64,000 nucleotides of DNA, from the NCBI RefSeq assembly GCF_021261315.1, contig NZ_JAJSAX010000006.1, positions 124,001-188,000 of the forward strand. Reading direction: 5' to 3'. Below the pieces are notes generated by a model. The model had not been told where the DNA came from. It was given only the letters and a program-made list of their open reading frames with translations, and did not search any database. Within the stretch, counting starts at the first letter, position 1. Every line of letters begins with the position of its first letter. This DNA is from Epilithonimonas sp. JDS (GTDB lineage: Bacteria; Bacteroidota; Bacteroidia; Flavobacteriales; Weeksellaceae). This document shows, piece after piece, positions 1-64,000 of the stretch. The position numbers were made by a program, and so were the translations under genes.

Positions 1-516
1 GAATGGACAGATGAACTGTCCAAGAAATGCACCCAAATTGATTCCCATATAGAAAATCGTAAATGCTGAATCTAACTTTGATTTTTCCTGTTTTGGATAT
101 AGACTTCCAACCATCGAAGAGATATTCGGTTTGAAAAATCCATTTCCGAAGATAATCACGCCCAGCGCAATCCACATCAGCATCTGTGCTGAGCCTAGGT
201 CTGCTCCAAATGTAGAAGCACTCATAAACATCAGGAACTGTCCGATGGCCATCAGAGCGCCACCGACGATGATACAATATCTATTTCCTAAAAATCGGTC
301 CGCAATGAAACCTCCCAGCATTGGTGTCAAATAACAAAGAGCCAGGAATCCACCATAGATGATGGTAACATCGCCTTCCTTCATCAATAGGGAGTTTACC
401 ATAAAGAGCGTCAATAGTGCTCTCATTCCATAAAAGTTAAAACGCTCCCACATCTCGGTTCCGAATAGAACCCATAGACCTTTAGGATGTCTAGAATTAG
501 TCTGTATTGTATCCAT
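1..516 (-). CDS. POT family di/tripeptide MFS transporter, N-terminal part (cut by window edge)
   Basis: Only the first 172 codons are present; the frame is open to base 1, so the gene continues outside the window. The product is an inner-membrane, proton-coupled oligopeptide transporter. The POT signature EMWERFNFY sits at about residues 21-29, and the conserved GNGFFKPN and FYMGINLGAF segments follow, as in the complete paralogue at 1231-2907. The ATG at 516 is preceded by a -7 box, TATATTTG on the minus strand at 547-554. Its paralogue lies on the same strand, with an oppositely oriented acetyltransferase gene between them. The family is clear; substrate preference cannot be read from this fragment. 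Confidence 0.92.
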   Translation of the reverse strand, partial: MDTIQTNSRHPKGLWVLFGTEMWERFNFYGMRALLTLFMVNSLLMKEGDVTIIYGGFLALCYLTPMLGGFIADRFLGNRYCIIVGGALMAIGQFLMFMSASTFGADLGSAQMLMWIALGVIIFGNGFFKPNISSMVGSLYPKQEKSKLDSAFTIFYMGINLGAFLGQFICPF

Positions 517-546
517 TTTTAAATTGTTAAATTTTCTTAAAGGTAA

Positions 547-554
547 CAAATATA
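547..554 (-). promoter_or_regulatory. Candidate -7 promoter box for the left-edge POT transporter
   Basis: The minus strand reads TATATTTG, matching the Bacteroidota -7 consensus TAnnTTTG, about 30 nt upstream of the ATG at 516. Confidence 0.5.
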
Positions 555-623
555 GTTTTTTTTCATAAACGGGAAAGCTAAATTGCGACGATTAACACAA
601 TTGCACCCGATAATCTTAAAATT

Positions 624-1106
624 ATGGAAGTCAGAAAATCAAATCCGGAAGACATCAACCAAATAATGAACTGCATCGACACGGCCAGACAGCTGATGCG
701 GGAAAGTGGAAACCTAATCCAATGGACCAATGGTTATCCTTCCAAGGAATTGATGTTGGATAGTATTGATAATGGATTTAATTTTTTGATTATCGAAAAT
801 GATGACATCGTTGCGACTTTCGATTTCATTATTGGTGATGACCCAAATTATGCAAAAATTGAAAACGGAACTTGGTTGAATGACGAAAAGTACGGCGTCA
901 TCCACAGATTGGCATCCAACGGAAAAACAAAAGGCGTCGCGAGATTCTGCTTCGAGTGGTGTTTTTCCCAATTCCCGAACATCAGAATCGATACGCACGA
1001 AACCAACATCGCGATGCAAAAAGTCTTGGAAAAACTCGGTTACGAAAAGTGCGGAATCATTTATGTTGCGGATGGAACACCGAGGTTGGCGTTTCAGAAA
1101 ATTTAG
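624..1106 (+). CDS. GNAT family N-acetyltransferase
   Basis: A 160-residue cytosolic protein with a GNAT fold. Residues about 92-115 hold the acetyl-CoA binding stretch (VIHRLASNGKTKGVA followed by a helix), then the DTHETNIAMQ and LEKLGYEKCG elements typical of the C-terminal half of GNAT enzymes. GNAT enzymes move an acetyl group from acetyl-CoA to an amine; the acceptor is unknown here. The ATG at 624 is the first in frame. It is divergent from the partial transporter gene and is followed by a dispersed repeat at 1121-1211. The family call is firm. Confidence 0.9.
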   Translation: MEVRKSNPEDINQIMNCIDTARQLMRESGNLIQWTNGYPSKELMLDSIDNGFNFLIIENDDIVATFDFIIGDDPNYAKIENGTWLNDEKYGVIHRLASNGKTKGVARFCFEWCFSQFPNIRIDTHETNIAMQKVLEKLGYEKCGIIYVADGTPRLAFQKI

Positions 1107-1120
1107 ACTGATAATAATTT

Positions 1121-1211
1121 GGGCAGCTATTTCCGCCTTCCACTCCCGCTATTTTTTGCCATCGCTTTTTCCAGCCGCAAAAAAAATGAGCTCCGTTCAA
1201 GTCGGGCTGCG
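1121..1211 (-). repeat. Structured intergenic repeat family A, copy 1
   Basis: On the minus strand this copy has the parts shared with the copies at 41481, 6523 and 52824. There is a closing helix GCAGC/GCTGC (plus-strand 1206-1210 with 1123-1127), an inner hairpin in which a T-run plus GC pairs with GC plus an A-run, and the tail GGCGGAAATAGCTGCCCA. It is the most diverged copy in the GTGGAAATCC block. It fills the spacer between the convergent GNAT and POT genes. Identification as a family is from the comparison within this window. Confidence 0.7.
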
Positions 1212-1230
1212 ACAATGCGGTGTTTAAATA

Positions 1231-2907
1231 TTAATCAACTCCATTTTCCTTCATCACCTTATTCAGAAACTTCAACATAAAAATTCCTAAAATAAAAGCG
1301 AAAATCAGCAAGGCAAAATTCACAAGGAAGTAATATTCCTTATTTTCATAATTGTACCAAGTGCTGGCAAGAATCCCGGAAAGCTTGTTCCCGACTGAGT
1401 TGGCGAGGAAAAATCCACCCATCATCAAGGCTGTCAATCTCGCAGGGGACAATTTTGAAACGACGGATAATCCCATCGGCGAAAGACAGAGTTCACCAAT
1501 CGTCACAACGCCATAACTGGCAACCAGCCAAAGCGGCGACACTTTCACAGCGCCATTATTTCCGGCAAACACAGCGCCCACCATCACAAGACAGGACAAA
1601 GCGGTGATGAAAAGGCCAATCATAATTTTCGTTGGCGTCGTCGGTTCTTTTCCGCGTTTTCGGAATATTGCCCAGAATCCGACAATCACCGGCGTGAGGA
1701 CAATTACCCAAAACGGATTCACAGATTGGAAAAGTTCGGTATTGAAAAGGTAAACTTCCTGCTTAGGATTTGTTGCTAGCTGAGCGCGTTCTTCTGGATT
1801 TATATTTTTGAAATAAACATCTTTTCCGGAAACTTTCATCGTCTCACCAGCCTCATTTTTTTGCGAACGGAATTGGTCGTCGTAAACGGCAACTTCTTTG
1901 TCTTCATAGGATTTTCCGGTTGTTCCATCTTTTCCATCCAACATATAAATGCCACGCATCGGTTCCACCAATTTTTCAGGAATACTACGGTCTGTGTAGT
2001 AATTGGCCCAACGTGTCAGGGCTGTTCCGTTCTGTTTGAAAATCGCCCAGAAAAACATACAAACCAAGAATATCATCAGCAAGGCGCCAATCGACCTTTT
2101 CTCGTCCTGATGCGCTTTGAAGTAAAGTGAAACGTAAAAATAAATAACAGGAACACAGGCGAAAATAAACGCATCCGTGCTATCACTTCCAAAGATATTC
2201 CCTGGAACAATCCAACCAATGGCGCCGACAATCAAGGCTGGTAAAAATACTTTCAAGAGAACGTCGGAAATCTTGCTGTCGCCTTCTTTCGCCGCTTTCA
2301 TTTCACAAGCGTGACGGATATGTTTCAACCCAAAACTGAAAATCACCAAGCCAATCAACATTCCAACGCCAGCCGCGATGAATGCCTCACCCCAGCCAAA
2401 TCGGTTTCGCATATAGGCCGCAATAATGTTGCAGATAAATGCCCCAATATTGATTCCCATATAGAAAATATTGTAGCCCGTATCTTTATTTTTTTTGTAA
2501 GGTTCTTCTGAGTAGAGATTCCCCAGAATTGTAGAAATAGTCGGCTTGAAAAATCCGTTCCCGATTATAATTAATCCTAAGGAACCGTAGAATAAGGGTA
2601 GCTCTTTGAACACTCCCAATCCGATATAACCAGCTGCCATCAAAACGCCACCGAGATAAATGGATTTGATATAACCAAAAAGTCTTTCCGCCAAAAATCC
2701 ACCAAGAAAAGGTGTCAAGTAAGTCAAGGCAATATAGGTTCCGAAAACATCATCCGCCATTTTATCTGGCAATCCAAGTCCGCCCTTGTCGCCGTTCGGT
2801 TCTATGACATACAGGACAAAAATCCCCAAAATCAAATAATAACCAAAACGTTCCCACATTTCTGTGAAAAATAGATAAGGTAGGCCTTTAGGATGTTTAG
2901 TTTTCAT
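1231..2907 (-). CDS. POT family proton-dependent oligopeptide transporter
   Basis: A complete 558-residue inner-membrane MFS transporter of the peptide (POT/PTR2) family. The signature EMWERFGYY lies at residues 16-24, GNGFFKPTIS at about 116-125 and FYMGINIGAF at about 148-157. Many hydrophobic segments fit 12-14 helices, and a large polar loop lies at about residues 310-385 between the two halves, as in Bacteroidota members. It probably imports di- and tripeptides using the proton gradient. It is a paralogue of the transporter cut by the left window edge; the two differ clearly after the conserved motifs. The ATG at 2907 begins MKTKHPKGLP, matching the equivalent HPKGL start of the paralogue. 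Confidence 0.95.
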   Translation of the reverse strand: MKTKHPKGLPYLFFTEMWERFGYYLILGIFVLYVIEPNGDKGGLGLPDKMADDVFGTYIALTYLTPFLGGFLAERLFGYIKSIYLGGVLMAAGYIGLGVFKELPLFYGSLGLIIIGNGFFKPTISTILGNLYSEEPYKKNKDTGYNIFYMGINIGAFICNIIAAYMRNRFGWGEAFIAAGVGMLIGLVIFSFGLKHIRHACEMKAAKEGDSKISDVLLKVFLPALIVGAIGWIVPGNIFGSDSTDAFIFACVPVIYFYVSLYFKAHQDEKRSIGALLMIFLVCMFFWAIFKQNGTALTRWANYYTDRSIPEKLVEPMRGIYMLDGKDGTTGKSYEDKEVAVYDDQFRSQKNEAGETMKVSGKDVYFKNINPEERAQLATNPKQEVYLFNTELFQSVNPFWVIVLTPVIVGFWAIFRKRGKEPTTPTKIMIGLFITALSCLVMVGAVFAGNNGAVKVSPLWLVASYGVVTIGELCLSPMGLSVVSKLSPARLTALMMGGFFLANSVGNKLSGILASTWYNYENKEYYFLVNFALLIFAFILGIFMLKFLNKVMKENGVD

Positions 2908-2965
2908 ATGGTTTATTTTCTTGCGTCGTAAAAATAGAATTTTAAAATGAATAAAAAAATTTTAA

Positions 2966-2973
2966 TAACTTTG
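2966..2973 (+). promoter_or_regulatory. Candidate -7 box of the toxin-antitoxin operon
   Basis: TAACTTTG fits TAnnTTTG and ends 16 nt before the antitoxin ATG at 2990. Confidence 0.45.
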
Positions 2974-2989
2974 ATAAAAAGTAGTCCAA

Positions 2990-3238
2990 ATGGCAATCAC
3001 AATAAAACATTTAGAGGATAATATCAAAACACTTCCCGAGGATTTGTACGATGAGGTGAATGATTTTGTGGATTTTTTGAAATTCAAATATTCAGCAATT
3101 GAAAATCAAAATGAAGTTCCAGATTGGCAAATTGAGGAAACTAATAAAAGATTAAAGTATATTTCGGAAAACCCAACAAGCATCGTTTCAGAATCTGAAA
3201 TGAGTGATTACATTGCAACGTTGAAGGATGAAAAGTAA
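2990..3238 (+). CDS. Antitoxin-like small protein of a type II toxin-antitoxin pair
   Basis: An 82-residue acidic protein. The N-terminal segment TIKHLEDNIKTLPEDLYDEVNDFVDFLKFKY resembles the DUF2281/addiction-module component family, whose members pair with ParE/RelE toxins. The C-terminal half is charged and probably disordered until it binds the toxin. The reading frame overlaps the next gene by 11 bp (the toxin ATG lies in the last codons), so the two are translationally coupled. I infer that it neutralises the toxin and represses its own promoter at 2966-2973. No clear DNA-binding motif is visible. Confidence 0.75.
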   Translation: MAITIKHLEDNIKTLPEDLYDEVNDFVDFLKFKYSAIENQNEVPDWQIEETNKRLKYISENPTSIVSESEMSDYIATLKDEK

Positions 3239-3530
3239 AATTGATTTTTCTCCTTTTGTAAAAACAGATTTAAGGGAAATCAAAGATTGGTATAAGAAAA
3301 TAAATAGGAAATTAGTCGATAGATTTTTTGAAGAGTTTGAAAATGAGATTGAATTTTTGATACAAAATCCTTTGTCAAAGGAAATTAAATATAATGACTG
3401 CAGAATTTGTTATCTGAAAAGTTTTCCATTTGGAATTCATTATCAATATTTTGATTCAAATCATTCAATCTTGATTATTGGTGTTTATCACACTTCAAGA
3501 AATCCTGAAATTTGGGGAAATAGATTATAA
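3228..3530 (+). CDS. ParE/RelE superfamily toxin
   Basis: A 100-residue basic protein with the ParE/RelE layout: an N-terminal strand, a two-helix hairpin (DLREIKDWYKKINRKLVDRF then EEFENEIEFLI), and a C-terminal sheet ending in the typical VYHTSRNPEIW. ParE proteins poison gyrase and RelE proteins cut ribosome-bound mRNA; the ending HTSRNPxxW favours the ParE branch. It overlaps the antitoxin gene by 11 bp and is followed by a strong terminator at 3531-3569. Target assignment is an inference from family resemblance. Confidence 0.82.
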   Translation: MKSKIDFSPFVKTDLREIKDWYKKINRKLVDRFFEEFENEIEFLIQNPLSKEIKYNDCRICYLKSFPFGIHYQYFDSNHSILIIGVYHTSRNPEIWGNRL

Positions 3531-3569
3531 AAAATCCGCAAAAGAAAAACATCTTCTGCGGATTTTTTT
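3531..3569 (+). terminator. Rho-independent terminator after the toxin gene
   Basis: AAAATCCGCA pairs with TGCGGATTTT and is followed by a T-run. It directly abuts the toxin stop codon. Confidence 0.85.
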
Positions 3570-3602
3570 ATCTTCCAGCTTCGGTCTTCCGACTTCCAGC
3601 CT
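3570..3602. repeat. Degenerate CTTCC-type short repeat
   Basis: The spacer contains repeated CTTCCAGC / CTTCCGACTTCCAGCC units. Related stretches occur at 12164-12182 and, in reverse orientation (GAAGTTGGAAGTCAG), at 52752-52778. Only a sequence resemblance is claimed. Confidence 0.45.
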
Positions 3603-3603
3603 T

Positions 3604-5739
3604 TTACAAATTCTCCAAAATAAAATTCGTCATTTTCTCATAAAGCTGAGGTCTGGTTTGTCCGCCATAGATGCCGTGATTTTTGTCTGGATAAGCCATA
3701 AATTCAAACTGTTTTTTGTTTTGAATCAATGCCTCAGAAAACTCCATTGAGTTTTGGAAATGCACGTTGTCATCAGCTGTTCCGTGGATTAATAGGAATT
3801 TTCCTTTTAATAATTGTGCGAAAGTCGTTGGCGAGTTTTGGTCGTAACCGTCTGGGTTTTCTTGCGGTGTTTGCAGGAATTTTTCTGTGTAAACGCTGTC
3901 ATAATATCTCCAGTTTGTCACCGGAGCCACTGCGATTCCCAATTTGAAAACGTCAGCACCTTTCGTCATTGCCAAGGAGCTCATATAGCCACCATAGCTC
4001 CATCCGAAGATTCCGATTCTTGATTTGTCTATATAGGATTGATTTCCAAACCATTGTGCGGAAGAGATTTGGTCTTCGATTTCATATTTCCCCAATTGTT
4101 TGTAAATCACTTTTTTGAATTTCGAACCTTTGAAACCAGTTCCACGGCCGTCCACACAAGCGACGACGTAACCTTTTTGAGCCAGCATTTCAAACCAGAT
4201 TCCGTTTCCTCCGTCCCAAGAATTTGAAACTTGCTGAGAACCAGGACCAGAATATTGGAACATAAATAATGGATATTTTTTGTTCGGGTCAAAGTTTTTT
4301 GGTTTGATAATCCAAGCATTCAATTGGTCGCCTGCAGAGTTTGGAATGGTGATAAATTCCTTCGTCACAAAGCTGTCTTTCTGAAGTTTAGAAAGCAATT
4401 CATTATTGTTTTGAAGTTCCTTAATTTCCTTTCCAGACTCATCTTTCAAGACATATTTATAAGGTGTTCCAGCCGTAGAATTTGTATTAATGAAATAATT
4501 AAAAGTCTTGCTGAAACTTGCCGAGTTGTTTCCTTCAGGATAAGAAATCAAAGTCGTTTTACCAGAGTTGATATTCAGTTTGGAAACGACTTTATTCAAG
4601 CTTCCTTTTTCTGTGGTTTGGATGTAAGCTTCTTTCGTTTTTGGGTTGTAACCATAATAATCGGTGATTTCCCAATTGCCTTTTGCAACTTGTTTTTTCA
4701 ATTTTCCGGCTTTATCGTACCAATACAATTGTCTGTAACCATCACGCTCCGAGGCCCAAAGGAAAGAGTTGTCATCCAAGAATTCTAAAGTCAGATTGTC
4801 GGTTTCTATCCAGGCGTTGTCGGTTTCCGAGAACAGTTTGGTTAAGTTTCCGGATTTTGTGTCCACTTTTATCAAATCAACTTTGCTGTGATGTCTATTG
4901 CTCGTGGCGATGACGATTTCGTTTGCATCGTTGGTTTTCCAGATTTGTGGAATATAATGATTTTCGAAACCTGCGATATTTAAAGTGGTAGTTTTCCCTG
5001 AATTTAATTGATATAATTGAGCAGAAACAGTCGAGTTGGTTTCTCCAGCTTTTGGATATTTGTATCGCATTTCGGTAGGATAAAGCGATTTTCCGTAGAT
5101 TGGAATGTAGATTTCCGGAACTTTCGATTCGTCAAATTTCACAAAAACGATAGCGTCGCCGGCTTTGTTCCATTGATAATAATCTGCGTGACCAAATTCC
5201 TCCTCATAAACCCAGTCACCAAGGCCGTTGATGATAGAATTTTTCTTTCCATCATTAGTAATTTGCGTGATTTTTCCTGAAGTCAAATCCTGATAGAATA
5301 AATTATTATCTACGATGAAAGCGACTTTGCTTCCGTCCGGAGAGAATTTCGGTTCTTGGATGTAATTGCCATTATTAAGAGGCATTACTTTATTTGATTT
5401 CAAATCTTTGACATCAAATTTCCCCAAAAATGAATGTCTGTAAATCGACTCACTTTCTTTTTGCAACAAGATTTTGGATTCGTCGGCAGAGAAAATATAC
5501 GATTCGAATTTTCCATCCACGATATTTCCGGATTTTTGAGACGTTTTGTAATTGTATTTTGCAATGCCGTCTTTCTCGATGGTGGCGTAGTTTTCGCCGT
5601 CATTCAAGGATGCAATTCCAGCAATTCCTTTTCCGCGATAATAGCCGGAATAGATTTTATCGAGCGTAATTTCTTGAGCATAAGTGTTTTGTGAGAGAAC
5701 TGCTGTCATCGTAACGACAGCAAAAAGGACTTTCTTCAT
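3604..5739 (-). CDS. Dipeptidyl peptidase IV (S9B family serine peptidase)
   Basis: A 711-residue secreted or periplasmic enzyme that removes X-Pro or X-Ala dipeptides from peptide N-termini. Residues 1-21 are a signal peptide ending in AYAQ or nearby. Residues about 60-450 form the DPP-IV beta-propeller, with the substrate amino-end binding Glu pair in WVYEEEF (about 177-182). The C-terminal alpha/beta hydrolase domain holds the nucleophile in GWSYGG (Ser581), the Asp pair at 656-657 in GTADDN and His688 in DKNHGI. The frame stays open upstream to 5880, but the extra 47 residues are not signal-like; the ATG at 5739 gives a normal signal peptide. With the POT transporters it suggests a life on peptides. 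Confidence 0.95.
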   Translation of the reverse strand: MKKVLFAVVTMTAVLSQNTYAQEITLDKIYSGYYRGKGIAGIASLNDGENYATIEKDGIAKYNYKTSQKSGNIVDGKFESYIFSADESKILLQKESESIYRHSFLGKFDVKDLKSNKVMPLNNGNYIQEPKFSPDGSKVAFIVDNNLFYQDLTSGKITQITNDGKKNSIINGLGDWVYEEEFGHADYYQWNKAGDAIVFVKFDESKVPEIYIPIYGKSLYPTEMRYKYPKAGETNSTVSAQLYQLNSGKTTTLNIAGFENHYIPQIWKTNDANEIVIATSNRHHSKVDLIKVDTKSGNLTKLFSETDNAWIETDNLTLEFLDDNSFLWASERDGYRQLYWYDKAGKLKKQVAKGNWEITDYYGYNPKTKEAYIQTTEKGSLNKVVSKLNINSGKTTLISYPEGNNSASFSKTFNYFINTNSTAGTPYKYVLKDESGKEIKELQNNNELLSKLQKDSFVTKEFITIPNSAGDQLNAWIIKPKNFDPNKKYPLFMFQYSGPGSQQVSNSWDGGNGIWFEMLAQKGYVVACVDGRGTGFKGSKFKKVIYKQLGKYEIEDQISSAQWFGNQSYIDKSRIGIFGWSYGGYMSSLAMTKGADVFKLGIAVAPVTNWRYYDSVYTEKFLQTPQENPDGYDQNSPTTFAQLLKGKFLLIHGTADDNVHFQNSMEFSEALIQNKKQFEFMAYPDKNHGIYGGQTRPQLYEKMTNFILENL

Positions 5740-5793
5740 TTTTAAGATTTTAGAGTTGTAAATATAACAAAACAAAATTTTGAAAAAAATATC

Positions 5794-5801
5794 TATCTTT
5801 G
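5794..5801 (+). promoter_or_regulatory. Candidate -7 box for the small ORF/kinase pair
   Basis: TATCTTTG matches TAnnTTTG and ends 19 nt before the ATG at 5821. Confidence 0.5.
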
Positions 5802-5820
5802 AAATAACAATTTCTCTTTT

Positions 5821-5964
5821 ATGGAAACTAAATATCTGACGGAGGCACACAAGCGCAACTCGGAAGCCGCAATCAAACAAATAAAAGAATGGAAAAAATC
5901 ACCAGTCAATTTGGAGAATGCCTTGAAGAAGCTCAGAGAAAACGCCAAGGACAAAAAAGTCTAA
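5821..5964 (+). CDS. Small charged protein (47 aa) overlapping a kinase-like gene
   Basis: The ATG at 5821 opens a 47-codon frame beginning METKYLTEAHKRNSEAAIKQ and ending ENAKDKKV. It is rich in Lys, Glu and Ala and is predicted to be helical throughout. A -7 box lies 19 nt upstream. Its last 76 bp overlap, in another frame, the start of the kinase-like gene at 5889. I do not recognise the family. The arrangement (promoter, small protein, overlapping larger gene) is like that of toxin-antitoxin or regulatory pairs, but no function should be assumed. It could also be a spurious frame; the promoter and the protein-like composition favour a real gene. Confidence 0.5.
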   Translation: METKYLTEAHKRNSEAAIKQIKEWKKSPVNLENALKKLRENAKDKKV

Positions 5965-6467
5965 CACGTCACGAGCAAGAAGATTTTGAGAAACAAACAG
6001 CTTTTGATTATGCTAAAGCAAATGATTTGTGGATAGATAATTTCTATTCTCTTGGCAAACCGACGGAAGTAAGCGGATATGAAAATACGCTCGCCTTGGA
6101 TGAAGAAAATGGCATCATTTACAAGTCCAACAATCTTTTTAATTCTGGTTTTCTGATTTCCAATCTTTTTAAGCAACTTACTATCCATAATATTCTTTTC
6201 CCAGAAACAAAGTACGATTTTGTTGGCTTCACAGGCTTTGACAATGGCAAAAATCGAGTGCCGTATGTTGAAGTTATTATCAAGCAAGATTTTGTGAAAA
6301 ATGCCGTGCAGGCAACACCTCAGGAAATTGAAACTTTTATGCTGTCACTTGATTTTGATAAAATAAATAGCACGACTTTTTCTAATGAAACATATACTGT
6401 TTCTGATTTACATCCCAGAAATGTGCTGAAAGACCCTAACGGAATTATTTATGTCGTGATAATATAA
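5889..6467 (+). CDS. Polyvalent-protein type kinase-like protein, possibly frameshifted at the C-terminus
   Basis: A 192-residue protein resembling the small Ser/Thr/Tyr kinase-like domain known from phage polyvalent proteins. Residues about 60-80 hold SGYENTLALDEENGIIYKSN (glycine-rich loop and likely Lys), and residues about 172-178 hold the catalytic loop DLHPRNV with its Asp and Asn. In such kinases GxIYVVD follows, the Asp binding metal; here the frame reads GIIYVVII and stops. Shifting by one base at 6456-6458 gives VVDNITAEN and a stop at 6479-6481, so a single-base indel may have removed the Asp. There is no in-frame ATG between 5889 and the kinase core, so the start overlaps the small upstream ORF. 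Substrate and role are unknown. Confidence 0.6.
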   Translation: MEKITSQFGECLEEAQRKRQGQKSLTRHEQEDFEKQTAFDYAKANDLWIDNFYSLGKPTEVSGYENTLALDEENGIIYKSNNLFNSGFLISNLFKQLTIHNILFPETKYDFVGFTGFDNGKNRVPYVEVIIKQDFVKNAVQATPQEIETFMLSLDFDKINSTTFSNETYTVSDLHPRNVLKDPNGIIYVVII

Positions 6468-6522
6468 CGGCAGAAAACTAATCGTCTGTTTGTTGGAAAT
6501 GTTGTTTTTAGTCAGAATCGTT

Positions 6523-6639
6523 ATGCGTGAGGGATAGTAGTGGAAATCCTTTTTTGCGGGGGAATTGGTGTGGGAAAAAGATTGTAGCGGATAGCCCGAC
6601 CCGAGCGGTGGCATTAGGGTTGGCGAGGGTCACGCCCAA
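6523..6639 (+). repeat. Structured intergenic repeat family A, copy 3
   Basis: This copy has the closing helix GCGTGA (6525-6530) with TCACGC (6630-6635), the conserved block AGTGGAAATCCTTTTTTGCG, an inner helix AATC-T-run with A-run-GATT, and the following block GATTGTAGCGGATAGCCCGA. The closing helix differs in sequence from the copies at 1121 and 41481 but still pairs. It lies between the kinase-like gene and trhO. Confidence 0.75.
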
Positions 6640-6680
6640 ATACTGATAACTGTCAATCGAAAACTATCAGCCAAATTTCT

Positions 6681-6688
6681 TATCTTTG
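6681..6688 (+). promoter_or_regulatory. -7 promoter box of trhO
   Basis: TATCTTTG, a strong match to TAnnTTTG, about 34 nt before the ATG at 6723. Confidence 0.65.
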
Positions 6689-6722
6689 CGCCATTATTTT
6701 TCTCACTTAAAACGTTTATAGC

Positions 6723-8066
6723 ATGCAACTGTACAACACCTTAAGCGCAGAAGAAAGAGCCAGACTTATTGATGAAGCTGGTAAGGAACGCCTTACATTG
6801 TCTTTCTATGCGTATGCCAAAATTGAAAACCCAAAGAAATTTCGTGACGATTTATTTATAGCCTGGAACGCCCTGGATGCGCTTGGCCGAATCTATGTGG
6901 CGCACGAAGGAATCAATGCTCAGATGAGTGTTCCTGCGGACCAATTTGAGGCTTTCCGCAAGACGTTGGAAGCTTACGATTTTATGAAAGGCATTCGTCT
7001 GAATGTGGCTGTGGAGCAGGATAATCACTCATTTTTGAAGTTGACGATTAAAGTTCGAAACAAGATTGTTGCGGATGGTTTGAATGATGAGACTTTTGAT
7101 GTGACGAATAAAGGAATTCATTTGAAAGCTCAGGAATTCAACGATTTGCTGGCGAATCCGGATACGATTGTGGTGGATTTCAGGAATCATTACGAGAGTG
7201 AAGTCGGTCATTTTGAAGGTGCGATTACACCGGATGTTGAGAATTTCCGAGAAAGTTTGCCGATTATCAATGAACAATTGCAGAATTTCAAAGAAGATAA
7301 AAACCTATTGATGTATTGTACTGGCGGAATCCGTTGTGAGAAGGCGAGTGCATACTTTAAACATCAGGGTTTTAAAAATGTTTACCAATTGGAAGGCGGA
7401 ATCATTGAATATGCGCGTCAGGTAAAGGAAGAAGGTGTTGAAAGTAAATTTGTAGGGAAGAATTTCGTGTTCGATCACAGATTGGGCGAAAGAATTACGG
7501 ACGATATCATTTCGCAGTGTCATCAATGTGGAAAACCTTGTGATAATCACACTAATTGTGCGAATGATGCTTGTCATTTGTTGTTTATCCAATGTGATGA
7601 GTGTAAAGCTATGATGGAAAACACTTGTTCTTCGGAATGTTTAGAAATCATTCATTTGTCTGTGGAAGAGCAATTGGCGTTGAGAAAAGGACTTCAGGTT
7701 GGCAATAAAGTTTTCCGAAAAGGGAAGTCTGAAGCTTTGAAGTTTAAAAATTCTGGTGATTTGACCGATAAACCTTTGGCTAAGGCAAAAGATATTCGTC
7801 AGAAGATAAAAGTGAAGAAAACCTTGATTGGAAAGGCGGAGCATTATTATACTAAATCAAAAATTGCTCAGTTTCTACTTTCAAATGAACTTTCTGTTGG
7901 TGATAAAGTTTTGATTTCAGGACCAACAACTGGTGAACAAGAGATTGTTATCAATGAAATGGTTGTTGATGGAAATTCGGTTCAAACTGCAAAAGCTGGA
8001 GACCAAATTACTTTTGAGCTTCCATTTCGAGTAAGATTGTCTGACAAATTGTATAAAATCTTATAA
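6723..8066 (+). CDS. trhO: tRNA uridine(34) hydroxylase TrhO with an extra U32-type C-terminal domain
   Basis: A cytosolic enzyme that hydroxylates U34 of tRNA to 5-hydroxyuridine using oxygen. An N-terminal acylphosphatase-like region (about 20-120) is followed by a rhodanese domain (about 130-245) with the catalytic Cys199 in MYCTGGIRC, then a Cys-rich stretch (C266 to C306) usual for the family. The protein is 447 residues, against about 350 in E. coli. The extra part (about 365-447) reads like the small beta-barrel at the end of U32 peptidases/TrhP: VGDKVLISGPTTG, then AKAGDQITFELP and a final RLSDKLYK. TrhP makes the same nucleoside by a different chemistry. It is followed after 7 bp by the cyclo-ligase gene. 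Confidence 0.9.
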   Translation: MQLYNTLSAEERARLIDEAGKERLTLSFYAYAKIENPKKFRDDLFIAWNALDALGRIYVAHEGINAQMSVPADQFEAFRKTLEAYDFMKGIRLNVAVEQDNHSFLKLTIKVRNKIVADGLNDETFDVTNKGIHLKAQEFNDLLANPDTIVVDFRNHYESEVGHFEGAITPDVENFRESLPIINEQLQNFKEDKNLLMYCTGGIRCEKASAYFKHQGFKNVYQLEGGIIEYARQVKEEGVESKFVGKNFVFDHRLGERITDDIISQCHQCGKPCDNHTNCANDACHLLFIQCDECKAMMENTCSSECLEIIHLSVEEQLALRKGLQVGNKVFRKGKSEALKFKNSGDLTDKPLAKAKDIRQKIKVKKTLIGKAEHYYTKSKIAQFLLSNELSVGDKVLISGPTTGEQEIVINEMVVDGNSVQTAKAGDQITFELPFRVRLSDKLYKIL

Positions 8067-8073
8067 AATAAAG

Positions 8074-8646
8074 ATGGATTTAAGTCTCAAAAAAAACGAA
8101 CTTAGAACACTTTATAAAGCAAAAAGAATGGCCTTATCGCAAGATGAGGTCAATTTTTTGTCTAAAAAACTGCTAGAAAAATTTATTTTACAATTTAATC
8201 CTATTGAAAATCAAAAGGTTAATGTTTTTTTAGCAATTCAAAAGTTTAATGAAGTGAATACTCAGATTTTTATCAATTATTTTTTTGAAAATAAAATTAG
8301 AGTTTTTGTTCCGAAAATCCAAGGTGAAAAAATTATTTCTGTTGAGATTTTTCCTGATTCAGAATTTGAAATTAATAGTTGGGGAATCAAAGAACCAATT
8401 TCTAACAATGCTTCAAACGTAGAACTGGACTATGTTTTGACACCTTTGCTTTATTGTGATGCGTCAGGAAATAGAGTTGGCTACGGAAAAGGTTTCTACG
8501 ATCAGTTCTTTTCTAAATATTCAAATACTGAAAAAAAAATCGGACTAAATTTCTTTCCTCCAAATGAAATTGTCACTGATGTTTTTGAAAAAGATGTCCA
8601 ATTAGACATTTTAATTACTCCAAATCAGATTTTTGAATTTAATTAA
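8074..8646 (+). CDS. 5-formyltetrahydrofolate cyclo-ligase
   Basis: A 190-residue cytosolic enzyme that converts 5-formyl-THF to 5,10-methenyl-THF with ATP, recycling a folate storage form. The family hallmark RVGYGKGFYD lies at residues 134-143, and WGIKEP at about 103-108 is the usual substrate-loop motif. N-terminal Lys/Arg-rich helices (KKNELRTLYKAKRMAL) match the family. It starts 7 bp after trhO and is probably co-transcribed with it from the promoter at 6681. Length and motifs are normal; the call is firm. Confidence 0.94.
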   Translation: MDLSLKKNELRTLYKAKRMALSQDEVNFLSKKLLEKFILQFNPIENQKVNVFLAIQKFNEVNTQIFINYFFENKIRVFVPKIQGEKIISVEIFPDSEFEINSWGIKEPISNNASNVELDYVLTPLLYCDASGNRVGYGKGFYDQFFSKYSNTEKKIGLNFFPPNEIVTDVFEKDVQLDILITPNQIFEFN

Positions 8647-8671
8647 AATACTGAGAATCAATTATATTAAA

Positions 8672-8690
8672 TTGTAAAATGTTTTTACAA
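8672..8690. other. Short inverted repeat after the cyclo-ligase gene
   Basis: TTGTAAAA and TTTTACAA, with a 3-nt spacer, 25 bp after the stop codon. It may be a weak terminator or an operator of the lipoprotein promoter at 8734; the sequence does not decide. Confidence 0.35.
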
Positions 8691-8733
8691 GGCTATTACA
8701 AGCTATTTTTTAATGATTTTTGTCAGACGGTGC

Positions 8734-8741
8734 TACTTTTG
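8734..8741 (+). promoter_or_regulatory. -7 box of the first heptad lipoprotein gene
   Basis: TACTTTTG fits TAnnTTTG; a leader of about 65 nt, rich in A and T, precedes the ATG at 8810. Confidence 0.5.
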
Positions 8742-8809
8742 TCTTGTAATTATAACGAAAGATAATTCAAGAAACATAACAATAATATTAATTTTAAAAT
8801 CTTACCATT

Positions 8810-9046
8810 ATGAAAAAGTCATTATTCGTAGCTGCTATCGCTGCTATCTCTCTTGTAGCTTGTAAAAAAACTGATAAAGTAGAAGCTGCTGCTGTTGATT
8901 CTGTTGACGCTACTGCTGATTCTGCTGTTGCTGCAATCGACTCTACTGCTACTGCAACTGTTGATTCTGTAAAAGCTACTGCTGATTCTGCTAAAGCTGA
9001 AGTAAAAGCTGACGAGAAAGCAACTAAAGATGCTATCAAAAAATAA
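8810..9046 (+). CDS. Small Ala-rich heptad-repeat lipoprotein (paralogue 1)
   Basis: A 78-residue lipoprotein. Residues 1-18 form a lipoprotein signal peptide ending in LVAC; Cys18 would be lipidated. The mature chain is almost only A, D, S, V, T, K and E, with an (A/V/I)DS motif recurring every 7 residues (one step of 8), so it should form a long amphipathic helix or coiled coil. It ends in Lys-Lys. The layout (lipid anchor, heptads, C-terminal Lys) is like Braun lipoprotein Lpp, but there is no sequence homology I can prove. The first 60 bases match those of the gene at 10910 almost exactly. Codon use is very uniform (GCT, TCT, GAT), suggesting high expression. Confidence 0.88.
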   Translation: MKKSLFVAAIAAISLVACKKTDKVEAAAVDSVDATADSAVAAIDSTATATVDSVKATADSAKAEVKADEKATKDAIKK

Positions 9047-9070
9047 TTAAATCCCAGATTTAATTAAAAC

Positions 9071-9094
9071 AAAACCCGCTAATTAGCGGGTTTT
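9071..9094. terminator. Bidirectional terminator between convergent genes
   Basis: A perfect 24-bp palindrome with AAAACCCGCT and AGCGGGTTTT arms. The stop codon of the minus-strand gene (9079-9081) lies inside it. Confidence 0.85.
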
Positions 9095-9675
9095 GTTGTT
9101 TTTGTACTGTCTGTTTCTTTCTTGTAGAAATTATTAAAGTAGAATTTGAACTCTTTCTGAAATTTCACCGGCGAAGCCTTCAGCATATATTGCGCTTTCC
9201 GATTTACAGTCGTGATGTAAGTTCTTTTTTTATCATAATACTCCACATCGAAGTCTGCAAAATCCAAAGTATCATTGGCAATCACTGATTTTGAAGTCTT
9301 CAGATTGTTCACTTTCGCAAATCTCACTTTCAAACTGTCCATTTCTTTTAATAACGGTTTTAGATTGTTTGAATCCTTGGTCATAAAATGAGCCTGCATC
9401 TGTGTGTAGATCACCGAATCTATTTCTGTGTCCTTATTTCCGGATGTGTAAAGTGTAGATAAGTCCAGTAAATCCTGAACTTTCTGAGAAGTAATCACGT
9501 TGATCGCCTGCAAACTGTCAAGGCTTGATTTTGTGTAAGTTACGTTGTTGTTTGCGTTTCTTATGGTTTCCAGGGAGTTGTCCTCGCCATCATATTTTTT
9601 GTTGCAGGAAATCAACCCTGAAATGAGTATTGACAGAGTTAAAGTCCACCAATACAATTTATTTTGATTTTTCAT
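9079..9675 (-). CDS. Putative lipoprotein of unknown function
   Basis: A 198-residue protein with an N-terminal signal (TLTLSILISGLISC) whose Cys would be lipidated, followed by NKKYDGED and a mostly helical, charged chain. I do not recognise a domain. It overlaps the end of the upstream membrane HTH gene by 17 bp (9659-9675), so the two are translationally coupled and probably work together. Its stop codon lies in the shared terminator with the first heptad lipoprotein. The ATG at 9675 is the only sensible start because it supplies the signal peptide. Confidence 0.75.
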   Translation of the reverse strand: MKNQNKLYWWTLTLSILISGLISCNKKYDGEDNSLETIRNANNNVTYTKSSLDSLQAINVITSQKVQDLLDLSTLYTSGNKDTEIDSVIYTQMQAHFMTKDSNNLKPLLKEMDSLKVRFAKVNNLKTSKSVIANDTLDFADFDVEYYDKKRTYITTVNRKAQYMLKASPVKFQKEFKFYFNNFYKKETDSTKTTKPAN

Positions 9676-10744
9676 CGTCTGTAATTCTAAATTTAATCAT
9701 TACAATTTTTCCATTTTCCATCTGAGAATCAATTACTTCCAGATTCTCAAGAGAAGTCGTCGGAAGCGTTACGAGTGAGATGTACTTCTGCTTGTCCATC
9801 GTTTCTATTCCGTAGATGTCGCTGTCAACCACTTGGTAGATCAATGCTTTGTCACTGATCAATCTGTTCAGCTGTTCCGTTTTTTTCTTAAAATCCTGGA
9901 TTGATTTTGAATAATAGAATAATTGAATCGCGTAATCATTCGGTTTCAGTTCAATATTTTCTGATTCTGGTGCGTTTGTCAAGTCTCTTATTACTTCGTC
10001 AGTCCTATAAAAAGGAGAGGAAATGATCATTTTCAATTTCTTACTCTTGGTTTCATAAACAAAAGGTGAGTTCGGTTTTACTTTGAACAAGATTGGAGAT
10101 TCGTTGTCGCGGATTATTTTCACATCTAATTCTCCTTTTATCGATGAGTTTCTGTCGGCGTCTGTAAATGCGTAAGTGTATTTTTTATAAAAAAGATTAT
10201 CGTAGAAAACCAAAATCAAAACAATTGCAAAGAGAAATACAGAAATTCCCAGCCAAAGATATCTTTTCAAGAAATTAGGTTTACTCTCGGTGTTGCTGAA
10301 GTTGATATTCTGATTGATCTCATCAAAAGCCTGATTGTCAACCGATATTTCTGGTTTTGAAACTTTCGTTAATTCCGAATTTTCAGCTACAGAAGCTTCT
10401 TTTATGACTGGATTTGGTGTAGATTCAACAGTTTTCTTTTCTTCTACTGCGATTGGATTTTTCTTTCTGAATTCTGACCAGGAATTGAAACCAACGTATA
10501 CAGAAAGGATATTAAGCATATCAATTCTTGGAATTTTTTCCTGAGCATTATTCTTAAAGTAGGTATAAAAGGTTTTTTCGCTAATATTTCCTTTTGCTTT
10601 TTGTCTAAGATCTTCCTGGAAATAGATAATGTCAATCCCTTTCCATTTGGAAATATCATCAAAAGACGGTGAGTGCGACTCAAGATATTTATCCTGAACA
10701 GCCTTTTTTAAGTTTTGGAAATATAAAAATTCTATATCGGTCAA
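9659..10744 (-). CDS. Membrane-anchored protein with an N-terminal HTH-like domain (TTG start)
   Basis: A 361-residue protein. Residues about 25-95 (WKGIDIIYFQEDL..., ISEKTFYTYFKNN, IPRIDMLNILSVYVGFNSW) look like a helical DNA-binding-type domain seen at the N-terminus of flavobacterial membrane proteins. A linker precedes one membrane helix at about residues 167-186 (LGISVFLFAIVLILVFYDN); the remaining 170 residues would be periplasmic. This topology suggests a one-component sensor joining envelope and DNA. No ATG precedes the domain in frame, so the start is the TTG at 10744. It overlaps the downstream lipoprotein gene by 17 bp and sits between the two heptad lipoprotein genes, possible targets. 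Function is inferred only. Confidence 0.7.
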   Translation of the reverse strand: MTDIEFLYFQNLKKAVQDKYLESHSPSFDDISKWKGIDIIYFQEDLRQKAKGNISEKTFYTYFKNNAQEKIPRIDMLNILSVYVGFNSWSEFRKKNPIAVEEKKTVESTPNPVIKEASVAENSELTKVSKPEISVDNQAFDEINQNINFSNTESKPNFLKRYLWLGISVFLFAIVLILVFYDNLFYKKYTYAFTDADRNSSIKGELDVKIIRDNESPILFKVKPNSPFVYETKSKKLKMIISSPFYRTDEVIRDLTNAPESENIELKPNDYAIQLFYYSKSIQDFKKKTEQLNRLISDKALIYQVVDSDIYGIETMDKQKYISLVTLPTTSLENLEVIDSQMENGKIVMIKFRITDDEKSK

Positions 10745-10804
10745 AGTTGTGTAATTGCTTAAATTATTGATTTTCAGATATATTAATTTGTAAATCGTAT
10801 TTTA

Positions 10805-10812
10805 CAAATATA
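10805..10812 (-). promoter_or_regulatory. Candidate -7 box of the membrane HTH/lipoprotein pair
   Basis: The minus strand reads TATATTTG, about 60 nt upstream of the TTG start at 10744. Confidence 0.4.
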
Positions 10813-10851
10813 TTACAATTAATATTCAAATGCAAAATTTATTTATTGGTG

Positions 10852-10859
10852 TAATTTTG
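10852..10859 (+). promoter_or_regulatory. -7 box of the second heptad lipoprotein gene
   Basis: TAATTTTG matches TAnnTTTG; the ATG follows 50 nt later. Confidence 0.5.
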
Positions 10860-10909
10860 TCCCGTTCAAAAGAGAACATCTATTAACTAACAATTTAAAT
10901 ATTATTATT

Positions 10910-11140
10910 ATGAAAAAGTCATTATTCGTAGCTGCTATCGCTGCTTTAACTCTTGTTGCTTGTAAAAAAACTGAAAACGTAGAAACTACTTCTGCTGATT
11001 CTGCTGCTGTAGATTCTTCTGCTGCAACTCTTGATTCTGCTGCTGCTCACGTTGATTCTGCTGCTGTAAAAGTTGATTCTGCTGCTGCTAAAGTTGATGC
11101 TGCTGCTGTAAAAGTTGATTCTGCTGCTGCTAAAAAATAA
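10910..11140 (+). CDS. Small Ala-rich heptad-repeat lipoprotein (paralogue 2)
   Basis: A 76-residue lipoprotein with the same signal peptide as the gene at 8810 (MKKSLFVAAIAALTLVAC) and Cys18 as lipid site. The mature chain consists of repeated seven-residue units of the type VDSAAAK; the Asp recurs every 7 residues six times, so the helix is regular. It ends in Lys-Lys like paralogue 1. The DNA shows matching 21-bp near-tandem units in 11041-11134, so copy number may vary between strains. As with paralogue 1, an Lpp-like envelope role is only a structural inference. A strong terminator follows. Confidence 0.88.
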   Translation: MKKSLFVAAIAALTLVACKKTENVETTSADSAAVDSSAATLDSAAAHVDSAAVKVDSAAAKVDAAAVKVDSAAAKK

Positions 11141-11162
11141 TCTTAACCAAGTTAAAAATTTG

Positions 11163-11192
11163 AAACCGTTTCTTTCGAGAAGCGGTTTTTTT
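11163..11192 (+). terminator. Terminator of the second heptad lipoprotein gene
   Basis: AAACCGTTTCT and AGAAGCGGTTT form an 11-bp stem with a TTCG loop, followed by a T-run. Confidence 0.88.
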
Positions 11193-11961
11193 ATTTCTCT
11201 AATTTCTGTCTCAAGATTTCGTAGCAGGTGATTGCCGCCGCGTTGCTAAGATTCAAAGAGTCGATAGTGCCTGCCATTGGGATGAGGACATTTTCTCCTT
11301 TCTGTTTCCAGAAGTCACTCAAGCCAGAATGTTCTGTTCCGAATAAAATAGCCGATTTACTTTTCAAATTCTTCTCTTGAATATTCCTTGCATCTTCACT
11401 CATAAAAGTAGTGAAAATTTGATAGTCATTGATTTTTAGGAATTCTAAAGTTTCATCATTCGAGGCTTGGAAAATATTCATACCAAAAAGACAGCCAACG
11501 CTGGAACGGATGACATTTGGATTGTAAAAATCCGTTTTTGGGTCAGTGACAATTAAGGCATTGATTCCGAAAGCTTCGCAACTTCTCAAAATAGCGCCAA
11601 GATTTCCTGGTTTTTCTACACTTTCTAAAATAATGATGGCTGAATCTTTTTTCGGATTAAACTCGTCTAAGTTTCTTTGTTCCAATTTGTAAATGCCGAT
11701 AATTCCTTCTGTCGTTCCGCGATAAGCGATTTTCTCGTACAGTTTTTCGGAGACGTAATGGATTTTTGTCGTTGGTAATTTCCCTTTGAAGATATTTTCG
11801 CAGATGTAATATTCCTCGGGAAGATTTCCGAATTCCAAGGCGCGCTCGTTTTCCTGCTGACCTTCTACGATGAAGACGCCGGCTTTTCTTCTTTCCTGAT
11901 TTTTGGTGAGAAGTCTGGTCAGTCTTTTGATTTTTTCGTTTTGAAGGCTTTCGATGAGCAT
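11191..11961 (-). CDS. SpoU/TrmH family RNA 2'-O-methyltransferase
   Basis: A 256-residue cytosolic enzyme that transfers methyl from SAM to a ribose 2'-OH of rRNA or tRNA. An N-terminal substrate-binding domain (about 1-95) precedes the SPOUT knot with motif 1 VEKPGNLGAILRS (115-127, with the catalytic Asn/Arg region), motif 2 FGTEHSG (207-213) and motif 3 IPMAGTIDSLNLSNAAA (227-243). It is similar in layout to RlmB/TsnR-type enzymes; the target nucleotide cannot be told. The ATG at 11961 is the first sensible start. It is convergent with the heptad lipoprotein gene. Confidence 0.93.
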   Translation of the reverse strand: MLIESLQNEKIKRLTRLLTKNQERRKAGVFIVEGQQENERALEFGNLPEEYYICENIFKGKLPTTKIHYVSEKLYEKIAYRGTTEGIIGIYKLEQRNLDEFNPKKDSAIIILESVEKPGNLGAILRSCEAFGINALIVTDPKTDFYNPNVIRSSVGCLFGMNIFQASNDETLEFLKINDYQIFTTFMSEDARNIQEKNLKSKSAILFGTEHSGLSDFWKQKGENVLIPMAGTIDSLNLSNAAAITCYEILRQKLEK

Positions 11962-12023
11962 TTTTGGAAATTTTTCACAAAGATATTAAAAGACTGTTTA
12001 AGTTAATAATGTAAAATTTTATA

Positions 12024-12122
12024 AACCACATAGGCACATAGTTTTTGTATTGCTTTAATATTAGTTCTATTTTATCTTTTTTAACATAAAGAATTATGCT
12101 TTTTCTATGTGTCTATGTGGTT
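12024..12122. repeat. Terminal-inverted-repeat element family B, copy 1
   Basis: The arm AACCACATAGGCACATAG (12024-12041) is answered by CTATGTGTCTATGTGGTT (12105-12122), its near reverse complement. The interior is about 63 bp of A+T-rich DNA that is not shared with the other copies (14102-14230, 18129-18230). It lies between two divergent genes. Confidence 0.85.
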
Positions 12123-12163
12123 GTAAATTTTAAACCCACATTAAAATAGATTGAGATGAACTT

Positions 12164-12182
12164 CCATCTTCCTACTTCCAGC
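12164..12182. repeat. Short CTTCC-type repeat
   Basis: CTTCCATCTTCCTACTTCCA resembles the stretch at 3570-3602. It lies just upstream of the lptB promoter. Confidence 0.35.
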
Positions 12183-12192
12183 AAAAAATATA

Positions 12193-12200
12193 TATCTTTG
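12193..12200 (+). promoter_or_regulatory. -7 box abutting the lptB start codon (leaderless promoter)
   Basis: TATCTTTG ends 4 bp before the ATG at 12205. In Bacteroidota the start of transcription lies a few bases after this box, so the mRNA would begin at or next to the start codon. Confidence 0.6.
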
Positions 12201-12204
12201 TTTT

Positions 12205-12933
12205 ATGATTTTACGAGGAGAAAATTTAATCAAGGAATACGGGCCGAAAAAGGTGGTGAAAGGCGTGTCATTGGAAGTTCAGCAAGGCGAAATAGTCGGA
12301 CTTTTGGGGCCAAATGGTGCGGGGAAAACGACGTCGTTTTATATGATTGTTGGATTGGTGAAGCCGACTTTAGGAAACGTTTTTCTTGATAATCAAAATA
12401 TTACGCAGGACGCGATGTACAAACGTGCGCAAAAAGGAATTGGCTATTTGGCACAGGAAGCATCGGTTTTCCGGAAGTTGTCTGTGGAGGATAATATTCT
12501 GGGCGTATTGCAATTGACGAAGCTTTCCAAAAAGGAACAGCAGAAAAAATGCGATGAATTGATTGAGGAATTCCACCTGGAACACGTTCGTAAAAACCGT
12601 GGCGATTTGCTGTCGGGAGGTGAAAGACGCCGTACGGAAATTGCGCGTTGCCTGGCGACCAGTCCGAATTTTATTCTTTTGGATGAACCGTTTGCGGGTG
12701 TTGACCCGATTGCGGTGGAGGATATTCAGAAAATCGTGAGGTCTTTGGTGGAGAAGAATATCGGGATTCTGATTACCGACCACAACGTTCAGCAGACTTT
12801 GGCGATTACCAACAAAACGTATATTATGTTCGAAGGGAAAATCCTGAAAGAGGGAATTCCAGAGGATTTGGCGAATGACCCGGAAGTGAGACAGGCTTAT
12901 CTTGGGGAGAATTTTAGGTTTGAGAAGATTTAA
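12205..12933 (+). CDS. lptB: LPS export ABC transporter ATPase LptB
   Basis: A 242-residue cytosolic ATPase that powers LptFG to lift lipopolysaccharide from the inner membrane into the Lpt bridge. It has Walker [10 protein letters not shown] (35-43), the Q-loop in YLAQEASVF, the signature LSGGERRR (136-143), Walker B FILLDEP (156-162) and the switch His in ITDHNV. The ERRR after the signature and [12 protein letters not shown] are LptB-like. The lptF, lptG and lptC genes are not nearby, as is common. The -7 box ends only 4 bp before the ATG. A short secreted protein gene follows after 11 bp. Confidence 0.95.
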
Positions 12934-12944
12934 ATTTTGCTTCA

Positions 12945-13439
12945 ATGAAATCTATTTGTAATTTACTTTTAACAGTTTTCTTGATTTTTTCAGCATTTAT
13001 AAAAATCAATGCTCAAAATATGAATCTTGATGAATATGAGATTTACATTAATAATACTTTGATTGCAAAATCTGATTTTCTTAAGAATAGTAATAGCCTT
13101 ACAGAACAACAATCTAAAACTTTAGAATTTAAACCAATTACTGATGGAGTTAAAAAGGCATATTTTTTAAATGGTAAAATCAGTTCGATTGGCAAAATCC
13201 AGAATAAAAAAGAAGATGGAATTTGGGAATATTGGCATTCTAATGGAAATAAAGCTCGAGAAGGAGAATTTATTGATGGAAAACCAAATGGAACACATAA
13301 ATATTGGTTTGATGATGGAAGTTTGAGAGCGATTGGAAATTGGAAAAAAGGAGTTTATGATGGAAGATGGGAAATGTACAAGTTCGAAGGCAAAGAGAAA
13401 GTGATTCAAATCTATAAAGAAGGAAAGCTGGTTGAATAA
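12945..13439 (+). CDS. Secreted MORN-2/YwqK-like repeat protein
   Basis: A 164-residue protein with a signal peptide (residues 1-23, ending KINAQ). Residues about 75-150 hold three to four repeats of the type GIWEYWHSNGNKAREGEF, GTHKYWFDDGSLRAIGNW and GRWEMYKFEGKEKVIQIY, the MORN_2/YwqK pattern. In Bacillus YwqK is an antitoxin of a deoxyribonuclease toxin, but most Bacteroidota members have no toxin partner and are exported; here no toxin gene is adjacent. It starts 11 bp after lptB and could be co-transcribed, with a terminator just downstream. Function is unknown. Confidence 0.8.
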   Translation: MKSICNLLLTVFLIFSAFIKINAQNMNLDEYEIYINNTLIAKSDFLKNSNSLTEQQSKTLEFKPITDGVKKAYFLNGKISSIGKIQNKKEDGIWEYWHSNGNKAREGEFIDGKPNGTHKYWFDDGSLRAIGNWKKGVYDGRWEMYKFEGKEKVIQIYKEGKLVE

Positions 13440-13460
13440 TTATAGTTAATTAAAATATTT

Positions 13461-13490
13461 AAAGTCGTAAAGTTTTTCTTGCGACTTTTT
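13461..13490 (+). terminator. Terminator after the MORN-repeat gene
   Basis: AAAGTCG pairs with CGACTTT, with an inner AAG/CTT extension, followed by a T-run. Confidence 0.75.
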
Positions 13491-13551
13491 TATGTAACTA
13501 AAATTCAATATTAAAAATAACTCCTGACAAACTGCTGTCACAACCTCGCTG

Positions 13552-13559
13552 TACATTTG
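13552..13559 (+). promoter_or_regulatory. -7 box of the DinB-like gene
   Basis: TACATTTG fits TAnnTTTG, 21 nt before the ATG at 13581. An in-frame TTG lies inside this box, which argues against the longer reading frame. Confidence 0.5.
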
Positions 13560-13580
13560 TATCAAATAAAACAAACTATT

Positions 13581-14057
13581 ATGAATGCAACAGCCACAGT
13601 CCTCAACTCACAACAACTTTTAATCCATTGGCAAGGCCATAGAAATCTGACCAGAAGAGTGATAGAAGCTTTTCCTGAAAAAGATTTATTCGAGTTTTCA
13701 ATCGGCGGAATGAGACCATTCTCCAAATTGACACTTGAACTTTTGGCAATCGCCGGACCAGCTTTGAAAGCCATTGTTGACGGTTCGGACAATACTTTCG
13801 ACGAAGAGGCTTTCCAGCCAACAACCAAAGCAGAAATCCTTGCGAAATGGGATGAGCAGACGGAAGTGATTAACGAATATTTCAGTCAGATTTCTGAGGA
13901 ACGTTTTCAGGAGACTTTCAATTTGTTTGGTCAATATGAATTTCCGGTTTATCAGAATATTCTTTATTTCGTTGATAATGAGATTCATCACCGTGGTCAA
14001 GGTTGCGTTTACCTGAGAGCTTTGGGAATCGAGCCACCATTTTTCTGGGAAAGATAA
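13581..14057 (+). CDS. DinB family protein (metal-dependent four-helix bundle)
   Basis: A 158-residue cytosolic protein of the DinB/YfiT superfamily. The likely metal ligands are a His in the first helix (LLIHWQGHRN, His16 or His20) and the EIHHRGQG motif (136-137) that is the strongest mark of the family. The last helix and GIEPPFFWE end also fit. Members act in thiol transfer or have unknown roles; since the cell makes bacillithiol (bshA at 38519), a bacillithiol-linked role is possible but unproven. The ATG at 13581 is preferred over the upstream TTG, which lies in the promoter box. A terminator follows. Confidence 0.87.
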   Translation: MNATATVLNSQQLLIHWQGHRNLTRRVIEAFPEKDLFEFSIGGMRPFSKLTLELLAIAGPALKAIVDGSDNTFDEEAFQPTTKAEILAKWDEQTEVINEYFSQISEERFQETFNLFGQYEFPVYQNILYFVDNEIHHRGQGCVYLRALGIEPPFFWER

Positions 14058-14062
14058 AAAGC

Positions 14063-14096
14063 AAAGAGCTTTCAGGGTTTTCTGAAAGTTCTTTTT
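14063..14096 (+). terminator. Terminator of the DinB-like gene
   Basis: AAAGAGCTTTCAG pairs with CTGAAAGTTCTTT (one G-T pair) around a 6-nt loop, then T-run. Confidence 0.8.
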
Positions 14097-14101
14097 GTTT
14101 T

Positions 14102-14230
14102 AACCACATAGGCACATAGAAAAAATGTAATGTGATTCTGGAAAAAGATTAAATAGGATTATTGTTAAATCTATTTAATCTTGATATTTTTTTCAAAATA
14201 AACCTTAAAAAACTATGTGTCTATGTGGTT
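14102..14230. repeat. Terminal-inverted-repeat element family B, copy 2
   Basis: The arm AACCACATAGGCACATAG (14102-14119) is identical to copies 1 and 3; the right arm CTATGTGTCTATGTGGTT (14213-14230) is identical to copy 1. The interior is about 93 bp and A+T rich. It lies between two convergent genes. Confidence 0.87.
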
Positions 14231-14237
14231 CAATCTT

Positions 14238-15338
14238 TTAGTTAGGTAAAATATTACTAAAGAATTTCACAATGTTTTCCTTGAGTTTTGCAAACATTTC
14301 CGAAGTTCCGAATTCCTTGTTGTCATATCCAATCGGAAAACCCTTTTCCACATATTCGTTATTTTTACTTAATGTCAACGGTTGGAAATCCTGATTCACT
14401 TCGCCCAATTCATCGGTATGAATATCCAGATATTTCACCGTAGAATTCTTGGAGAAATCCAGTTTTGTCAAATCGATTTTCTTGATTTCTTTCTTTAAAT
14501 CCGAACGGAAAAAGAGATTCATATTTTTAGCATCAATCACGGTTTGCCATTCGCCGGCGTGAACGGAATTCAGAATATTCCAGGCGTAATCTACCGGTTT
14601 TGCGTCGTATTTGTAATTTTGAAGCAGATAATAAGCGCGGTTGTAACGGTCGTCCCAATTTCCGCTTTTCTCATACTCGAATTTCTCATTTCCGCCCAGA
14701 AAATCAAATTTCTTTGCCTTGTCAAAATCCTTTTTGTACTGATTGTTGCACAAAAGTGGCATCGGCATTTCTTTGTCGGTCAGGACTTTATATTTTCCAT
14801 TAAGCAGAGCAATCGTTGTTGCATTTCCTTTCGCATCGGTCAGAAAAAAATGACTTCCCGGCGCATTGGGCCACCAATCGATGTTTGGTCCTTTGTTCAG
14901 ATTGTCAACAACTTCTTTTACCGTTTTATAATTATCCAGTTGATATTGAATCCATTGCGCCCAAAACATATTTGGCTGTTTGGGATTTACAACTTTCGAA
15001 GTTTCTTCAAGGTAAAGTTCAACCAAAAAAAGTCCTTTTTCATTCACACCATAACAAGGGAAATCATAACCCAAAAGATTGAAAGTCACGGAACCATATT
15101 TCGAAGTCCATTGTTTTTTGGAATTCAAATTGTCGGTAGTGAGATTTTCCCAGCTGATATTTCTTTTTAAGACATCGCGTTTGTTCACGACAATCATTCC
15201 AGGCATCGTTTTCCAGTTTTCATTGAAGCCAACCACACAATGGTCTTTTCCCCGCAACAGAAAAGCAGAACACGCGGAAAGTGCCGTAGAATAAGCGATT
15301 GTCATCAATAGAAAACTTCGTAAAAGTAAAGACTTCAT
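14238..15338 (-). CDS. Exported linear amide C-N hydrolase (choloylglycine hydrolase-like Ntn family)
   Basis: A 366-residue protein with a signal peptide whose end, ALSAC, exposes Cys23. Ntn hydrolases of this group use an N-terminal Cys after processing, and CSAFLLRGKDHCVVGFNENW fits their start, so signal removal may also create the active enzyme. GYDFPCYGVNEKGLFLVEL, a later WPNAPGSHFFLTDAKGN and the LLCNNQY segment match the family. Substrates in relatives are bile salts, penicillin V or N-acyl amides. The gene starts 6 bp after the WYL regulator gene and appears to be the third gene of the exporter-regulator operon. The true substrate is unknown. The reading AC could also be a lipobox. 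Confidence 0.83.
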   Translation of the reverse strand: MKSLLLRSFLLMTIAYSTALSACSAFLLRGKDHCVVGFNENWKTMPGMIVVNKRDVLKRNISWENLTTDNLNSKKQWTSKYGSVTFNLLGYDFPCYGVNEKGLFLVELYLEETSKVVNPKQPNMFWAQWIQYQLDNYKTVKEVVDNLNKGPNIDWWPNAPGSHFFLTDAKGNATTIALLNGKYKVLTDKEMPMPLLCNNQYKKDFDKAKKFDFLGGNEKFEYEKSGNWDDRYNRAYYLLQNYKYDAKPVDYAWNILNSVHAGEWQTVIDAKNMNLFFRSDLKKEIKKIDLTKLDFSKNSTVKYLDIHTDELGEVNQDFQPLTLSKNNEYVEKGFPIGYDNKEFGTSEMFAKLKENIVKFFSNILPN

Positions 15339-15344
15339 ATTTTT

Positions 15345-16301
15345 TTAATTTAATTTTTTTGAAATATTTTGGAATAAATCAGCCATCGTATCCTTGAGAT
15401 ATTTCGGTTCGATAATCTCCGCATAATCCGCAAAGGTAATCAACCAGCGCGGAAAACCCTCATCAATCCAACTCGTTTCGAAGGTGATGAGCATTCCATT
15501 TTCCGTTTCTTCATCGGAAATCCAGCCGTAATATTTCATCGAGTGCATAATGTGAGGCATTATTTTCTTCTCGACCAAAAGTTTGACCTGAACTTTTTCC
15601 GTATTCGATTTTTGCTTGTAATCTGCGACTTTTCCATATTCCTGATGAAAAGGATTCGCGGTTTTAATGATTTTCAAAATCCGGTCAACACGGAATTGTC
15701 GGTAATCTTTCCGCATCGTACAGAACGCCATCACATACCAATAATTGAATTCAAAAAAAATCCCAACCGCTTCAATGATTCGTTCCGAAGCTTCATTTTT
15801 TGCGCTTTCATAATTGATTTTTAGTTGCGTCTTCTCAGAAATACTTTCCAGAATGGTCGGAATTACATTTTTAATCGAATCCGTTTTTTCCGGCTGATAA
15901 GAATAGATGTTGATTTGATTTTCAATATCGGTCACCAGATTTTTCTCTGAATTCCGAAGGACAGATTTCACTTTTTCCATCGCCGAATTGTAATGCGAAC
16001 CGAGACTTTCGTGGGAGAAATTCTGCATCAGTTTTTCCGCTGTGATAAAGCTGAGAACTTCTTCTTTCGTAAACATCACGGGCGGCAGTTTGTAACCATC
16101 GACCAAAGAATAACCCGAACCAGCTTCCCCAAAAATCGGAATGCCTGCATTTTCCAAAGTTTTAATGTCTCTGTAAATTGTTCTGACACTCACCTCAAAT
16201 TTATCCGCCAAATCCTGCGCACGTACAGTCGGTTTGCTTTGCAATTGCACGAGAATCGAGGTGATGCGGTCTATTTTTTTTATGTAATGGTCTTCATTCA
16301 T
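15345..16301 (-). CDS. HTH/WYL-domain transcriptional regulator
   Basis: A 318-residue cytosolic regulator. Residues about 8-62 form a DeoR/HTH_11 winged helix (RAQDLADKFEVSVRTIYRDIKTLENAG), followed by the GIPIFGEAGSGYSL wing usual in YafY-like proteins. The middle holds a WYL-type ligand-binding domain (about 155-235), with NYWYVMAFCTMRKDYRQFRVDRI in place of the canonical WYL residues. Its start overlaps the stop of the ABC exporter gene by 8 bp, so it is translationally coupled to it; it probably controls this operon in response to a small ligand or nucleic acid. Confidence 0.9.
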   Translation of the reverse strand: MNEDHYIKKIDRITSILVQLQSKPTVRAQDLADKFEVSVRTIYRDIKTLENAGIPIFGEAGSGYSLVDGYKLPPVMFTKEEVLSFITAEKLMQNFSHESLGSHYNSAMEKVKSVLRNSEKNLVTDIENQINIYSYQPEKTDSIKNVIPTILESISEKTQLKINYESAKNEASERIIEAVGIFFEFNYWYVMAFCTMRKDYRQFRVDRILKIIKTANPFHQEYGKVADYKQKSNTEKVQVKLLVEKKIMPHIMHSMKYYGWISDEETENGMLITFETSWIDEGFPRWLITFADYAEIIEPKYLKDTMADLFQNISKKLN

Positions 16302-18102
16302 CTTTATAAGTTTTCACCAATCTATCAAGATTCAGACTTCTTGCAGATGCATCGAAAATTTCACGGTAAGTTCCATCTTTTTCATACAATTCTTCGTGTG
16401 TCCCGTTTTCTACAACTGCGCCTTTTTTCATTACATAAATCATATCCGAATCCAAAATCTGCGACAACGAATGTGAAATAATCACAACTGTTCGTCCTTG
16501 TTTTATCGCATCAAGAGAATTTTTAATTTGTTCCGTGGCAATTGCGTCCAGACTTGCAGTTGGTTCATCAAGGAAAATTATTGGCGGATTTTTCAGGAAC
16601 AATCTAGCGATGGCAATTCTTTGCTGTTGTCCGCCGGAAAGTTGCGTGGCGTCGTGGTTGTAAGCTTCTGGCAAATCCATAATCTGCTCGTGGAGATAGG
16701 CTTTGGTTGATGCTTCTTTTATTTCGTCAAAAGTGGCGTGAAGATTTCCGTAACGGATATTGTCCTCGATACTTCCTTTGAAAATGTGATTTTTTTGAAG
16801 AACCAATCCAAGGTCATCTCGCAGAAAGTCATTATCAAAATCATTCAGATTGTTCCCATCCAAAAGGATTTCACCGGAATCTGGTTCGTAGAATTTACAA
16901 AGCAAGTTGATGATTGTCGATTTTCCTGCGCCACTGAGTCCAACCAAAGCAGTCGTTTTCCCATTTTCGATTTTGAGGGAAACGTTGTGAAGCGCTTTCA
17001 TTCCGTTTGGATAGGTGAAATCCACATTTTTGATTTCGAAATTTCCTTTGATTGGAATATTGTTGATGGTTCCGTTCGGTTCGGTTTCCTCATCGGCGTT
17101 CAGGATTTCAAAATAACCTTCGGCATAAATAAAAGCGTCATTCATATCATCATAAATCCTGTGAAGCTGACGAATGGGCGCAGAAACGTTGTTGAACAAC
17201 ATAATGTGAAGCATAATCGCACCAATCGTCATCTGCTGGTCCAGCACAAGATAGACGGTCAAAAGGATAATCAAAACAACGCCGAATTGCTCGATGAAAG
17301 TTTTCAAACCGTCATAGATAAAACTCGTTCGTCGGGTGTAAAGTTGGCTTTCCATCAGCTTCATCTGAAGATTGTATTGCTTGCTTCCTTCAAATTTTTC
17401 TCGGACAAAACTCTTGATGACCATTATCGAATTAATCAAATTCAAAAGTCCGGAAGTTTTCTGCTCACGCTGATTTCTGAGTGTTCGTCTTACATTTCCT
17501 AATTTTTTAGCTTGTCTTGATGTAACATAAAAATAAATCGGAATTACAAAAGTTGAGACCAAACCGACGTAAACATTCTGCATATACATCACAATCAGCG
17601 CAATAATCGCCGTGGAAAAAAGCGGAAGAATATCGATGAAGAAATTTTGAACGAGTTTTGTGAGGCTTTCAATTCCTCGGTCGATTCGGATTTGAAGTTT
17701 TCCTGATTCGTGGTTTTCGTCGTTGTAATAGGCGATTCGGTAAGTCAGGATTTTGTTGATAGCTTCTTGTGCGAGTTCTGAACTGACATTTATTCTAATC
17801 TTTTCCCCATAAAATTTCTGCCCAAATTGAATGAAAATATTCGCCAATTCTTTTCCCAAAAGTATGATTGAAATTAAGGTTAAAACGTGAATTCCTTGTT
17901 CCATCGGATTGGGAAGTTGCGTGAGTTTGGTCACTTCGTCCACCGTGTATTTCAAAACCAGAGGATTGACCTGAGCGAACAAAGCGCCGATGAAAGTCAA
18001 GGCCAAAGTCACAAAAATCATCATTCGGTAAGGTTTGATGAAGCGTCGCAACTGCTGATAAATATGAATGAGATTGGTGGTTTTTTGAAACGGCTTTTTC
18101 AT
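16294..18102 (-). CDS. ABC exporter, fused permease and ATPase
   Basis: A 602-residue MsbA/multidrug-type half transporter that would act as a dimer in the inner membrane. Six membrane helices span about residues 25-310. The ATPase domain has Walker A GLSGAGKST (388-396), signature LSGGQQQR (488-495), Walker B IIFLDEPTAS (508-517) and switch His544. The ATG at 18102 is the natural start. It is the first gene of a tight operon with a WYL regulator (8-bp overlap) and an Ntn amide hydrolase (6 bp on), suggesting export plus breakdown of a small amide compound. The actual substrate cannot be read from the sequence. Confidence 0.93.
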   Translation of the reverse strand: MKKPFQKTTNLIHIYQQLRRFIKPYRMMIFVTLALTFIGALFAQVNPLVLKYTVDEVTKLTQLPNPMEQGIHVLTLISIILLGKELANIFIQFGQKFYGEKIRINVSSELAQEAINKILTYRIAYYNDENHESGKLQIRIDRGIESLTKLVQNFFIDILPLFSTAIIALIVMYMQNVYVGLVSTFVIPIYFYVTSRQAKKLGNVRRTLRNQREQKTSGLLNLINSIMVIKSFVREKFEGSKQYNLQMKLMESQLYTRRTSFIYDGLKTFIEQFGVVLIILLTVYLVLDQQMTIGAIMLHIMLFNNVSAPIRQLHRIYDDMNDAFIYAEGYFEILNADEETEPNGTINNIPIKGNFEIKNVDFTYPNGMKALHNVSLKIENGKTTALVGLSGAGKSTIINLLCKFYEPDSGEILLDGNNLNDFDNDFLRDDLGLVLQKNHIFKGSIEDNIRYGNLHATFDEIKEASTKAYLHEQIMDLPEAYNHDATQLSGGQQQRIAIARLFLKNPPIIFLDEPTASLDAIATEQIKNSLDAIKQGRTVVIISHSLSQILDSDMIYVMKKGAVVENGTHEELYEKDGTYREIFDASARSLNLDRLVKTYKDE

Positions 18103-18128
18103 TTGTACAATTTAAGGATTAATTTAAA

Positions 18129-18230
18129 AACCACATAGGCACATAGGAAATGCATAATAAAATTAAGCTTAAATAGCTATTTGAACTTTTAGAAAAAATT
18201 GTTTTAAAATTCTATTGTGCCTATGTGGTT
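18129..18230. repeat. Terminal-inverted-repeat element family B, copy 3
   Basis: The left arm AACCACATAGGCACATAG (18129-18146) equals the other copies; the right arm CTATTGTGCCTATGTGGTT (18212-18230) has one inserted base and matches the left arm perfectly over CACATAGGCACA. It separates two divergent genes. Confidence 0.85.
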
Positions 18231-18270
18231 CAAAAATAAAAAGTTTAATTTTATACAATAATATTTCAGA

Positions 18271-18843
18271 ATGAAAATATATACAAAAACAGGCGACAAA
18301 GGCGAAACTGGACTTTACGGCGGAAGCAGAATCTCCAAAGCCAGCGCAAGGGTGGAATCTTACGGCAACATCGATGAACTGAATGCGAACATTGGCGTGG
18401 CGAAATCACATATTGATGATGAAGCTGTGATTGCTCAACTCAAAAAAATCCAGTTTGACCTTTTTACAGTTGGTTCGGAAGCTTCGACGCCGATTGATAA
18501 ATTGTTTATGGCTAATGGAAAAGCCAGATTGCCATTGGTGATTTCAGACAAAGAAATCGAAGAGTTGGAAAATTGGATGGATGCAATGGAAGAGAAAGTG
18601 GAACCTTTGCAATATTTCATTTTGCCTGGCGGTGGTAAAGCATCGACGTTTCTTCACGTGGCGAGAACCGTTTGCAGACGTGCAGAACGCAGTTTGGTTT
18701 TCCTGAATCAGTCGGAAGAAGTGCGAGCGGAATTAATCAAATATTTGAATCGTTTGTCGGATTATTTTTTTGTTTTGGCGAGATATGTTTCGAAATTGAA
18801 TAATGAGCCGGAGGAATATTGGAATCCTAATGATAGAAAATGA
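18271..18843 (+). CDS. Cob(I)alamin adenosyltransferase, PduO type
   Basis: A 190-residue cytosolic enzyme that makes adenosylcobalamin from cob(I)alamin and ATP. The ATP-binding N-terminus TKTGDKGETGLYGG (5-18), VESYGNIDELNA (28-39) and the ARTVCRRAER helix (131-140) are the family's defining motifs. A tail EEYW completes the usual length. It would serve B12-dependent enzymes and fits the cobalamin uptake operon at 59648-62790. No riboswitch is visible in front of it; the upstream spacer holds a family B repeat. A small lipoprotein gene and thiamine pyrophosphokinase follow. Confidence 0.94.
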   Translation: MKIYTKTGDKGETGLYGGSRISKASARVESYGNIDELNANIGVAKSHIDDEAVIAQLKKIQFDLFTVGSEASTPIDKLFMANGKARLPLVISDKEIEELENWMDAMEEKVEPLQYFILPGGGKASTFLHVARTVCRRAERSLVFLNQSEEVRAELIKYLNRLSDYFFVLARYVSKLNNEPEEYWNPNDRK

Positions 18844-18847
18844 TTTT

Positions 18848-18867
18848 AACCACAAAAGTCACAAAAG
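18848..18867 (+). repeat. Solo arm, family B-like (AACCACAAAAGTCACAAAAG)
   Basis: This 20-mer is the exact reverse complement of 53069-53088. It shares the AACCACA start with family B arms, suggesting a related repeat of which only one arm remains. Confidence 0.6.
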
Positions 18868-18905
18868 CTTACTGAATTTTACTTTAATTTTTTTTTAAAA
18901 ACGCG

Positions 18906-19034
18906 ATGAAAAAACTGATTCTAATACTACTTGGAGCAAGTCTTCTAACTTCTTGTAAGGTTTCTAAACCAACAAACGAAAGTGAAAAAGGCTTTTTCTT
19001 CAAAATGAAACATAAAAAAGATAGTGAAAAATAA
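18906..19034 (+). CDS. Very small lipoprotein (42 aa)
   Basis: The ATG at 18906 opens a 42-codon frame, MKKLILILLGASLLTSC, a clear lipoprotein signal with Cys17, followed by KVSKPTNESEKGF and a basic tail. The final 11 bp overlap the GTG start of the thiamine pyrophosphokinase gene, so translation of the two is probably coupled. The function is unknown. Small lipoproteins of this size are common in Bacteroidota and often missed. Confidence 0.65.
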   Translation: MKKLILILLGASLLTSCKVSKPTNESEKGFFFKMKHKKDSEK

Positions 19035-19653
19035 AGCATTACTTTTCATCAACGGAGAACCACCAAAAGAATTTCCAAATCTGTCAGATTATGAGTTGAT
19101 TGCTTGTACAGATGGCGCTTTTCATTATTTGAAGGAATTGAGTTTCTCATTAGAAAAATTGGATTTTATTTCGGGCGATTTTGATTCATTTAAATTGGAA
19201 ACGCTTCGAGAGCCTCAGCGTGACAGCTTTGAAATCATCGAAACACCCGACCAAAACAAAACGGATTTTCACAAAGCGATAGAAATTATTCTTGGAAAAG
19301 GTTTTGAAAATATCGATGTTTACGGCGCGAGTGGAGGAGAGCAAGACCATTTTCTTGGAAACTTGAGCGTCGCTTTTTTCTTTAAAGATAAAGTGAATCT
19401 TAGATTTTTTGATAATTATTCGTCATATTATTTTATTCCAAGAGAATTCTCAATTTCTGATGTGAAGGACAAGATGATTTCATTAATGCCTTTTCCAATT
19501 GCTAAAAATATTGAAACACAAGGTTTGAAATGGCCTTTATATAATGAAGATTTGATTCTCGGTGAAAGAATTGGAACGAGGAATATCGCAGAGAATCAGG
19601 AAGTTTCCATTAAATATAAAGAAGGTGATTTGCTGATTTTTGTTGGGAAATGA
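19024..19653 (+). CDS. Thiamine pyrophosphokinase (GTG start)
   Basis: A 209-residue cytosolic enzyme that makes thiamine diphosphate from thiamine and ATP. Motifs are TDGA (29-32), ISGDFDS (49-55), DQNKTDFHKAI (76-86) and GASGGEQDHFLGN (101-113), all typical of the catalytic domain; the C-terminal third is the thiamine-binding part. The start is a GTG inside the last codons of the small lipoprotein gene; the first ATG would remove essential sequence. The family assignment is firm. Confidence 0.92.
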   Translation: MKNKALLFINGEPPKEFPNLSDYELIACTDGAFHYLKELSFSLEKLDFISGDFDSFKLETLREPQRDSFEIIETPDQNKTDFHKAIEIILGKGFENIDVYGASGGEQDHFLGNLSVAFFFKDKVNLRFFDNYSSYYFIPREFSISDVKDKMISLMPFPIAKNIETQGLKWPLYNEDLILGERIGTRNIAENQEVSIKYKEGDLLIFVGK

Positions 19654-19743
19654 TTCATCATTTTTTATAGAATTATTAACGTAGAAATTCAGTTTTTTTA
19701 ATCATTTTTGTACCGTAAAACAATTAACTTTTTTTAGCCGGAA

Positions 19744-21135
19744 ATGAAAATAAAATATTCTGAACTAATTGACCAAACGCTTTATTTTCCTACAGAAGAA
19801 TTCAATGTAGAAGAAAATAATCTGAAATTCCACGATATCAACCTGATGGAAGTTGTGGAAAAATTTGGAACTCCTTTGAAGTTCAATTATTTACCAAAGA
19901 TTTCTCAGAATATTGAAAGGGCAAAATTCTGGTTCAAAGAAGCTTTTGAAAAGAACGATTACCAAAAGACCTACAGATATTGCTACTGTACGAAGTCCAG
20001 CCATTTTGCGTTCGTTGTGGAAGAAGCGTTGAAGAATGACATCAGTCTGGAAACGTCTTCCGCTTACGATATGGACATCGTGAAATCCCTTTATGATAAA
20101 GGAAAAGTAGATAAAAGTATCGAAGTGATTTGTAACGGTTTCAAAACTGATGACTATTTAACCAAAATCTCAGATTTAATCAACAGCGGTTTCGAAAATA
20201 TCACTCCGATTCTGGATAATTATAGAGAGCTGGATAAGCTGACAGAAAGTATCGACAGGACTTTTGACATTGGAATCAGAATTGCTTCTGAGGAGGAACC
20301 GAAATTCGAATTTTATACCTCAAGATTAGGAATCGGATACAAAGATATCATCCCATATTACAGCCAGAAAATTGCGGAACACCCAAATGCGAGGCTGAAA
20401 ATGCTTCACTTTTTCATTAATACCGGAATCAAGGACACGGCGTATTACTGGAATGAATTGTACAAATGTCTCCGCGTTTACGCAAGATTGAAGAAGATTG
20501 CGCCGGAAGTGGATTCACTTAATATTGGTGGCGGTTTTCCGATCAAAACATCGCTTAATTTCGATTATGACTATCAATATATGGTCAATGAGATTGTGTC
20601 TCAAATTAAGAAATTCTGTGAGGAAGAAGGTGTTGAAGAACCAAATATATACACGGAATTCGGAAGTTTTACCGTTGGAGAAAGTGGAGGCCATTTATAT
20701 AAAATTATTTCTCAGAAACGTCAGAACGACAGAGAAAAATGGAATATGATTGATTCATCTTTTATGACGACTTTGCCGGACACTTGGGCGATTTCCCGTC
20801 ACTTCATTATGTTGCCATTGAATCGTTGGGAAGATTCTTACGAAAGAGTTTTTCTTGGTGGATTGACTTGTGATTCAGATGATTACTACAATTCTGAGCA
20901 ACATACGAATGCGATTTATCTTCCGGTTTTCAATGAGACAAAATCTTTGTACATCGGATTTTTCCATACAGGCGCTTATCAGGAAACAATTGGAGGTTAC
21001 GGCGGTGTTCACCACTGTCTGATGCCTCAGCCAAAGCATATTTTGATTGATAAAGACGAAGACGGGAATCTGACTTACGAGCTTTTCCGTGAGGAGCAAA
21101 GGCCGGAAGACGTTTTGAAACTTTTGGGATATTAA
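19744..21135 (+). CDS. speA: Arginine decarboxylase (alanine-racemase fold)
   Basis: A 463-residue PLP enzyme of the biosynthetic SpeA/DABA-decarboxylase group making agmatine for polyamine synthesis. The N-terminal barrel carries the PLP Lys in YCYCTKSSHF (Lys84), DSLNIGGGFP supplies phosphate binding and EFGSFTVG follows; near the end TCDSDDYYN (substrate-side Cys-Asp) is present. The protein is shorter than the 630-residue E. coli SpeA because it lacks the inserted domain, as is usual in Flavobacteriia. It could also act on a related basic amino acid. A perfect-stem terminator follows. Confidence 0.9.
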   Translation: MKIKYSELIDQTLYFPTEEFNVEENNLKFHDINLMEVVEKFGTPLKFNYLPKISQNIERAKFWFKEAFEKNDYQKTYRYCYCTKSSHFAFVVEEALKNDISLETSSAYDMDIVKSLYDKGKVDKSIEVICNGFKTDDYLTKISDLINSGFENITPILDNYRELDKLTESIDRTFDIGIRIASEEEPKFEFYTSRLGIGYKDIIPYYSQKIAEHPNARLKMLHFFINTGIKDTAYYWNELYKCLRVYARLKKIAPEVDSLNIGGGFPIKTSLNFDYDYQYMVNEIVSQIKKFCEEEGVEEPNIYTEFGSFTVGESGGHLYKIISQKRQNDREKWNMIDSSFMTTLPDTWAISRHFIMLPLNRWEDSYERVFLGGLTCDSDDYYNSEQHTNAIYLPVFNETKSLYIGFFHTGAYQETIGGYGGVHHCLMPQPKHILIDKDEDGNLTYELFREEQRPEDVLKLLGY

Positions 21136-21198
21136 AATATCAACTGATTTGAATTTTTAATCAACAATTTAAAGTAACAGAATCTAAATTGTAAGCAT

Positions 21199-21232
21199 AA
21201 AAAAAGGCTTTTCAAATTTGAAAAGCCTTTTT
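21199..21232. terminator. Bidirectional terminator between convergent genes
   Basis: AAAAAGGCTTTTCAAA and TTTGAAAAGCCTTTTT form a perfect 16-bp inverted repeat that serves the speA-like gene and the T9SS cargo gene. Confidence 0.88.
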
Positions 21233-21249
21233 TGTATAATGACGAAAAT

Positions 21250-22521
21250 CTATTTTTTGATGATTTTCTCTGTCGTTTTTGTACCATTGATATCGGTCAT
21301 TATCAGCAAGTAATTTCCGCTGTTGATGTTCGAAATATCAAATTCTCTTTCATTAGCATCTAAAGTTCTGATGATTTTACCGCTATAATCTGAAAGCTTA
21401 ATTTCTGTGAATTTTTTATCCGTATCAATCTTCAAATAATTGGAAACAGGATTAGGATAAACAGTGATTTTGTTCGCCTTCAAAAGATTTTCCACAGCCA
21501 ATGATTTGTCTTTTACAATCACAATTTTGCCTGTCGTTACGTCGGTGCCGTAGTTGTAGGAGTATGTTGTGAAAGCGTAGCAACCAGCGCCACAAGAAGT
21601 CATCGATTCTGTGCTTCCTTGAACGTTTGGAATAGGTGTGCTGTCTTTTAACAAGAAAGTATTTGGATTGAATCTTTTGAAAGTGATATTGCCAGAAGAA
21701 TATTCAGAACTTGCATACGCTACAGATTGAGTGGCTGTGTCAAAAGCATTGGCACCAGATGTGTTCGTAAATTGACCCAGAAGGAATGGTGTTCCAGAAG
21801 AGATATCTACTACTTTACCTTCTGTAGAATACAAAAAATTACCTTCTCTTATAAAATCAGAACTGAAGCTGGAAAAAAGATTGGGGTAAACAGTGCCTTG
21901 CGTTGCTCCTGCAGCGGAAATGTTGATTTTTCTCAAACCAGACTCAGTAGATTCATTATTATATCCCCAAAGTAGATTGTTACTTGCAAATTCGATTCTA
22001 TTGCTTCCGGTGTGATCTTGGGTAGTAGTTGCTCTTCTCACATCGTTGTCATAGATTGCAACGCCTTCGTGTTTTGGAGAGAAACCTACGTTTCTTCTAG
22101 AGATTGCAATTGTATTAGGATTTCCTGGCATCACCTCCATATCTTCTACAAACAAAGCTCCAAGTGAAGGATCAGCGCCTAATGAGAATTGTAAATTTAC
22201 AGATTTGCTGGCAATGTCCCATCTTCTTACTAGAGAGGCACTGTCAAAACCAACGTATAGATACTGATTGTTATCAGAAATAGCCAGTACATTTGGTTCG
22301 CTGCCAATGAAATAAGTCGTTTCAAGAGTTTGGCTTACCGGATCGATGACGCCGATGCTGTTTCCGTTTGCGCCATTGGCACTTGGAATACTGGCGTAGA
22401 TTTTTTTCGCATTTGAGTCATAAATGACCTGATTTGCAATGATGTCGAGGACTTTCACTTCTAACTGAGCGTTGCAAAATAATCCTGCGAAAAGTAATGA
22501 AAATGATAGAGTTGTACGCAT
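21250..22521 (-). CDS. Secreted beta-propeller protein with T9SS sorting domain
   Basis: A 423-residue exported protein. A signal peptide (MRTTLSFSLLFAGLFCNAQ) is followed by YncE/SMP-30-like propeller repeats (NSIGVIDPVSQTLETTYFIG, NVLAISDNNQYLYVGFD). The last 75 residues form a type A T9SS sorting domain: ITVYPNPVSNYLKI, a middle LSDYSGKIIRTL, and a final IIKK. It would cross the outer membrane by the type IX system and remain on the surface or be released. The frame extends to a TTG at 22536, but the ATG at 22521 starts a perfect signal peptide. Its substrate or partner is unknown. Confidence 0.9.
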   Translation of the reverse strand: MRTTLSFSLLFAGLFCNAQLEVKVLDIIANQVIYDSNAKKIYASIPSANGANGNSIGVIDPVSQTLETTYFIGSEPNVLAISDNNQYLYVGFDSASLVRRWDIASKSVNLQFSLGADPSLGALFVEDMEVMPGNPNTIAISRRNVGFSPKHEGVAIYDNDVRRATTTQDHTGSNRIEFASNNLLWGYNNESTESGLRKINISAAGATQGTVYPNLFSSFSSDFIREGNFLYSTEGKVVDISSGTPFLLGQFTNTSGANAFDTATQSVAYASSEYSSGNITFKRFNPNTFLLKDSTPIPNVQGSTESMTSCGAGCYAFTTYSYNYGTDVTTGKIVIVKDKSLAVENLLKANKITVYPNPVSNYLKIDTDKKFTEIKLSDYSGKIIRTLDANEREFDISNINSGNYLLIMTDINGTKTTEKIIKK

Positions 22522-22602
22522 TAATTTTTTTTGCAAAAATACAGTTTTAATTTATAACTGAATGGTTTTGGAATAAATAAAGCATACTTTAAATGTTAAA
22601 AA

Positions 22603-22631
22603 AAAGCGTCCCGATTTTTTCAGGACGCTTT
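22603..22631. terminator. Terminator of the nitroreductase gene
   Basis: AAAGCGTCC pairs with GGACGCTTT; A- and T-runs flank both sides, so it may work in either direction. Confidence 0.8.
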
Positions 22632-22636
22632 CTATT

Positions 22637-23269
22637 TTATTTGATTTCTGTGATGAATTCTTCGCTTGGTGTTCTGTATTTTTTCAGATTTACCAACCAG
22701 TCACCGCTGGTGTCTCTGTATCCTAAAGGCAGCAGGACAACACTTTTCAGTCCTTTTTCTGCAAATCCTAACAATTCGTCTAGAGCTTGGTTGTTAAAAC
22801 CTTCCATTGGCGTAGCGTCTACTTTTTGTTCAGCTGCGGCTGCGATCGCCAGTCCGAAAGAGATGTAAGCCTGTTTCGCAGCGTGCGTTGCGTGCCATTC
22901 GCTGCCAAGTGGTTCGTACATTCCCCAAAGATTTGCTTTGTAATCGTCCATCGTTTCGGTGGGAATTCCTCTTTCTTTCGTCGTTTTTTCGAAAACATCG
23001 GAAATGCTGTTGTGAGAATAACCGTCCCAAGCTGCCCAGACTAACAGGTGTGAACCATCGATGATCTGACCTTGCCCATAAGCAATCGGCTGAATTTGCT
23101 CTAATAATTCTTTGTTGGTGATCACAAAAATCCGGTATGGCTGTAAACCAGAAGAAGATGGAGCCAGTCTTGCAGCTTCCAAAATGTAATCTACTTTATC
23201 TTGAGAAACGGGTTCGCCATTCATTTTCTTTGTTGCGTAACGCCAGTTCAAGTCTTCTAATAAACTCAT
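22637..23269 (-). CDS. NAD(P)H-dependent nitroreductase family oxidoreductase
   Basis: A 210-residue FMN enzyme of the NfsB type. The N-terminal WRYATKKMNGEPVSQDKVDYI and RLAPSSSGLQPYRIFVI supply the FMN phosphate-binding residues, and the C-terminal VVLLPLGYRDTSGDW is the usual second FMN contact. It would reduce nitro compounds, quinones or flavins. The start is the ATG at 23269; two further codons lead to a TTG. It is divergent from an HxlR regulator gene, a common pairing for electrophile-responsive reductases. Confidence 0.92.
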   Translation of the reverse strand: MSLLEDLNWRYATKKMNGEPVSQDKVDYILEAARLAPSSSGLQPYRIFVITNKELLEQIQPIAYGQGQIIDGSHLLVWAAWDGYSHNSISDVFEKTTKERGIPTETMDDYKANLWGMYEPLGSEWHATHAAKQAYISFGLAIAAAAEQKVDATPMEGFNNQALDELLGFAEKGLKSVVLLPLGYRDTSGDWLVNLKKYRTPSEEFITEIK

Positions 23270-23296
23270 TTTCAATATTTTTTTAAATTGAGCTTA

Positions 23297-23304
23297 CAAA
23301 GTTA
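23297..23304 (-). promoter_or_regulatory. -7 box of the nitroreductase gene
   Basis: The minus strand reads TAACTTTG, 27 bp upstream of the ATG at 23269. Confidence 0.55.
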
Positions 23305-23306
23305 AG

Positions 23307-23363
23307 TAAGAAAAGTTTATTTTTGTAATGAGGTTACGAAAAGTTATCATTACTAAAAAGTTA
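23307..23363. promoter_or_regulatory. Candidate HxlR operator repeats in the divergent spacer
   Basis: Three similar units occur: TAAGAAAAGTTT (23307-23318), TTACGAAAAGTTA (23334-23346) and TTACTAAAAAGTTA (23350-23363). A plus-strand -7 box, TATTTTTG at 23318-23325, lies between them. Repeats around both promoters are what a divergent HxlR-controlled pair would show; the operator role is an inference. Confidence 0.5.
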
Positions 23364-23444
23364 CCTAATTGATAATTAAATGCTTATATGATTTTCGAAT
23401 TTGATTTCTTATCATATATCAATAAGATTAATGGTTATTTAAAT

Positions 23445-23801
23445 ATGAAAGTTATGAAAATAAAATGCTGCAAAACCAATATGATGGCCGTCCAGGATAC
23501 GATGGATGTTTTGAAAGGCCGTTGGAAGATGCACATCATCGCCGCACTGTGCTATGATAAAATGAGATTTTCCGATTTGCAGAAAGAAATTGAAGGAATT
23601 TCTGCAAAAATGCTGAGCAGTGAATTGAAAGATCTGGAAGTCAATCAATTGCTGAAAAGAACAGTGCTCAAAACCCAGCCTGTAAGTGTAGAATATGAAC
23701 TGACAGAATATGGCTACACGTTGAAAAAAGTCATAGAAAATCTCGCAGATTGGGGAATTCAGCACCGAAAAAGAATTGTTGGAAAGGTATTGGAAAACTA
23801 A
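23445..23801 (+). CDS. HxlR family transcriptional regulator
   Basis: A 118-residue winged-helix regulator. DVLKGRWKMHIIAAL and RFSDLQKEIEGISAKMLSSELKDLEVNQLL are the HxlR hallmark, and VEYELTEYGYTLKKVIENLADWG is the wing and dimer helix. A Cys pair near the N-terminus (KIKCCKTN) is the position used by several HxlR proteins to sense electrophiles or oxidants. The frame is open to 23388, but the preceding residues are unlike the family; the ATG at 23445 (or the one three codons later) is preferred. It faces the nitroreductase gene and probably controls it. Confidence 0.9.
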   Translation: MKVMKIKCCKTNMMAVQDTMDVLKGRWKMHIIAALCYDKMRFSDLQKEIEGISAKMLSSELKDLEVNQLLKRTVLKTQPVSVEYELTEYGYTLKKVIENLADWGIQHRKRIVGKVLEN

Positions 23802-23886
23802 TCTAATTTTAATCTAAATTAATTTTTTAAATTGGATTGATCTTAGAATTTTTTATCTTTAAACCTTGTCTTTGATTTTATAAAAA

Positions 23887-25371
23887 ATGCTGGTCAGAAT
23901 TTTTTCTCTGCTGTTGTTTTTGGTGCTTGCAGTAAATGTAAATGCCCAAATCAACGATGCGCAAAATCTGACAAAAGACGTTAAATCACTGATGTATTCT
24001 GACCCGGAAAAGGCTGTTAAAACGGCTCAGTATATTGTTTCAAATCAGAGTTTTGGGACTGCGGAAGATGTGTATAATGCTTTGCTTCTGCAATCTGAGA
24101 TTTATTTTAATCTGAAAAAGTACAATGACGCCGTCGTAAAACTAATTTCGGCAGACAGGATTTCACAAAATGTGGATGATGATTTTCTTAAATCAAAAAA
24201 TGAATATCTCATTGGGAAACTTTATCTTGAACTTGGTTTTTATGATGAATACAGCGAAGTTTTAGATGATATTAATGAATTTGCAAAATCTTTAAAAAAC
24301 GAAGATGAAAAAATCTGCGTCGAATCCTGGGTTAATGAATTAAAGATTTTAAAACTTTATCATCAGGGAAAACAAAAGGAAAGTCTGGCTCAGATCCAAA
24401 CTCATATTAATGATAAACCAAATTTAGATCCTGTATATAATTCACGATTACAGATTGTTAAGTCTAATATCGAGAATAAAAAATCCTATAACTTCCAAAA
24501 TTCCGAAAGTTATTTTCAGTTTCTTTCTGGATTGATCGATTTGAAATTTCAAATTAAAAATGGAACATTCAATCAACTCAATGTTAATAATTTAAAGAAA
24601 AAATTTCCACAATTTAACGATGGTGTTTTCTTTATCGATTTTTACAAAGATTGGTCAAAACAAGCTTGTGGAAGTAATTCCAGTGATTGTTTTGGTACCA
24701 GAAGAGAATATATCAAATTATTAAAATCGACTTTAGCCGACAAACAGGAAGCCAGAGTCAACGTCATCAATCTTATCGATCAGAAAGAAAATGCGAAAAT
24801 TCACGAGCAGAAAGAATTCCAGAATAAAATTTTATTTTTATTGTTTGCTGTTGCATCTTTATCGTTAATAATCAGTTTGATATATTATTTTATCATTAAA
24901 AGCAAAGCAAATGTTGCGACTGTCGAATTCGAAAAAGAAAATATTTCTAAAGAGTATGAGCAGCGGCTAAGCGATCAACTGAAAGATTTCCAGGCCAGTC
25001 ACGTATTTACGATTCCGGAAAAGACTGAAAATCTGATACTTTCCAATCTTGAAACTTTTGAGAAAAGCAAAGATGTACGAGATCCGTCGCTATCATTATC
25101 CGTTTTGGCAAAGCGGATGAATACCAATTCCAAATATCTGTCAGAAGTCATTAATAAACACAAAGGCAAGAATTTCAATAATTATCTGAATGAGCTGAGA
25201 GTCAATTATATTGTAGAAAAATTAACTCAAAATCCTGAATATCTGCAGTATAAAACAAGTTATTTGGCAGAGGAAGCAGGGTTTGCATCACGTACGACTT
25301 TCACAACTATTTTTAAAAATGTGACCGGGAAAAGCCCTTCGCAATTTATTGATGAAATTAAAAACAGATGA
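23887..25371 (+). CDS. TPR sensor with membrane helix and AraC-type HTH output
   Basis: A 494-residue one-component regulator. Signal peptide (1-20), a helical TPR-like periplasmic region (about 25-300), one membrane helix (about 314-337), and a cytoplasmic AraC-type HTH (about 385-492): SLSVLAKRMNTNSKYLSEVINKHKGKNF, then TSYLAEEAGFASRTTFTTIFKNVTGKSPSQF. This build is common in Flavobacteriia, where targets are mostly unknown. A TPR-membrane protein without an HTH follows with a 1-bp gap, and may modulate it. An extracytoplasmic signal switching a DNA-binding domain is the family inference. Confidence 0.9.
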   Translation: MLVRIFSLLLFLVLAVNVNAQINDAQNLTKDVKSLMYSDPEKAVKTAQYIVSNQSFGTAEDVYNALLLQSEIYFNLKKYNDAVVKLISADRISQNVDDDFLKSKNEYLIGKLYLELGFYDEYSEVLDDINEFAKSLKNEDEKICVESWVNELKILKLYHQGKQKESLAQIQTHINDKPNLDPVYNSRLQIVKSNIENKKSYNFQNSESYFQFLSGLIDLKFQIKNGTFNQLNVNNLKKKFPQFNDGVFFIDFYKDWSKQACGSNSSDCFGTRREYIKLLKSTLADKQEARVNVINLIDQKENAKIHEQKEFQNKILFLLFAVASLSLIISLIYYFIIKSKANVATVEFEKENISKEYEQRLSDQLKDFQASHVFTIPEKTENLILSNLETFEKSKDVRDPSLSLSVLAKRMNTNSKYLSEVINKHKGKNFNNYLNELRVNYIVEKLTQNPEYLQYKTSYLAEEAGFASRTTFTTIFKNVTGKSPSQFIDEIKNR

Positions 25372-25372
25372 T

Positions 25373-26452
25373 ATGAAGAAAGGTTTGTACATCCTATTTT
25401 TAATTTTTTCAGTATTTGGTTTCTCACAATCTGAAACCAAATTGGAAAAGCAGATCTCAGAAGTCGACAGAATGGCTTTTGTGGATCCGGATTCTGCATT
25501 GATAATGGTGAAAAAACTGGAGCCGAAAATCGATGATGACAAGCTCCAGAGTAAATTGCTTCTTGCTAAAGGAAGTGCATATTCTGTAAAACATCTGTCT
25601 TCTGCAGCTTTGAAATCCGGGTTTGAAGCGTTGGATATTTCGCAGAAGTCGCAAGATTCTTTAATGATGGTCAATACTTTGGGATTCATTGGAAATCAGT
25701 ATTATATCCTGAAACTTAATAAGAAAGCGATCAATTATCTCAACCGGGCAGAAACGATTATTGATTTTCTGAAAGATCCGTCTCTTAATCAGATGAGTGC
25801 GAATATTTATTTTGTTAAAGCATTGATTTATAAGGATAATCTGGATCCGGCGTTTGCGATCACTTATTTTGATAAAGCCATTTTTGAGTACAATAAAAAT
25901 AATGACAGAAGCAGTCTCCTGAACAAAAATATCACCAGAATCCAAAAAGGCTATTCTTTGATAGATATTGGAAAAGCGGATGAAGCCGAAAAACTTTTCC
26001 TGGATGTCATACAGGAATCTGACCGCTACAAGATGTCTGAAGTTTCGGATTATGCGAAAGTAGGTTTGGCGATAACTTATGACAACAAAAAGGATTTTGT
26101 GAAGGCCAATCAGATTTTATCAGAAACGGAAAAGAAGATTGGAAATACGGGAAATGTCGGATTGTTAACTGAAGTTTATGATGCACTCAGTCAAAATTAT
26201 CTTAACCAAAATAATGCACCGCAATATTTTTACTACAACCAAAAGCTGGAAAAAAATCTGCTTACGAATGATGAAGTAGAGAAAAAATCTTTCTCAGATT
26301 TACTGAAAAAAAATATAGAAACGCAAAATTCAGAATTTGATAATAACCAAAAAATGTTCTATTTATTTGTTGTTTTGATAATTTTATTTACAATCGTCAG
26401 TTTATTTTACATTAGAAAAAAGATTAATATGCTTAAATCGATAAATTACTAA
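25373..26452 (+). CDS. TPR membrane protein, partner of the AraC-type regulator
   Basis: A 359-residue protein with a signal peptide (MKKGLYILFLIFSVFGFSQ), a TPR-like helical region and a single membrane helix near the C-terminus (about residues 331-350), ending in RKKINMLKSINY. It has the same layout as the preceding regulator up to the membrane helix but lacks the AraC HTH, so it cannot bind DNA itself. The start at 25373 lies 1 bp after the upstream stop; the longer frame from 25349 lies inside the previous gene. A missing output domain may reflect loss after duplication, or a true co-sensor that dimerises with its neighbour. Confidence 0.82.
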   Translation: MKKGLYILFLIFSVFGFSQSETKLEKQISEVDRMAFVDPDSALIMVKKLEPKIDDDKLQSKLLLAKGSAYSVKHLSSAALKSGFEALDISQKSQDSLMMVNTLGFIGNQYYILKLNKKAINYLNRAETIIDFLKDPSLNQMSANIYFVKALIYKDNLDPAFAITYFDKAIFEYNKNNDRSSLLNKNITRIQKGYSLIDIGKADEAEKLFLDVIQESDRYKMSEVSDYAKVGLAITYDNKKDFVKANQILSETEKKIGNTGNVGLLTEVYDALSQNYLNQNNAPQYFYYNQKLEKNLLTNDEVEKKSFSDLLKKNIETQNSEFDNNQKMFYLFVVLIILFTIVSLFYIRKKINMLKSINY

Positions 26453-26479
26453 ATGTCTTTCTTTATATATATACAAATC

Positions 26480-26514
26480 AAAACGAAGCTGTTCCACCGG
26501 ATCAGCCTCGTTTT
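26480..26514. terminator. Terminator between convergent genes
   Basis: AAAACGA-GCTG pairs with CAGC-TCGTTTT (one mismatch) and a T-rich tail follows. Confidence 0.75.
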
Positions 26515-26521
26515 CTTTATT

Positions 26522-28177
26522 TTATTTCTTGTTGAAGTTATAAGTTTTCCCGTTCTGCAAAAGCTGCATCTGATTCTTTTCCGGAAAGAAAATGATCCTG
26601 ATTCCAGCCCGCTCAAACTTGAACTGATCATTCTCTACCAACTCCAAAGGAAATTCCGGCTGGCCTTTTCCCTGTGCGAAAAGTTTGCCGTCATTCACAA
26701 AAACTTTCAGATCCAAAGAGATGTCTGGAGAAGTGTATTCACCAATGTATTGCTTTAGTTTCCCATCAGAAGATTTTGTTTCCGTCGGAGTATCAAATTT
26801 CGGAAACTCGAAACTTTGATCATAGATAATATTAAGAACGCCGATTGCAACATTGTTGTGAGGATATTCTTCGCCATTGATGACCATTGAAACCGAATAA
26901 TCTTCCTTCTTGCTGTAAGATGTCACAGCGTGTGATCCCGATGTATCGCCACCGTGACCAAATGAAACCTGATTGTAAAAAGGAACTGCCATCATTCCCA
27001 GTCCAAAATCCAATTTGCTTCCCGGCTTCGGCATCATCTTTTCCAACGTTTCTTTTTTTACAAATTGGTTGTTAAATAATGCATTAATAAAGACATTCAG
27101 ATCATTCGGAGTCGAGACGATATCGCCCAATCCAATACAATTTCTGAAATCAAAATCTTCTTTTTCTTTCCAGATTCCTTTTTCATTCTCATAAGATTTA
27201 AAGACATTATTCGGATGGTCAAGCTCTGAAAAAGTATTTTTCATCCCGGCTCTGCTTGTGATGTTTTCTTTCAAAAGAACATTGTAAGGTTTCTTGGCCA
27301 CTTTCTCCAGAATTCTGCTCAGCAAATAGTAGCCAGAATTGGAGTATCTCGTTTTTTCACCCGGCTGAAATTCCACACCTTGAGCCTTGATCGTGTCAAG
27401 AATTGCTTTATCGCCAACCGATTTTTTGAAAAGCCATTGGTAATTTTCGCCAACATAATCGCCTAATCCGCTGGTGTGATTCAATATCATTTCCAAATTG
27501 ATTTTGTCGGCATTTGGAATGTCAGGATAATATTTGGAAAGCTTGTCAGAAATGGTAAGTTTTCCTTTCTCTACTTGCTGCATTAGCATTACAGCAGTGA
27601 ATAATTTGCTGATGGAACCAATTTGATAACGCGTGTCAGAATCCCATTTTACATTCGGTAATTGATCTTGTCCAAAGTCTTTTTTGTAAACTTCTTTCCC
27701 TTTTCTGAAGATGGAAATGCTGCCAACAGCTTGTTTGTTTTGAATCAGATAATCAAAGAAATCATCCAGTTTCGTAGTATTGATTTCACGATTTCCAATG
27801 TCTTTTATTTTTTCATCTTTTAAGTTTTCGTCATTGTTGCTTTTGAAAAAATTTAATGGAAATTGACGTCCGTTCTGCGTAAAAGTCCCTTCAAAATGAT
27901 CTGTTTTGTAAGTTCCTTTGTAAGACGCATTGATCTCATTCATTTCGAAAATCAATTCATTATTGGTGAATTCGGTTTTGTCAACCGTGATGATTTTTTC
28001 GGATTGTTTCGGGCTTTTTCCGGATGAGGTGTAACCGTTGTTTTCTTTTTTAATAGTAAGGATCAGAGGTAGTTGCGTCCCGCCAAGATCGAGCTCGCCT
28101 TTCCAAGAACCGATCAAATCCTGGGCGTAAAAAGTCTGTGCTAATAAAATCAGCACCAATAATAGTTTGGTTTTCAT
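26522..28177 (-). CDS. Exported serine hydrolase of the beta-lactamase class C family
   Basis: A 551-residue secreted protein: signal peptide 1-19, an N-terminal lipocalin-like strand domain (about 20-115), a class C beta-lactamase/DD-peptidase-like domain (about 135-455) with Ser188-x-x-Lys191 in GSISKLF, YSN at 278-280 and a HGG triad element in FGHGGDTSG, and a C-terminal DUF3471-like beta domain (about 465-551). The multi-domain form is usual for Bacteroidota esterase/D-peptide hydrolases rather than true AmpC, so resistance should not be inferred. Substrate unknown. It is the only gene in its transcription unit. Confidence 0.9.
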   Translation of the reverse strand: MKTKLLLVLILLAQTFYAQDLIGSWKGELDLGGTQLPLILTIKKENNGYTSSGKSPKQSEKIITVDKTEFTNNELIFEMNEINASYKGTYKTDHFEGTFTQNGRQFPLNFFKSNNDENLKDEKIKDIGNREINTTKLDDFFDYLIQNKQAVGSISIFRKGKEVYKKDFGQDQLPNVKWDSDTRYQIGSISKLFTAVMLMQQVEKGKLTISDKLSKYYPDIPNADKINLEMILNHTSGLGDYVGENYQWLFKKSVGDKAILDTIKAQGVEFQPGEKTRYSNSGYYLLSRILEKVAKKPYNVLLKENITSRAGMKNTFSELDHPNNVFKSYENEKGIWKEKEDFDFRNCIGLGDIVSTPNDLNVFINALFNNQFVKKETLEKMMPKPGSKLDFGLGMMAVPFYNQVSFGHGGDTSGSHAVTSYSKKEDYSVSMVINGEEYPHNNVAIGVLNIIYDQSFEFPKFDTPTETKSSDGKLKQYIGEYTSPDISLDLKVFVNDGKLFAQGKGQPEFPLELVENDQFKFERAGIRIIFFPEKNQMQLLQNGKTYNFNKK

Positions 28178-28280
28178 AAGTAAATATTTAGTGTTGTTGT
28201 AAGGTCATACAAAACCATCCGAGATTTTGTGAATCTCATTTGGAATGTGCTGACTGCGATTGGATATGTTTAAGGTTGAA

Positions 28281-28850
28281 TTAAAAGATGGTCTGGCTGA
28301 TAATTGTGGTAATAAGAGACACAACTGCGAAGATTACAATGTGCTGCCATTTTTTAATATTGGTAGCCGTTTTGAATCCATTGTAGTAAAGCACGATATT
28401 GTAAACTAGAAAGGGAAGTGTTATACATCCTGCCACAGCTACTATGATCAGATCCAGCATTTCTATTTTTGCGAATTTTCCTGCTATAGACGAAATGTTT
28501 CTGTTAGCTTCTTTCACAAAAGGCAGAGCCATCATCGGCATCGTAATGATTAATGGAATCTGCGAAATCAAAATTGTATTGAAGATGTCGATGATTCTGG
28601 ATCTTTTATTAAAAAATTTGGCTAGAATGATTAAAACTACGATTGCAAAAATGTAGCTTAAAGAATTGATCCTGACAATGTCCCAAATAGTTTGACCTTC
28701 TTCTAATATTGATAAGTGGAAGATGCTGTCATTGATCATTCCTGCATAAAAACAACCGAAGAAATTGAGAATGAAGAAGATAATTCCAATTAACAACAGC
28801 TTTTTCTCATCAAATTTCTCAAACGGATTAAAAATAGTTTTCCAGGTCAT
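28281..28850 (-). CDS. YIP1 family membrane protein
   Basis: A 189-residue protein with about five membrane helices (starting LLLIGIIFFILNFFGCFYAG) and the N-terminal WKTIFNPFEKFDEKKLL typical of small bacterial YIP1-like proteins. It begins 5 bp after the stop of a DUF2089 gene and is surely co-transcribed with it. This pairing of a DUF2089 zinc ribbon/HTH protein and a membrane protein suggests control of an envelope process by the upstream gene. No catalytic motif is visible. Confidence 0.75.
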   Translation of the reverse strand: MTWKTIFNPFEKFDEKKLLLIGIIFFILNFFGCFYAGMINDSIFHLSILEEGQTIWDIVRINSLSYIFAIVVLIILAKFFNKRSRIIDIFNTILISQIPLIITMPMMALPFVKEANRNISSIAGKFAKIEMLDLIIVAVAGCITLPFLVYNIVLYYNGFKTATNIKKWQHIVIFAVVSLITTIISQTIF

Positions 28851-28855
28851 AGGTT

Positions 28856-29122
28856 TCAGTTTTGAAGTTTTTTAACTTTTTCGATGAGGTCGTCCATTTT
28901 GTTTCTCATCGTCGGGTAGGAGAGTTCGGCTTGTTTTGCCATTTCTTTAATGCTTCCGCTGGAAAGGAAAAAGTTGAGGATGAAGTCCTGATCGTCTCGA
29001 CTCAGTTTTAGGAGAACAGGAAGTTCATAATTTCCATTGACATTGGTTTCACAAGATGGGCATTTCATCTGGCTGACATTCAACGTATGATCGCAGCTTG
29101 GACAAACTATTGGAAGTTTCAT
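28856..29122 (-). CDS. DUF2089-type zinc-ribbon/HTH protein
   Basis: An 88-residue cytosolic protein. Four Cys (7, 10, 21, 24) form a zinc ribbon in CPSCDH and CPSCETN. Residues about 38-80 hold an HTH-like part (LSRDDQDFILNFFLSSGSIKEMAKQAELSYPTMRNKMDDL). It looks like a small DNA-binding regulator. A perfect 16-bp inverted repeat sits just upstream of its -7 box, a plausible target for self-control. A YIP1-like membrane protein is encoded 5 bp downstream. Confidence 0.87.
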   Translation of the reverse strand: MKLPIVCPSCDHTLNVSQMKCPSCETNVNGNYELPVLLKLSRDDQDFILNFFLSSGSIKEMAKQAELSYPTMRNKMDDLIEKVKKLQN

Positions 29123-29141
29123 TTTATCAAATATTATTTTA

Positions 29142-29149
29142 CAAATGTA
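29142..29149 (-). promoter_or_regulatory. -7 box of the DUF2089/YIP1 operon
   Basis: The minus strand reads TACATTTG, 19 bp before the ATG at 29122. Confidence 0.55.
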
Positions 29150-29157
29150 ATAATTAT

Positions 29158-29193
29158 TTTAATAAAGTTAAAAAATATTTTAACTTTATTAAA
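29158..29193. promoter_or_regulatory. Perfect 16-bp inverted repeat, candidate operator of the DUF2089 gene
   Basis: TTTAATAAAGTTAAAA (29158-29173) and TTTTAACTTTATTAAA (29178-29193) with a 4-bp spacer. It begins 8 bp upstream of the -7 box and covers the -33 region, the usual place for repressor binding. There is no GC-rich stem or T-run, so it does not look like a terminator. Confidence 0.6.
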
Positions 29194-29215
29194 TATTAGT
29201 TTGATTTGAAGCACA

Positions 29216-29243
29216 AAAAAACTTCCAATCACTGGAAGTTTTT
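29216..29243 (-). terminator. Terminator of the 29269-29970 gene
   Basis: AAAAACTTCCA pairs with TGGAAGTTTTT; on the minus strand the stem is followed by a T-run. Confidence 0.8.
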
Positions 29244-29268
29244 AAAATTTAAATTCATCGGAAAAGCA

Positions 29269-29970
29269 TTAATTATCTTTATCAGACCTTTCAATCTTAT
29301 TCCTGTCTGAAGATTTTATATAGTCACTGTAACTTACAGGCGAATAAACTTTTTGCTCAATTTTTCCGACGGTCGTTGTCGGTTTCCAGTAGTATTGGTC
29401 GTAATTTTTGGAAATGGAAACGGTACAATTTGCAATTTTATTGATGATTTTCAACTTTACGAGTTTAACATAATTAATCTCTGAAAAGAAAAACTGCGGA
29501 ATTTTTTCTGAAGAGTTTTTGACTTCACCGTTGGCATAAGTTACCATCCATTCGTAGGAATAATCAGAAGAATTTTCGTTCGGGAAAAATGAGATGACAG
29601 AATCATTAACTTTTATTTCCTTGAAATCGTCGATGTTAACGCCGCATTTGTTTTTTGCAACACTTTGATTGTCATCCACAACTTCGATTGTTTTTTCACA
29701 CTGCAGACTCTGAACATTGAAAACTGAAACCGAAAGTGTCTGTTTTCCAATTTTTAAAGCTTGCACATTGATTACACCTGATTTTAAATTTCCGTCGGTT
29801 TTCAGATTTTGATCTAACTTCCAGGAGTAACAATCTTCGCACTGCGCTTTTGCATCCACGGAATAGGATGCATTTTCATTAATTTTGATGGTCGAGTTTC
29901 CGGCAATTGTACATTGTCCGTAAGAATTGGCTGCCAGAAATCCGGCAACCATAATAAAATATTTTTTCAT
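29269..29970 (-). CDS. Secreted protein of unknown function with Ig/PKD-like repeats
   Basis: A 233-residue exported protein. The signal peptide ends at about NSYGQ (residue 19). Two beta-rich segments follow, each with an internal Cys pattern (AQCEDCYSWKLDQN and NSSDYSYEWMVTYANGEV), reminiscent of Ig/PKD-like domains, and a basic polar tail ends the chain. I do not recognise the family. There is no lipobox and no T9SS sorting domain. It is a single gene between a carboxylase and the DUF2089 operon. Confidence 0.65.
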   Translation of the reverse strand: MKKYFIMVAGFLAANSYGQCTIAGNSTIKINENASYSVDAKAQCEDCYSWKLDQNLKTDGNLKSGVINVQALKIGKQTLSVSVFNVQSLQCEKTIEVVDDNQSVAKNKCGVNIDDFKEIKVNDSVISFFPNENSSDYSYEWMVTYANGEVKNSSEKIPQFFFSEINYVKLVKLKIINKIANCTVSISKNYDQYYWKPTTTVGKIEQKVYSPVSYSDYIKSSDRNKIERSDKDN

Positions 29971-30008
29971 TTGTATTGTGTCTTTTAAAAATCAACACAA
30001 TACAAAAA

Positions 30009-31637
30009 TTATACCTGAATAACGCCGAGATTAAATTTTTCCGTAATCGGAGAATGATTGGCAGCCTCAATTCCCATACTGATCCATTTTCTAGTATCCA
30101 CAGGATTGATGATGGCGTCTGTCCAAAGTCTTGCTGCCGCATAAGTGGGCTGCGTCTGGCGCGTGTAATCTTTTAATATTCTGTCAAGCAGTTCTTTTCT
30201 GTCCTCATCGGTAATTTCTTTGCCTTGCTTTTTCAACGCAGATTCCTGGATTTGAAGCAGAACTTTTCCGGCTTGCGAACCGCCCATCACAGCTAGTTCT
30301 GCCCAAGGCCAGGCGACAATCAGTCTCGGATCGTAAGCTTTTCCGCACATTGCATAATTGCCTGCACCATAAGAATTTCCTGTAATAACTGTGAATTTTG
30401 GAACGACTGAATTAGCAACGGCGTTTACCATTTTTGCACCGTCTTTGATGATACCGCCTTGCTCCGACTTCGAGCCAACCATAAATCCTGTCACATCCTG
30501 AAGGAAAACCAACGGAATTTTTCTCTGATTACAATTGGCAATAAAACGGGTCGATTTGTCAGCAGAGTCAGAATAAATCACACCGCCAAACTGCATTTCG
30601 CCTTTGCCGCTTTTTACCATTTTTCTTTGATTGGCCACAATTCCGACGCTCCAGCCATCGATTCTGGCGGTACAGCAAATAATGCTTTTGCCGTAATCTG
30701 GCTTGTATTCTTCGTATTCAGAATTATCGACAAGACATTTGATGATTTCTAATGTATCATATTGATCAGATCTGATGGCAGGCATTAATCCGAAAATATT
30801 GTCTGGATTTTCTTTTGGTGGCACACTTTCGATTCTGTCAAATCCGGCTTTGTCAAAATCGCCGAGAGATTTCATAATATTCTTGATTCGATCTAGAGCA
30901 TCTTTGTCGTCTTTGGCTTTATAATCCGTAACGCCGGAGATTTCGCAATGTGTGGTTGCGCCGCCAAGTGTTTCATTATCAATATTTTCACCGATTGCTG
31001 CTTTCACTAGATAACTGCCTGCCAGAAAAATACTTCCGGTTTTGTCGACAATCATTGCTTCATCACTCATAATCGGAAGATAGGCGCCGCCAGCTACACA
31101 ACTTCCCATAATCGCGGAGATCTGAACAATCCCGGACGAGCTCATCTTGGCATTATTCCTGAAAATCCTTCCGAACATTTCTTTATCTGGGAAAATTTCG
31201 TCCTGCATCGGTAAGAAAACACCTGCAGAATCTACCAGATAAATAATTGGCAAACGGTTTTCCATTGCAATTTCCTGAGCTCTCAAGTTCTTTTTTCCTG
31301 TGATTGGAAACCAAGCGCCAGCTTTCACGGTCGCATCATTTGCGACTACGATGCATTGCCTTCCGGAAACATATCCCATCATTACCACAACGCCGCCGGC
31401 AGGACATCCGCCATACTCTTCGTACATTTCGTGGCCTGCAAAAGCACCAATTTCTATGGCGTCAGAATTTTTATCGAAAAGATATTCCAGTCTTTCCCGT
31501 ACAGTCATTTTTCCCTGATCGCGCTGTTTCTGAAGAGATTTTTCACCGCCGCCCAGTTTGATTTTTGACAAGGTTTTCTTGATGTCAGAATATTTCAGCT
31601 TGTTGATATCTTCTCTTTTATTGAATTCTAAATCCAT
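30009..31637 (-). CDS. Acyl-CoA carboxylase carboxyltransferase subunit (beta)
   Basis: A 542-residue cytosolic carboxyltransferase that moves carboxybiotin CO2 to an acyl-CoA. Two crotonase-like halves: N-terminal GAFAGHEMYEEYGGCPAGGVVVMMGYVSGRQ and VDSAGVFLPMQDEIFPD; C-terminal FLQDVTGFMVGSKSEQGGIIKDGAKM and the oxyanion ITGNSYGAGNYAMCGKAYDPRL. Order and length fit methylcrotonyl-CoA or geranyl/propionyl-CoA carboxylase beta; the IFPD motif is closest to methylcrotonyl-CoA carboxylase. The biotin-bearing alpha subunit is not in this window. Leucine breakdown is the likely pathway. Confidence 0.9.
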   Translation of the reverse strand: MDLEFNKREDINKLKYSDIKKTLSKIKLGGGEKSLQKQRDQGKMTVRERLEYLFDKNSDAIEIGAFAGHEMYEEYGGCPAGGVVVMMGYVSGRQCIVVANDATVKAGAWFPITGKKNLRAQEIAMENRLPIIYLVDSAGVFLPMQDEIFPDKEMFGRIFRNNAKMSSSGIVQISAIMGSCVAGGAYLPIMSDEAMIVDKTGSIFLAGSYLVKAAIGENIDNETLGGATTHCEISGVTDYKAKDDKDALDRIKNIMKSLGDFDKAGFDRIESVPPKENPDNIFGLMPAIRSDQYDTLEIIKCLVDNSEYEEYKPDYGKSIICCTARIDGWSVGIVANQRKMVKSGKGEMQFGGVIYSDSADKSTRFIANCNQRKIPLVFLQDVTGFMVGSKSEQGGIIKDGAKMVNAVANSVVPKFTVITGNSYGAGNYAMCGKAYDPRLIVAWPWAELAVMGGSQAGKVLLQIQESALKKQGKEITDEDRKELLDRILKDYTRQTQPTYAAARLWTDAIINPVDTRKWISMGIEAANHSPITEKFNLGVIQV

Positions 31638-31809
31638 TGGTTTTTCTTTGCTCTAAAGATAAAATATTTTAAATAATCACAAAGCGGAAAGTACAATTCC
31701 TGATTTTTTAAATCTCTGTAAAATATAATTCGGATTTCTCCGTTATAAATCCAAATACAATAAATTTTTAGTTAGTTTATGTTATTTTTAATAAGTTCTT
31801 TATTAAAAG

Positions 31810-31841
31810 ATCCGTCTTGAGTTTTCTGGACGGATTTTTTA
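31810..31841 (+). terminator. Terminator-like hairpin without an upstream gene
   Basis: ATCCGTC pairs with GACGGAT around a 12-nt loop, followed by six T. It lies in the 293-bp spacer between divergent genes. No plus-strand gene reads into it, so it may end an unannotated short RNA. Confidence 0.6.
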
Positions 31842-31899
31842 ATTTTCTGATCGATTTCCAATATTCATTTTTAGACTTACAATCTGTAATATTTATTCA

Positions 31900-31907
31900 T
31901 AATTTTG
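31900..31907 (+). promoter_or_regulatory. -7 box of the EamA transporter gene
   Basis: TAATTTTG fits TAnnTTTG and ends 23 bp before the ATG at 31931. Confidence 0.55.
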
Positions 31908-31930
31908 CAGACTGAAAATCAATTATTCCA

Positions 31931-32830
31931 ATGAAGAATTCTTATTTGCTGAGGTTACATTTTATCGTTTTTTTATGGGGTTTCACGGCAATTCTGGGAA
32001 AATTGATTTTGGCAGAAGCTCAGGTTCTGGTGTTTTACAGAATGCTGTTTGCTGCGGTTTTTCTCTATTTATATATTAGATTAATCAAAAAAGAAAGTAT
32101 CAAGGTTTCCAGATATCTTTTATTTCAACTCGTCGGGATCGGAAGTGTGATGGCTTTTCACTGGCTGTTTTTTTTCCAGTCGATCAAAGTTTCAAATGTT
32201 TCAATTGCCTTATCCTGCCTCTCGCTGTCAACACTTTTTGCATCCTTAATTGAGCCTTTGGTCTATCGCAGAAAGCCGGATTGGGTGGAAGTCATTATTG
32301 GTCTTATCATTGTGGTATGTATTTGTTTGATTTTCAATGCGGAACTCAAATATAAAGAGGGAATCATTTATGGAATTCTTTGTGCACTTTTCGGGACGAT
32401 ATTTTCAGTTTTCAACGGAAAAATGTTCGGAAAAACCAGTTCGGGAAATATTATTTTTTATGAGATTGCCGGCGGCTGGTTGATTATCAGTTTGTTTTCT
32501 CTTTTTACAGGACAAATTTCCAATGTCAGCGAAATAAGTTATACCGATATTGCGTTAATATTATTGCTGGCTTCTGTCTTTACAGCTTATCCAATGTTTG
32601 AAAGTGTGAAACTGATGAAGTTTATTTCGCCTTTCACGTTGATTTTAACTGTAAATCTGGAACCGGTCTACGGGATTATCTTAGCTTTTTTTATCTTTGG
32701 AGCATCAGAGCATATGAGTCCTGTTTTTTATGGTGCCTCTTTCGTGATGATAGCCTCGATTGTTGTCAACGGAATCATCAAATCGAGACGGAAAAAGGGA
32801 GATGCCATTACAGAAACAAAACCTCTGTAA
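31931..32830 (+). CDS. EamA/DMT family transporter
   Basis: A 299-residue inner-membrane protein with ten hydrophobic helices in two EamA halves; the first half begins LHFIVFLWGFTAILGKLI and contains the ALSCLSLSTLFASLIEPLVYRRKP turn that marks DMT transporters. Members export metabolites or amino acids; the substrate is not predictable. The PorV/PorQ-like gene begins 10 bp after its stop, so the genes may form one unit, although their jobs differ. Confidence 0.9.
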   Translation: MKNSYLLRLHFIVFLWGFTAILGKLILAEAQVLVFYRMLFAAVFLYLYIRLIKKESIKVSRYLLFQLVGIGSVMAFHWLFFFQSIKVSNVSIALSCLSLSTLFASLIEPLVYRRKPDWVEVIIGLIIVVCICLIFNAELKYKEGIIYGILCALFGTIFSVFNGKMFGKTSSGNIIFYEIAGGWLIISLFSLFTGQISNVSEISYTDIALILLLASVFTAYPMFESVKLMKFISPFTLILTVNLEPVYGIILAFFIFGASEHMSPVFYGASFVMIASIVVNGIIKSRRKKGDAITETKPL

Positions 32831-32840
32831 ACACTTATTA

Positions 32841-33923
32841 ATGAAAAGAATTTTATTTTTTTTACTGCTAATTTTAACCCAGTTTTCTGATGCGCAAATC
32901 ATCAGAAAATACTCCAATGAGTTCCTGAATATAGGTGCCGGTGCAAGAGGTCTCGCAATGGGTGGCGCGGTGGTTTCCAATCAGGATGATGTCTATTCTC
33001 CGATGTGGAATCCGGCTGGACTGATCAAAATCGACCGTGACTGGCAGGTTGCAGCAATGCACGCAGAATATTTTGAATCCATCGCGAAATACGATTATCT
33101 GTCTTACGCCAAACCTTTGGATTATGGGAACGGTGTTTTTGCTATTTCTTTAGTAAGGCTCGGCGTCGATAATATTCTCAATACAACACAATTGATTGAT
33201 TCAGAAGGGAATATTGATTATGATAAAATCAGTTCTTTCTCGACTTCAGATTACGCAGCTTTGTTTTCTTACGCATTTCATCCGAACGGAAATCAAAAAT
33301 TAGATGTAGGTGCCACAGCGAAAGTAGTTTACAGGAATGTCGGAAAGTTTGCCAGCGGATACGGTTTTGGATTTGATGTGGGCGCAATTTATCATTCGGA
33401 TACAGACTGGAATTACGGTTTTATGCTGAGAGATGCCACCACGACTGTCAATTTCTGGACGATTAATCAAAAAGAATTATCAGCGGTGGTAAATGGCGAA
33501 GAATTTAATCCTGCTCCGACGGACAAAATGGAAATCACAATGCCAAAACTGAATGTAGGTTTCAGCAAAACATTTGAATTCAACAGAGATTTAAAATTAC
33601 TACCAGAAGCTGGCGTCAACATTGATTTTGCAAAAACGGCAGCCTTGGTTTCCACTGATTTTGCCAGCATCACACCTTATGCCGGTGGAGAATTGATCTT
33701 TCAGGATATGATTTTTGTGAGATTAGGGTTTAATAGATTTCAAACTATTTCTGATATCGAAGATCTTAAAAGAAAAGTATCTTTCCAGCCAAGTGCAGGA
33801 ATAGGTATTAAATATAAAGGCTTAACTTTGGATTATGCCATCACAAATTCCGGAATCGGAGGTTCAAATTTCTATTCCAATTTCTTTTCTTTGAAACTGG
33901 ATATGCAGGGTTTTAGGAATTAA
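32841..33923 (+). CDS. PorV/PorQ family outer-membrane protein
   Basis: A 360-residue outer-membrane beta-barrel of the PorV/PorQ (T9SS-associated) family. Signal peptide (MKRILFFLLLILTQFSDAQ), then FLNIGAGARGLAMGGAVVSNQDDVYSPMWNPAGL, a hallmark of PorV/UPF0164-type proteins. Size and lack of the full PorV end point to a PorV2-like paralogue rather than PorV itself. The frame runs upstream into the transporter gene; the ATG at 32841 gives the signal peptide. The secreted protein gene at 33942 follows after 18 bp, so the two are probably co-expressed. Confidence 0.85.
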   Translation: MKRILFFLLLILTQFSDAQIIRKYSNEFLNIGAGARGLAMGGAVVSNQDDVYSPMWNPAGLIKIDRDWQVAAMHAEYFESIAKYDYLSYAKPLDYGNGVFAISLVRLGVDNILNTTQLIDSEGNIDYDKISSFSTSDYAALFSYAFHPNGNQKLDVGATAKVVYRNVGKFASGYGFGFDVGAIYHSDTDWNYGFMLRDATTTVNFWTINQKELSAVVNGEEFNPAPTDKMEITMPKLNVGFSKTFEFNRDLKLLPEAGVNIDFAKTAALVSTDFASITPYAGGELIFQDMIFVRLGFNRFQTISDIEDLKRKVSFQPSAGIGIKYKGLTLDYAITNSGIGGSNFYSNFFSLKLDMQGFRN

Positions 33924-33941
33924 TAAAATCAAATTTTCATC

Positions 33942-34703
33942 ATGAAAAAAATCTCAACGTTACTTGCAATTGCTGTAATTACATTCATCAAATCTCAGGC
34001 AGTTTCTGACTACAGATATATTTCAGTTCCGTCGGAGTTGGCTGATTTTAAAGAAAACAAATCATACGGTTTGAATACGATTCTCGAAAAATCGTTGAAA
34101 GGAAAAAAATATACTATTCTGCCGGAAAATAAGTCAAATTGGCCAGCTGATGCACTCGGAAATCCTTGCAAAGTTTTGAATGCTGATATTTTGAATGATA
34201 AAAGTATGTTCCGGAACAAACTGATCATTCAATTCAAAAATTGCAGCAATCAAATAGTATTAGAAGAGAAGGGCAGCAGTACGATTAAAGAATTCGAAGC
34301 TGGCTATCAGGATGCTTTGAAACAGGCTGTAGTGAAAATTCCGGTTTCAAATCCTTCGTCGCAAATCGAAAATCTGGCAGAGGCAAAATCTCAAGAAGTT
34401 GTAAAAACTTCTGAAGAGCCAAAAGCAAAAGAAGTAATTTCGCAAACGTCAACAGCTCAGAAATACACCAATAAAAATAAGACATTCCAAAAGATTCAGA
34501 TTGCTGATGATCAATTTATTTTGGTTGACGGCAACAGTTCCGTTCCTTTTGCAACTTTTAAATCAACGGCTAAAAAAGACGTTTACAGAGTAAAATTGAG
34601 TTCAGGAGAATCTACACTTGGCTATTACGAAAATGGAAACATCGTCATTGAGATGCCAAAAAGCAATGGTGAGTTTGCAAATGAAATCTTCACTGCAAAT
34701 TAA
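33942..34703 (+). CDS. Exported protein of unknown function downstream of the PorV-like gene
   Basis: A 253-residue exported protein with signal peptide (MKKISTLLAIAVITFIKSQA). The part up to about residue 130 looks like a compact alpha/beta domain (YISVPSELADFKENKSYGLN); a Lys/Glu/Ser-rich linker (about 130-185) joins it to a C-terminal beta domain (FQKIQIADDQFILVDGNSSVPFATF). I do not recognise the family. Tight spacing to the PorV-like gene suggests a joint role at the outer membrane. A terminator closes the unit. Confidence 0.7.
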   Translation: MKKISTLLAIAVITFIKSQAVSDYRYISVPSELADFKENKSYGLNTILEKSLKGKKYTILPENKSNWPADALGNPCKVLNADILNDKSMFRNKLIIQFKNCSNQIVLEEKGSSTIKEFEAGYQDALKQAVVKIPVSNPSSQIENLAEAKSQEVVKTSEEPKAKEVISQTSTAQKYTNKNKTFQKIQIADDQFILVDGNSSVPFATFKSTAKKDVYRVKLSSGESTLGYYENGNIVIEMPKSNGEFANEIFTAN

Positions 34704-34726
34704 TTTGAAATAATTTTTATCTTGAT

Positions 34727-34761
34727 AAAAAAATGGTCAGAAGCAATTCCGACCATTTTTT
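34727..34761 (+). terminator. Terminator of the EamA-PorV unit
   Basis: AAAAAATGGTC pairs with GACCATTTTTT across a 12-nt loop. Confidence 0.82.
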
Positions 34762-34793
34762 GTATAATAAATTTTATTAAGCAAAGCGCTAAA

Positions 34794-34820
34794 AGCCAAT
34801 TGCTATCAGCCAATCGCTAT
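34794..34820. repeat. Two tandem AGCCAATYGCTATC units
   Basis: AGCCAATTGCTATC (34794-34807) is followed directly by AGCCAATCGCTAT (34808-34820), overlapping the 3' end of the peroxiredoxin gene by 4 bp. Confidence 0.5.
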
Positions 34821-35452
34821 TTATTTGGCTGAGGTGTATATCGCAAATATGGTTTTACGACTTTCACACCTTTTGTAAATTTTTTCTCGGCATCTTCCTG
34901 AGAAAGTGCGGCAGGGACGATGACATCTTCACCGTCTTTCCAATCGACAGGTGTTGCAACGCCGTAGCCGTCAACTAATTGTAGGGAATCCAGAACTCTT
35001 AATATCTCGGTGAAATTTCTTCCCGTAGAAGCCGGATAAGTGATAATGAGTCTTACTTTTTTATTCGGATCGATGATTAATAAAGACCTTACAGTGAGAG
35101 AGGCGTTTGCATTTGGGTGAATGAAATCATAAAGCTCAGAGACATTTTTGTCCTGATCGGCAATGATTGGAAATTCCACTTCAGTATTTTGAGTTTCATT
35201 AATATCAGAAATCCAGCCTTTATGATTTTCGATTCCATCAACGCTTAGTGCCAGAACTTTTGTATTTCTTTTATCAAATTCCGGTTTCAATTCCGAGGTT
35301 CGTCCAAGTTCCGTAGTACAAACCGGTGTGTAATCCGCAGGATGAGAAAACAAAATTCCCCAGGAATTACCCAGATATTCGTAAAAGTTAATTTTTCCAA
35401 GACTGCTTTCTGCATCGAAATCAGGAGCTGTATCGCCAAGTTTTATAGACAT
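34817..35452 (-). CDS. Peroxiredoxin, Prx6 (1-Cys) type
   Basis: A 211-residue cytosolic thiol peroxidase. The active-site loop HPADYTPVCTTE holds Thr42 and the peroxidatic Cys45; Arg122 in LTVRSLLIIDP completes the triad. The C-terminal GVATPVDWKDGEDVIVP with a following KGVKVVKPYLRYTPQP tail is typical of the Prx6 branch. No clear resolving Cys is present, in line with a 1-Cys enzyme that uses a low-molecular thiol such as bacillithiol (inference, see bshA). Confidence 0.94.
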   Translation of the reverse strand: MSIKLGDTAPDFDAESSLGKINFYEYLGNSWGILFSHPADYTPVCTTELGRTSELKPEFDKRNTKVLALSVDGIENHKGWISDINETQNTEVEFPIIADQDKNVSELYDFIHPNANASLTVRSLLIIDPNKKVRLIITYPASTGRNFTEILRVLDSLQLVDGYGVATPVDWKDGEDVIVPAALSQEDAEKKFTKGVKVVKPYLRYTPQPNK

Positions 35453-35540
35453 ATTGTAATATTTTTTTGATTAATGGATAACAAATTTAATAATAAAAAT
35501 TTCAATTCATACTAATTTAGTATTAATTATTTTTGATCAT

Positions 35541-35570
35541 AAAAAAACCATTCAGATAATTCTAAATGGT
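35541..35570 (-). terminator. Terminator of the 35596-36123 lipoprotein gene
   Basis: ACCATTCAGA and TCTAAATGGT pair with one mismatch; seven T follow on the minus strand. Confidence 0.7.
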
Positions 35571-35595
35571 CCTAGTTTATTTTGATAAGTGTTTT

Positions 35596-36123
35596 TTACA
35601 ATTTACCAATTTTGCTGTCGTCGATATTGTATTTTGCAATCACTTCTTCGTAAGATAAAGTTCGTGGATCAACAGAATTTTTGCCAAAAACCGCTGGTAC
35701 TAAAACAACTCTGAAAGTTTGTCCATTGAGATATGTGCTCTTGAAAAGGCCATCCTGTATAGTAAGATCGAAATCTGCATCTAAAGTTAATTGAACATCT
35801 GCAGTTGTAAAATCGAAAATGTAATCCATTGAACTACCTCCGCTAAAGTAATAAGTTTTTGGAAGAGGCTCCCAAATTGGGCTGTTTGCGCCAGGATTAT
35901 TTTTACGATAAACCAAAACAATATCTTGATTTAATAGAGCACGGTTGAATTCGACAGTGTAATGATATAAATTATTAAATTCAGGATCTTTTATAAAATT
36001 AAGATTGACATCATAAACAGCAGGATACTCAACTTGTACTTGCACATCATCATCGTCATCTTTACAGCTAAAAATAAATATACTGGAAATCAGTATTAAT
36101 AAAAGGGGAAGGAACTTTTTCAT
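35596..36123 (-). CDS. Surface-type lipoprotein of unknown function
   Basis: A 175-residue lipoprotein with signal ISSIFIFSC and Cys20 followed by KDDDDD. An acidic run right after the lipid Cys matches the lipoprotein export signal that sends Bacteroidota lipoproteins to the cell surface. The rest is beta-rich (YPAVYDVNLNFIKDP, FNRALLNQDIVLVYRKN). No domain is recognised. It is a single gene with its own terminator. Confidence 0.75.
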   Translation of the reverse strand: MKKFLPLLLILISSIFIFSCKDDDDDVQVQVEYPAVYDVNLNFIKDPEFNNLYHYTVEFNRALLNQDIVLVYRKNNPGANSPIWEPLPKTYYFSGGSSMDYIFDFTTADVQLTLDADFDLTIQDGLFKSTYLNGQTFRVVLVPAVFGKNSVDPRTLSYEEVIAKYNIDDSKIGKL

Positions 36124-36237
36124 AAGTTAAATTTTTTACGTTATAATTTTATTACAAATAACAGACCATAAAAATAGCTGTTTTCAGCGGATTTAATATC
36201 TTTATGGAAAGTTTCTAAAATTTTAGATATCAAAAAA

Positions 36238-37989
36238 ATGAAAAGGTTAAGTCTTATAATAATAACTTTTATTTCGCAGTTTTATTTCCCTCAATACCAA
36301 CCAAAAAATCTCTCCAGTTCCGACCTCAAAAAAGCAAACGATTGGGTTGATAAAACCTACAATGCGCTTTCACAGGAGGAAAAACTTGGTCAGCTTTTCA
36401 TCGTTGCACTTTATACGAATAAGGACGAAGCACACATCAACCAAATCCGAAATATTGTTTTGAATGATAAAATCGGTGGATTGATTTTGATGCAAGACGA
36501 TGCGACGAGAGAAATTAATTTGGTCAACGAATTCCAGTCCAAGTCAAAAGTCCCGTTGATGATTGGGATGGATGCAGAATGGGGCGTTTTCCAGAGGATT
36601 GCAAAAGCACACAAATATCCTTGGGCAATTACGTTGGGAGCGATTCAGGATAAAAATCTGATTCACGATATGGCATCCAAAATTGCCGAAGACTGCAAGC
36701 GGATGGGCATCAATTGGGATTTTGCGCCCGTTGTGGATGTGAATACGAACCCAAACAATCCAATTATTGGAAACAGAAGTTTCGGTTCTGATGTCAATAA
36801 TGTCGTGAATTCCGCTTTGGCATATTCCAACGGTTTGCAGGACAACAAAGTTCTTGGCGCAATCAAGCATTTTCCTGGTCACGGCGACACGGACAAAGAT
36901 TCTCACTTGGATTTGCCAGTTGTTTCCCACAATATGGAACGATTGGAAAAAACCGAATTAGCACCCTTCAAAGCATTGATGGACAAAGGAATCGGTGGCG
37001 TAATGGTCGCACATCTCTATGTTCCAAGTCTTGAAATCGAAAAAGGAATTCCAGCTTCGATTTCCAAAAAAATCATCACTGGATTGTTGAAAGAAAAATA
37101 CGGCTACAAAGGTTTGATTATCACCGATGCGCTTAATATGGGCGCGGTTGCAAACAAGTTCAAAGCGGGAGAATTGGATGCGTTGGCTTTCAAAGCTGGG
37201 AATGATATTATGTTGTTTTCGCAGGATGTTGCAACTGGAAAAAGGTTGATTCAGAAAGCGATTGATAATAAAGAAATTTCGCAAAGTAGAGTAGAGGAGA
37301 GCGTGAAGAAAATTCTTTTGACCAAATATTTTCTAGGTCTTGATAAATATTCCAACGTTAACCCGGAAAACATCAACGAAGATTTGAACAACGCTTCACA
37401 TTCCGAAATCGTCCAGAAAATGTATTCCAACGCCTTGACATTAATTAAAAATGACAAGAAATTGTTGCCTCTTGATTGCAAAGAAACTTATTATTATGTT
37501 CCGTTGGAAGAAGCGCCTTACGAAACTTTCCTCAATCAATTGAATACAGAAACGACGGTGATTTTGAAAAAAGCTTCGGAAATCAATTCAATTCCAGCTA
37601 ACTCAAAAGTGATTGTCGGTTTTCATAAAGATAATTCCACGGCTTACAAACCATATAAAATCTCAGATTCAAGCAAAAAGATTCTTTCAGATTTAAGCAA
37701 AAATCAAACTGTGATTCTTGATGTTTTCGGAAGTCCTTACGCTTTGAAAGATATTGATATTTCCAAAGTTTCCACAGTCTTAGTTTCTTACGAAAATAAT
37801 GATGACGCGATGAAAGCCACAGCCAACGGACTTTTAGGTCAAACTAAAATCTGGGGAAGACTTCCGGTTTTGGTCAATGACAATTTAAAATTCGGAATGG
37901 GAATGGATATTGACGCTAAAATCCCAGCCAATCAAACCGATAGAAAAAATAGTTCGGAAACGAAGAATTCCAAGACAGTAATTGAGTAA
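36238..37989 (+). CDS. Glycoside hydrolase family 3, beta-N-acetylhexosaminidase-like
   Basis: A 583-residue exported enzyme with signal peptide (about 1-19). Its catalytic barrel has MQDDATREINLV, MGINWDFAPVVDV, the NagZ-type catalytic loop KHFPGHGDTDKDSH (210-223) and nucleophile Asp297 in IITDALNMG. The His/Asp loop is typical of N-acetylhexosaminidases of GH3, which often act on peptidoglycan or chitin fragments. A C-terminal alpha/beta sandwich (about 390-560) follows; the last 20 residues are polar. The next gene, a small lipoprotein, starts 16 bp downstream. Confidence 0.92.
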   Translation: MKRLSLIIITFISQFYFPQYQPKNLSSSDLKKANDWVDKTYNALSQEEKLGQLFIVALYTNKDEAHINQIRNIVLNDKIGGLILMQDDATREINLVNEFQSKSKVPLMIGMDAEWGVFQRIAKAHKYPWAITLGAIQDKNLIHDMASKIAEDCKRMGINWDFAPVVDVNTNPNNPIIGNRSFGSDVNNVVNSALAYSNGLQDNKVLGAIKHFPGHGDTDKDSHLDLPVVSHNMERLEKTELAPFKALMDKGIGGVMVAHLYVPSLEIEKGIPASISKKIITGLLKEKYGYKGLIITDALNMGAVANKFKAGELDALAFKAGNDIMLFSQDVATGKRLIQKAIDNKEISQSRVEESVKKILLTKYFLGLDKYSNVNPENINEDLNNASHSEIVQKMYSNALTLIKNDKKLLPLDCKETYYYVPLEEAPYETFLNQLNTETTVILKKASEINSIPANSKVIVGFHKDNSTAYKPYKISDSSKKILSDLSKNQTVILDVFGSPYALKDIDISKVSTVLVSYENNDDAMKATANGLLGQTKIWGRLPVLVNDNLKFGMGMDIDAKIPANQTDRKNSSETKNSKTVIE

Positions 37990-38005
37990 ATTTGGAAGAC
38001 GAAAA

Positions 38006-38506
38006 ATGAAATTTCCAGCAAGTATTATTATTCTGTTTTTTCTATTGTCTTGTGCAAAACAAGAAAATACATCAGGTATTAACAATGATTTATATAAAGA
38101 AATAATTAAATATCAGAAGGAAAATCCTATTGATAAATCTGACTCTCAATTTTTAAGTGATGGACATTTTATTTACGAAGTGGTAATTTTACCTCCAAAA
38201 TATTCCAATCCAGAAGATAAAAATTATTCTTTATTTATCACAATGTCAGTCTTTGGAATAAGAGACGATTTAAAAAAACTGTGCTATGGTGTCTATCAAG
38301 ATGAATTTTTACAAAAAACAGTAATTTATGATGAAGCAAATTTCATTGACAGATTTGTCACTGTAAAAAAGAAGGAAAATATTGAAACATATATTTTAAA
38401 AAATTCACCAATAATAGACATTGTTTATCCTGTTAGACTGTACAATATCGTTGATGGGAAATTATTATTCATTGATGAAATAAAAGGAAACAATCACAGA
38501 AAATAA
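38006..38506 (+). CDS. Small lipoprotein of unknown function
   Basis: A 166-residue putative lipoprotein: IIILFFLLSCAKQENTSG gives a lipobox with Cys18. The mature part is alpha/beta with an FIYEVVILPPKYSNPEDKNY segment. It is not recognised. The frame starts at a TTG (37982) overlapping the glycosidase gene; the ATG at 38006 leaves a proper signal. It lies between the glycosidase and bshA with gaps of 16 and 12 bp, so all three may be one operon. Confidence 0.65.
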   Translation: MKFPASIIILFFLLSCAKQENTSGINNDLYKEIIKYQKENPIDKSDSQFLSDGHFIYEVVILPPKYSNPEDKNYSLFITMSVFGIRDDLKKLCYGVYQDEFLQKTVIYDEANFIDRFVTVKKKENIETYILKNSPIIDIVYPVRLYNIVDGKLLFIDEIKGNNHRK

Positions 38507-38518
38507 AATAAGTAATTA

Positions 38519-39673
38519 ATGAAAATAGGAATACTTTGCTATCCAACCTACGGCGGAAGCGGAATTGTGGCAACGGAATTAGGAATGAGTCTGGCCGACA
38601 AAGGTTATGAAGTTCATTTCATAAGTTCTGCATTGCCAGCACGTTTGGACGTTACCAATCCGAACATTTTCTTCCACAAAGTGAATGTTCAGACTTATCC
38701 GTTGTTCCAGTACCAGCCTTATGATATCGCCTTGTCATCGATGATTTATCGAGTTGTCAACCTTTACAAACTGGATATTTTGCACGCGCATTATGCGATT
38801 CCTTATGCTTACGCCGCGTTCACGGCAAAGCAAATGTTGAAGGCAGAACACAAAGATGTGCCTTTGGTGACGACGCTTCACGGGACAGATATTACCTTGG
38901 TTGGCCAACATCCAAGTTACAAACACGCCGTCGAATTCTCTATCAATCAGAGCGATACGATAACTTCTGTTTCCGAAAGTCTGAAAAAAGATACGCTCCA
39001 GTTTTTCAATATTCACAAAGAGATTCAGGTGATTACCAATTTTATTGATAATTCTGTTTTCGATGATTGCAAAACTTGCCAAAGAGAACAGTTTGCCAGC
39101 GACGACGAAAAAATCCTGATTCACGTTTCGAATCTCCGTCCAGTAAAGAGAATTCAGGATGTTTTGGAGATTTTCAGGAATGTGAACAGAAAGGTACAAT
39201 CAAAACTCATCATCATCGGCGAAGGTCCAGAGATGGAGAAAATCAACCAGTTTCTGGAAGAAAATCCAGAATTGATTGGGAAAATCAAGTTGCTTGGAAA
39301 AGTCAACGATCTTTATAGGATTCTTCAGCTTTCAGACGTCTTTCTTTTGCCTTCCGAGCAGGAAAGTTTCGGATTGGCGGCTCTGGAAGCGATGGCGGCA
39401 AAAACGCCGGTAATCAGCAGTAATGCGGGTGGAATTCCCGAAGTTAATATTCAAGGCGAAACCGGATTTTTGGCTGAAATCGGAAATGTGGAAGCGATGT
39501 CCAATTACTGCATCAAACTTTTGAGCAACGAAGAGCTTCTTGCCGAAATGAAAAAGAATGCGAAAGCACAAGCACTGAAATTCGACCTCAAAAATATCCT
39601 TCCAATCTACATCGAGATGTACGAAACCACGATTACGAAGTTTGAAGAAGCTAAGTTGATTGATGTTAGATAG
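38519..39673 (+). CDS. bshA: N-acetyl-alpha-D-glucosaminyl L-malate synthase (bacillithiol)
   Basis: A 384-residue GT4 glycosyltransferase, the first enzyme of bacillithiol synthesis, linking GlcNAc to malate. The opening GILCYPTYGGSGIVATELG, HAHYAIPYAYAAF, VTTLHGTDITLVG and VSNLRPVKRIQDV are BshA-specific compared with other GT4 enzymes; ESFGLAALEAMA is the donor-binding E-x7-E motif. It implies that the thiol buffer is bacillithiol, which fits the DinB-like protein and the 1-Cys peroxiredoxin. The bshB and bshC genes are not in the window. Confidence 0.94.
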   Translation: MKIGILCYPTYGGSGIVATELGMSLADKGYEVHFISSALPARLDVTNPNIFFHKVNVQTYPLFQYQPYDIALSSMIYRVVNLYKLDILHAHYAIPYAYAAFTAKQMLKAEHKDVPLVTTLHGTDITLVGQHPSYKHAVEFSINQSDTITSVSESLKKDTLQFFNIHKEIQVITNFIDNSVFDDCKTCQREQFASDDEKILIHVSNLRPVKRIQDVLEIFRNVNRKVQSKLIIIGEGPEMEKINQFLEENPELIGKIKLLGKVNDLYRILQLSDVFLLPSEQESFGLAALEAMAAKTPVISSNAGGIPEVNIQGETGFLAEIGNVEAMSNYCIKLLSNEELLAEMKKNAKAQALKFDLKNILPIYIEMYETTITKFEEAKLIDVR

Positions 39674-39675
39674 AA

Positions 39676-39740
39676 GGTCTTCGACTGACAATGCTCAAAT
39701 GATTATTATTGAAATGTCACACTGAGCGGAGTCGAAGTGT
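39676..39740. repeat. CTTCGACT-type dispersed repeat
   Basis: CTTCGACT (39679-39686) and AGTCGAAG (39730-39737) bracket a spacer that includes TGTCACACTGAGCGG. This is an imperfect inverted pair typical of non-coding repeats in Bacteroidota; no function is visible. Confidence 0.5.
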
Positions 39741-39778
39741 CCAATATTAATTCACAATTAAAAATATTTTTATAACTT

Positions 39779-39814
39779 AACCCTTTCGAAGTCACGTACT
39801 TTGAAAGGGTTTTT
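39779..39814 (+). terminator. Terminator after bshA
   Basis: AACCCTTTC pairs with GAAAGGGTT, then five T. Confidence 0.8.
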
Positions 39815-39837
39815 GTTTAACGAAAATCAATACACAA

Positions 39838-41106
39838 ATGAATGAAGAAATATTACAATATCTCTGGAATTTTAAGAAATTCCGGCGGTTCGATTTTGTT
39901 TCCGTTGATGGAAAGAATATTGAAATCTTAGAATTCGGCGAATGGAATAAGAATTCGGGACCGGATTTTTTGTTTGCAAAGATTAAAATTGACAATATCA
40001 TTTTCGCCGGAAACATCGAAATTCACACCAAAGCGTCCGATTGGTTTTTCCATAATCATTCCGGAAATCCCGAGTTTGGGAATTTGATTTTGCACGCTGT
40101 TTATATCAATGATTGCGAAATTCCTGAATTGGAAAACCAACAGATTCCGACCTTGGAACTCAAGGATTATATTGATGAAACCTTGATTCAAAAACATCAG
40201 AATTTGAGGGAAGAACATTCGTTTGTTCCTTGTGAAGATTTGTTTGATAAAGATAAAATTCCGTTGTTTTTTGAGGAGGAAGTTTTGTTGAAAAAATTGG
40301 ATTTCAAATCTGAGGCGTTGGAATTATCATTAAAGAAAAATCAGAATAATTATGAAGCGGTTCTGTTTCAGCAATTGGCTTACACGTTTGGATTGAAAGT
40401 CAACGCGGAGATTTTTCTGCAATTGGCTGAAAGTCTGGATTTCTCAGTCATTCAAAAAATCAAACAGAATAAAGTTCAGTTGGAAGCTTTGCTATTCGGG
40501 ATTTGTAATTTTCTGGACGAGCCAAAAGATGAAATGATGAAAGTCTGGAAACGGGAATTTGATTTTTTGAAAGTGAAATTCAATTTGTCAGAGGTTAGAA
40601 TCAATCCAAAATTCTCAAAACTCCGTCCACCAAATTTCCCGACGATTCGGCTTTCGCAATTGGCAAATCTTTATCATTCTCAGCCCAATCTCTTTTCGAA
40701 GATTATTGGGGCAAAGACTGTTGATGATTTGTATTTGATTTTTGAAAATGTTTCGGCTTCGGAATATTGGGACAATCATTTTAATTTTGGGAAAATTTCA
40801 CCGGTTGAAAGTCAGAAATTGTCGAGCAGAGATTTCATCGATTTGATTATCATTAATGCGATTCTTCCCATCAAATATTTTTATCAAAAGAATCACAATC
40901 CGGAAATTGTAGATGATATTTTTGAATTCTACAAACAGCTGAAATCGGAGAAGAATTCTGTACTGGATGAATGGAAAAACTTGGGTGTGAAATTTGAAAA
41001 TGCTTTGAAGACACAGGCTTTTCTTTACCAATACAAAACATTTTGCACTCAGAAAAAATGCTTAAATTGCAGTATCGGTTTTCAGTTGTTGAAGAGCCAC
41101 GATTAA
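39838..41106 (+). CDS. DUF2851 family protein
   Basis: A 422-residue cytosolic protein of the Bacteroidota family DUF2851. In residues 41-70, GPDFLFAKIKIDNIIFAGNI and EIHTKASDWF have the spacing of an Asp...Glu-x-His/Lys core, like the PD-(D/E)XK nuclease fold; this is my inference. The middle is helical (about 150-330). The C-terminus has a Cys cluster (CTQKKCLNC) suited to metal binding. The function is unknown. The PspC-like gene starts 15 bp downstream. Confidence 0.85.
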   Translation: MNEEILQYLWNFKKFRRFDFVSVDGKNIEILEFGEWNKNSGPDFLFAKIKIDNIIFAGNIEIHTKASDWFFHNHSGNPEFGNLILHAVYINDCEIPELENQQIPTLELKDYIDETLIQKHQNLREEHSFVPCEDLFDKDKIPLFFEEEVLLKKLDFKSEALELSLKKNQNNYEAVLFQQLAYTFGLKVNAEIFLQLAESLDFSVIQKIKQNKVQLEALLFGICNFLDEPKDEMMKVWKREFDFLKVKFNLSEVRINPKFSKLRPPNFPTIRLSQLANLYHSQPNLFSKIIGAKTVDDLYLIFENVSASEYWDNHFNFGKISPVESQKLSSRDFIDLIIINAILPIKYFYQKNHNPEIVDDIFEFYKQLKSEKNSVLDEWKNLGVKFENALKTQAFLYQYKTFCTQKKCLNCSIGFQLLKSHD

Positions 41107-41121
41107 AGTAATAAATCCAAA

Positions 41122-41358
41122 ATGAAAGAGCCAATTGTAATCAACGGAATGCGCCACAAAATGGAAAGAGAATGGTTTGGCGTGCTCACAAGATACGGAA
41201 CCAAACTCGGAATTCCGGTTTCGAAATTGCGTGTTTTCTTTATTTATTCTACGTTTGCGACGGCTGGGATTTTCTTTTTGTTTTATCTCGGATTGGCTTT
41301 TATGCTCTGGATTAAGGATTGTATTGTGACGAAGAGACCGAGTGTTTTTGATTTGTAA
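41122..41358 (+). CDS. PspC domain membrane protein
   Basis: A 78-residue inner-membrane protein with the PspC pattern: an N-terminal amphipathic helix (EREWFGVLTRYGTKLGIPVSKLRVFFIYST) and a single hydrophobic segment (AGIFFLFYLGLAFMLW). PspC proteins belong to the phage-shock envelope stress response; no pspA is nearby. It starts 15 bp after the DUF2851 gene. Confidence 0.83.
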   Translation: MKEPIVINGMRHKMEREWFGVLTRYGTKLGIPVSKLRVFFIYSTFATAGIFFLFYLGLAFMLWIKDCIVTKRPSVFDL

Positions 41359-41368
41359 AAATTTTAAT

Positions 41369-41396
41369 CTCGCAGATTTAGCAAATTTTGCAGATT
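41369..41396 (+). repeat. Repeat family C, single arm
   Basis: CTCGCAGATTTAGCAAATTT followed by TGCAGATT matches the arms of the elements at 49098-49169 and 54435-54505; no matching right arm is present. Confidence 0.6.
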
Positions 41397-41480
41397 GCTT
41401 TAAAGATATTTAAGCCGGTTTAATGTTTCAGATTTTGAACGGGTTTTCGTTTTATAGACAAATGTTGTTTTGTACTGAAA

Positions 41481-41571
41481 TCCGCAGCCCGGCTTGAGTG
41501 GAAATCCTTTTTTGCGGCTGGAAAAGCAAAGGCAAAAAGATTGGGAACGGAAGACGGAAATAGCTGCCCAA
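41481..41571 (+). repeat. Structured intergenic repeat family A, copy 2
   Basis: The best preserved copy. The closing helix GCAGC (41484-41488) with GCTGC (41563-41567) encloses GAGTGGAAATCC, a hairpin AATCC-TTTTTTGC...GCAAAAAGATT, and the block GGAACGGAAGACGGAAATA. Together with the neighbouring single family C arm it explains most of the 308-bp spacer 41359-41666. I see no gene there. Confidence 0.75.
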
Positions 41572-41582
41572 ATATAATCCAC

Positions 41583-41614
41583 AAAAAATCCGATTGAAAA
41601 ACTCAACCGGATTT
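41583..41614 (-). terminator. Terminator of the sdh operon
   Basis: AAATCCG-TTGA pairs with TCAA-CGGATTT around AAAAC; on the minus strand it runs into a T-run. It lies 53 bp after sdhB. Confidence 0.78.
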
Positions 41615-41666
41615 GTATTTTGAAATATTAGTCTAAATTCTAATATCTGACTTCTAAAATCTACAC

Positions 41667-42440
41667 TTATGGATTTGCAGTTTTAAGGTTTGCAGACGCA
41701 TATTCTCTGTTCATTCTTGCGATGTTCTCTAGAGAGATTCCTTTCGGACATTCTACTTCACAAGCGCCCGTGTTGGAACAGTTTCCGAAACCTTCTTCGT
41801 CCATTGCTTTTACCATGTTCAGAACTCTTCTGGTAGCTTCTACACGACCTTGAGGCAACAATGCGAACTGAGATACTTTTGCACCAACGAACAACATTGC
41901 TGAGCCGTTTTTACAAGAAGCCACACAAGCGCCGCAACCGATACATGCCGCAGCATCCATCGCTTTGTCAGCGTCTTCTTTCGGAACCAGGATTGCGTTG
42001 GCATCTAAAGTGTTTCCGGAAGTGTTCACAGATACGAATCCGCCGGCAGCCATTACTCTGTCAAAAGCACTTCTGTCAACCACCAAATCTTTGATCACCG
42101 GAAAAGCAGCACTTCTCCAAGGTTCGATGTGGATGGTTTCGCCATCTTTGAAATGACGCATATGCAACTGGCAAGTCGTAATTCCTGTATCAGGTCCGTG
42201 CGCTCTACCATTGATGTAAAGTGAACACATTCCGCAGATTCCTTCGCGACAATCGTGATCGAATGCAACTGGATCTTGTCCGTTGTTGATCAACTGCTCG
42301 TTCAGGATGTCCAACATTTCCAGGAATGAAGAATCCGTGGAAACATCAGCCAATTTATAGGTTTCGAATTGACCTTTTGTTTTATTGTTTTTTTGTCTCC
42401 AAATTTTCAGCGTAAGATTTAAGCCTTTTTTTGCACTCAT
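41667..42440 (-). CDS. sdhB: Succinate dehydrogenase/fumarate reductase iron-sulfur subunit
   Basis: A 257-residue electron-transfer subunit on the cytoplasmic face of complex II. The [2Fe-2S] ligands are C64, C69, C72 and C90; the [4Fe-4S] ligands C166, C169, C172 and C176; the [3Fe-4S] set C221, C227 and C231. It passes electrons between the SdhA flavin and quinone. It is the last gene of sdhC-sdhA-DUF2846-sdhB; the DUF2846 gene ends 24 bp upstream. All expected cluster ligands are present. Confidence 0.96.
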
Positions 42441-42464
42441 GTTGTATATATTTTTGAATGGAGA

Positions 42465-43046
42465 TTATTTATTTTTTTCTGGTTTATCAGCATTTTCAAA
42501 TTTCATATCGGATGCTAATACTTTTATTTTCTTAGAATTTGAAGCTTTTAAAGCATCATATTTTTCTAATCCACTTTTGATATTTTCAGTTTTATCATCT
42601 GTTGTAGGAACATATAATTGTTTTTTTGCACCTTTTACTACCTGATAAAATGTTCTTTTGTCCCGAAATTCATTCGGATTTAAAGGACTAAGACTTACCT
42701 GCGCAATGAAGGCGCCCATTTGGCCTTCGGCATTCAATACATAAACTGAATTAGGTTCTAAATTAGCTTCTACAAAATCTCTATTTTCGGATGCTGCCCA
42801 AAAAATGTGATTTCCCGGTTCACACTCATAAACCATATATTTAAAACCTGAAAGTGCTCCCAAGAATTTATCTTTGTCATAAATTCTAAAGTTGATCAGT
42901 GCGCCTGCGCCAGTTCTCAAGATGTAAACCAAAGATTTACCTTCTGTAGGCTTGTCAATTTCCTGTGTTGTAACTTTCTGAGAATACGCAGTAGATAGTC
43001 CGCAAACCAAGACAATTAGTACAAATAATTTATTGATAATTTTCAT
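42465..43046 (-). CDS. DUF2846-like exported protein inside the sdh operon
   Basis: A 193-residue protein with a signal peptide (MKIINKLFVLIVLVCGLSTAYSQ) and a DUF2846-type domain (about 35-140): GKSLVYILRTGAGALINFRI, the KFLGALSGFKYMVYECEPGNHIFWA core. A charged linker and tail follow. It sits 6 bp after sdhA and 24 bp before sdhB, between genes that are normally adjacent, so it is transcribed with complex II. A periplasmic partner or assembly role is conceivable but nothing in the sequence shows it; it may simply be an insertion tolerated by the operon. Confidence 0.85.
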   Translation of the reverse strand: MKIINKLFVLIVLVCGLSTAYSQKVTTQEIDKPTEGKSLVYILRTGAGALINFRIYDKDKFLGALSGFKYMVYECEPGNHIFWAASENRDFVEANLEPNSVYVLNAEGQMGAFIAQVSLSPLNPNEFRDKRTFYQVVKGAKKQLYVPTTDDKTENIKSGLEKYDALKASNSKKIKVLASDMKFENADKPEKNK

Positions 43047-43052
43047 CTGCTG

Positions 43053-45062
43053 TTATTTGTAACTTCTTGCTTTCACTTCAATATTCTCGTACACAAGGTC
43101 TTCTTTGTGAACTACAGATTGATTGATGTCCATACCTTTGTATTCCCACGCTGCAACGTATTTGTAATTTACATCGTCACGTTCTGCTTCACCTTCCGGT
43201 GTTGCGTGATCTTCACGGAAATGGCCTCCACAAGATTCATTTCTGTTCAGCGCGTCAATCGCCATCAATTGTCCTAACTCTAAGAAATCTGCTACTCTGA
43301 AAGCTTTTTCCAATTCAGGATTCATATTGTCAGCTTCACCAGGAACTCTCACATCTTTCCAGAAGTTGTTTCTCACTTCCTCGATTTCTTTGATCGCTTC
43401 TCTAAGACCTTCAGGTGTTCTTCCCATTCCAACTTTGTTCCACATAATATGACCCAATTGTTTGTGGAAATGATCTACCGTATGCGTTCCTTTATTTGTT
43501 AAGAAGAAATTGATTTTTTCTTTAATTTCTTTTTCAGCTTCGTTAAATTCCGTTGTATCTGTAGAGATTTTTCCGGTTCTGATGTCTGCAGAAAGGTAAT
43601 CTGCAATCGTGTAAGGTAAAACGAAATATCCGTCTCCCAAACCTTGCATCAAAGCAGAAGCTCCAAGTCTGTTAGCACCGTGATCCGAGAAGTTAGCTTC
43701 TCCAACGACGAAACATCCAGGAATTGTAGATTGCAAGTTGTAATCAACCCAAACGCCACCCATTGTGTAGTGAACAGCCGGATAGATTTTCATCGGTGTT
43801 TTGTAAGGATCATCAGCAGTAATCTTCTCGTACATTACGAATAAGTTACCATATTTTTCTTCGATCCAAGCCCTTCCAAGATCATAAATCTGCTGATCTG
43901 TAGGATTGTGAATATGTTTTTCGATAGCGGCTTCTTTACCTTTTTTGATGATCTCAGTTGAGAAATCAAGGTAAACACCTTCTTTCGTATCATTATTTTC
44001 GATTCCGTATCCGGCATCGCAACGTTCTTTTCCAGCTCTGGAAGCAACGTCTCTAGGAACCAAATTCCCAAATGCAGGATATCTTCTTTCCAAATAATAA
44101 TCTCTATTTTCTTCAGCGATATTTTCTGGTCTAAGTCTTCCTTCTCTGATGGCAACAGAATCTTCGATATTTTTAGGAACCCAGATTCTTCCGGAGTTTC
44201 TAAGAGATTCTGACATCAAAGTTAATTTAGACTGCTGCGTTCCGTGAACCGGAATACAAGTCGGGTGAATCTGAACATAACAAGGATTTGCAAAATAAGC
44301 TCCTTTTTTATGAATTTTCCATGCTGCAGAAACGTTAGATCCCATTGCGTTGGTAGAAAGGAAATACACGTTTCCATAACCTCCGGAAGCAATTACAACC
44401 GCGTGTGCAGAATGTTTTTCTATTTCTCCTGTTACAAGATTTCTTGCGATGATTCCTCTTGCTTTTCCGTCAACGATTACAAGATCCAGCATCTCGTGAC
44501 GGTTGTGCATTTTCACACGTCCTTTTCCGATTTGACGGCTAAGCGCGGAATAAGCGCCTAATAATAACTGTTGTCCAGTCTGTCCCTTAGCGTAGAAAGT
44601 TCTTTTTACCTGAACACCTCCAAATGAACGGTTGTCCAACTGTCCGCCATATTCTCTTCCGAATGGTACACCTTGCGCAACACATTGGTCGATGATATTT
44701 GCAGAAACTTCAGCCAATCTGTAAACATTAGCTTCTCTTGCGCGGTAATCTCCACCTTTGATCGTATCGTAGAACAATCTGTAAGTTGAATCTCCGTCAC
44801 CCTGATAATTCTTAGCAGCATTAATACCACCTTGAGCAGCGATAGAGTGCGCTCTTCTTGGAGAATCCTGATAACAGAATGCTTTTACATTATAACCTTG
44901 CTCGGCAAGAGTCGCAGCAGCAGAACCGCCCGCTAATCCTGTTCCGACGATGATAATATCTATTTTGTCCCGGTTGTTTGGAGCAACCAAGTTCATGTGA
45001 TCTTTATGATTTTTCCATTTGTCCTTAAGTGGACCGGAAGGAATTTTTGAATCTAAACCCAT
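43053..45062 (-). CDS. sdhA: Succinate dehydrogenase/fumarate reductase flavoprotein subunit
   Basis: A 669-residue catalytic subunit that interconverts succinate and fumarate. The FAD Rossmann motif [10 protein letters not shown] lies at 40-49; the His in [11 protein letters not shown] (His72) is the expected covalent FAD site. [19 protein letters not shown] and [20 protein letters not shown] are present. Length and the N-terminal extension match the Bacteroidota b558-linked enzymes. It follows sdhC by 14 bp. Confidence 0.96.
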
Positions 45063-45076
45063 AATTTATTTTATTA

Positions 45077-45736
45077 TTATTGAGTAACGAAATGATAAAC
45101 AGCGATGATGATAAATCCTAGTGGAATAAGTACAGAATACCAGTTTCCAAAAGCTTTGATGAAAGGCGTGTACTTAGGATGTCTTGCTCCGATGGACTGG
45201 AAAGAAGACTGGAATCCGTGTGCTAAGTGCAGACCTAATAAGACAAATGCAATTACATAAAGTACAACTCTCCAAAGATTACTGAATTTGTTGTGCAAAT
45301 CTCCCCAGAAACGATTTTCCTCTACAGGAAGACCTTCAATGTATTTGTAATTCATCTCGTGGTACCAAAAATCGTACATATGCAAAGCTAGAAATGCCAA
45401 GATCACAGCACCTGTAATAATCATATTTCTCGACATCCAGGTTGAATTGGCTGATCCTTGGTTCATTGCATATTTTACAGGACGTGCTCTGTTGTTTCTG
45501 ATTTCCAGGATGAATCCCATTACGAAATGGAAAATTACTGCGACCATCAATACTGGCTGCATCAAAAATTGAATCAAGGGATTGTATCCCATAAATTGAG
45601 AGGCATTGTTGTAAGCCGTTTCTCCGAAAATTGATAATAAATTTACGGAAAGATGCATTATCAAGAAAATCAGCAAAAACATTGCTGAAAGTGCCATAGC
45701 ATATTTTCTGCCTATCGAAGACGTAGTCCCTGCCAT
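45077..45736 (-). CDS. sdhC: Succinate dehydrogenase cytochrome b558-type membrane subunit
   Basis: A 219-residue membrane anchor with five hydrophobic helices; His residues within HLSVNLLSIF, IFHFVMGF, ALHMYDFWYHE and LHLAHGFQSS are the likely haem ligands of the b558 family. It binds quinone and docks SdhAB to the membrane. The frame extends to a TTG at 45787, but that would begin upstream of the promoter box at 45763-45770; the ATG at 45736 (MAGTTSSIGRK) is preferred. Confidence 0.93.
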   Translation of the reverse strand: MAGTTSSIGRKYAMALSAMFLLIFLIMHLSVNLLSIFGETAYNNASQFMGYNPLIQFLMQPVLMVAVIFHFVMGFILEIRNNRARPVKYAMNQGSANSTWMSRNMIITGAVILAFLALHMYDFWYHEMNYKYIEGLPVEENRFWGDLHNKFSNLWRVVLYVIAFVLLGLHLAHGFQSSFQSIGARHPKYTPFIKAFGNWYSVLIPLGFIIIAVYHFVTQ

Positions 45737-45762
45737 AATTCTGTTTGTTATTTGAATTTCCA

Positions 45763-45770
45763 CAAATTTA
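45763..45770 (-). promoter_or_regulatory. -7 box of the sdh operon
   Basis: The minus strand reads TAAATTTG, 26 bp before the ATG at 45736. A second, more distant match TATTTTTG lies at 45807-45814. Confidence 0.55.
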
Positions 45771-45896
45771 GAAAATAGTTGACTCAACTAACATTGAGAA
45801 ATATCACAAAAATACAGTTTGTAATCTTTCTAAATAACTTTAAGGGAATGTTAACGATATTTCAAATCTGATAGTCAATCTATATTATATGAAAAG

Positions 45897-45925
45897 AAAA
45901 ATCCCGAAATTGATTCGGGATTTTG
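45897..45925. terminator. Terminator of rpoN
   Basis: AAATCCCGAA pairs with TTCGGGATTT around ATTGA; A/T runs on both sides. Confidence 0.82.
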
Positions 45926-45929
45926 TCTA

Positions 45930-47396
45930 TTATAATTCTTTTCTCAATCTTGCGACCGGAATGTTGAGTTGTTCTCTGTATTTTGCAATCGTTCTTCTCG
46001 CGATGTTATAACCCTTTTCTTTTAGGATTCCTACCAAAGCATCGTCTGTGCAGGGTTTTCTTTTGTTTTCTTTATCAATAGCTTCCTGCAAATGTTGTTT
46101 GATTTCTTTGGTTGAAACTTCCTCGCCATCATCATTCGTTAATGAATCGGAAAATAAATTTTTCAAATAAACAATTCCGTTTGGTGTATCGGCGTATTTG
46201 CTTTTAACAACTCTGGAGATTGTAGAAATGTCAAATCCAGTAATATCGGCAACATCTTTCAGAATCATTGGTCTGATGTTTTTCTCGTCTCCAGAAATAA
46301 AATAATCTTTCTGAAGTTTTACAATCGCTGTGATGGTTTGCAAAAGCGTATTCTGTCTTTGGTTAATTGCATCGATGTACCATTTTGCCGCATCCAGTTT
46401 TTGCTTAATGAAAAGTGCTGCCTGTTTGTGTTCTGCAGATTTTTTATCGTGAGAATAAGTCGTTAAAATCTCTTTGTACTCATCCGAAACTCTAAGCGAA
46501 GGTGCGTTTTTGTTGTTTAATGTTGGAATAACCTGATTGTCCTTTACTTGAAGTACAAAATCCGGGATGATTTCCTGGTTAATGGTAATCGTTTGAGTAT
46601 CAAAGTTTCCACCAACTTTAGGAGATAGTTTTGCAATCTCTTCCAGCGCATCTTTTAAATCTTCTTCCTCGATGTCGTATTTCTGGATGATTTTGTTGTA
46701 ATGCTTATTGGCAAGTGCATCAAATTGATTTCTCAAAATATTTCCTGCCAGAATTACAGTTTTATTTGAACTTACTTTTTTCTCAATTTGAAGCAAAAGA
46801 CATTCTCTCAAATCTCTTGCGCCAACACCTGGCGGGTCCAATTTCTGAACGTAATTTTCAAGGATATAAGTAACTCTTTCAATGGTTGTATAAATACCTT
46901 GTGAAAATGCCAAATCGTCAACAATGGATTTAATGTCTCTTCTTAAATAACCGTCTGTATCCAGATTTCCAATCACATATTCACAAATTTTCAAATCTTC
47001 TTCCTCAACGGTTGACAATCTGATTTGCTCCAATAGATAATCATAAAGCGTTTGTCCTTCCGTCAAAAGTGACTGGTTGTCAAATTCCTCATCGTCCGCA
47101 GAGTAGTTGCTGCTGGCGGTCTTGTAATTTGGCTCGTCATCATAAAGATAATCATTGACATCGAAATCCGTTTCAATGCTTTCTGTGCCTTCGTTTTCAT
47201 AGGCTTCTTCAGCAGCGGTGTAGTCGTCTTCTTTGCTTTCCTCCTCGTTAACTTTTTCCAAAGCAGGATTTTCCTCAAGCTCTCTTTCAAGTTCTTCTTC
47301 AAATTCCAAAGTATGAAGTTGTATCAGCTTCATCAGTTGAATCTGTTGTGGAGCAAGTTTTTGTCCGAGTCTAAGTTGTAGATTTTGCTTTAGCAT
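45930..47396 (-). CDS. rpoN: RNA polymerase sigma-54 factor
   Basis: A 488-residue sigma factor. Region I is the Gln/Leu-rich activator-interacting start (QNLQLRLGQKLAPQQIQLMKLIQLHTLEFEEELERELEENPAL), then an acidic linker (about 50-125), the core-binding domain (about 130-320), the HTH (about 375-400, DVADITGFDISTISRVVKSKY) and the RpoN box ARRTIAKYRE (466-475). It directs polymerase to -24/-12 promoters with help from enhancer-binding ATPases. It is a single gene with its own terminator. Confidence 0.95.
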   Translation of the reverse strand: MLKQNLQLRLGQKLAPQQIQLMKLIQLHTLEFEEELERELEENPALEKVNEEESKEDDYTAAEEAYENEGTESIETDFDVNDYLYDDEPNYKTASSNYSADDEEFDNQSLLTEGQTLYDYLLEQIRLSTVEEEDLKICEYVIGNLDTDGYLRRDIKSIVDDLAFSQGIYTTIERVTYILENYVQKLDPPGVGARDLRECLLLQIEKKVSSNKTVILAGNILRNQFDALANKHYNKIIQKYDIEEEDLKDALEEIAKLSPKVGGNFDTQTITINQEIIPDFVLQVKDNQVIPTLNNKNAPSLRVSDEYKEILTTYSHDKKSAEHKQAALFIKQKLDAAKWYIDAINQRQNTLLQTITAIVKLQKDYFISGDEKNIRPMILKDVADITGFDISTISRVVKSKYADTPNGIVYLKNLFSDSLTNDDGEEVSTKEIKQHLQEAIDKENKRKPCTDDALVGILKEKGYNIARRTIAKYREQLNIPVARLRKEL

Positions 47397-47500
47397 ATTT
47401 GTAACGTTTATCAGTTATGATTAACTTTTACGAAGTTAAAAAATAATTTTCAAAAAACAACAGGTTTAGCACGATTTTTGATGAGTTAATAATAGTTAAC

Positions 47501-47531
47501 AAAAAACCTTCAGATTTTTCTGAAGGTTTTT
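47501..47531 (-). terminator. Terminator of asnS
   Basis: AAAAACCTTCAGA pairs with TCTGAAGGTTTTT around TTTT. Confidence 0.85.
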
Positions 47532-47552
47532 GCTTTTATATTTTGTTAAATC

Positions 47553-49001
47553 TTAGAACTCTGCATTTTTTGGTGTTCTCGGGAAAGGAATCACATCTCT
47601 GATGTTCGTCATTCCGGTTACGAAAAGTACCAATCTTTCAAGACCTAATCCAAACCCGGCGTGTGGCACAGAACCGAATTTTCTCGTATCAAGATACCAC
47701 CAAAGTTCGTGCTCGTCAACACCAAAGTCTTTCATTTTTTCAAGTAGAACGTCGTGTCTCGCTTCTCTTTCAGAACCGCCGATGATTTCTCCGATTCCTG
47801 GGAAAAGAACGTCCATCGCAGCAACCGTTTTTCCGTCGTCATTCAGTTTCATATAGAAAGCCTTGATTTCTTTCGGATAATCGAAAAGGACAACTGGTGT
47901 TTCGAAATGTTTCTCCACCAAATATCTTTCGTGCTCAGACTGCAAATCGGTTCCCCATTTCTCAATCGGATATTGGAATTTGCCTTTTTTATTTTCTTTT
48001 GAGTTTAATAAAATCTCAATTGCTTCCGTATAAGAAACTCTCTTGAAACGCTTCGCCACCACGTTTTGAAGTTTTTCAATCAAGCCTTCTTTTGCTCTGT
48101 CTTTCTCTGGTTTCGATTTCTGCTCTTCTTCGAAACGTTTGTCAAGGAACTCCAAATCATCTTTGCAGTTGTCCAAAACATATTGAATCACATATTTCAA
48201 GAAATCCTCAGCAAGGTCAATATTATTCTCAAGATTATTGAACGCAACTTCCGGCTCAATCATCCAAAACTCAGCAAGGTGACGCGTTGTATTGGAGTTT
48301 TCTGCACGGAAAGTAGGTCCGAAAGTGTAAATTCTTCCCAATCCCATCGCCGCAGTTTCGCCTTCCAATTGTCCAGAAACGGTCAAGTTGGTCTTCTTTC
48401 CGAAAAAGTCCTGAGAAAAATCGATTTCGCCTTCTTCGGTTTTCGGCATATTATTAAGGTCAAAATTCGTAACGCCGAACATTTCTCCAGCGCCTTCTGC
48501 ATCAGCGCCAGTGATGATTGGCGTGTTGATGTAGAAAAATTGATTTTGATTAAAGAACGAGTGAATCGCAAAACTCACCGAGTGACGGATTCTGAAAACC
48601 GCCCCAAAAACATTGGTTCTGAATCTCAAATGTGCCTGCTCACGCAATTTTTCCAAACTGTGTTTCTTCGGCTGAAGAATCGTGGACTGCAATTCCTCAA
48701 AGAAATTGTCGCCCAGAATCGTGATTTTTTTCGCAATGATTTCCACGGTTTGTCCCGCGCCTTGGCTTTCCACCACTTCACCTACAATTTTCAAAGACGA
48801 AGCCGTATTGATTTTCTTGATGGTTTCCTCATCAAAACTTTCAAAATCAACCACGATTTGCAAATTATTAATCGTAGAACCATCATTTAGCGCGATAAAA
48901 CGATTGGAACGGAAAGCCCGAACCCAACCCTGAACGGTAATGTCGTGATGTAATACTTTTTTGTAATCTGATAATAGGTCTTTAATTGTCTGTCGTTTCA
49001 T
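47553..49001 (-). CDS. asnS: Asparaginyl-tRNA synthetase
   Basis: A 482-residue class IIb enzyme charging tRNA-Asn. The N-terminal OB anticodon-binding domain begins [20 protein letters not shown]. Class II motif 2 is [21 protein letters not shown] and motif 3 [15 protein letters not shown]; the latter also holds the ATP-binding Arg. The Asn-type residues and the lack of a bacterial AspRS insert favour AsnRS over AspRS. Two -7 boxes lie upstream (49006-49013 and 49021-49028); the nearer one would make the mRNA nearly leaderless. Confidence 0.95.
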
Positions 49002-49005
49002 TGTA

Positions 49006-49013
49006 CAAAATTA
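49006..49013 (-). promoter_or_regulatory. Candidate -7 box 4 bp before the asnS start
   Basis: The minus strand reads TAATTTTG followed by four bases and the ATG at 49001. An alternative box, TAAATTTG at 49021-49028, would give a short leader instead. Confidence 0.45.
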
Positions 49014-49097
49014 ATGTGCGCAAATTTACGAAAAAACGTTGTAATTTATTGTGAGATTATCAACAGAACTATTCCATTTTAATTTGAATCGATTTTT

Positions 49098-49169
49098 CTC
49101 GCAGATTTTACCAATCAAGCAGATTTTTTTCGAGACTTTTATCTGCTCAATCTGCCAAATCAGCGAGAG
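49098..49169. repeat. Repeat family C, inverted copy 1
   Basis: The left arm CTCGCAGATTTTACCAATCA (49098 on, ending AGCAGATTTTT) faces the right arm ATCTGCTCAATCTGCCAAAT followed by CAGCGAG. The arms are imperfect inverted repeats with a 9-bp internal rhythm (GCAGATTTA-like). It lies between asnS and the next gene on the same strand. Confidence 0.75.
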
Positions 49170-49177
49170 CAAATATC

Positions 49178-49777
49178 TTAATTCAACAAAACAGATTTTT
49201 TCAATAGTTTTCCATTTCTGATTTTCCAGGCGTGATAGGAACTTGGAACATCAAACTGCCATTTTGGTAAGATTAAAATAATCAAAATAACATCTAAATG
49301 CGAGATGAAACCCAAAATCACACAAAAGTAAAATGCCCAGCCAGCTTCCGAAAATCCAATAAGAGAAGTGAAAGCGATGAGCAAACTCAGTCCCCAAAGT
49401 TTTGCCAGCCAAGCGTGCGTGCAAGTTTCTTTCCCGAATTTCCAAAGACTGACAATATAGCACAAAGCTTCCATTATGAAAATCAAAGCGATGCTTTTCC
49501 AATGTTCTTGGATGATTTCCGGATTCAAAAAAAACGTCGCAAAACCAATCGATAACCAAAAGACCAAATCCGTTTGGCTGTCCAATCGTCTCAGTTTTTC
49601 TGATGAAACGCCAACTTTCCGGGCGATGATTCCATCAAAAATATCGGTGAACAATCCGAAGTACATTAATATTAAAATCAAATTCCGGGAATTTTCAATT
49701 TCAAAATAAGCCAATAGGAAAATAATTGGCGCAAGTAGAAACCTTATAGCGATGAGAATATATGGTAACTTTTTCAT
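49178..49777 (-). CDS. CDP-alcohol phosphatidyltransferase family protein
   Basis: A 199-residue inner-membrane enzyme of phospholipid synthesis, with about six helices. The family motif D-x2-D-G-x2-A-R-x8-G-x3-D-x3-D is present from Asp45 to Asp70 (DIFDGIIARKVG then RRLDSQTD) with all four Asp, but the Gly after x8 is Leu62. The start is the ATG at 49777, and it follows the lipoprotein gene by 16 bp. Phosphatidylglycerophosphate or phosphatidylserine synthesis are both possible. The missing Gly makes activity less certain. Confidence 0.82.
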   Translation of the reverse strand: MKKLPYILIAIRFLLAPIIFLLAYFEIENSRNLILILMYFGLFTDIFDGIIARKVGVSSEKLRRLDSQTDLVFWLSIGFATFFLNPEIIQEHWKSIALIFIMEALCYIVSLWKFGKETCTHAWLAKLWGLSLLIAFTSLIGFSEAGWAFYFCVILGFISHLDVILIILILPKWQFDVPSSYHAWKIRNGKLLKKSVLLN

Positions 49778-49793
49778 AATTAATGTTTTAAAA

Positions 49794-50360
49794 TTATTGA
49801 ATACGTTTGAATTTCTCTGCGTAATTAATCGTTCGGCCAGCCCACATTAGAAAAAGAAAAGAACCGTTGTTGTCGTTGTAGCTGTGAATCACAAGATTAT
49901 TGTCTGCCGTCAAACCGATTCTGGATTGGGAAACTTCGCATCCGCCGAGGAAGTAGGGGATTCCAGTGCATTTTGTCGTTCGGTTTTTCAAGGTCAAGAT
50001 TCCGTTTTTCAAAGTGGCGTTCAACTTGTAAGAATGTTTGACCGAATCATTTTTGAATAATGTCAATTCCAATTCGTAAAGTTTGGTGTCCAATTTTTTA
50101 GATTTGATTTCCAACAAGTCGCAATCTTCCAAACCTTGATTTTTCAAATCCAACATTCTGGCAATTCCTATGGATTCGCTTGGTATTGAAATTAATGAAC
50201 TTGAATTATCATAACCTTTGAATTCATATTTTCCATCGATTGATTTCCCGTTGTTTTCAGAAATCTTTGTCAAATCATCTTTGATTAATTTTCTGTCAAA
50301 ACTAACGCAAGAAGTGAGCGTTGTCAGAAGAATGGCGAGTTCTAATATTTTCGTTTTCAT
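49794..50360 (-). CDS. Lipoprotein of unknown function
   Basis: A 188-residue protein with the lipobox LLTTLTSC (Cys18) and a chain of alternating strands. TLKNRTTKCTGIPYFLGGCEVSQSRIGLTADNNLVIHSY contains two Cys that could pair. No family is recognised. It is followed after 16 bp by the CDP-alcohol phosphatidyltransferase gene, so the two are probably co-transcribed and the protein may act in the envelope. Confidence 0.65.
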   Translation of the reverse strand: MKTKILELAILLTTLTSCVSFDRKLIKDDLTKISENNGKSIDGKYEFKGYDNSSSLISIPSESIGIARMLDLKNQGLEDCDLLEIKSKKLDTKLYELELTLFKNDSVKHSYKLNATLKNGILTLKNRTTKCTGIPYFLGGCEVSQSRIGLTADNNLVIHSYNDNNGSFLFLMWAGRTINYAEKFKRIQ

Positions 50361-50440
50361 AATTTTATCTTTTTAATGATGATGTAAAATTATATTCGAA
50401 ACCCAATCTTCTCAATGCGGAAAAGAATTAATATTTTTTC

Positions 50441-50448
50441 TAAATTTG
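50441..50448 (+). promoter_or_regulatory. -7 box of the HTH regulator gene
   Basis: TAAATTTG fits TAnnTTTG and ends 15 bp before the ATG at 50464. Confidence 0.5.
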
Positions 50449-50463
50449 TGAAAATCGCAAAAG

Positions 50464-51393
50464 ATGTATCAGGAACTTTTATTGAAACAGATTCGAAGCA
50501 AGATTGGAGACAAATCTCTGAACGATGAGATTGCCAATGTTCTCAACATTAGCTACGACGCATCGCACCGAAGAACATCGATGAAGTCTAAATTTTCTCT
50601 GGAAGAAAGTCTGGTTTTGGCAAAATTCTATAACATTTCGCTCGACAGTTTTATGGAAAGTGACAAACAAATCATTGCGAAGAAAACCAAACCCATCAGA
50701 ACCGTCACGGATTTGCTCAATTATTTTGATGACGCCTTGCATCTTCTGAATGATTTCAAAATCAACAAAGAAACCGAGGTTTACTATTCTGCGAAGGACA
50801 TTCCGTTTTTTTATACGATTTCGGATTCGGTTTTGTCGAGATTTAAGTTGTTTGTCTGGATGAATCTCTTGAACGAAAAAGACTTTATGCAACCGTTCGA
50901 CGATTTCAAATTAGAAAGATATTCCGACAAAAGTGAAGATTTGAAAAGTCTATATGAGAATTTGAACGTGACAGAAATCTGGAACAACACCACCATTTCC
51001 AGCATTCTGAATCAGGTTTTATTTTATTCAGAAATCGAAATTCTGTCCAAGGAAACTGCGAAATTAATTCTCGAAGAACTGAAAATATTAATCAAAAGCA
51101 TCGAGAAAAAAGCAGAAAATGAAAACAAAAATTTCCACATCTATGCCCACGATATTCTAATTCTGAACAATAGTATTTTATTCAAAAATGAAGAAAAATC
51201 ATCGCTTTTCGTGCCTTACAATATGTTCGGTTATATGATGACGGATGACCAAAGTACGTGTGATGATGCGCTCAATTTCTTTCAACATCAAATCAAAAAC
51301 TCAACGTCGCTCAGCTTTTCCGGACAACGCGACCGTAAAAAATTTTTCAATAGTATGTTGGAAAGAATAGAAAGTCTGAAGAATTCGATTTAG
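50464..51393 (+). CDS. HTH regulator with a helical C-terminal domain
   Basis: A 309-residue cytosolic protein. Residues about 12-65 form a lambda-repressor-like HTH, resembling BetR (IGDKSLNDEIANVLNISYDASHRRTS); the SLEESLVLAKFYNISLDSFM segment completes it. The remaining part is helical and unassigned, as in many flavobacterial regulators. Its own promoter box is 15 bp upstream. Divergent from the lipoprotein/phosphatidyltransferase pair, it may control that pair. Effector unknown. Confidence 0.78.
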   Translation: MYQELLLKQIRSKIGDKSLNDEIANVLNISYDASHRRTSMKSKFSLEESLVLAKFYNISLDSFMESDKQIIAKKTKPIRTVTDLLNYFDDALHLLNDFKINKETEVYYSAKDIPFFYTISDSVLSRFKLFVWMNLLNEKDFMQPFDDFKLERYSDKSEDLKSLYENLNVTEIWNNTTISSILNQVLFYSEIEILSKETAKLILEELKILIKSIEKKAENENKNFHIYAHDILILNNSILFKNEEKSSLFVPYNMFGYMMTDDQSTCDDALNFFQHQIKNSTSLSFSGQRDRKKFFNSMLERIESLKNSI

Positions 51394-51396
51394 GAA

Positions 51397-51939
51397 TTAC
51401 TCATCCTTTTTCGAAGGCACCAAGAAAACATCCATCAAACCTTCCGGTAAAAACATTTTGATGAATTTCTCTTCACGATTTACCTCAAGAATCCAATCTT
51501 TGATAAGTGGAATGATGATTTCTTTTCCGGCAAGATTCAGAATGAAATAATTCTGAGCCGTCATATCGTTGATGGAAACAATCGTTCCGCAAGATTTTCC
51601 ATCCTCTTCACGGATTTCGAAACCGACAACCTCGTGGTAATAGAATTTTTTCCCCGTCAAAGGCGGAAGGGTAGAAAGTGGGAGGTAAACACCTTTCCCA
51701 ATGGTCTGATTCACCAAGGCTTCGGAAGAATTTTTGAAAGAAAGGATTTTTGTGTCGCCTCTCTGCCACTGCTGTTTTTCAACAAAAAACGGAACCAGCA
51801 ATCCATTGATTTCCAAAAAAATCGATGTCAGTTTATCGTACATTTCAGGTTGGTCTGTGTCCAATTTCAGGATGACGTTTCCTTGCAGTCCGTGCGTTCT
51901 GGTAATGGTTCCTAAAAAATAGCAGTCTTCTTTTCTCAT
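51397..51939 (-). CDS. rimM: Ribosome maturation factor RimM
   Basis: A 180-residue protein needed for 30S head assembly (16S processing near S19). The N-terminal beta-barrel starts CYFLGTITRTHGLQGNVILK, the RimM signature, and the C-terminal PRC-like barrel contains FYYHEVVGFEI and IPLIKDWILEVN. The frame stays open for 19 more residues, but the ATG at 51939 (MRKEDCYF) is at the usual position. It lies downstream of rpsP, from which it is separated by a hairpin and an 18-bp palindrome. Confidence 0.93.
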   Translation of the reverse strand: MRKEDCYFLGTITRTHGLQGNVILKLDTDQPEMYDKLTSIFLEINGLLVPFFVEKQQWQRGDTKILSFKNSSEALVNQTIGKGVYLPLSTLPPLTGKKFYYHEVVGFEIREEDGKSCGTIVSINDMTAQNYFILNLAGKEIIIPLIKDWILEVNREEKFIKMFLPEGLMDVFLVPSKKDE

Positions 51940-51963
51940 TATTTCAAAGATTAATTTTCTTCT

Positions 51964-52020
51964 TTCCCCAGCCCTAAAGGGTGGAATGAAAATCAATTTG
52001 CTCCCTTTAGGGCTGGGGAA
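51964..52020. repeat. Long inverted repeat between rpsP and rimM
   Basis: TTCCCCAGCCCTAAAGGG (51964-51981) and CCCTTTAGGGCTGGGGAA (52003-52020) form a perfect 18-bp stem with a 21-nt loop. It has no T-run in the rimM direction. GC-rich in an AT-rich genome, it looks like a dispersed palindromic element. Confidence 0.8.
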
Positions 52021-52043
52021 ACAAATTGATTTTTATTAAACAA

Positions 52044-52070
52044 CAAAGACACGAGATTATCGTGTCTTTG
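52044..52070 (-). terminator. Hairpin after rpsP, probable terminator or attenuator
   Basis: CAAAGACACGA pairs with TCGTGTCTTTG around GATTA; on the minus strand TTGTTT follows. It lies 23 bp after the rpsP stop. Confidence 0.65.
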
Positions 52071-52093
52071 AGATTGTATCTTTTTGTAAAGAA

Positions 52094-52666
52094 TTACGCC
52101 TGAGTTTCTTCAGTTCCTTCTGCTTCAGCAGTTGGTTCTTCAGTCGCAGTTTCTTCAGTTGCAACTTCTTCAGCAGGTGCGTTTGCAGCCTCTTCAGCAG
52201 CTTTTGCATCAGCTTCAGCTTTCGCAGCAGCGTCAATTCTTGCTTGGTTTACTTTGGCTTCAGCTTCCAAAGCCGCTTTCTTAGCGTCAGATTTTGCTGT
52301 AGATAAACCTTCAACTTTACCTTGTACTTTAGCATCTTTAGCGTCAACCCAAGCAGCGAATCTCTTCTCAGCTTCAGCCTCGTCAAAAGCACCTTTAGCC
52401 ACACCACCTTGAAGGTGTTTTTTGTACAAAGCACCTTTGTAAGAAAGGATAGCTCTTGCAGTGTCAGTTGGCTGTGCACCGTTGTTCAACCATTTAACAG
52501 CAGAATCAACGTTCAAATCGATAGTTGCTGGGTTTGTAATTGGGTTGTAAGTACCTAATTTTTCGATGAATCTACCATCTCTTCTAGCTCTTGCATCCGC
52601 AACTACGATGTGGAAGAAAGGTTTTCCTTTCGAACCGTGTCTTTGTAATCTGATTTTTACTGACAT
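52094..52666 (-). CDS. rpsP: 30S ribosomal protein S16 with a long acidic/Ala tail
   Basis: A 190-residue protein. Residues 1-82 are ordinary S16 ([62 protein letters not shown]). The remaining 100 residues are a tail: a helical Lys/Ala section, then [22 protein letters not shown]. Usual S16 has 80-90 residues; tails of this type are common in Bacteroidota. Its -7 box lies 47 bp upstream. It is expected next to rimM and trmD; here trmD is 4.8 kb away on the same strand. Confidence 0.94.
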
Positions 52667-52713
52667 ATAATTTTAAAATTGTGGGAACACGTCCCGGTTA
52701 AATATTAAGTGTG

Positions 52714-52721
52714 CAAAGATA
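52714..52721 (-). promoter_or_regulatory. -7 box of rpsP
   Basis: The minus strand reads TATCTTTG, 48 bp upstream of the ATG at 52666. Confidence 0.6.
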
Positions 52722-52751
52722 TACAAAATTTTCGATTACGAAAAATTTTAG

Positions 52752-52778
52752 TTAGAAGTTGGAAGTCAGATGTCAGAA
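52752..52778. repeat. GAAGT-type short repeat
   Basis: GAAGTTGGAAGTCAGATG followed by TCAGAAG, a reverse-oriented relative of the CTTCC stretches at 3570-3602 and 12164-12182. Confidence 0.4.
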
Positions 52779-52823
52779 GTTTTTTCAAACCTCGAATATC
52801 GAATAAAAAAACTTTGAATCTTC

Positions 52824-52912
52824 GGAGCCGGGAACCTGCTTTCCGTTGCAATTCCTCGCGCCTGGCTTTTCCCAACGCCTGCTGTGGGATTTCCACTGCA
52901 ATCAGGGCTATG
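52824..52912 (-). repeat. Structured intergenic repeat family A, copy 4
   Basis: On the minus strand: closing helix AGCC (52906-52909) with GGCT (52826-52829), the shared block GCAGTGGAAATCC, an inner AATCC/GGAATT pairing, and the block ATTGCAACGGAAAGCAGG. The loop differs from the other copies. Confidence 0.7.
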
Positions 52913-53068
52913 GGATTTGTCATCCAATCAACAATTCTTGAAAATTTAGATAGTTATGAACAATTCTAATCAAACAATTAAGTCATCAAAGAATGGAAGA
53001 TTTCCAAAACTTATGTGTCCTTAATTGAACTACCTCACAAATCTTATCATCAACTTAAGTGTTAAAAA

Positions 53069-53088
53069 CTTTTGTGACTTTTGTGGTT
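53069..53088 (-). repeat. Solo arm, family B-like
   Basis: CTTTTGTGACTTTTGTGGTT is the exact reverse complement of 18848-18867. Confidence 0.6.
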
Positions 53089-53095
53089 AAAAACA

Positions 53096-54388
53096 TTATT
53101 TTAAAGCTTTCTTATAAGTCTCCAAAGCTCTTTCCCTCGCAAATTTATGCTCCACGATTCGGTTCTCCACAATGTCTTTTTCAAAATCAGGATTCCATTT
53201 TCGGATGTACTTCAAATCTTTGTCAAACTTTTTCGTCTGCTCATCTGGATTGAAAACCCGGAAATACGGCGCCGCATCGCAACCACAACCTGCCGCCCAT
53301 TGCCAGTTTCCGTTGTTGGCTGACAAATCATAGTCCAACAATTTCTTCGCAAAATAAGCTTCGCCCCAGCGCCAGTCAATCAAAAGATGTTTTGTGAGAA
53401 AACTCGCAGTGACCATTCGGATTCTGTTGTGCATTCTGCCGGTTTGGTTTAGTTGGCGCATTCCTGCATCTACGATGGGATACCCAGTTTCGCCGTTGCT
53501 CCATTTTTCAAATTCGGATTCGTTGTTCCGCCACGGGATATTTTCGTATTTCTCTTTGAAACAATAATTGACAACCTTCGGAAAGTGAAATAGGATTTGC
53601 ATAAAGAACTCCCGCCAAATCAATTCATTAAGCCAAGTTTCGTTGTGACTTAAGGCGAATTTCACGCATTTGCGAACGGAGATGGTTCCAAACCTGAGCG
53701 CAATTCCCAAATGCGTCGTCGCATCCAAAGCCGGGAAATCTCTTTTTTTATCGTAGTCATCTATGATTTTCGATTCCAGCGTTGGTTCTTCAAAATCAAA
53801 ATCTGTTTTCTCAAATCCGATTTCTTTTAAGCTCAGTATTTTCTTCGAAGGTAAATTCAGAAATTGGGTTTTATCAATCTTAACCGATTTGTAACCGTCT
53901 TCGGTCAGAAGTTTTTTCCATTTGTTGGAGAAAGGTGTGTAAACCGTGTAAGGTTCGCCGTTGTCTTTTGAAACTTCATTTTTTTCAAATATAACTTGGT
54001 CTTTAAAATCAACGAAATCAATCTTTTTAGTATTGAGAAATTTATTTATTTCCTCATCTCTTTTAATAGCTGACGGTTCATAATCCCGATTGCAATAGAC
54101 GGATTTCAAATCATAATCCTTCTGCAGTTGTTTGAAAATTTCCAATGGTTTTCCGTGGAAAGTCAGAAGATTGCTTCCGGATTCTTTCAGTTCAAGATTG
54201 ATTTTTTCCAAAACCTGATGAATGTAATCGACACGTCGGTCATATTTATCTTCAAGCTGCCCCAGGATTTCCTTATCGAAAATAAAAATCGGAATCACTT
54301 TCTCGACGGACTTCAAAGCTTCGTACAGACCTTTGTTGTCTTCCAAACGAAGGTCGCGTCGAAACCAGAATATTGAAACTTTTTGCAT
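53096..54388 (-). CDS. phrB: Deoxyribodipyrimidine photolyase/cryptochrome
   Basis: A 430-residue flavoprotein that uses blue light to split pyrimidine dimers. The N-terminal antenna domain starts VSIFWFRRDLRLEDNKGL. The FAD domain holds WREFFMQILFHFPKVV, WSNGETGYPIVDAGMRQLNQTG, RMHNRIRMVTASFLTKHLLIDWRWGE and DYDLSANNGNWQWAAGCGCDAAPYFRVFNP with the electron-transfer Trp residues. All are typical of class I CPD photolyases; a cryptochrome role cannot be excluded. It stands alone on the minus strand. Confidence 0.94.
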   Translation of the reverse strand: MQKVSIFWFRRDLRLEDNKGLYEALKSVEKVIPIFIFDKEILGQLEDKYDRRVDYIHQVLEKINLELKESGSNLLTFHGKPLEIFKQLQKDYDLKSVYCNRDYEPSAIKRDEEINKFLNTKKIDFVDFKDQVIFEKNEVSKDNGEPYTVYTPFSNKWKKLLTEDGYKSVKIDKTQFLNLPSKKILSLKEIGFEKTDFDFEEPTLESKIIDDYDKKRDFPALDATTHLGIALRFGTISVRKCVKFALSHNETWLNELIWREFFMQILFHFPKVVNYCFKEKYENIPWRNNESEFEKWSNGETGYPIVDAGMRQLNQTGRMHNRIRMVTASFLTKHLLIDWRWGEAYFAKKLLDYDLSANNGNWQWAAGCGCDAAPYFRVFNPDEQTKKFDKDLKYIRKWNPDFEKDIVENRIVEHKFARERALETYKKALK

Positions 54389-54434
54389 TGATGAAGTTTA
54401 AAATGAATTAAGAATTTAAATGTCATAAATATTT

Positions 54435-54505
54435 CTCGCTGATTGGGCAGATTTTGCAGATTAACCGATAATGAAAATTTGCTGGATTTGCTAAATCTGC
54501 GAGAG
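54435..54505. repeat. Repeat family C, inverted copy 2
   Basis: The left arm CTCGCTGATTGGGCAGATTT (54435 on, ending TGCAGATT) faces the right arm TTTGCTGGATTTGCTAAATC followed by TGCGAGAG. It separates the photolyase gene from the nitroreductase-like gene. Confidence 0.75.
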
Positions 54506-54527
54506 TAAAAAATTTATGAAATAAAAA

Positions 54528-55040
54528 TTATTCCAAACTTCCCATATAGAGCAATCCCAAACATTGCTGGTTTTCTTCGATGGTCAAAGCATTTTTCAGT
54601 TGCTCAACGATTTTTGGTGAACTCCAGTAGCAACCGATATTATTTGCCGTACAAGTCAAATACATATTCTGAACCGCCATAGAAACGGCCGAAATCTCCT
54701 CCCAATCCGGAACCAATCCACTGAAATTGACAACAATTGAAACCACAACATTCGCCTTCGAAATCTTGAATCCAATATCATCATATTTCTTTTGAAGAAA
54801 CTGAGCTTCCGCCGTCGAATTTTTATAAATATTTTGAAGTTCCAATCCAAGCTTTTGTTTTTCCTCACCTTTGAAAGTCTTGAAACGCCAAGGTTTTGTG
54901 CGCTTGTGATTGGGCGCCAGAACGGCGTTGCTTAGTATTTCGTCAAGAATATGTTGAGGGATTTCTTTGTCGGTGTAATCTTTTGGGAAGATGCTTCTGC
55001 GCTCTTCTATGATGTTTTTTAAAATTTTAGCGTTTTCCAT
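54528..55040 (-). CDS. Nitroreductase family protein (YdjA-like)
   Basis: A 170-residue FMN oxidoreductase. The start MENAKILKNIIEERRSIFPKDYTDKEIP and LSNAVLAPNHKRTKPWRFKTF with FMN-binding residues match the short YdjA/nitroreductase group; the C-terminal LGLLYMGSLE is the flavin-near end. The frame runs 35 codons further upstream, but it crosses the -7 box TATCTTTG (55044-55051), so the ATG at 55040 is right and the mRNA would start at or beside it. Substrate unknown. Confidence 0.88.
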   Translation of the reverse strand: MENAKILKNIIEERRSIFPKDYTDKEIPQHILDEILSNAVLAPNHKRTKPWRFKTFKGEEKQKLGLELQNIYKNSTAEAQFLQKKYDDIGFKISKANVVVSIVVNFSGLVPDWEEISAVSMAVQNMYLTCTANNIGCYWSSPKIVEQLKNALTIEENQQCLGLLYMGSLE

Positions 55041-55043
55041 ATT

Positions 55044-55051
55044 CAAAGATA
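55044..55051 (-). promoter_or_regulatory. -7 box abutting the nitroreductase start codon (leaderless promoter)
   Basis: The minus strand reads TATCTTTG-AAT-ATG, with three bases between box and start codon. Confidence 0.6.
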
Positions 55052-55157
55052 CGGGAAGAAAGATAAAAGAGCAAAGAGGAAAGAAAAAAGAGTCAAGTAG
55101 TAACCACCCCGTCAAAAATTTTTCAAATTTTCGCCACCCCTCCAAAGGATGGGAATT

Positions 55158-55607
55158 TTAAAACACCTCCACAATTTCCTGTCCGATTTTATTGAGGACA
55201 AAGGAATCGCCGGCTTGCATTCCCATCATCGTTTGTGCCATTGGACTTTCTGGCGAGATGGCGTAGAAGCGGTCGCCTTGGAAGAAAAATTCCCCCAAAG
55301 AAACCGATATGTAAAAACGGGCTTTGTTTGTGATGACCAGCGAACCGAGTTTCACCTTGTCGGAAACGGAGTTCAGGACTCTTCGCATTTCGCGTTGCAT
55401 ATTTTTCAGCGAAACCATTTGTTTGTCCAAGAGATAAATTTCCTCCTGGATTTCTTCTCTTATCGAATCGTATTTTGAAGTTTTCTTGATGTCCCGGCTG
55501 GCTTCCAGAGAGAAATTGAGGTAAAACTCAAGCGTCTTCACTTTCCCCGAAATGCTGTCATTCACAAAATTGCGCAACTCACTTTTATCGTAAACCGTCT
55601 TCTGCAT
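55158..55607 (-). CDS. GreA/GreB-like transcription factor
   Basis: A 149-residue cytosolic protein. The N-terminal half (1-80) is a coiled coil (IREEIQEEIYLLDKQMVSLKNM), and the C-terminal half (about 85-149) is the GreA/B FKBP-like domain: VKLGSLVITNKARFYISVSL, YAISPESPMAQTMMGMQAGD, then FVLN. Gre factors restart backtracked RNA polymerase by stimulating transcript cleavage. This protein lacks the normal N-terminal acidic tip, so it may act differently. Common in Bacteroidota. Confidence 0.82.
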   Translation of the reverse strand: MQKTVYDKSELRNFVNDSISGKVKTLEFYLNFSLEASRDIKKTSKYDSIREEIQEEIYLLDKQMVSLKNMQREMRRVLNSVSDKVKLGSLVITNKARFYISVSLGEFFFQGDRFYAISPESPMAQTMMGMQAGDSFVLNKIGQEIVEVF

Positions 55608-55657
55608 AAATCCAATTTTGAATAAAGATAAAAATTATTTTTTGGAATCGAAATATT

Positions 55658-55694
55658 AGCCTTATCAAGGTTTTGAACCTTGACAAGGCTTTTT
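55658..55694 (+). terminator. Hairpin with T-run on the plus strand, no plus-strand gene before it
   Basis: AGCCTT-CAAGGTT pairs with AACCTTG-AAGGCT, followed by TTTTT. The flanking genes are both on the minus strand. It may act in reverse without a T-run, or be a dispersed palindrome. Confidence 0.5.
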
Positions 55695-55713
55695 GTCTTT
55701 TGTCATTGAGATT

Positions 55714-56388
55714 TTACTGACTCAATTCATAATTTCGTTTCGCCCACATTTTGCAAGGTTTTATCCATTCATCAGAAGCGATGTATAGAAATCCGTGTTT
55801 CAATCCTGTGTTCAATTCGATTTCTTTAAAATGATTAACTTTTAACTTCGAAGTTTCCTTTCGCCTAATTGCTGAAACACCAAATATGTCAGATTTCTCA
55901 TAGATTGTCAAAATATTCCCACAGAACTGGATTGTTGGAATTTCTTCAATATCAGAATCCTGAAAACTGCCGATGAAAACAAAATTCAAATCCGGATTTT
56001 TCGCAAAAGTGGAAACAAATTGTGCAATGTAACCACCTTTTGAAGTTCCGATAACCGTGATGTGATTGGGCTGAACACCTTTTGAAATTAAACTGTCGAT
56101 TTGAGAAACGACTTTGTTTGCAAATGCACGTTCATTGGCTTTTGGATTTCTTTTTTCGCTGAAAACCACAAAGCCGTCATTTTTGAAAGACTGTAAAATG
56201 CCTTTGTAATCAACTGTTACGTTGTATTTATCTGCGAAAGTTCCATCTGGATTTTCTTCCAGAAATTTATTATGAATAAAGAAAATATAATCTTTTTCGG
56301 TTTCAGATTTTTGAGCTTCTTTATTGGAATTACAGCTGGTAAAAATCAGAAAAAGTACAAGCGGAATAAGGTTTATAAGCTTTTTCAT
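55714..56388 (-). CDS. Lipid-anchored alpha/beta hydrolase
   Basis: A 224-residue lipoprotein (LVLFLIFTSC, Cys19). The alpha/beta hydrolase fold is shown by YIFFIHNKF at the first strand, GTSKGGYIAQFV with Ser116 as nucleophile, LNFVFIGSFQDSD, and the His in TGLKHGFLY (about 198). Substrate unknown. It follows the upstream serine hydrolase gene by a single base; both may act on peptidoglycan or ester substrates at the envelope. Confidence 0.82.
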   Translation of the reverse strand: MKKLINLIPLVLFLIFTSCNSNKEAQKSETEKDYIFFIHNKFLEENPDGTFADKYNVTVDYKGILQSFKNDGFVVFSEKRNPKANERAFANKVVSQIDSLISKGVQPNHITVIGTSKGGYIAQFVSTFAKNPDLNFVFIGSFQDSDIEEIPTIQFCGNILTIYEKSDIFGVSAIRRKETSKLKVNHFKEIELNTGLKHGFLYIASDEWIKPCKMWAKRNYELSQ

Positions 56389-56389
56389 A

Positions 56390-57445
56390 TTATTTTAGAA
56401 GTTTACTTTCTAATACAATTTTTCTGATTTCCTGCTCAAAATAATAAGCAATATCAAAATTCTCATTCGCCACATTTTCCATTACTATGATGCTCGTTTT
56501 GGTCTTCGGATAATATAAATTGACCGCCGTAAAACCTTCACCTGGATGAAAACCTGTGTGCCCAATTTCGTTGATGTTGCCCTTGTCATTGATTCTCAAA
56601 CCGTAGCCATAACCAATCGGATTTTCACCAAAGAGTTGATGTGTTGCCGTTACAGAATAATTGGTCATTAATTTATAAGTTTCTAGTTTCAAAAGTTTGC
56701 CGTTGTGCAAAGCTTCGTTCCATTTGGCTAAATCGGGTGCGGTCACAATCAGATGACTTCCAAAATAATACGAAGTATCAAAACTTGATTTTTCATTCAT
56801 TTTGAAACTGCCGTCTTTTCTAATGGTGTGGCCTTTTGTCAAAAGTTTACTATTGTTTTCGTTAGGATAAGCACTGTCATTCATTTTGCATTTTTTGAAT
56901 AATGCCGTCACCAATTCCTCGTAACTTTTCCCACTTTGTTTTTCCAAGACCAATCCCGCGACAGAATATCCGACATTGGAATAACTGAATTCCGTTCCCG
57001 TTTTCAATTTCAAAGTTGGTTTCAAATCATCGCTGTAAAGTCCCGAAGTATGATTCAATAAGTGATGAACGGTAATGGTATCTGCCCACGAATATTCGAA
57101 ATCCGGCAAATATTTCCGAATTGGGACGTGCAAATCAATCGTTCCTTTTTCAACTTCTTGCAAAATCAAGGTTGCTGTAATCTGCTTGGCGATGGACATT
57201 GTCGAAAATCTATCCTTAATTTTCAAAGGCGTTTTCTTGTTGAAATCCACGTAACCAAAAGCCTTAGAATATTTTTCTTTTCCATTTTGTTGAATGAAAA
57301 CAACGCCGTTGAAAGTTCGTAGCGTTTTGCCCTTGATTAAGCTGTCGATTTTGGATGAATAATCGTCTTTTCGTTGTGCTTCGGCTTTACAAGATGTCAA
57401 TAAAATAGCGACAACAAAGCCAGCCAATTTGAAAAAGTGTCTCAT
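56390..57445 (-). CDS. Exported serine hydrolase (beta-lactamase class C-like)
   Basis: A 351-residue envelope protein with a lipobox-like signal (VAILLTSC, Cys19). The Ser-x-x-Lys pair is Ser84/Lys87 in STMSIAKQ and YSN is 155-157; the GHTG-type motif IGHTGFHPGEG completes the site. Members hydrolyse esters, D-peptides or beta-lactams; none can be favoured from sequence. The stop is one base from the start of the alpha/beta hydrolase gene, so the two form one unit. Confidence 0.9.
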   Translation of the reverse strand: MRHFFKLAGFVVAILLTSCKAEAQRKDDYSSKIDSLIKGKTLRTFNGVVFIQQNGKEKYSKAFGYVDFNKKTPLKIKDRFSTMSIAKQITATLILQEVEKGTIDLHVPIRKYLPDFEYSWADTITVHHLLNHTSGLYSDDLKPTLKLKTGTEFSYSNVGYSVAGLVLEKQSGKSYEELVTALFKKCKMNDSAYPNENNSKLLTKGHTIRKDGSFKMNEKSSFDTSYYFGSHLIVTAPDLAKWNEALHNGKLLKLETYKLMTNYSVTATHQLFGENPIGYGYGLRINDKGNINEIGHTGFHPGEGFTAVNLYYPKTKTSIIVMENVANENFDIAYYFEQEIRKIVLESKLLK

Positions 57446-57488
57446 TTGTGTTTTTGAAATTGGTTAAAAGTTTGGTTTTTTCCTGAAA

Positions 57489-58163
57489 TTATTCCAAAAG
57501 GTCAGGTCGTCTTTCCTTCGTCACTCTCACTGCTTCATCGTGCAACCAATCTTCAATGGCTGAAGTATTTCCGCTTAACAAGATTTTTGGAACAGATAAA
57601 CCTTTGTAAGTTTCTGGTCTTGTGTAGATTGGAGGCGAAAGAAGATTATCTTGGAAACTATCCGTCAAAGCACTTTGTTCATCATTCAAAACGCCAGGCA
57701 AAAGTCGGATGACGGAATCTGCCAAAACACAGGCCGCCAATTCTCCGCCAGTCAAAACGTAGTCGCCGATGGAAATTTCTTTCGTGATGTGAAGGTCACG
57801 AACTCGTTGGTCAACGCCTTTGTAATGTCCACAAAGGAAAATCAGATTTTTTTTGATAGATAAAGTATTCGCAATTCTTTGATTCAAAGTTTCGCCCTCT
57901 GGTGTGAGGTAGATGATCTCGTCGTAATCTCTTTGCGATTTTAGGTCGGAGATGCAGTTGTCCAAAGGTTCGACTGTCATTATCATTCCTGCGCCACCGC
58001 CGTACGGTTCGTCATCGACTTTGCGGTGTTTGTTGGTGCTCCAATCTCTGATATTGTGAAAATGCACTTCTGCCAATCCTTTTTCCATCGCTCTTTTCAA
58101 AATCGAGGTTTGGAATGGGCTTTCCATCAGTTCTGGAAGTACACTTATGATGTCTATTCGCAT
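57489..58163 (-). CDS. trmD: tRNA (guanine-N1)-methyltransferase
   Basis: A 224-residue SPOUT enzyme that methylates G37 of tRNAs with SAM, preventing frameshifts. The knot shows [56 protein letters not shown] and [18 protein letters not shown], then [11 protein letters not shown]. The frame extends 18 codons through repeat-like DNA; the ATG at 58163 matches the family start. trmD normally follows rpsP and rimM; here it lies upstream of them on the same strand with photolyase and hydrolase genes in between. Confidence 0.96.
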
Positions 58164-58167
58164 AATT

Positions 58168-58230
58168 ATAAATGATGAATGATGAATGATAAGTGATGAA
58201 TTGCAATCAATTATCATTTATCAACTATCG
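58168..58230. repeat. Tandem GATGAAT-type repeat upstream of trmD
   Basis: ATAAATGATGAATGATGAAT with further GATAAGTGATGAA, followed by an imperfect reverse match TTATCATTTATCAACT. It would form a weak hairpin in the trmD leader. Confidence 0.45.
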
Positions 58231-58236
58231 ATTATA

Positions 58237-59496
58237 TTACTGTTCTGTAGCGTTTTTTCTTGATGGCGCAATGATCAACCTTAATGAAGAATCTTTGTTG
58301 ATGTAACTCCACATCCAGTTGAAGAAAATGGCCAGCTTATTTCTAACGCTCAGAATCAGCATCAAATGTAAGAACATCCAGAAATACCAAGCAAGAAATC
58401 CCTGAAATTTAAATTTAGGAAGGTCGACAACTGCGCGGTGTTTTCCAATAGTCGCCATCGATCCACGGTCAATATATTCATATTCTGTCCAGTCTTTTTC
58501 CGACTCTTTTTTGAAATTCCTAGCCAGATTTTTCCCTTGATTAATGGCCACATTTGCTAACTGTGGATGCGCTTGTGGATACTTTGGCGTCTCCATATAT
58601 GCTATGTCGCCAATGGCAAAGATATTATCGAAACCTTTGACTTTGTTGTACCGGTCAACGATATATCGGTTTCTGACAAGGTTTTCTATATTAAAATCAT
58701 CAATGATATTTCCTGTAACGCCCGCTGCCCAGATTACATTATTGGTTGGGATAGAGTTACCGCTTTTCATATAAATCACTTCGCCGTCATAATCCGTCAC
58801 ACGTTCGTTTTTCATAAAGTTGACACCCAGCTGGATCAGATATTTCTCCGCTGCATCCTGAGATTCCTGGCTCATGGCGTCCAAAGGTTTGTCGCTCGAA
58901 CTTATTAGAATGATATTAAGATCGGAGAAATTCATTCTCGGATAATCTCTTGGCAAGATGCTGGATTTCATTTCAGAAAATGCACCTGCCAATTCCACGC
59001 CGGTTGGTCCGCTGCCTACAATTACGAGATTCCAGTTCCCATCATCACTGGCTTTCCTTTCAATAATCATTTTCTCGAAAGTCATTAAGATATGATTTCG
59101 GATCGTAATGGCTTCCTGGGTATTTTTCATTCCGAGCGCCAAATCCTGCATTTTTTCGTTGCCGAAAAAGTTGGTTTTACAGCCTGTTGCGATCACGAGT
59201 TTGTCATACGTGAAAACGCCGTCTTCGCCAATCACTTTGTTTTCGGACGGAATAATCTTTTTGACTTCAGTCATCCGGAATTGGATATTCTTAGATTTCT
59301 GAAAGATTTTTCTGAAAGGGAAGGAGATATTGGAAGGTTCGATTCTTCCTGTTGCCACTTGGTAGAAGAGAGGCTGGAACATATGGTGGTTCATTTTATC
59401 TATGACCATCACTTTATATTTTCCCTGATTATTAAGATTCCTTGCAAGCTGCAAACCTGCGAAACCACCTCCGATAATGACAATCTTTTCCCTCAT
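58237..59496 (-). CDS. NADH:quinone oxidoreductase type 2 (NDH-2-like)
   Basis: A 419-residue FAD enzyme that passes electrons from NADH to quinone without pumping protons. The FAD motif GGGFAGLQLA lies at residues 8-17; the NADH motif is VIVGSGPTGVELAGAFSEMK. The C-terminal hydrophobic stretch FLAWYFWMFLHLMLILSVRNKLAIFFNWMWSY fits membrane association. This is the standard NDH-2 design of Bacteroidota. A weak terminator lies beyond its upstream neighbour; no co-transcribed partner is evident. Confidence 0.93.
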   Translation of the reverse strand: MREKIVIIGGGFAGLQLARNLNNQGKYKVMVIDKMNHHMFQPLFYQVATGRIEPSNISFPFRKIFQKSKNIQFRMTEVKKIIPSENKVIGEDGVFTYDKLVIATGCKTNFFGNEKMQDLALGMKNTQEAITIRNHILMTFEKMIIERKASDDGNWNLVIVGSGPTGVELAGAFSEMKSSILPRDYPRMNFSDLNIILISSSDKPLDAMSQESQDAAEKYLIQLGVNFMKNERVTDYDGEVIYMKSGNSIPTNNVIWAAGVTGNIIDDFNIENLVRNRYIVDRYNKVKGFDNIFAIGDIAYMETPKYPQAHPQLANVAINQGKNLARNFKKESEKDWTEYEYIDRGSMATIGKHRAVVDLPKFKFQGFLAWYFWMFLHLMLILSVRNKLAIFFNWMWSYINKDSSLRLIIAPSRKNATEQ

Positions 59497-59588
59497 TGCG
59501 AATTTTTTATAAAATTAAGGTTTTTATTTGGCTTGTGAGTCAGCAAATATTATGCTTGAAATTTATTAAAAAAAACATTTTTTAAAAT

Positions 59589-59622
59589 AAAAAAGAGCCC
59601 TGCCAGAATAATCTGACAGGAC
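59589..59622 (-). terminator. Terminator of the B12 uptake operon
   Basis: GCCCTGCCAGA pairs with TCTGACAGGAC around ATAA; on the minus strand a T-rich tract follows. Confidence 0.78.
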
Positions 59623-59647
59623 CCCTAAAAACACAAATGATGAAAAA

Positions 59648-60703
59648 TTAATTTTTATAGAAACCATTCGTTCCGATTCCGGATTTGAACGATTTGATTT
59701 GATTTCCGCTTAGTGAATAAACATAAGATGTACTTTCTCCGCTAAAACTCGAATTGGATACAAAAATCTTCCCGTCTATCACATTAAAACTGTAAGAATA
59801 AGCCGGTGTTGTGAATAATGTAGTGACAGCAGAGGTTGCTGATGACATGTTCTTAGAATAAACCTTGTTAGCACCATCTAAGAAATAGAAGTTGCCAGAT
59901 TCGATTCTTAATTTCTGAACGTTTGGAATTCCGGTAAGCGTAGTTACAGTAAAAGTTCCGTCTGCTGCATTGATCTTATAAATGTAAGAATCTGTATTCC
60001 CCGAAGATAAAGCGTAAGCATAGCCTTCGTAAGAAATAAGATCAGAAATTGCTCCTGAATCTGGCAATATAACTGTCTTGTCGATAGCATTGGTAGACGG
60101 TTTTACAATCGTTATCGTGTGACCTGTAATGTCCATAGAGTTGGTTGCAAAATTGTAAAGAGTTCCATCTGTCTGTACAACGATGTTTCCACCTGCTTCC
60201 ACTACTTTTTCTGCGTAACGGTCAAAGTTGATGCTTTTTATGAATGTATTGTCTGCATTGTTGTAGATGTTCAACTTTTTTACATTGGCAAAATCATAGT
60301 TTGTAACGTAATACTGGCTTTCTGTAAATGCGATGTATCTTGGACCTACAAGATTGGAAGTGACAGTTGTATTTTTGCTAAAATTGAAACGGTTTGCGAT
60401 CACAATTTTGTTGCTGTTGTTAACAACCAAATAAGCATTAGTCCCTTTGAAACCGATCGTTTGGAGAACGTCTCCAAGATTTTCGTTATTTGCCTTTGTG
60501 TAAATGTCCGATTTTCCTTCACTTAAATCTGAAGAAAGAAAGTCTACGCTGGCATCTGGTTTTGTAAATGAACCCTCATTGACAACCAGAATCCCACTGT
60601 AAGAAGTTTCCTGATTGTTGTAAATCTCGTCATCGTCATTACAAGATGCAACAACCAAAAGGGCTGATGCAAAAACTGCGGTTAAAAATCTGTTGAATTT
60701 CAT
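59648..60703 (-). CDS. DUF5074-type beta-propeller surface lipoprotein
   Basis: A 351-residue lipoprotein with lipobox VVASC (Cys21) and the acidic NDDDE after it, an export signal to the cell surface. Four to six YncE-like propeller repeats follow (SGILVVNEGSFTKPDASVDF, RYIAFTESQYYVTNYDFANVKKLNIYN). It is encoded 73 bp after the BtuB-like receptor and shares its riboswitch. Proteins of this type next to BtuB genes are thought to help capture cobalamin; that role is likely here but not shown. Confidence 0.85.
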   Translation of the reverse strand: MKFNRFLTAVFASALLVVASCNDDDEIYNNQETSYSGILVVNEGSFTKPDASVDFLSSDLSEGKSDIYTKANNENLGDVLQTIGFKGTNAYLVVNNSNKIVIANRFNFSKNTTVTSNLVGPRYIAFTESQYYVTNYDFANVKKLNIYNNADNTFIKSINFDRYAEKVVEAGGNIVVQTDGTLYNFATNSMDITGHTITIVKPSTNAIDKTVILPDSGAISDLISYEGYAYALSSGNTDSYIYKINAADGTFTVTTLTGIPNVQKLRIESGNFYFLDGANKVYSKNMSSATSAVTTLFTTPAYSYSFNVIDGKIFVSNSSFSGESTSYVYSLSGNQIKSFKSGIGTNGFYKN

Positions 60704-60776
60704 AATATATTTATTTATTGTTTTTATTTGAATAATGTTTACCGCAAATTGCTGGGTTCATTATATATTTATTGTT

Positions 60777-62588
60777 TTAAAAATTTAAATTCAGGCTGAC
60801 AGCATAATTCCTTTTTGGCATAAAGTAGTAATCTACCGTTGCATACACCATATCCGTTATATTATTGACCTTGAAGCCAATCTGAATATTTTTAATTGGA
60901 TTAATAGTAATTCCGGCATTTAAAATTAAGTAGTCATCTATAAAACGATTCTCATCGTTGTCTGTATAGATTTTGCTGTTATACAAAGCCTGAACGAATA
61001 AGCCAACCATTTTATATTGATAATTGGTATTGAAATTAATCTGATTAAACGGAACATAACTCAGTTGTTTCTTTGTTTCCTGATCAGTAGATCTTGTATA
61101 AGAATAGCTGATTTGAGATTTCAATTTCTGATTTGTCCAGTTTTTATTAAACGATAATTCGGTTTCAAGACCATAAAAATCAACATCTCTTACATTGACA
61201 GGCGACCAAATACCGGAAGACATTGGAATCCACTGGATCAGATCCTTTGCCTGCATATAATACGGCGTGATTCCCAATTTAAAATTTCTGTAACTGAAGT
61301 AATGCGACATCTCTGCCTGATACGATGTTTCCGCTTTCAAATCCGGATTTCCGCCTGGCTGCCAATACAAATCATTGAAAGTTGGCGCTTTGAAATTTCT
61401 GGAAATATTGATTGAAGTCTGGTACCAATTATTTACCTTAAATTTTCCGCTCGCTGAGAACAAAAACGGACTTTCAAAACCTTCCACAAAATCATATTTT
61501 GCACCCAGTTCCCAATAGAATTTTTCCTGATTTCCGTTTCTGTAAAGCAAAGAAAGGTTGAATTCGTTTCTTTTCGGATTTTGGATTCCGGATTGGTAGC
61601 CTTCGCCCTGTTTATATTGATATTCCGAAATTAAATTGAAAGAAGATTGTTTTGAAACTGAATAATCGAGGTCATTTCGCACGATGTATTGTTTTCCTGT
61701 TCCGCCGCTGGCTTTTGCTTGATTAATGTCTCCAAAATACTGAAAGTTGTCTTCCAGATAAACCAGCTTCAAATCGTTTTTTATCTTGTTTGAATTAAGT
61801 TTCCAGCCGGCTAAACTTCGCAAAGTCTGAACCTGATATTTTGTTTTGGTTTGATTTTCATCAAAAATAGGGTAGTGCTGATCGCTGTCGTAATGTTGGG
61901 TTTGAAGATAAAATTCGTTATTCTGATCTGTTTTATAAGCCAAACCAAGATTGAATCCCGTATTTTGATATTCTCCGTTTCTGTTGATGAATTTCTTTTC
62001 GGAAACTTCATAATCATTTTCACTTTGAGAATGATTTGCAGAAAAGCTGAAGCTCAATTTCTCGTTGCTGTATTTTGTTTTGATTAATGAATTAAAAGTT
62101 CCAAAAGAGCCATATTCCGAAAACAATGTTCCGTGAAATCCTTTGTCAAAATCCAGCGTATTATTAAGGTGAATCGAGCCGCCAATTGCGCCGCTTCCGT
62201 AGATCACACTTCCGCCACCAAATTTAATTCCGACATTATCATAACTCAACGGATTAAGATTATTAATATCGCCCTGACCAAGAAAAATAGAATTCACATT
62301 AATTCCATTCCATACAAAAGCCGTTCTTGGCGCTCCGGTTCCACGAAACGAAGGCGAAGAGGTTGCGCCACGACCATTTTCCTTGATGTAAATGTTGGAT
62401 TGAAATCTCAGAAGATCCGAAAGTGATGTCGAATTTTCTAAAATCTGATCAGAACTCAGATTCGATATTTTTGCTGTTTTCTCTACTTTATTGTATTGGT
62501 TATCAATAAATACAGTATCGATCAAAGTTTCCTGAGCGGAATATTGATGCAAGATTAACAGAGAAAAAAGTGTAAATAGACGTTTCAT
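60777..62588 (-). CDS. btuB: BtuB-like TonB-dependent cobalamin receptor
   Basis: A 603-residue outer-membrane receptor. The signal peptide MKRLFTLFSLLILHQYSAQ is followed by a plug (about 40-165: ENSTSLSDLLRFQSNIYIKENG, RGTGAPRTAFVWNGINVNSIF, GGGSVIYGSGAIGGSIHL) and a 22-strand-type barrel ending in NYAVSLNLNF. The frame continues nine codons upstream, but the ATG at 62588 begins the signal. A cobalamin riboswitch controls it (62633-62790), which identifies the substrate more firmly than the protein does. Confidence 0.93.
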   Translation of the reverse strand: MKRLFTLFSLLILHQYSAQETLIDTVFIDNQYNKVEKTAKISNLSSDQILENSTSLSDLLRFQSNIYIKENGRGATSSPSFRGTGAPRTAFVWNGINVNSIFLGQGDINNLNPLSYDNVGIKFGGGSVIYGSGAIGGSIHLNNTLDFDKGFHGTLFSEYGSFGTFNSLIKTKYSNEKLSFSFSANHSQSENDYEVSEKKFINRNGEYQNTGFNLGLAYKTDQNNEFYLQTQHYDSDQHYPIFDENQTKTKYQVQTLRSLAGWKLNSNKIKNDLKLVYLEDNFQYFGDINQAKASGGTGKQYIVRNDLDYSVSKQSSFNLISEYQYKQGEGYQSGIQNPKRNEFNLSLLYRNGNQEKFYWELGAKYDFVEGFESPFLFSASGKFKVNNWYQTSINISRNFKAPTFNDLYWQPGGNPDLKAETSYQAEMSHYFSYRNFKLGITPYYMQAKDLIQWIPMSSGIWSPVNVRDVDFYGLETELSFNKNWTNQKLKSQISYSYTRSTDQETKKQLSYVPFNQINFNTNYQYKMVGLFVQALYNSKIYTDNDENRFIDDYLILNAGITINPIKNIQIGFKVNNITDMVYATVDYYFMPKRNYAVSLNLNF

Positions 62589-62591
62589 AAT

Positions 62592-62640
62592 GACCTGCCT
62601 TTCCTCCGAAAGCATTGACTAATTTTTTTTCTGGCAGGTC
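62592..62640 (-). promoter_or_regulatory. Expression-platform hairpin of the cobalamin riboswitch
   Basis: On the minus strand GACCTGCC (62640-62633), the end of the aptamer, is complementary to GGCAGGTC (62599-62592), 3 bases before the ATG at 62588. Pairing would cover the ribosome-binding region with GGAGGAAAGG in the loop, so the two states may switch translation. Confidence 0.55.
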
Positions 62641-62790
62641 TCCTGACTTTCGCTGATTTTGCGCCTTCTCACCCGCCTAAGGCGGGCAATGGCAAAGATT
62701 GCAAAATACTTTGTTGCGATTTACAGTTGCGGGGACAGTTGAAGAATTGCGCTTCATTCCCTTTTAATCCCGAAACATTCGGGAACCAAA
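62633..62790 (-). ncRNA. Cobalamin (B12) riboswitch, aptamer
   Basis: The minus strand carries the classical elements in order: AAAAGGGAATGAAGCG, the core CTGTCCCCGCAACTGTAA, GCCATTG with a hairpin CCCGCC-TAA-GGCGGG (plus 62672-62686) and GAGAAGGC, then the B12 box AGCGAAAGTCAGGAGACC followed by TGCC. It lies directly upstream of the BtuB-like gene. The -7 box TATATTTG at 62798-62805 would start the transcript at its 5' end. Firm call. Confidence 0.95.
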
Positions 62791-62797
62791 TTCTCGG

Positions 62798-62805
62798 CAA
62801 ATATA
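62798..62805 (-). promoter_or_regulatory. -7 box of the riboswitch-btuB operon
   Basis: The minus strand reads TATATTTG. Transcription would begin about 7 nt later, at the 5' end of the aptamer. Confidence 0.6.
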
Positions 62806-62873
62806 GAAATTAAATTGTTATAATAATTTTGTTGAAAAAAAACTCTCTGACTTCAAAAACTCTCCAATCCAAA

Positions 62874-63230
62874 TCAGGCATTGTGAAGAAAAACTTCGGC
62901 AGGAATACGGAAATAATTTTTAAGCTTTTGCGCCATTTTCAAGGTGATTTCCCGCTTGCCGGAAAGGATGGCGGAAACGTGGCCTTTGCTCCCAATGATC
63001 GGTTCGAGATCTTTGGCTTTCATTCCCATTTCTTCCATTTTATATTTAATCACTTCTAAGGCATCAAGTTCGGGTAATTGATAATGTTTTTCGTCATAAT
63101 CTTTGACCAAAACCATTAGTAAATCCAGTTCGTCCGCTTCTGGCGTATTCTGTTCTGCGTGGAAAATTTCCATCAATCTAAGTGAAGCTTTTTTATAATC
63201 TTCTTCCGTTTTTATTACTTTCCAAGTCAT
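62874..63230 (-). CDS. higA: HigA-type antitoxin (HTH)
   Basis: A 118-residue protein. The C-terminal part (about 55-115) is an XRE/Cro HTH: EVIKYKMEEMGMKAKDLEPIIGSKGHVSAILSGKREITLKMAQKLKNYF. The N-terminal half (VIKTEEDYKKASLRLMEIFHAE) is the toxin-binding part of HigA-like antitoxins. It represses its own promoter and blocks the HigB toxin encoded 5 bp upstream. The toxin-first order is the rule for higBA. Confidence 0.9.
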   Translation of the reverse strand: MTWKVIKTEEDYKKASLRLMEIFHAEQNTPEADELDLLMVLVKDYDEKHYQLPELDALEVIKYKMEEMGMKAKDLEPIIGSKGHVSAILSGKREITLKMAQKLKNYFRIPAEVFLHNA

Positions 63231-63235
63231 TAATA

Positions 63236-63562
63236 CTATTTTTTATAATTTAATATCGCAACATCAAAAGCGATCGTTTCAACGTTAATTTTGTCATATT
63301 CCTTATGACTTCCAAACCAAATTACATAACAAGCAGTCTGCGAAAAATTGATCGAAACAACCAGTCGAAAATCATTTCCTTTAATATTAAAAACAACTCT
63401 GTTATTGCTTACAATGCTGGCATTTCCATAAACCTTTTTGAGGTCATTATAATTATGAAAATTCATTTTTGAAAACTCATTATGCCAGATTAAGAGTTGT
63501 GTTCTAGCAGCCGGATATTTTTCTGTGTAAAATAAAATTGTTTTCTTTACAAGGATTTTCAT
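63236..63562 (-). CDS. higB: HigB-type toxin (mRNA interferase)
   Basis: A 108-residue toxin of the HigB/RelE-like group; FHNYNDLKKVYGNASIVSNNRVVFNIKGNDFRLVVSINF, then FGSHKEYDKI, is the family pattern. HigB cuts mRNA on the ribosome. The antitoxin gene follows after 5 bp. The -7 box TATCTTTG (63567-63574) ends 4 bp before the ATG at 63562, so the transcript would be leaderless or nearly so. Confidence 0.9.
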   Translation of the reverse strand: MKILVKKTILFYTEKYPAARTQLLIWHNEFSKMNFHNYNDLKKVYGNASIVSNNRVVFNIKGNDFRLVVSINFSQTACYVIWFGSHKEYDKINVETIAFDVAILNYKK

Positions 63563-63566
63563 AGGA

Positions 63567-63574
63567 CAAAGATA
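63567..63574 (-). promoter_or_regulatory. -7 box abutting the higB start codon (leaderless promoter)
   Basis: The minus strand reads TATCTTTG-TCCT-ATG. Confidence 0.6.
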
Positions 63575-63619
63575 AAATTAAAGTTTTCAATTTGCAAACT
63601 TTTATTGTTTTCTAATATT

Positions 63620-64000
63620 TTAAATCCAAAAATCCTGCAAAGGTTTTGGGAAAGATTTCTGATCAGCTTCATCTTGATCTACTATTAGAAAATCATTTTC
63701 CGAAGCAAATTTCTTCAACTCTTTTTTCGTTTCCAATTCAATGGTATTGATTTCTATCGTCATATTTTTATGCGTCAGTTTATGATTGATGATCTTCGAA
63801 TTGACAATTAATTCTTCCCATTCTGTAGGAACAGAAGTAGGAAATTCGTACAGTTTTTTCCAGATGAAGTCATTTCCTCTCTGTTTAATGAGAAATTGGT
63901 TTTGAAATTTGATGAAGTAATATTTCAAGCTCAGATCTGTGACTTTTGCCTTCTTCGTTTTGACTGGGAATTCTGCTATTCTTCCCGTTTGATAAGCGAT
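63620..64000 (-). CDS. mutY: A/G-specific adenine glycosylase MutY, C-terminal part (cut by window edge)
   Basis: The frame is open to base 64000, so the gene starts outside the window. The 126 visible residues begin IAYQTGRIAEFPVKTKKAKV, continue with the Nudix-like 8-oxoG-recognition domain (YYFIKFQNQFLIKQRGNDFIWKKLYEFP) and end with the HKLTHKNMTIEI segment typical of MutY. MutY removes adenine opposite 8-oxoguanine. A TTG at 63928 is not a start: the in-frame sequence before it is clearly family sequence. Confidence 0.88.
   Translation of the reverse strand: MAYQTGRIAEFPVKTKKAKVTDLSLKYYFIKFQNQFLIKQRGNDFIWKKLYEFPTSVPTEWEELIVNSKIINHKLTHKNMTIEINTIELETKKELKKFASENDFLIVDQDEADQKSFPKPLQDFWI

Follow-up and report, generated by a model that had tools for sequence, protein, structure and literature searches.

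Flavo-1 in Epilithonimonas, catalogued as a small RNA, probably behaves as a chromosomal DNA hairpin repeat

Flavo-1 (RF01705) was predicted in a 2010 survey, whose entry on the family rates it as ‘probably’ an RNA and ‘probably not’ cis-regulatory (PMC2864571). Rfam gives it the type ‘Gene; sRNA’, and a 2022 review treats it under the most abundant small RNAs (PMC9029176). According to the passages on Flavo-1 in the 2021 transcriptome of F. psychrophilum, matches to the family are found sense or antisense indistinctly and many lie outside transcribed regions; several 5' transcribed regions coincide with matches, and these passages offer no clue to the function of the family (PMC9723704). The passages on Flavo-1 considered here contain no mention of a strand bias or a DNA nature of the element. 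On the side of DNA repeats, the systems to compare are the REPs, described as palindromes of 20–40 bp (PMC3733652), with their RAYT/TnpA-REP enzymes of the Y1 HUH type and the REPINs, and the relatives of IS200/IS605, which use the lagging strand template according to the relevant section of a study of Y1 enzymes (PMC6006769). The same section mentions a Bacteroidetes subclass of these enzymes flanked by ‘atypical secondary structures’ (PMC6006769).

The stretch of DNA analysed here, the window, comprises 64,000 nucleotides of Epilithonimonas sp. JDS. A sequence-only reading had placed four copies of a structured element in its spacers, and four related hairpins of ~90–120 bases each are indeed present, all of them intergenic. 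They are listed here with their neighbours, which were named from Pfam apart from the 78-aa ORF, an ORF call; element sequences are read on their own strands.

624–1106, plus strand: GNAT-type ORF, convergent with the transporter beyond W1
1117–1215, minus strand: W1, Flavo-1 variant C, ends GCAGCCCGACTTGA ... GGCGGAAATAGCTGCCC; model R1, 81.6 bits
1231–2907, minus strand: POT-type transporter
5889–6467, plus strand: Kinase-PolyVal ORF
6522–6639, plus strand: W2, Flavo-1 variant D, sense to both neighbours, ends GCGTGAGGGATAG ... TCACGCCC; RF01705 at 6506–6605, 56.8 bits
6723–8066, plus strand: rhodanese/UPF0176 protein
41122–41358, plus strand: 78-aa ORF, convergent with the gene beyond W3
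41479–41573, plus strand: W3, Flavo-1 variant C, the copy of the original observation; model R1, 102.9 bits
41484–41488, plus strand: 5' strand of the W3 closing helix, GCAGC, paired with 41563–41567 in the R1 alignment and the fold
41563–41567, plus strand: 3' strand of the W3 closing helix, GCTGC, from the R1 alignment and the fold
41667–42440, minus strand: SdhB-like iron-sulfur protein, which we take to be SdhB from its domain pair
52094–52666, minus strand: ribosomal S16-domain protein
52828–52913, minus strand: W4, Flavo-1, sense to both neighbours, ends TAGCCCTGAT ... GGTTCCCGGCTCC with a CCCACAGC apex; RF01705, 42.9 bits
53096–54388, minus strand: photolyase

Flavo-1 had been named as the first candidate for these elements, and RF01705 is the right match. 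Of the Rfam search proposed for all four copies, half succeeded: W2 and W4 reach the gathering score of 42 bits, whereas W3 stays below it with 32.2 bits and W1 is absent among the at least 110 RF01705 matches listed for the window genome. A new model, as had also been suggested, closes this gap. R1, a covariance model of 20 other variant C copies with W1 and W3 left out, detects both W3 (E 4e-28) and W1 (E 9e-22), the E-values being rough. Together with the RF01705 scores of W2 and W4, these values exclude chance resemblance for all four copies, which thus belong to one family, Flavo-1. They have the hairpin plan of RF01705, its TAGCC start, its symmetric internal loops and its A/T upper stem, and come from the same phylum. 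The difference lies in variant C (ends GCAGCCCGACTTGA and GGCGGATAAAGCTGCCCAAA), which, W3 included, scores under the gathering score and is detected by its own model. Many copies of variant C escape the Rfam model in this way: the family is known, the variant uncalled. Subfamilies were sorted by regular expression, with counts that differ between two versions. At the level of individual letters, the reported uniformity of the four copies was partly too generous. The block GTGGAAATCC is present in three of them (not W1), but ATTGNARCGGANAGC is exact in W2 and W4 only, and the inner helix AATCC-T-run/A-run-GATT does not extend to W4, with its CCCACAGC apex and no T-run, or to W1, which has other letters. 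The closing helices are as described, with GCAGC/GCTGC in two copies next to GCGTGA/TCACGC and AGCC/GGCT. Elsewhere in the window, a cobalamin riboswitch (62616–62805, minus strand, 103.8 bits) lies directly 5' of a 612-aa ORF on the same strand (60777–62615).

How strictly are the arms paired? In the alignments, the co-varying arms with their internal loops follow the Rfam plan, and covariation, counted as cells changed on both sides, exceeds shuffles in type-A and in type-C copies. Among 20 type-A copies, 99.5% of the cells at ten tested pairs hold standard pairs, and 22 cells are changed on both sides compared with 8.1 in shuffles; among 20 type-C copies, the values are 98.7% and 14 versus 4.3. 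None of 500 shuffles came as high in either set, and shifting the partner by 1–3 columns abolishes pairing and covariation in both. The both-side variation is limited to 3 of 10 type-A and 4 of 23 type-C pairs, with most remaining pairs invariant, and two weaker measures do not stand out from the shuffles in the type-A set: 3 pairs with a double change versus 2.2 (146 of 500 shuffles) and 5 further pair types versus 5.8 (492 of 500). In a wider set of 230 copies that could be parsed from 283 loci, 211 show full complementarity at the central two-pair step, in the states GC/GC (81), AC/GT (72) and GT/AC (58). Between the paired steps, symmetric mismatches of GNA against GGA are seen to be conserved in the alignments; loops of the GNA/GGA type can form sheared G-A pairs. 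Free energies of the four window copies are unremarkable, with z values of -2.4 to +1.0 for RNA and -1.1 to +0.9 for DNA, and thermodynamic stability was dropped as an uninformative test between the two.

An RNA helix is expected to tolerate G-U better than A-C on the strand that acts. At five pair positions in 163 copies, parsed from the 283 loci, 767 of 815 cells are Watson-Crick; the others comprise 14 G-T, 9 A-C and 25 further combinations, so that the G-T excess over A-C is not clear (two-sided p 0.40) and the tolerance of G-U above A-C expected on the functional strand of an RNA helix does not appear. Among 31 tRNAs from the same loci, 60 of 650 standard pairs (9.2%) are G-T, whereas Flavo-1 has 14 of 781 (1.8%); Fisher's test gives p 2e-10, a value that is too small since the Flavo-1 copies are related and not independent. 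The comparison is confined to the wobble share, as the tRNA brackets showed no non-standard pair. The low number of G-T pairs and the lack of a clear preference for G-T over A-C point away from an RNA helix, whichever strand is taken. Few wobble pairs would, however, also be expected of a strictly paired RNA bound by a protein.

The element is abundant. The window genome (4.17 Mb) holds at least 110 RF01705 matches at E ≤10, 70 of those listed passing the gathering score, and at least 102 at E ≤0.001; these are lower bounds from scoring 150 of 1072 first-look candidates. All 23 genomes searched of the window genus, Epilithonimonas, carry Flavo-1, with 46–124 copies each, and of five genomes sampled from a sister genus, one gave at least 15 matches and the others 8, 6, 4 and 0. 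In an even sample of the phylum, at least 44 of 296 genomes have a match at E ≤0.001 under strict filters with at most 15 candidates scored per genome; most of those with at least 15 matches fall in one genus of the same order, here called g4, which is probably Flavobacterium. Carriage on plasmids or phages was discarded as a candidate: a single 131-base query had no match among 72,556 plasmid and 50,697 phage records, and none of the four viral contigs that matched a 20-base pattern shows Flavo-1 at gathering level. In G015, a genome with 123 copies, nearly 0.4 Mb (C1:2768681-3154482) is without a listed match.

Many of these copies have been in place for a long time. Comparing flanks with the element masked, we found a copy of the window genome's set at the same site for 35 of 50 examined loci of G015 and 37 of 70 loci of G022, two closed genomes. 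Orientation is kept in 34 of 36 G015 pairs and 35 of 38 G022 pairs, and in three of the five remaining pairs, copies lie side by side in opposite directions. With a median flank identity of 91.7% (G015) and 81.5% (G022), the shared sites in the same orientation indicate that many insertions are old. At these old sites the hairpins themselves have changed, and both arms have changed together. In 22 of 36 G022 sites that could be parsed, 60 of 88 pairs are the same, 22 changed on both sides and 6 on one side; in 25 of 36 G015 sites, 71 of 100 pairs are the same, 18 changed on both sides and 11 on one. Nearly all both-side changes lead from one Watson-Crick pair to another (21 of 22 in G022, 17 of 18 in G015), and at least one compensated pair is found at 12 of 22 G022 and 11 of 25 G015 sites. 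Flavo-1 offers an example, between two close species, of paired arms that co-change while the site is inherited.

The clearest examples among the G015 pairs show hairpins that differ more than their surroundings: L002/L304 (hairpin 57%, near 5' flank 81%, near 3' flank 98% identical), L022/L187 (55, 98 and 78%), L026/L186 (77, 98 and 98%) and L020/L190 (78, 95 and 84%). Over all 36 G015 sites, the medians are 82.5% for the hairpin, 75% for the near 5' and 87% for the near 3' flank, so the near 5' flank is generally not better conserved than the hairpin. Several coupled changes within a close pair are unlikely to have arisen by stepwise point change, which suggests copying or exchange. The source of new hairpins is the main gap in this account: no donor came to light. 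The closest counterpart of a copy within its genome is at most 95.2% identical, with a median of 85%, and 2 of 109 copies reach 95%. The lack of a near-identical donor argues against recent, simple copying inside the genome, and simple gene conversion from another copy of the same genome was rejected on this ground.

The site of W3 illustrates both persistence and loss. The SdhB-like neighbour is 96% identical in E. mollis, 95% in E. hungarica and 82–93% in Elizabethkingia and Chryseobacterium; in E. mollis and E. hungarica the genes around the site have the same order and the element is absent. Among the 23 genus genomes, it is filled and intact in G000, G004, G008 and G020. G001 has another Flavo-1 variant there, in G013 the match runs across the element, and G017 retains a remnant. 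The element is lacking in 12 of the 21 genomes in which the site was resolved (G012 and G019 are outside these), three of the 12 having an unrelated stretch of ~0.9 kb. G011 and G018 also have the element at the site, each copy bearing a further short repeat within its 3' arm. With its 3' arm interrupted, the G011 copy has a decayed 5' arm that has lost its conserved letters, whereas with a similar insert the conserved letters of the 5' arm are still present in G018. This contrast, one example on each side, hints that the two arms are kept together. The spacers at W3 are too divergent to place the element ends, so that neither a target duplication nor a precise empty site was established. Short repeats of this kind (CTTCGTCGAACCACTTCGTTAGG-like and CCTTCGACAGGCTCAGG-like) sit inside the Flavo-1 3' arm, at GATTG or a few bases past it, in four cases: two loci of the window genome (L107 and L103) and the W3 sites of G018 (L429) and G011 (L428). 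An insertion preference near GATTG of the 3' arm is possible.

The strand on which the element lies carries a further signal. Classified with a simple ORF caller, 47 of the 111 copies in the window genome are antisense to both neighbours and 18 sense, with 21 convergent, 21 divergent and 4 in predicted ORFs; W2 and W4, the co-oriented copies of the window, are both sense to their genes. An intrinsic terminator was considered and set aside, as the equal numbers of convergent and divergent copies (21 and 21 of 111) reveal no 3'-end preference. In the closed genomes G022 and G015, the majority strand changes at two points separated by half a genome. The best split into two arms has the strand agreeing for 75 of 106 copies in G022 and 84 of 123 in G015, a fit reached by 0 and 1 of 1000 strand shuffles on the same grid, respectively; the choice of arm boundaries was itself guided by the strands of the element. 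The eight 5S rRNA genes that the two genomes have between them all agree with the arms and set the direction: the Rfam strand opposes the fork. For a third closed genome, G019, the arms were fixed from its 5S genes before the strand result: 44 of 68 copies lie against the fork (one-sided p 0.010). Nine of the 68 had been listed earlier, of which five agree; the other 59 give 39 (p 0.009). GC skew in 12-kb samples every 200 kb matches the arms only roughly in G022 and G015 and is mixed in G015; skew from 3-kb loci in G228 was too noisy, and the arms were oriented by 5S genes in its place. Neighbouring copies lie on the same strand more often than in shuffles in G022 (62 versus 52.9; 49 of 1000 shuffles) and not in G015 (61 versus 62.5; 692 of 1000) or G019 (36 versus 34.0; 404 of 1000).

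Does this bias follow the fork or the genes? Taking G022 and G015 together (116 of 120 loci used), 43 of 49 copies between genes that run along the fork are antisense and against the fork, with 6 otherwise. Between genes that oppose the fork, the counts are 14 sense and 13 antisense copies. In convergent and divergent settings, where gene direction cannot confound, 26 copies lie against the fork versus 14 (two-sided p 0.08). Two additive effects, of fork and of transcription, describe these strand counts; the effect of the fork alone is less certain. Two genomes of g4, G192 and G228, show no strand bias: 22 of 38 copies agree in one, which 986 of 1000 shuffles equal, and 26 of 41 in the other (585 of 1000). 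The bias is therefore not a property of the whole family. Thirty loci of one g4 genome comprise 9 antisense, 7 sense, 9 divergent and 4 convergent copies, with 1 skipped.

Taken together, we consider it probable that Flavo-1 is a chromosomal DNA hairpin repeat, REP-like in its behaviour, whose hairpins are renewed in place. This reading draws on the high copy number, the paired arms with near-strict Watson-Crick covariation and the conserved symmetric mismatches, on long-inherited intergenic sites at which both arms change together, and, in the window genus, on the strand bias against co-oriented genes and the fork. The element would then function or be maintained by way of a DNA hairpin, either as a cruciform or in the single-stranded DNA of the fork, rather than as a transcribed RNA. 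The hairpin may form in lagging-strand DNA, and renewal in place could come about by sequence copying during fork passage or repair, with polymerase template switching, a hairpin nuclease plus repair, or another protein as candidate agents. A more specific version, in which Flavo-1 marks fixed chromosomal addresses whose DNA hairpins are rewritten time and again in place, in both arms at once, linked to fork passage, without a dedicated transposase and not as RNA, strikes us as doubtful.

Against the DNA hairpin stands the database default, a structured RNA acting in trans or in cis, made from the Rfam strand and with its helices selected on the transcript. The sequence-only reading had also taken this view: conserved loops with changing helices were said to point to selection on RNA. 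While the strong covariation, the Rfam type ‘Gene; sRNA’, the ‘probably’ of the 2010 survey entry (PMC2864571) and the 5' transcribed regions in F. psychrophilum that coincide with several matches (PMC9723704) agree with it, the step from covariation to RNA is not supported. Wobble pairs do not clearly exceed A-C (14 versus 9), antisense copies outnumber sense copies next to co-oriented genes (47 versus 18), RNA fold energies are no better than shuffles in three of the four window copies, and the published Flavo-1 transcription is indifferent to strand, with matches on either strand and many untranscribed in the passages concerned (PMC9723704). We therefore regard a structured RNA as unlikely; it is not favoured by these data, and on balance the DNA reading is the more probable of the two. 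The antisense bias could be accounted for if the complementary strand were the active one, as a 3'-end element of mRNAs, a terminator or RNA stabiliser acting on read-through. By eye, T-rich sequence resembling GGGATTTTGTC often comes after the hairpin in the antisense direction, and copies lie closer to stop than to start codons, in keeping with the 47 antisense and 18 sense copies. Such an element should nonetheless favour convergent over divergent spacers, which hold 21 copies each, and A-C in the Rfam sense, which is G-T on the complement and is not the favoured mismatch (9 versus 14); moreover, copies between genes that oppose the fork show no antisense preference (13 versus 14). We hold this explanation to be quite improbable.

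A further alternative is an element that serves the chromosome and is retained by the host for that reason, such as a site for gyrase, a nucleoid protein or segregation, with polarity from origin to terminus. The 46–124 copies in 23 of 23 genus genomes searched, the long-lived sites and the strand polarity in G022, G015 and G019 suit such a role, which is hard to reconcile with a sister genus whose five sampled genomes range from no match, in one of them, to at least 15, with the missing polarity in two g4 genomes and with a W3 site that is empty in 12 of 21 resolved genus genomes; it, too, has little probability in our view. If Flavo-1 is a DNA hairpin, many annotations of sRNA genes in Bacteroidetes would be mislabelled, and covariation alone could not separate RNA hairpins from DNA hairpins.

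Among known repeats, REPs are the nearest behavioural match to the DNA hairpin proposed here. Like REPs with RAYTs and REPINs, Flavo-1 consists of many short hairpin repeats in spacers, and its strand has some link to the fork, as in the relatives of IS200/IS605 on the lagging strand template; this orientation-fork tie is seen in G022, G015 and G019 and is missing in G192 and G228. A REP/RAYT system is appealing for its link to the lagging strand and for the GGAG with which the complementary strand of the element starts. GGAG is a mark of REPs, although the portions of the REP literature consulted here do not contain it. In size, the two differ, with ~100 bases for the window element versus 20–40 bp for REPs as given in the cited description (PMC3733652). 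A Y1_Tnp domain (PF01797) matches in 21 of the 23 genus genomes, the exceptions being G001 and G021, which hold 90 and 109 copies of Flavo-1. Around 20 Y1 loci, one per genome, of 56 Y1 matches, no RF01705 match at E ≤0.5 was found near the Y1 gene (~1.5 kb). REP/RAYT was rejected on these two grounds, copy-rich genomes without Y1_Tnp and 0 of 20 scanned Y1 loci with the element. A link of Flavo-1 to the Bacteroidetes Y1 subclass with ‘atypical secondary structures’ is possible. MITEs share with Flavo-1 a short length, the absence of coding sequence, inverted arms and a spread over many sites, but Flavo-1 lacks recent near-identical copies.

Several smaller observations concern the borders of the element and the Y1 loci. 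The hexamer GACAAA occurs 46 times in the 50 bases 5' of the Rfam match among the window genome's copies and 0–5 times per further 50-base bin. In matched settings, the next gene lies farther away on the 5' side of Flavo-1, the median gap being some 45–100 bases longer there. The repeat unit may therefore begin 5' of the Rfam model; by eye, nothing convincing as a promoter was seen 5' of the element. Finally, another Rfam family, Acido-Lenti-1 (RF01687, cut-off 37), matches within two of the Y1 loci, at L333:1279–1324 (36.6 bits) and L328:1938–1982 (24.2 bits), and this ‘RNA’, too, may be a repeat tied to a Y1 transposase.
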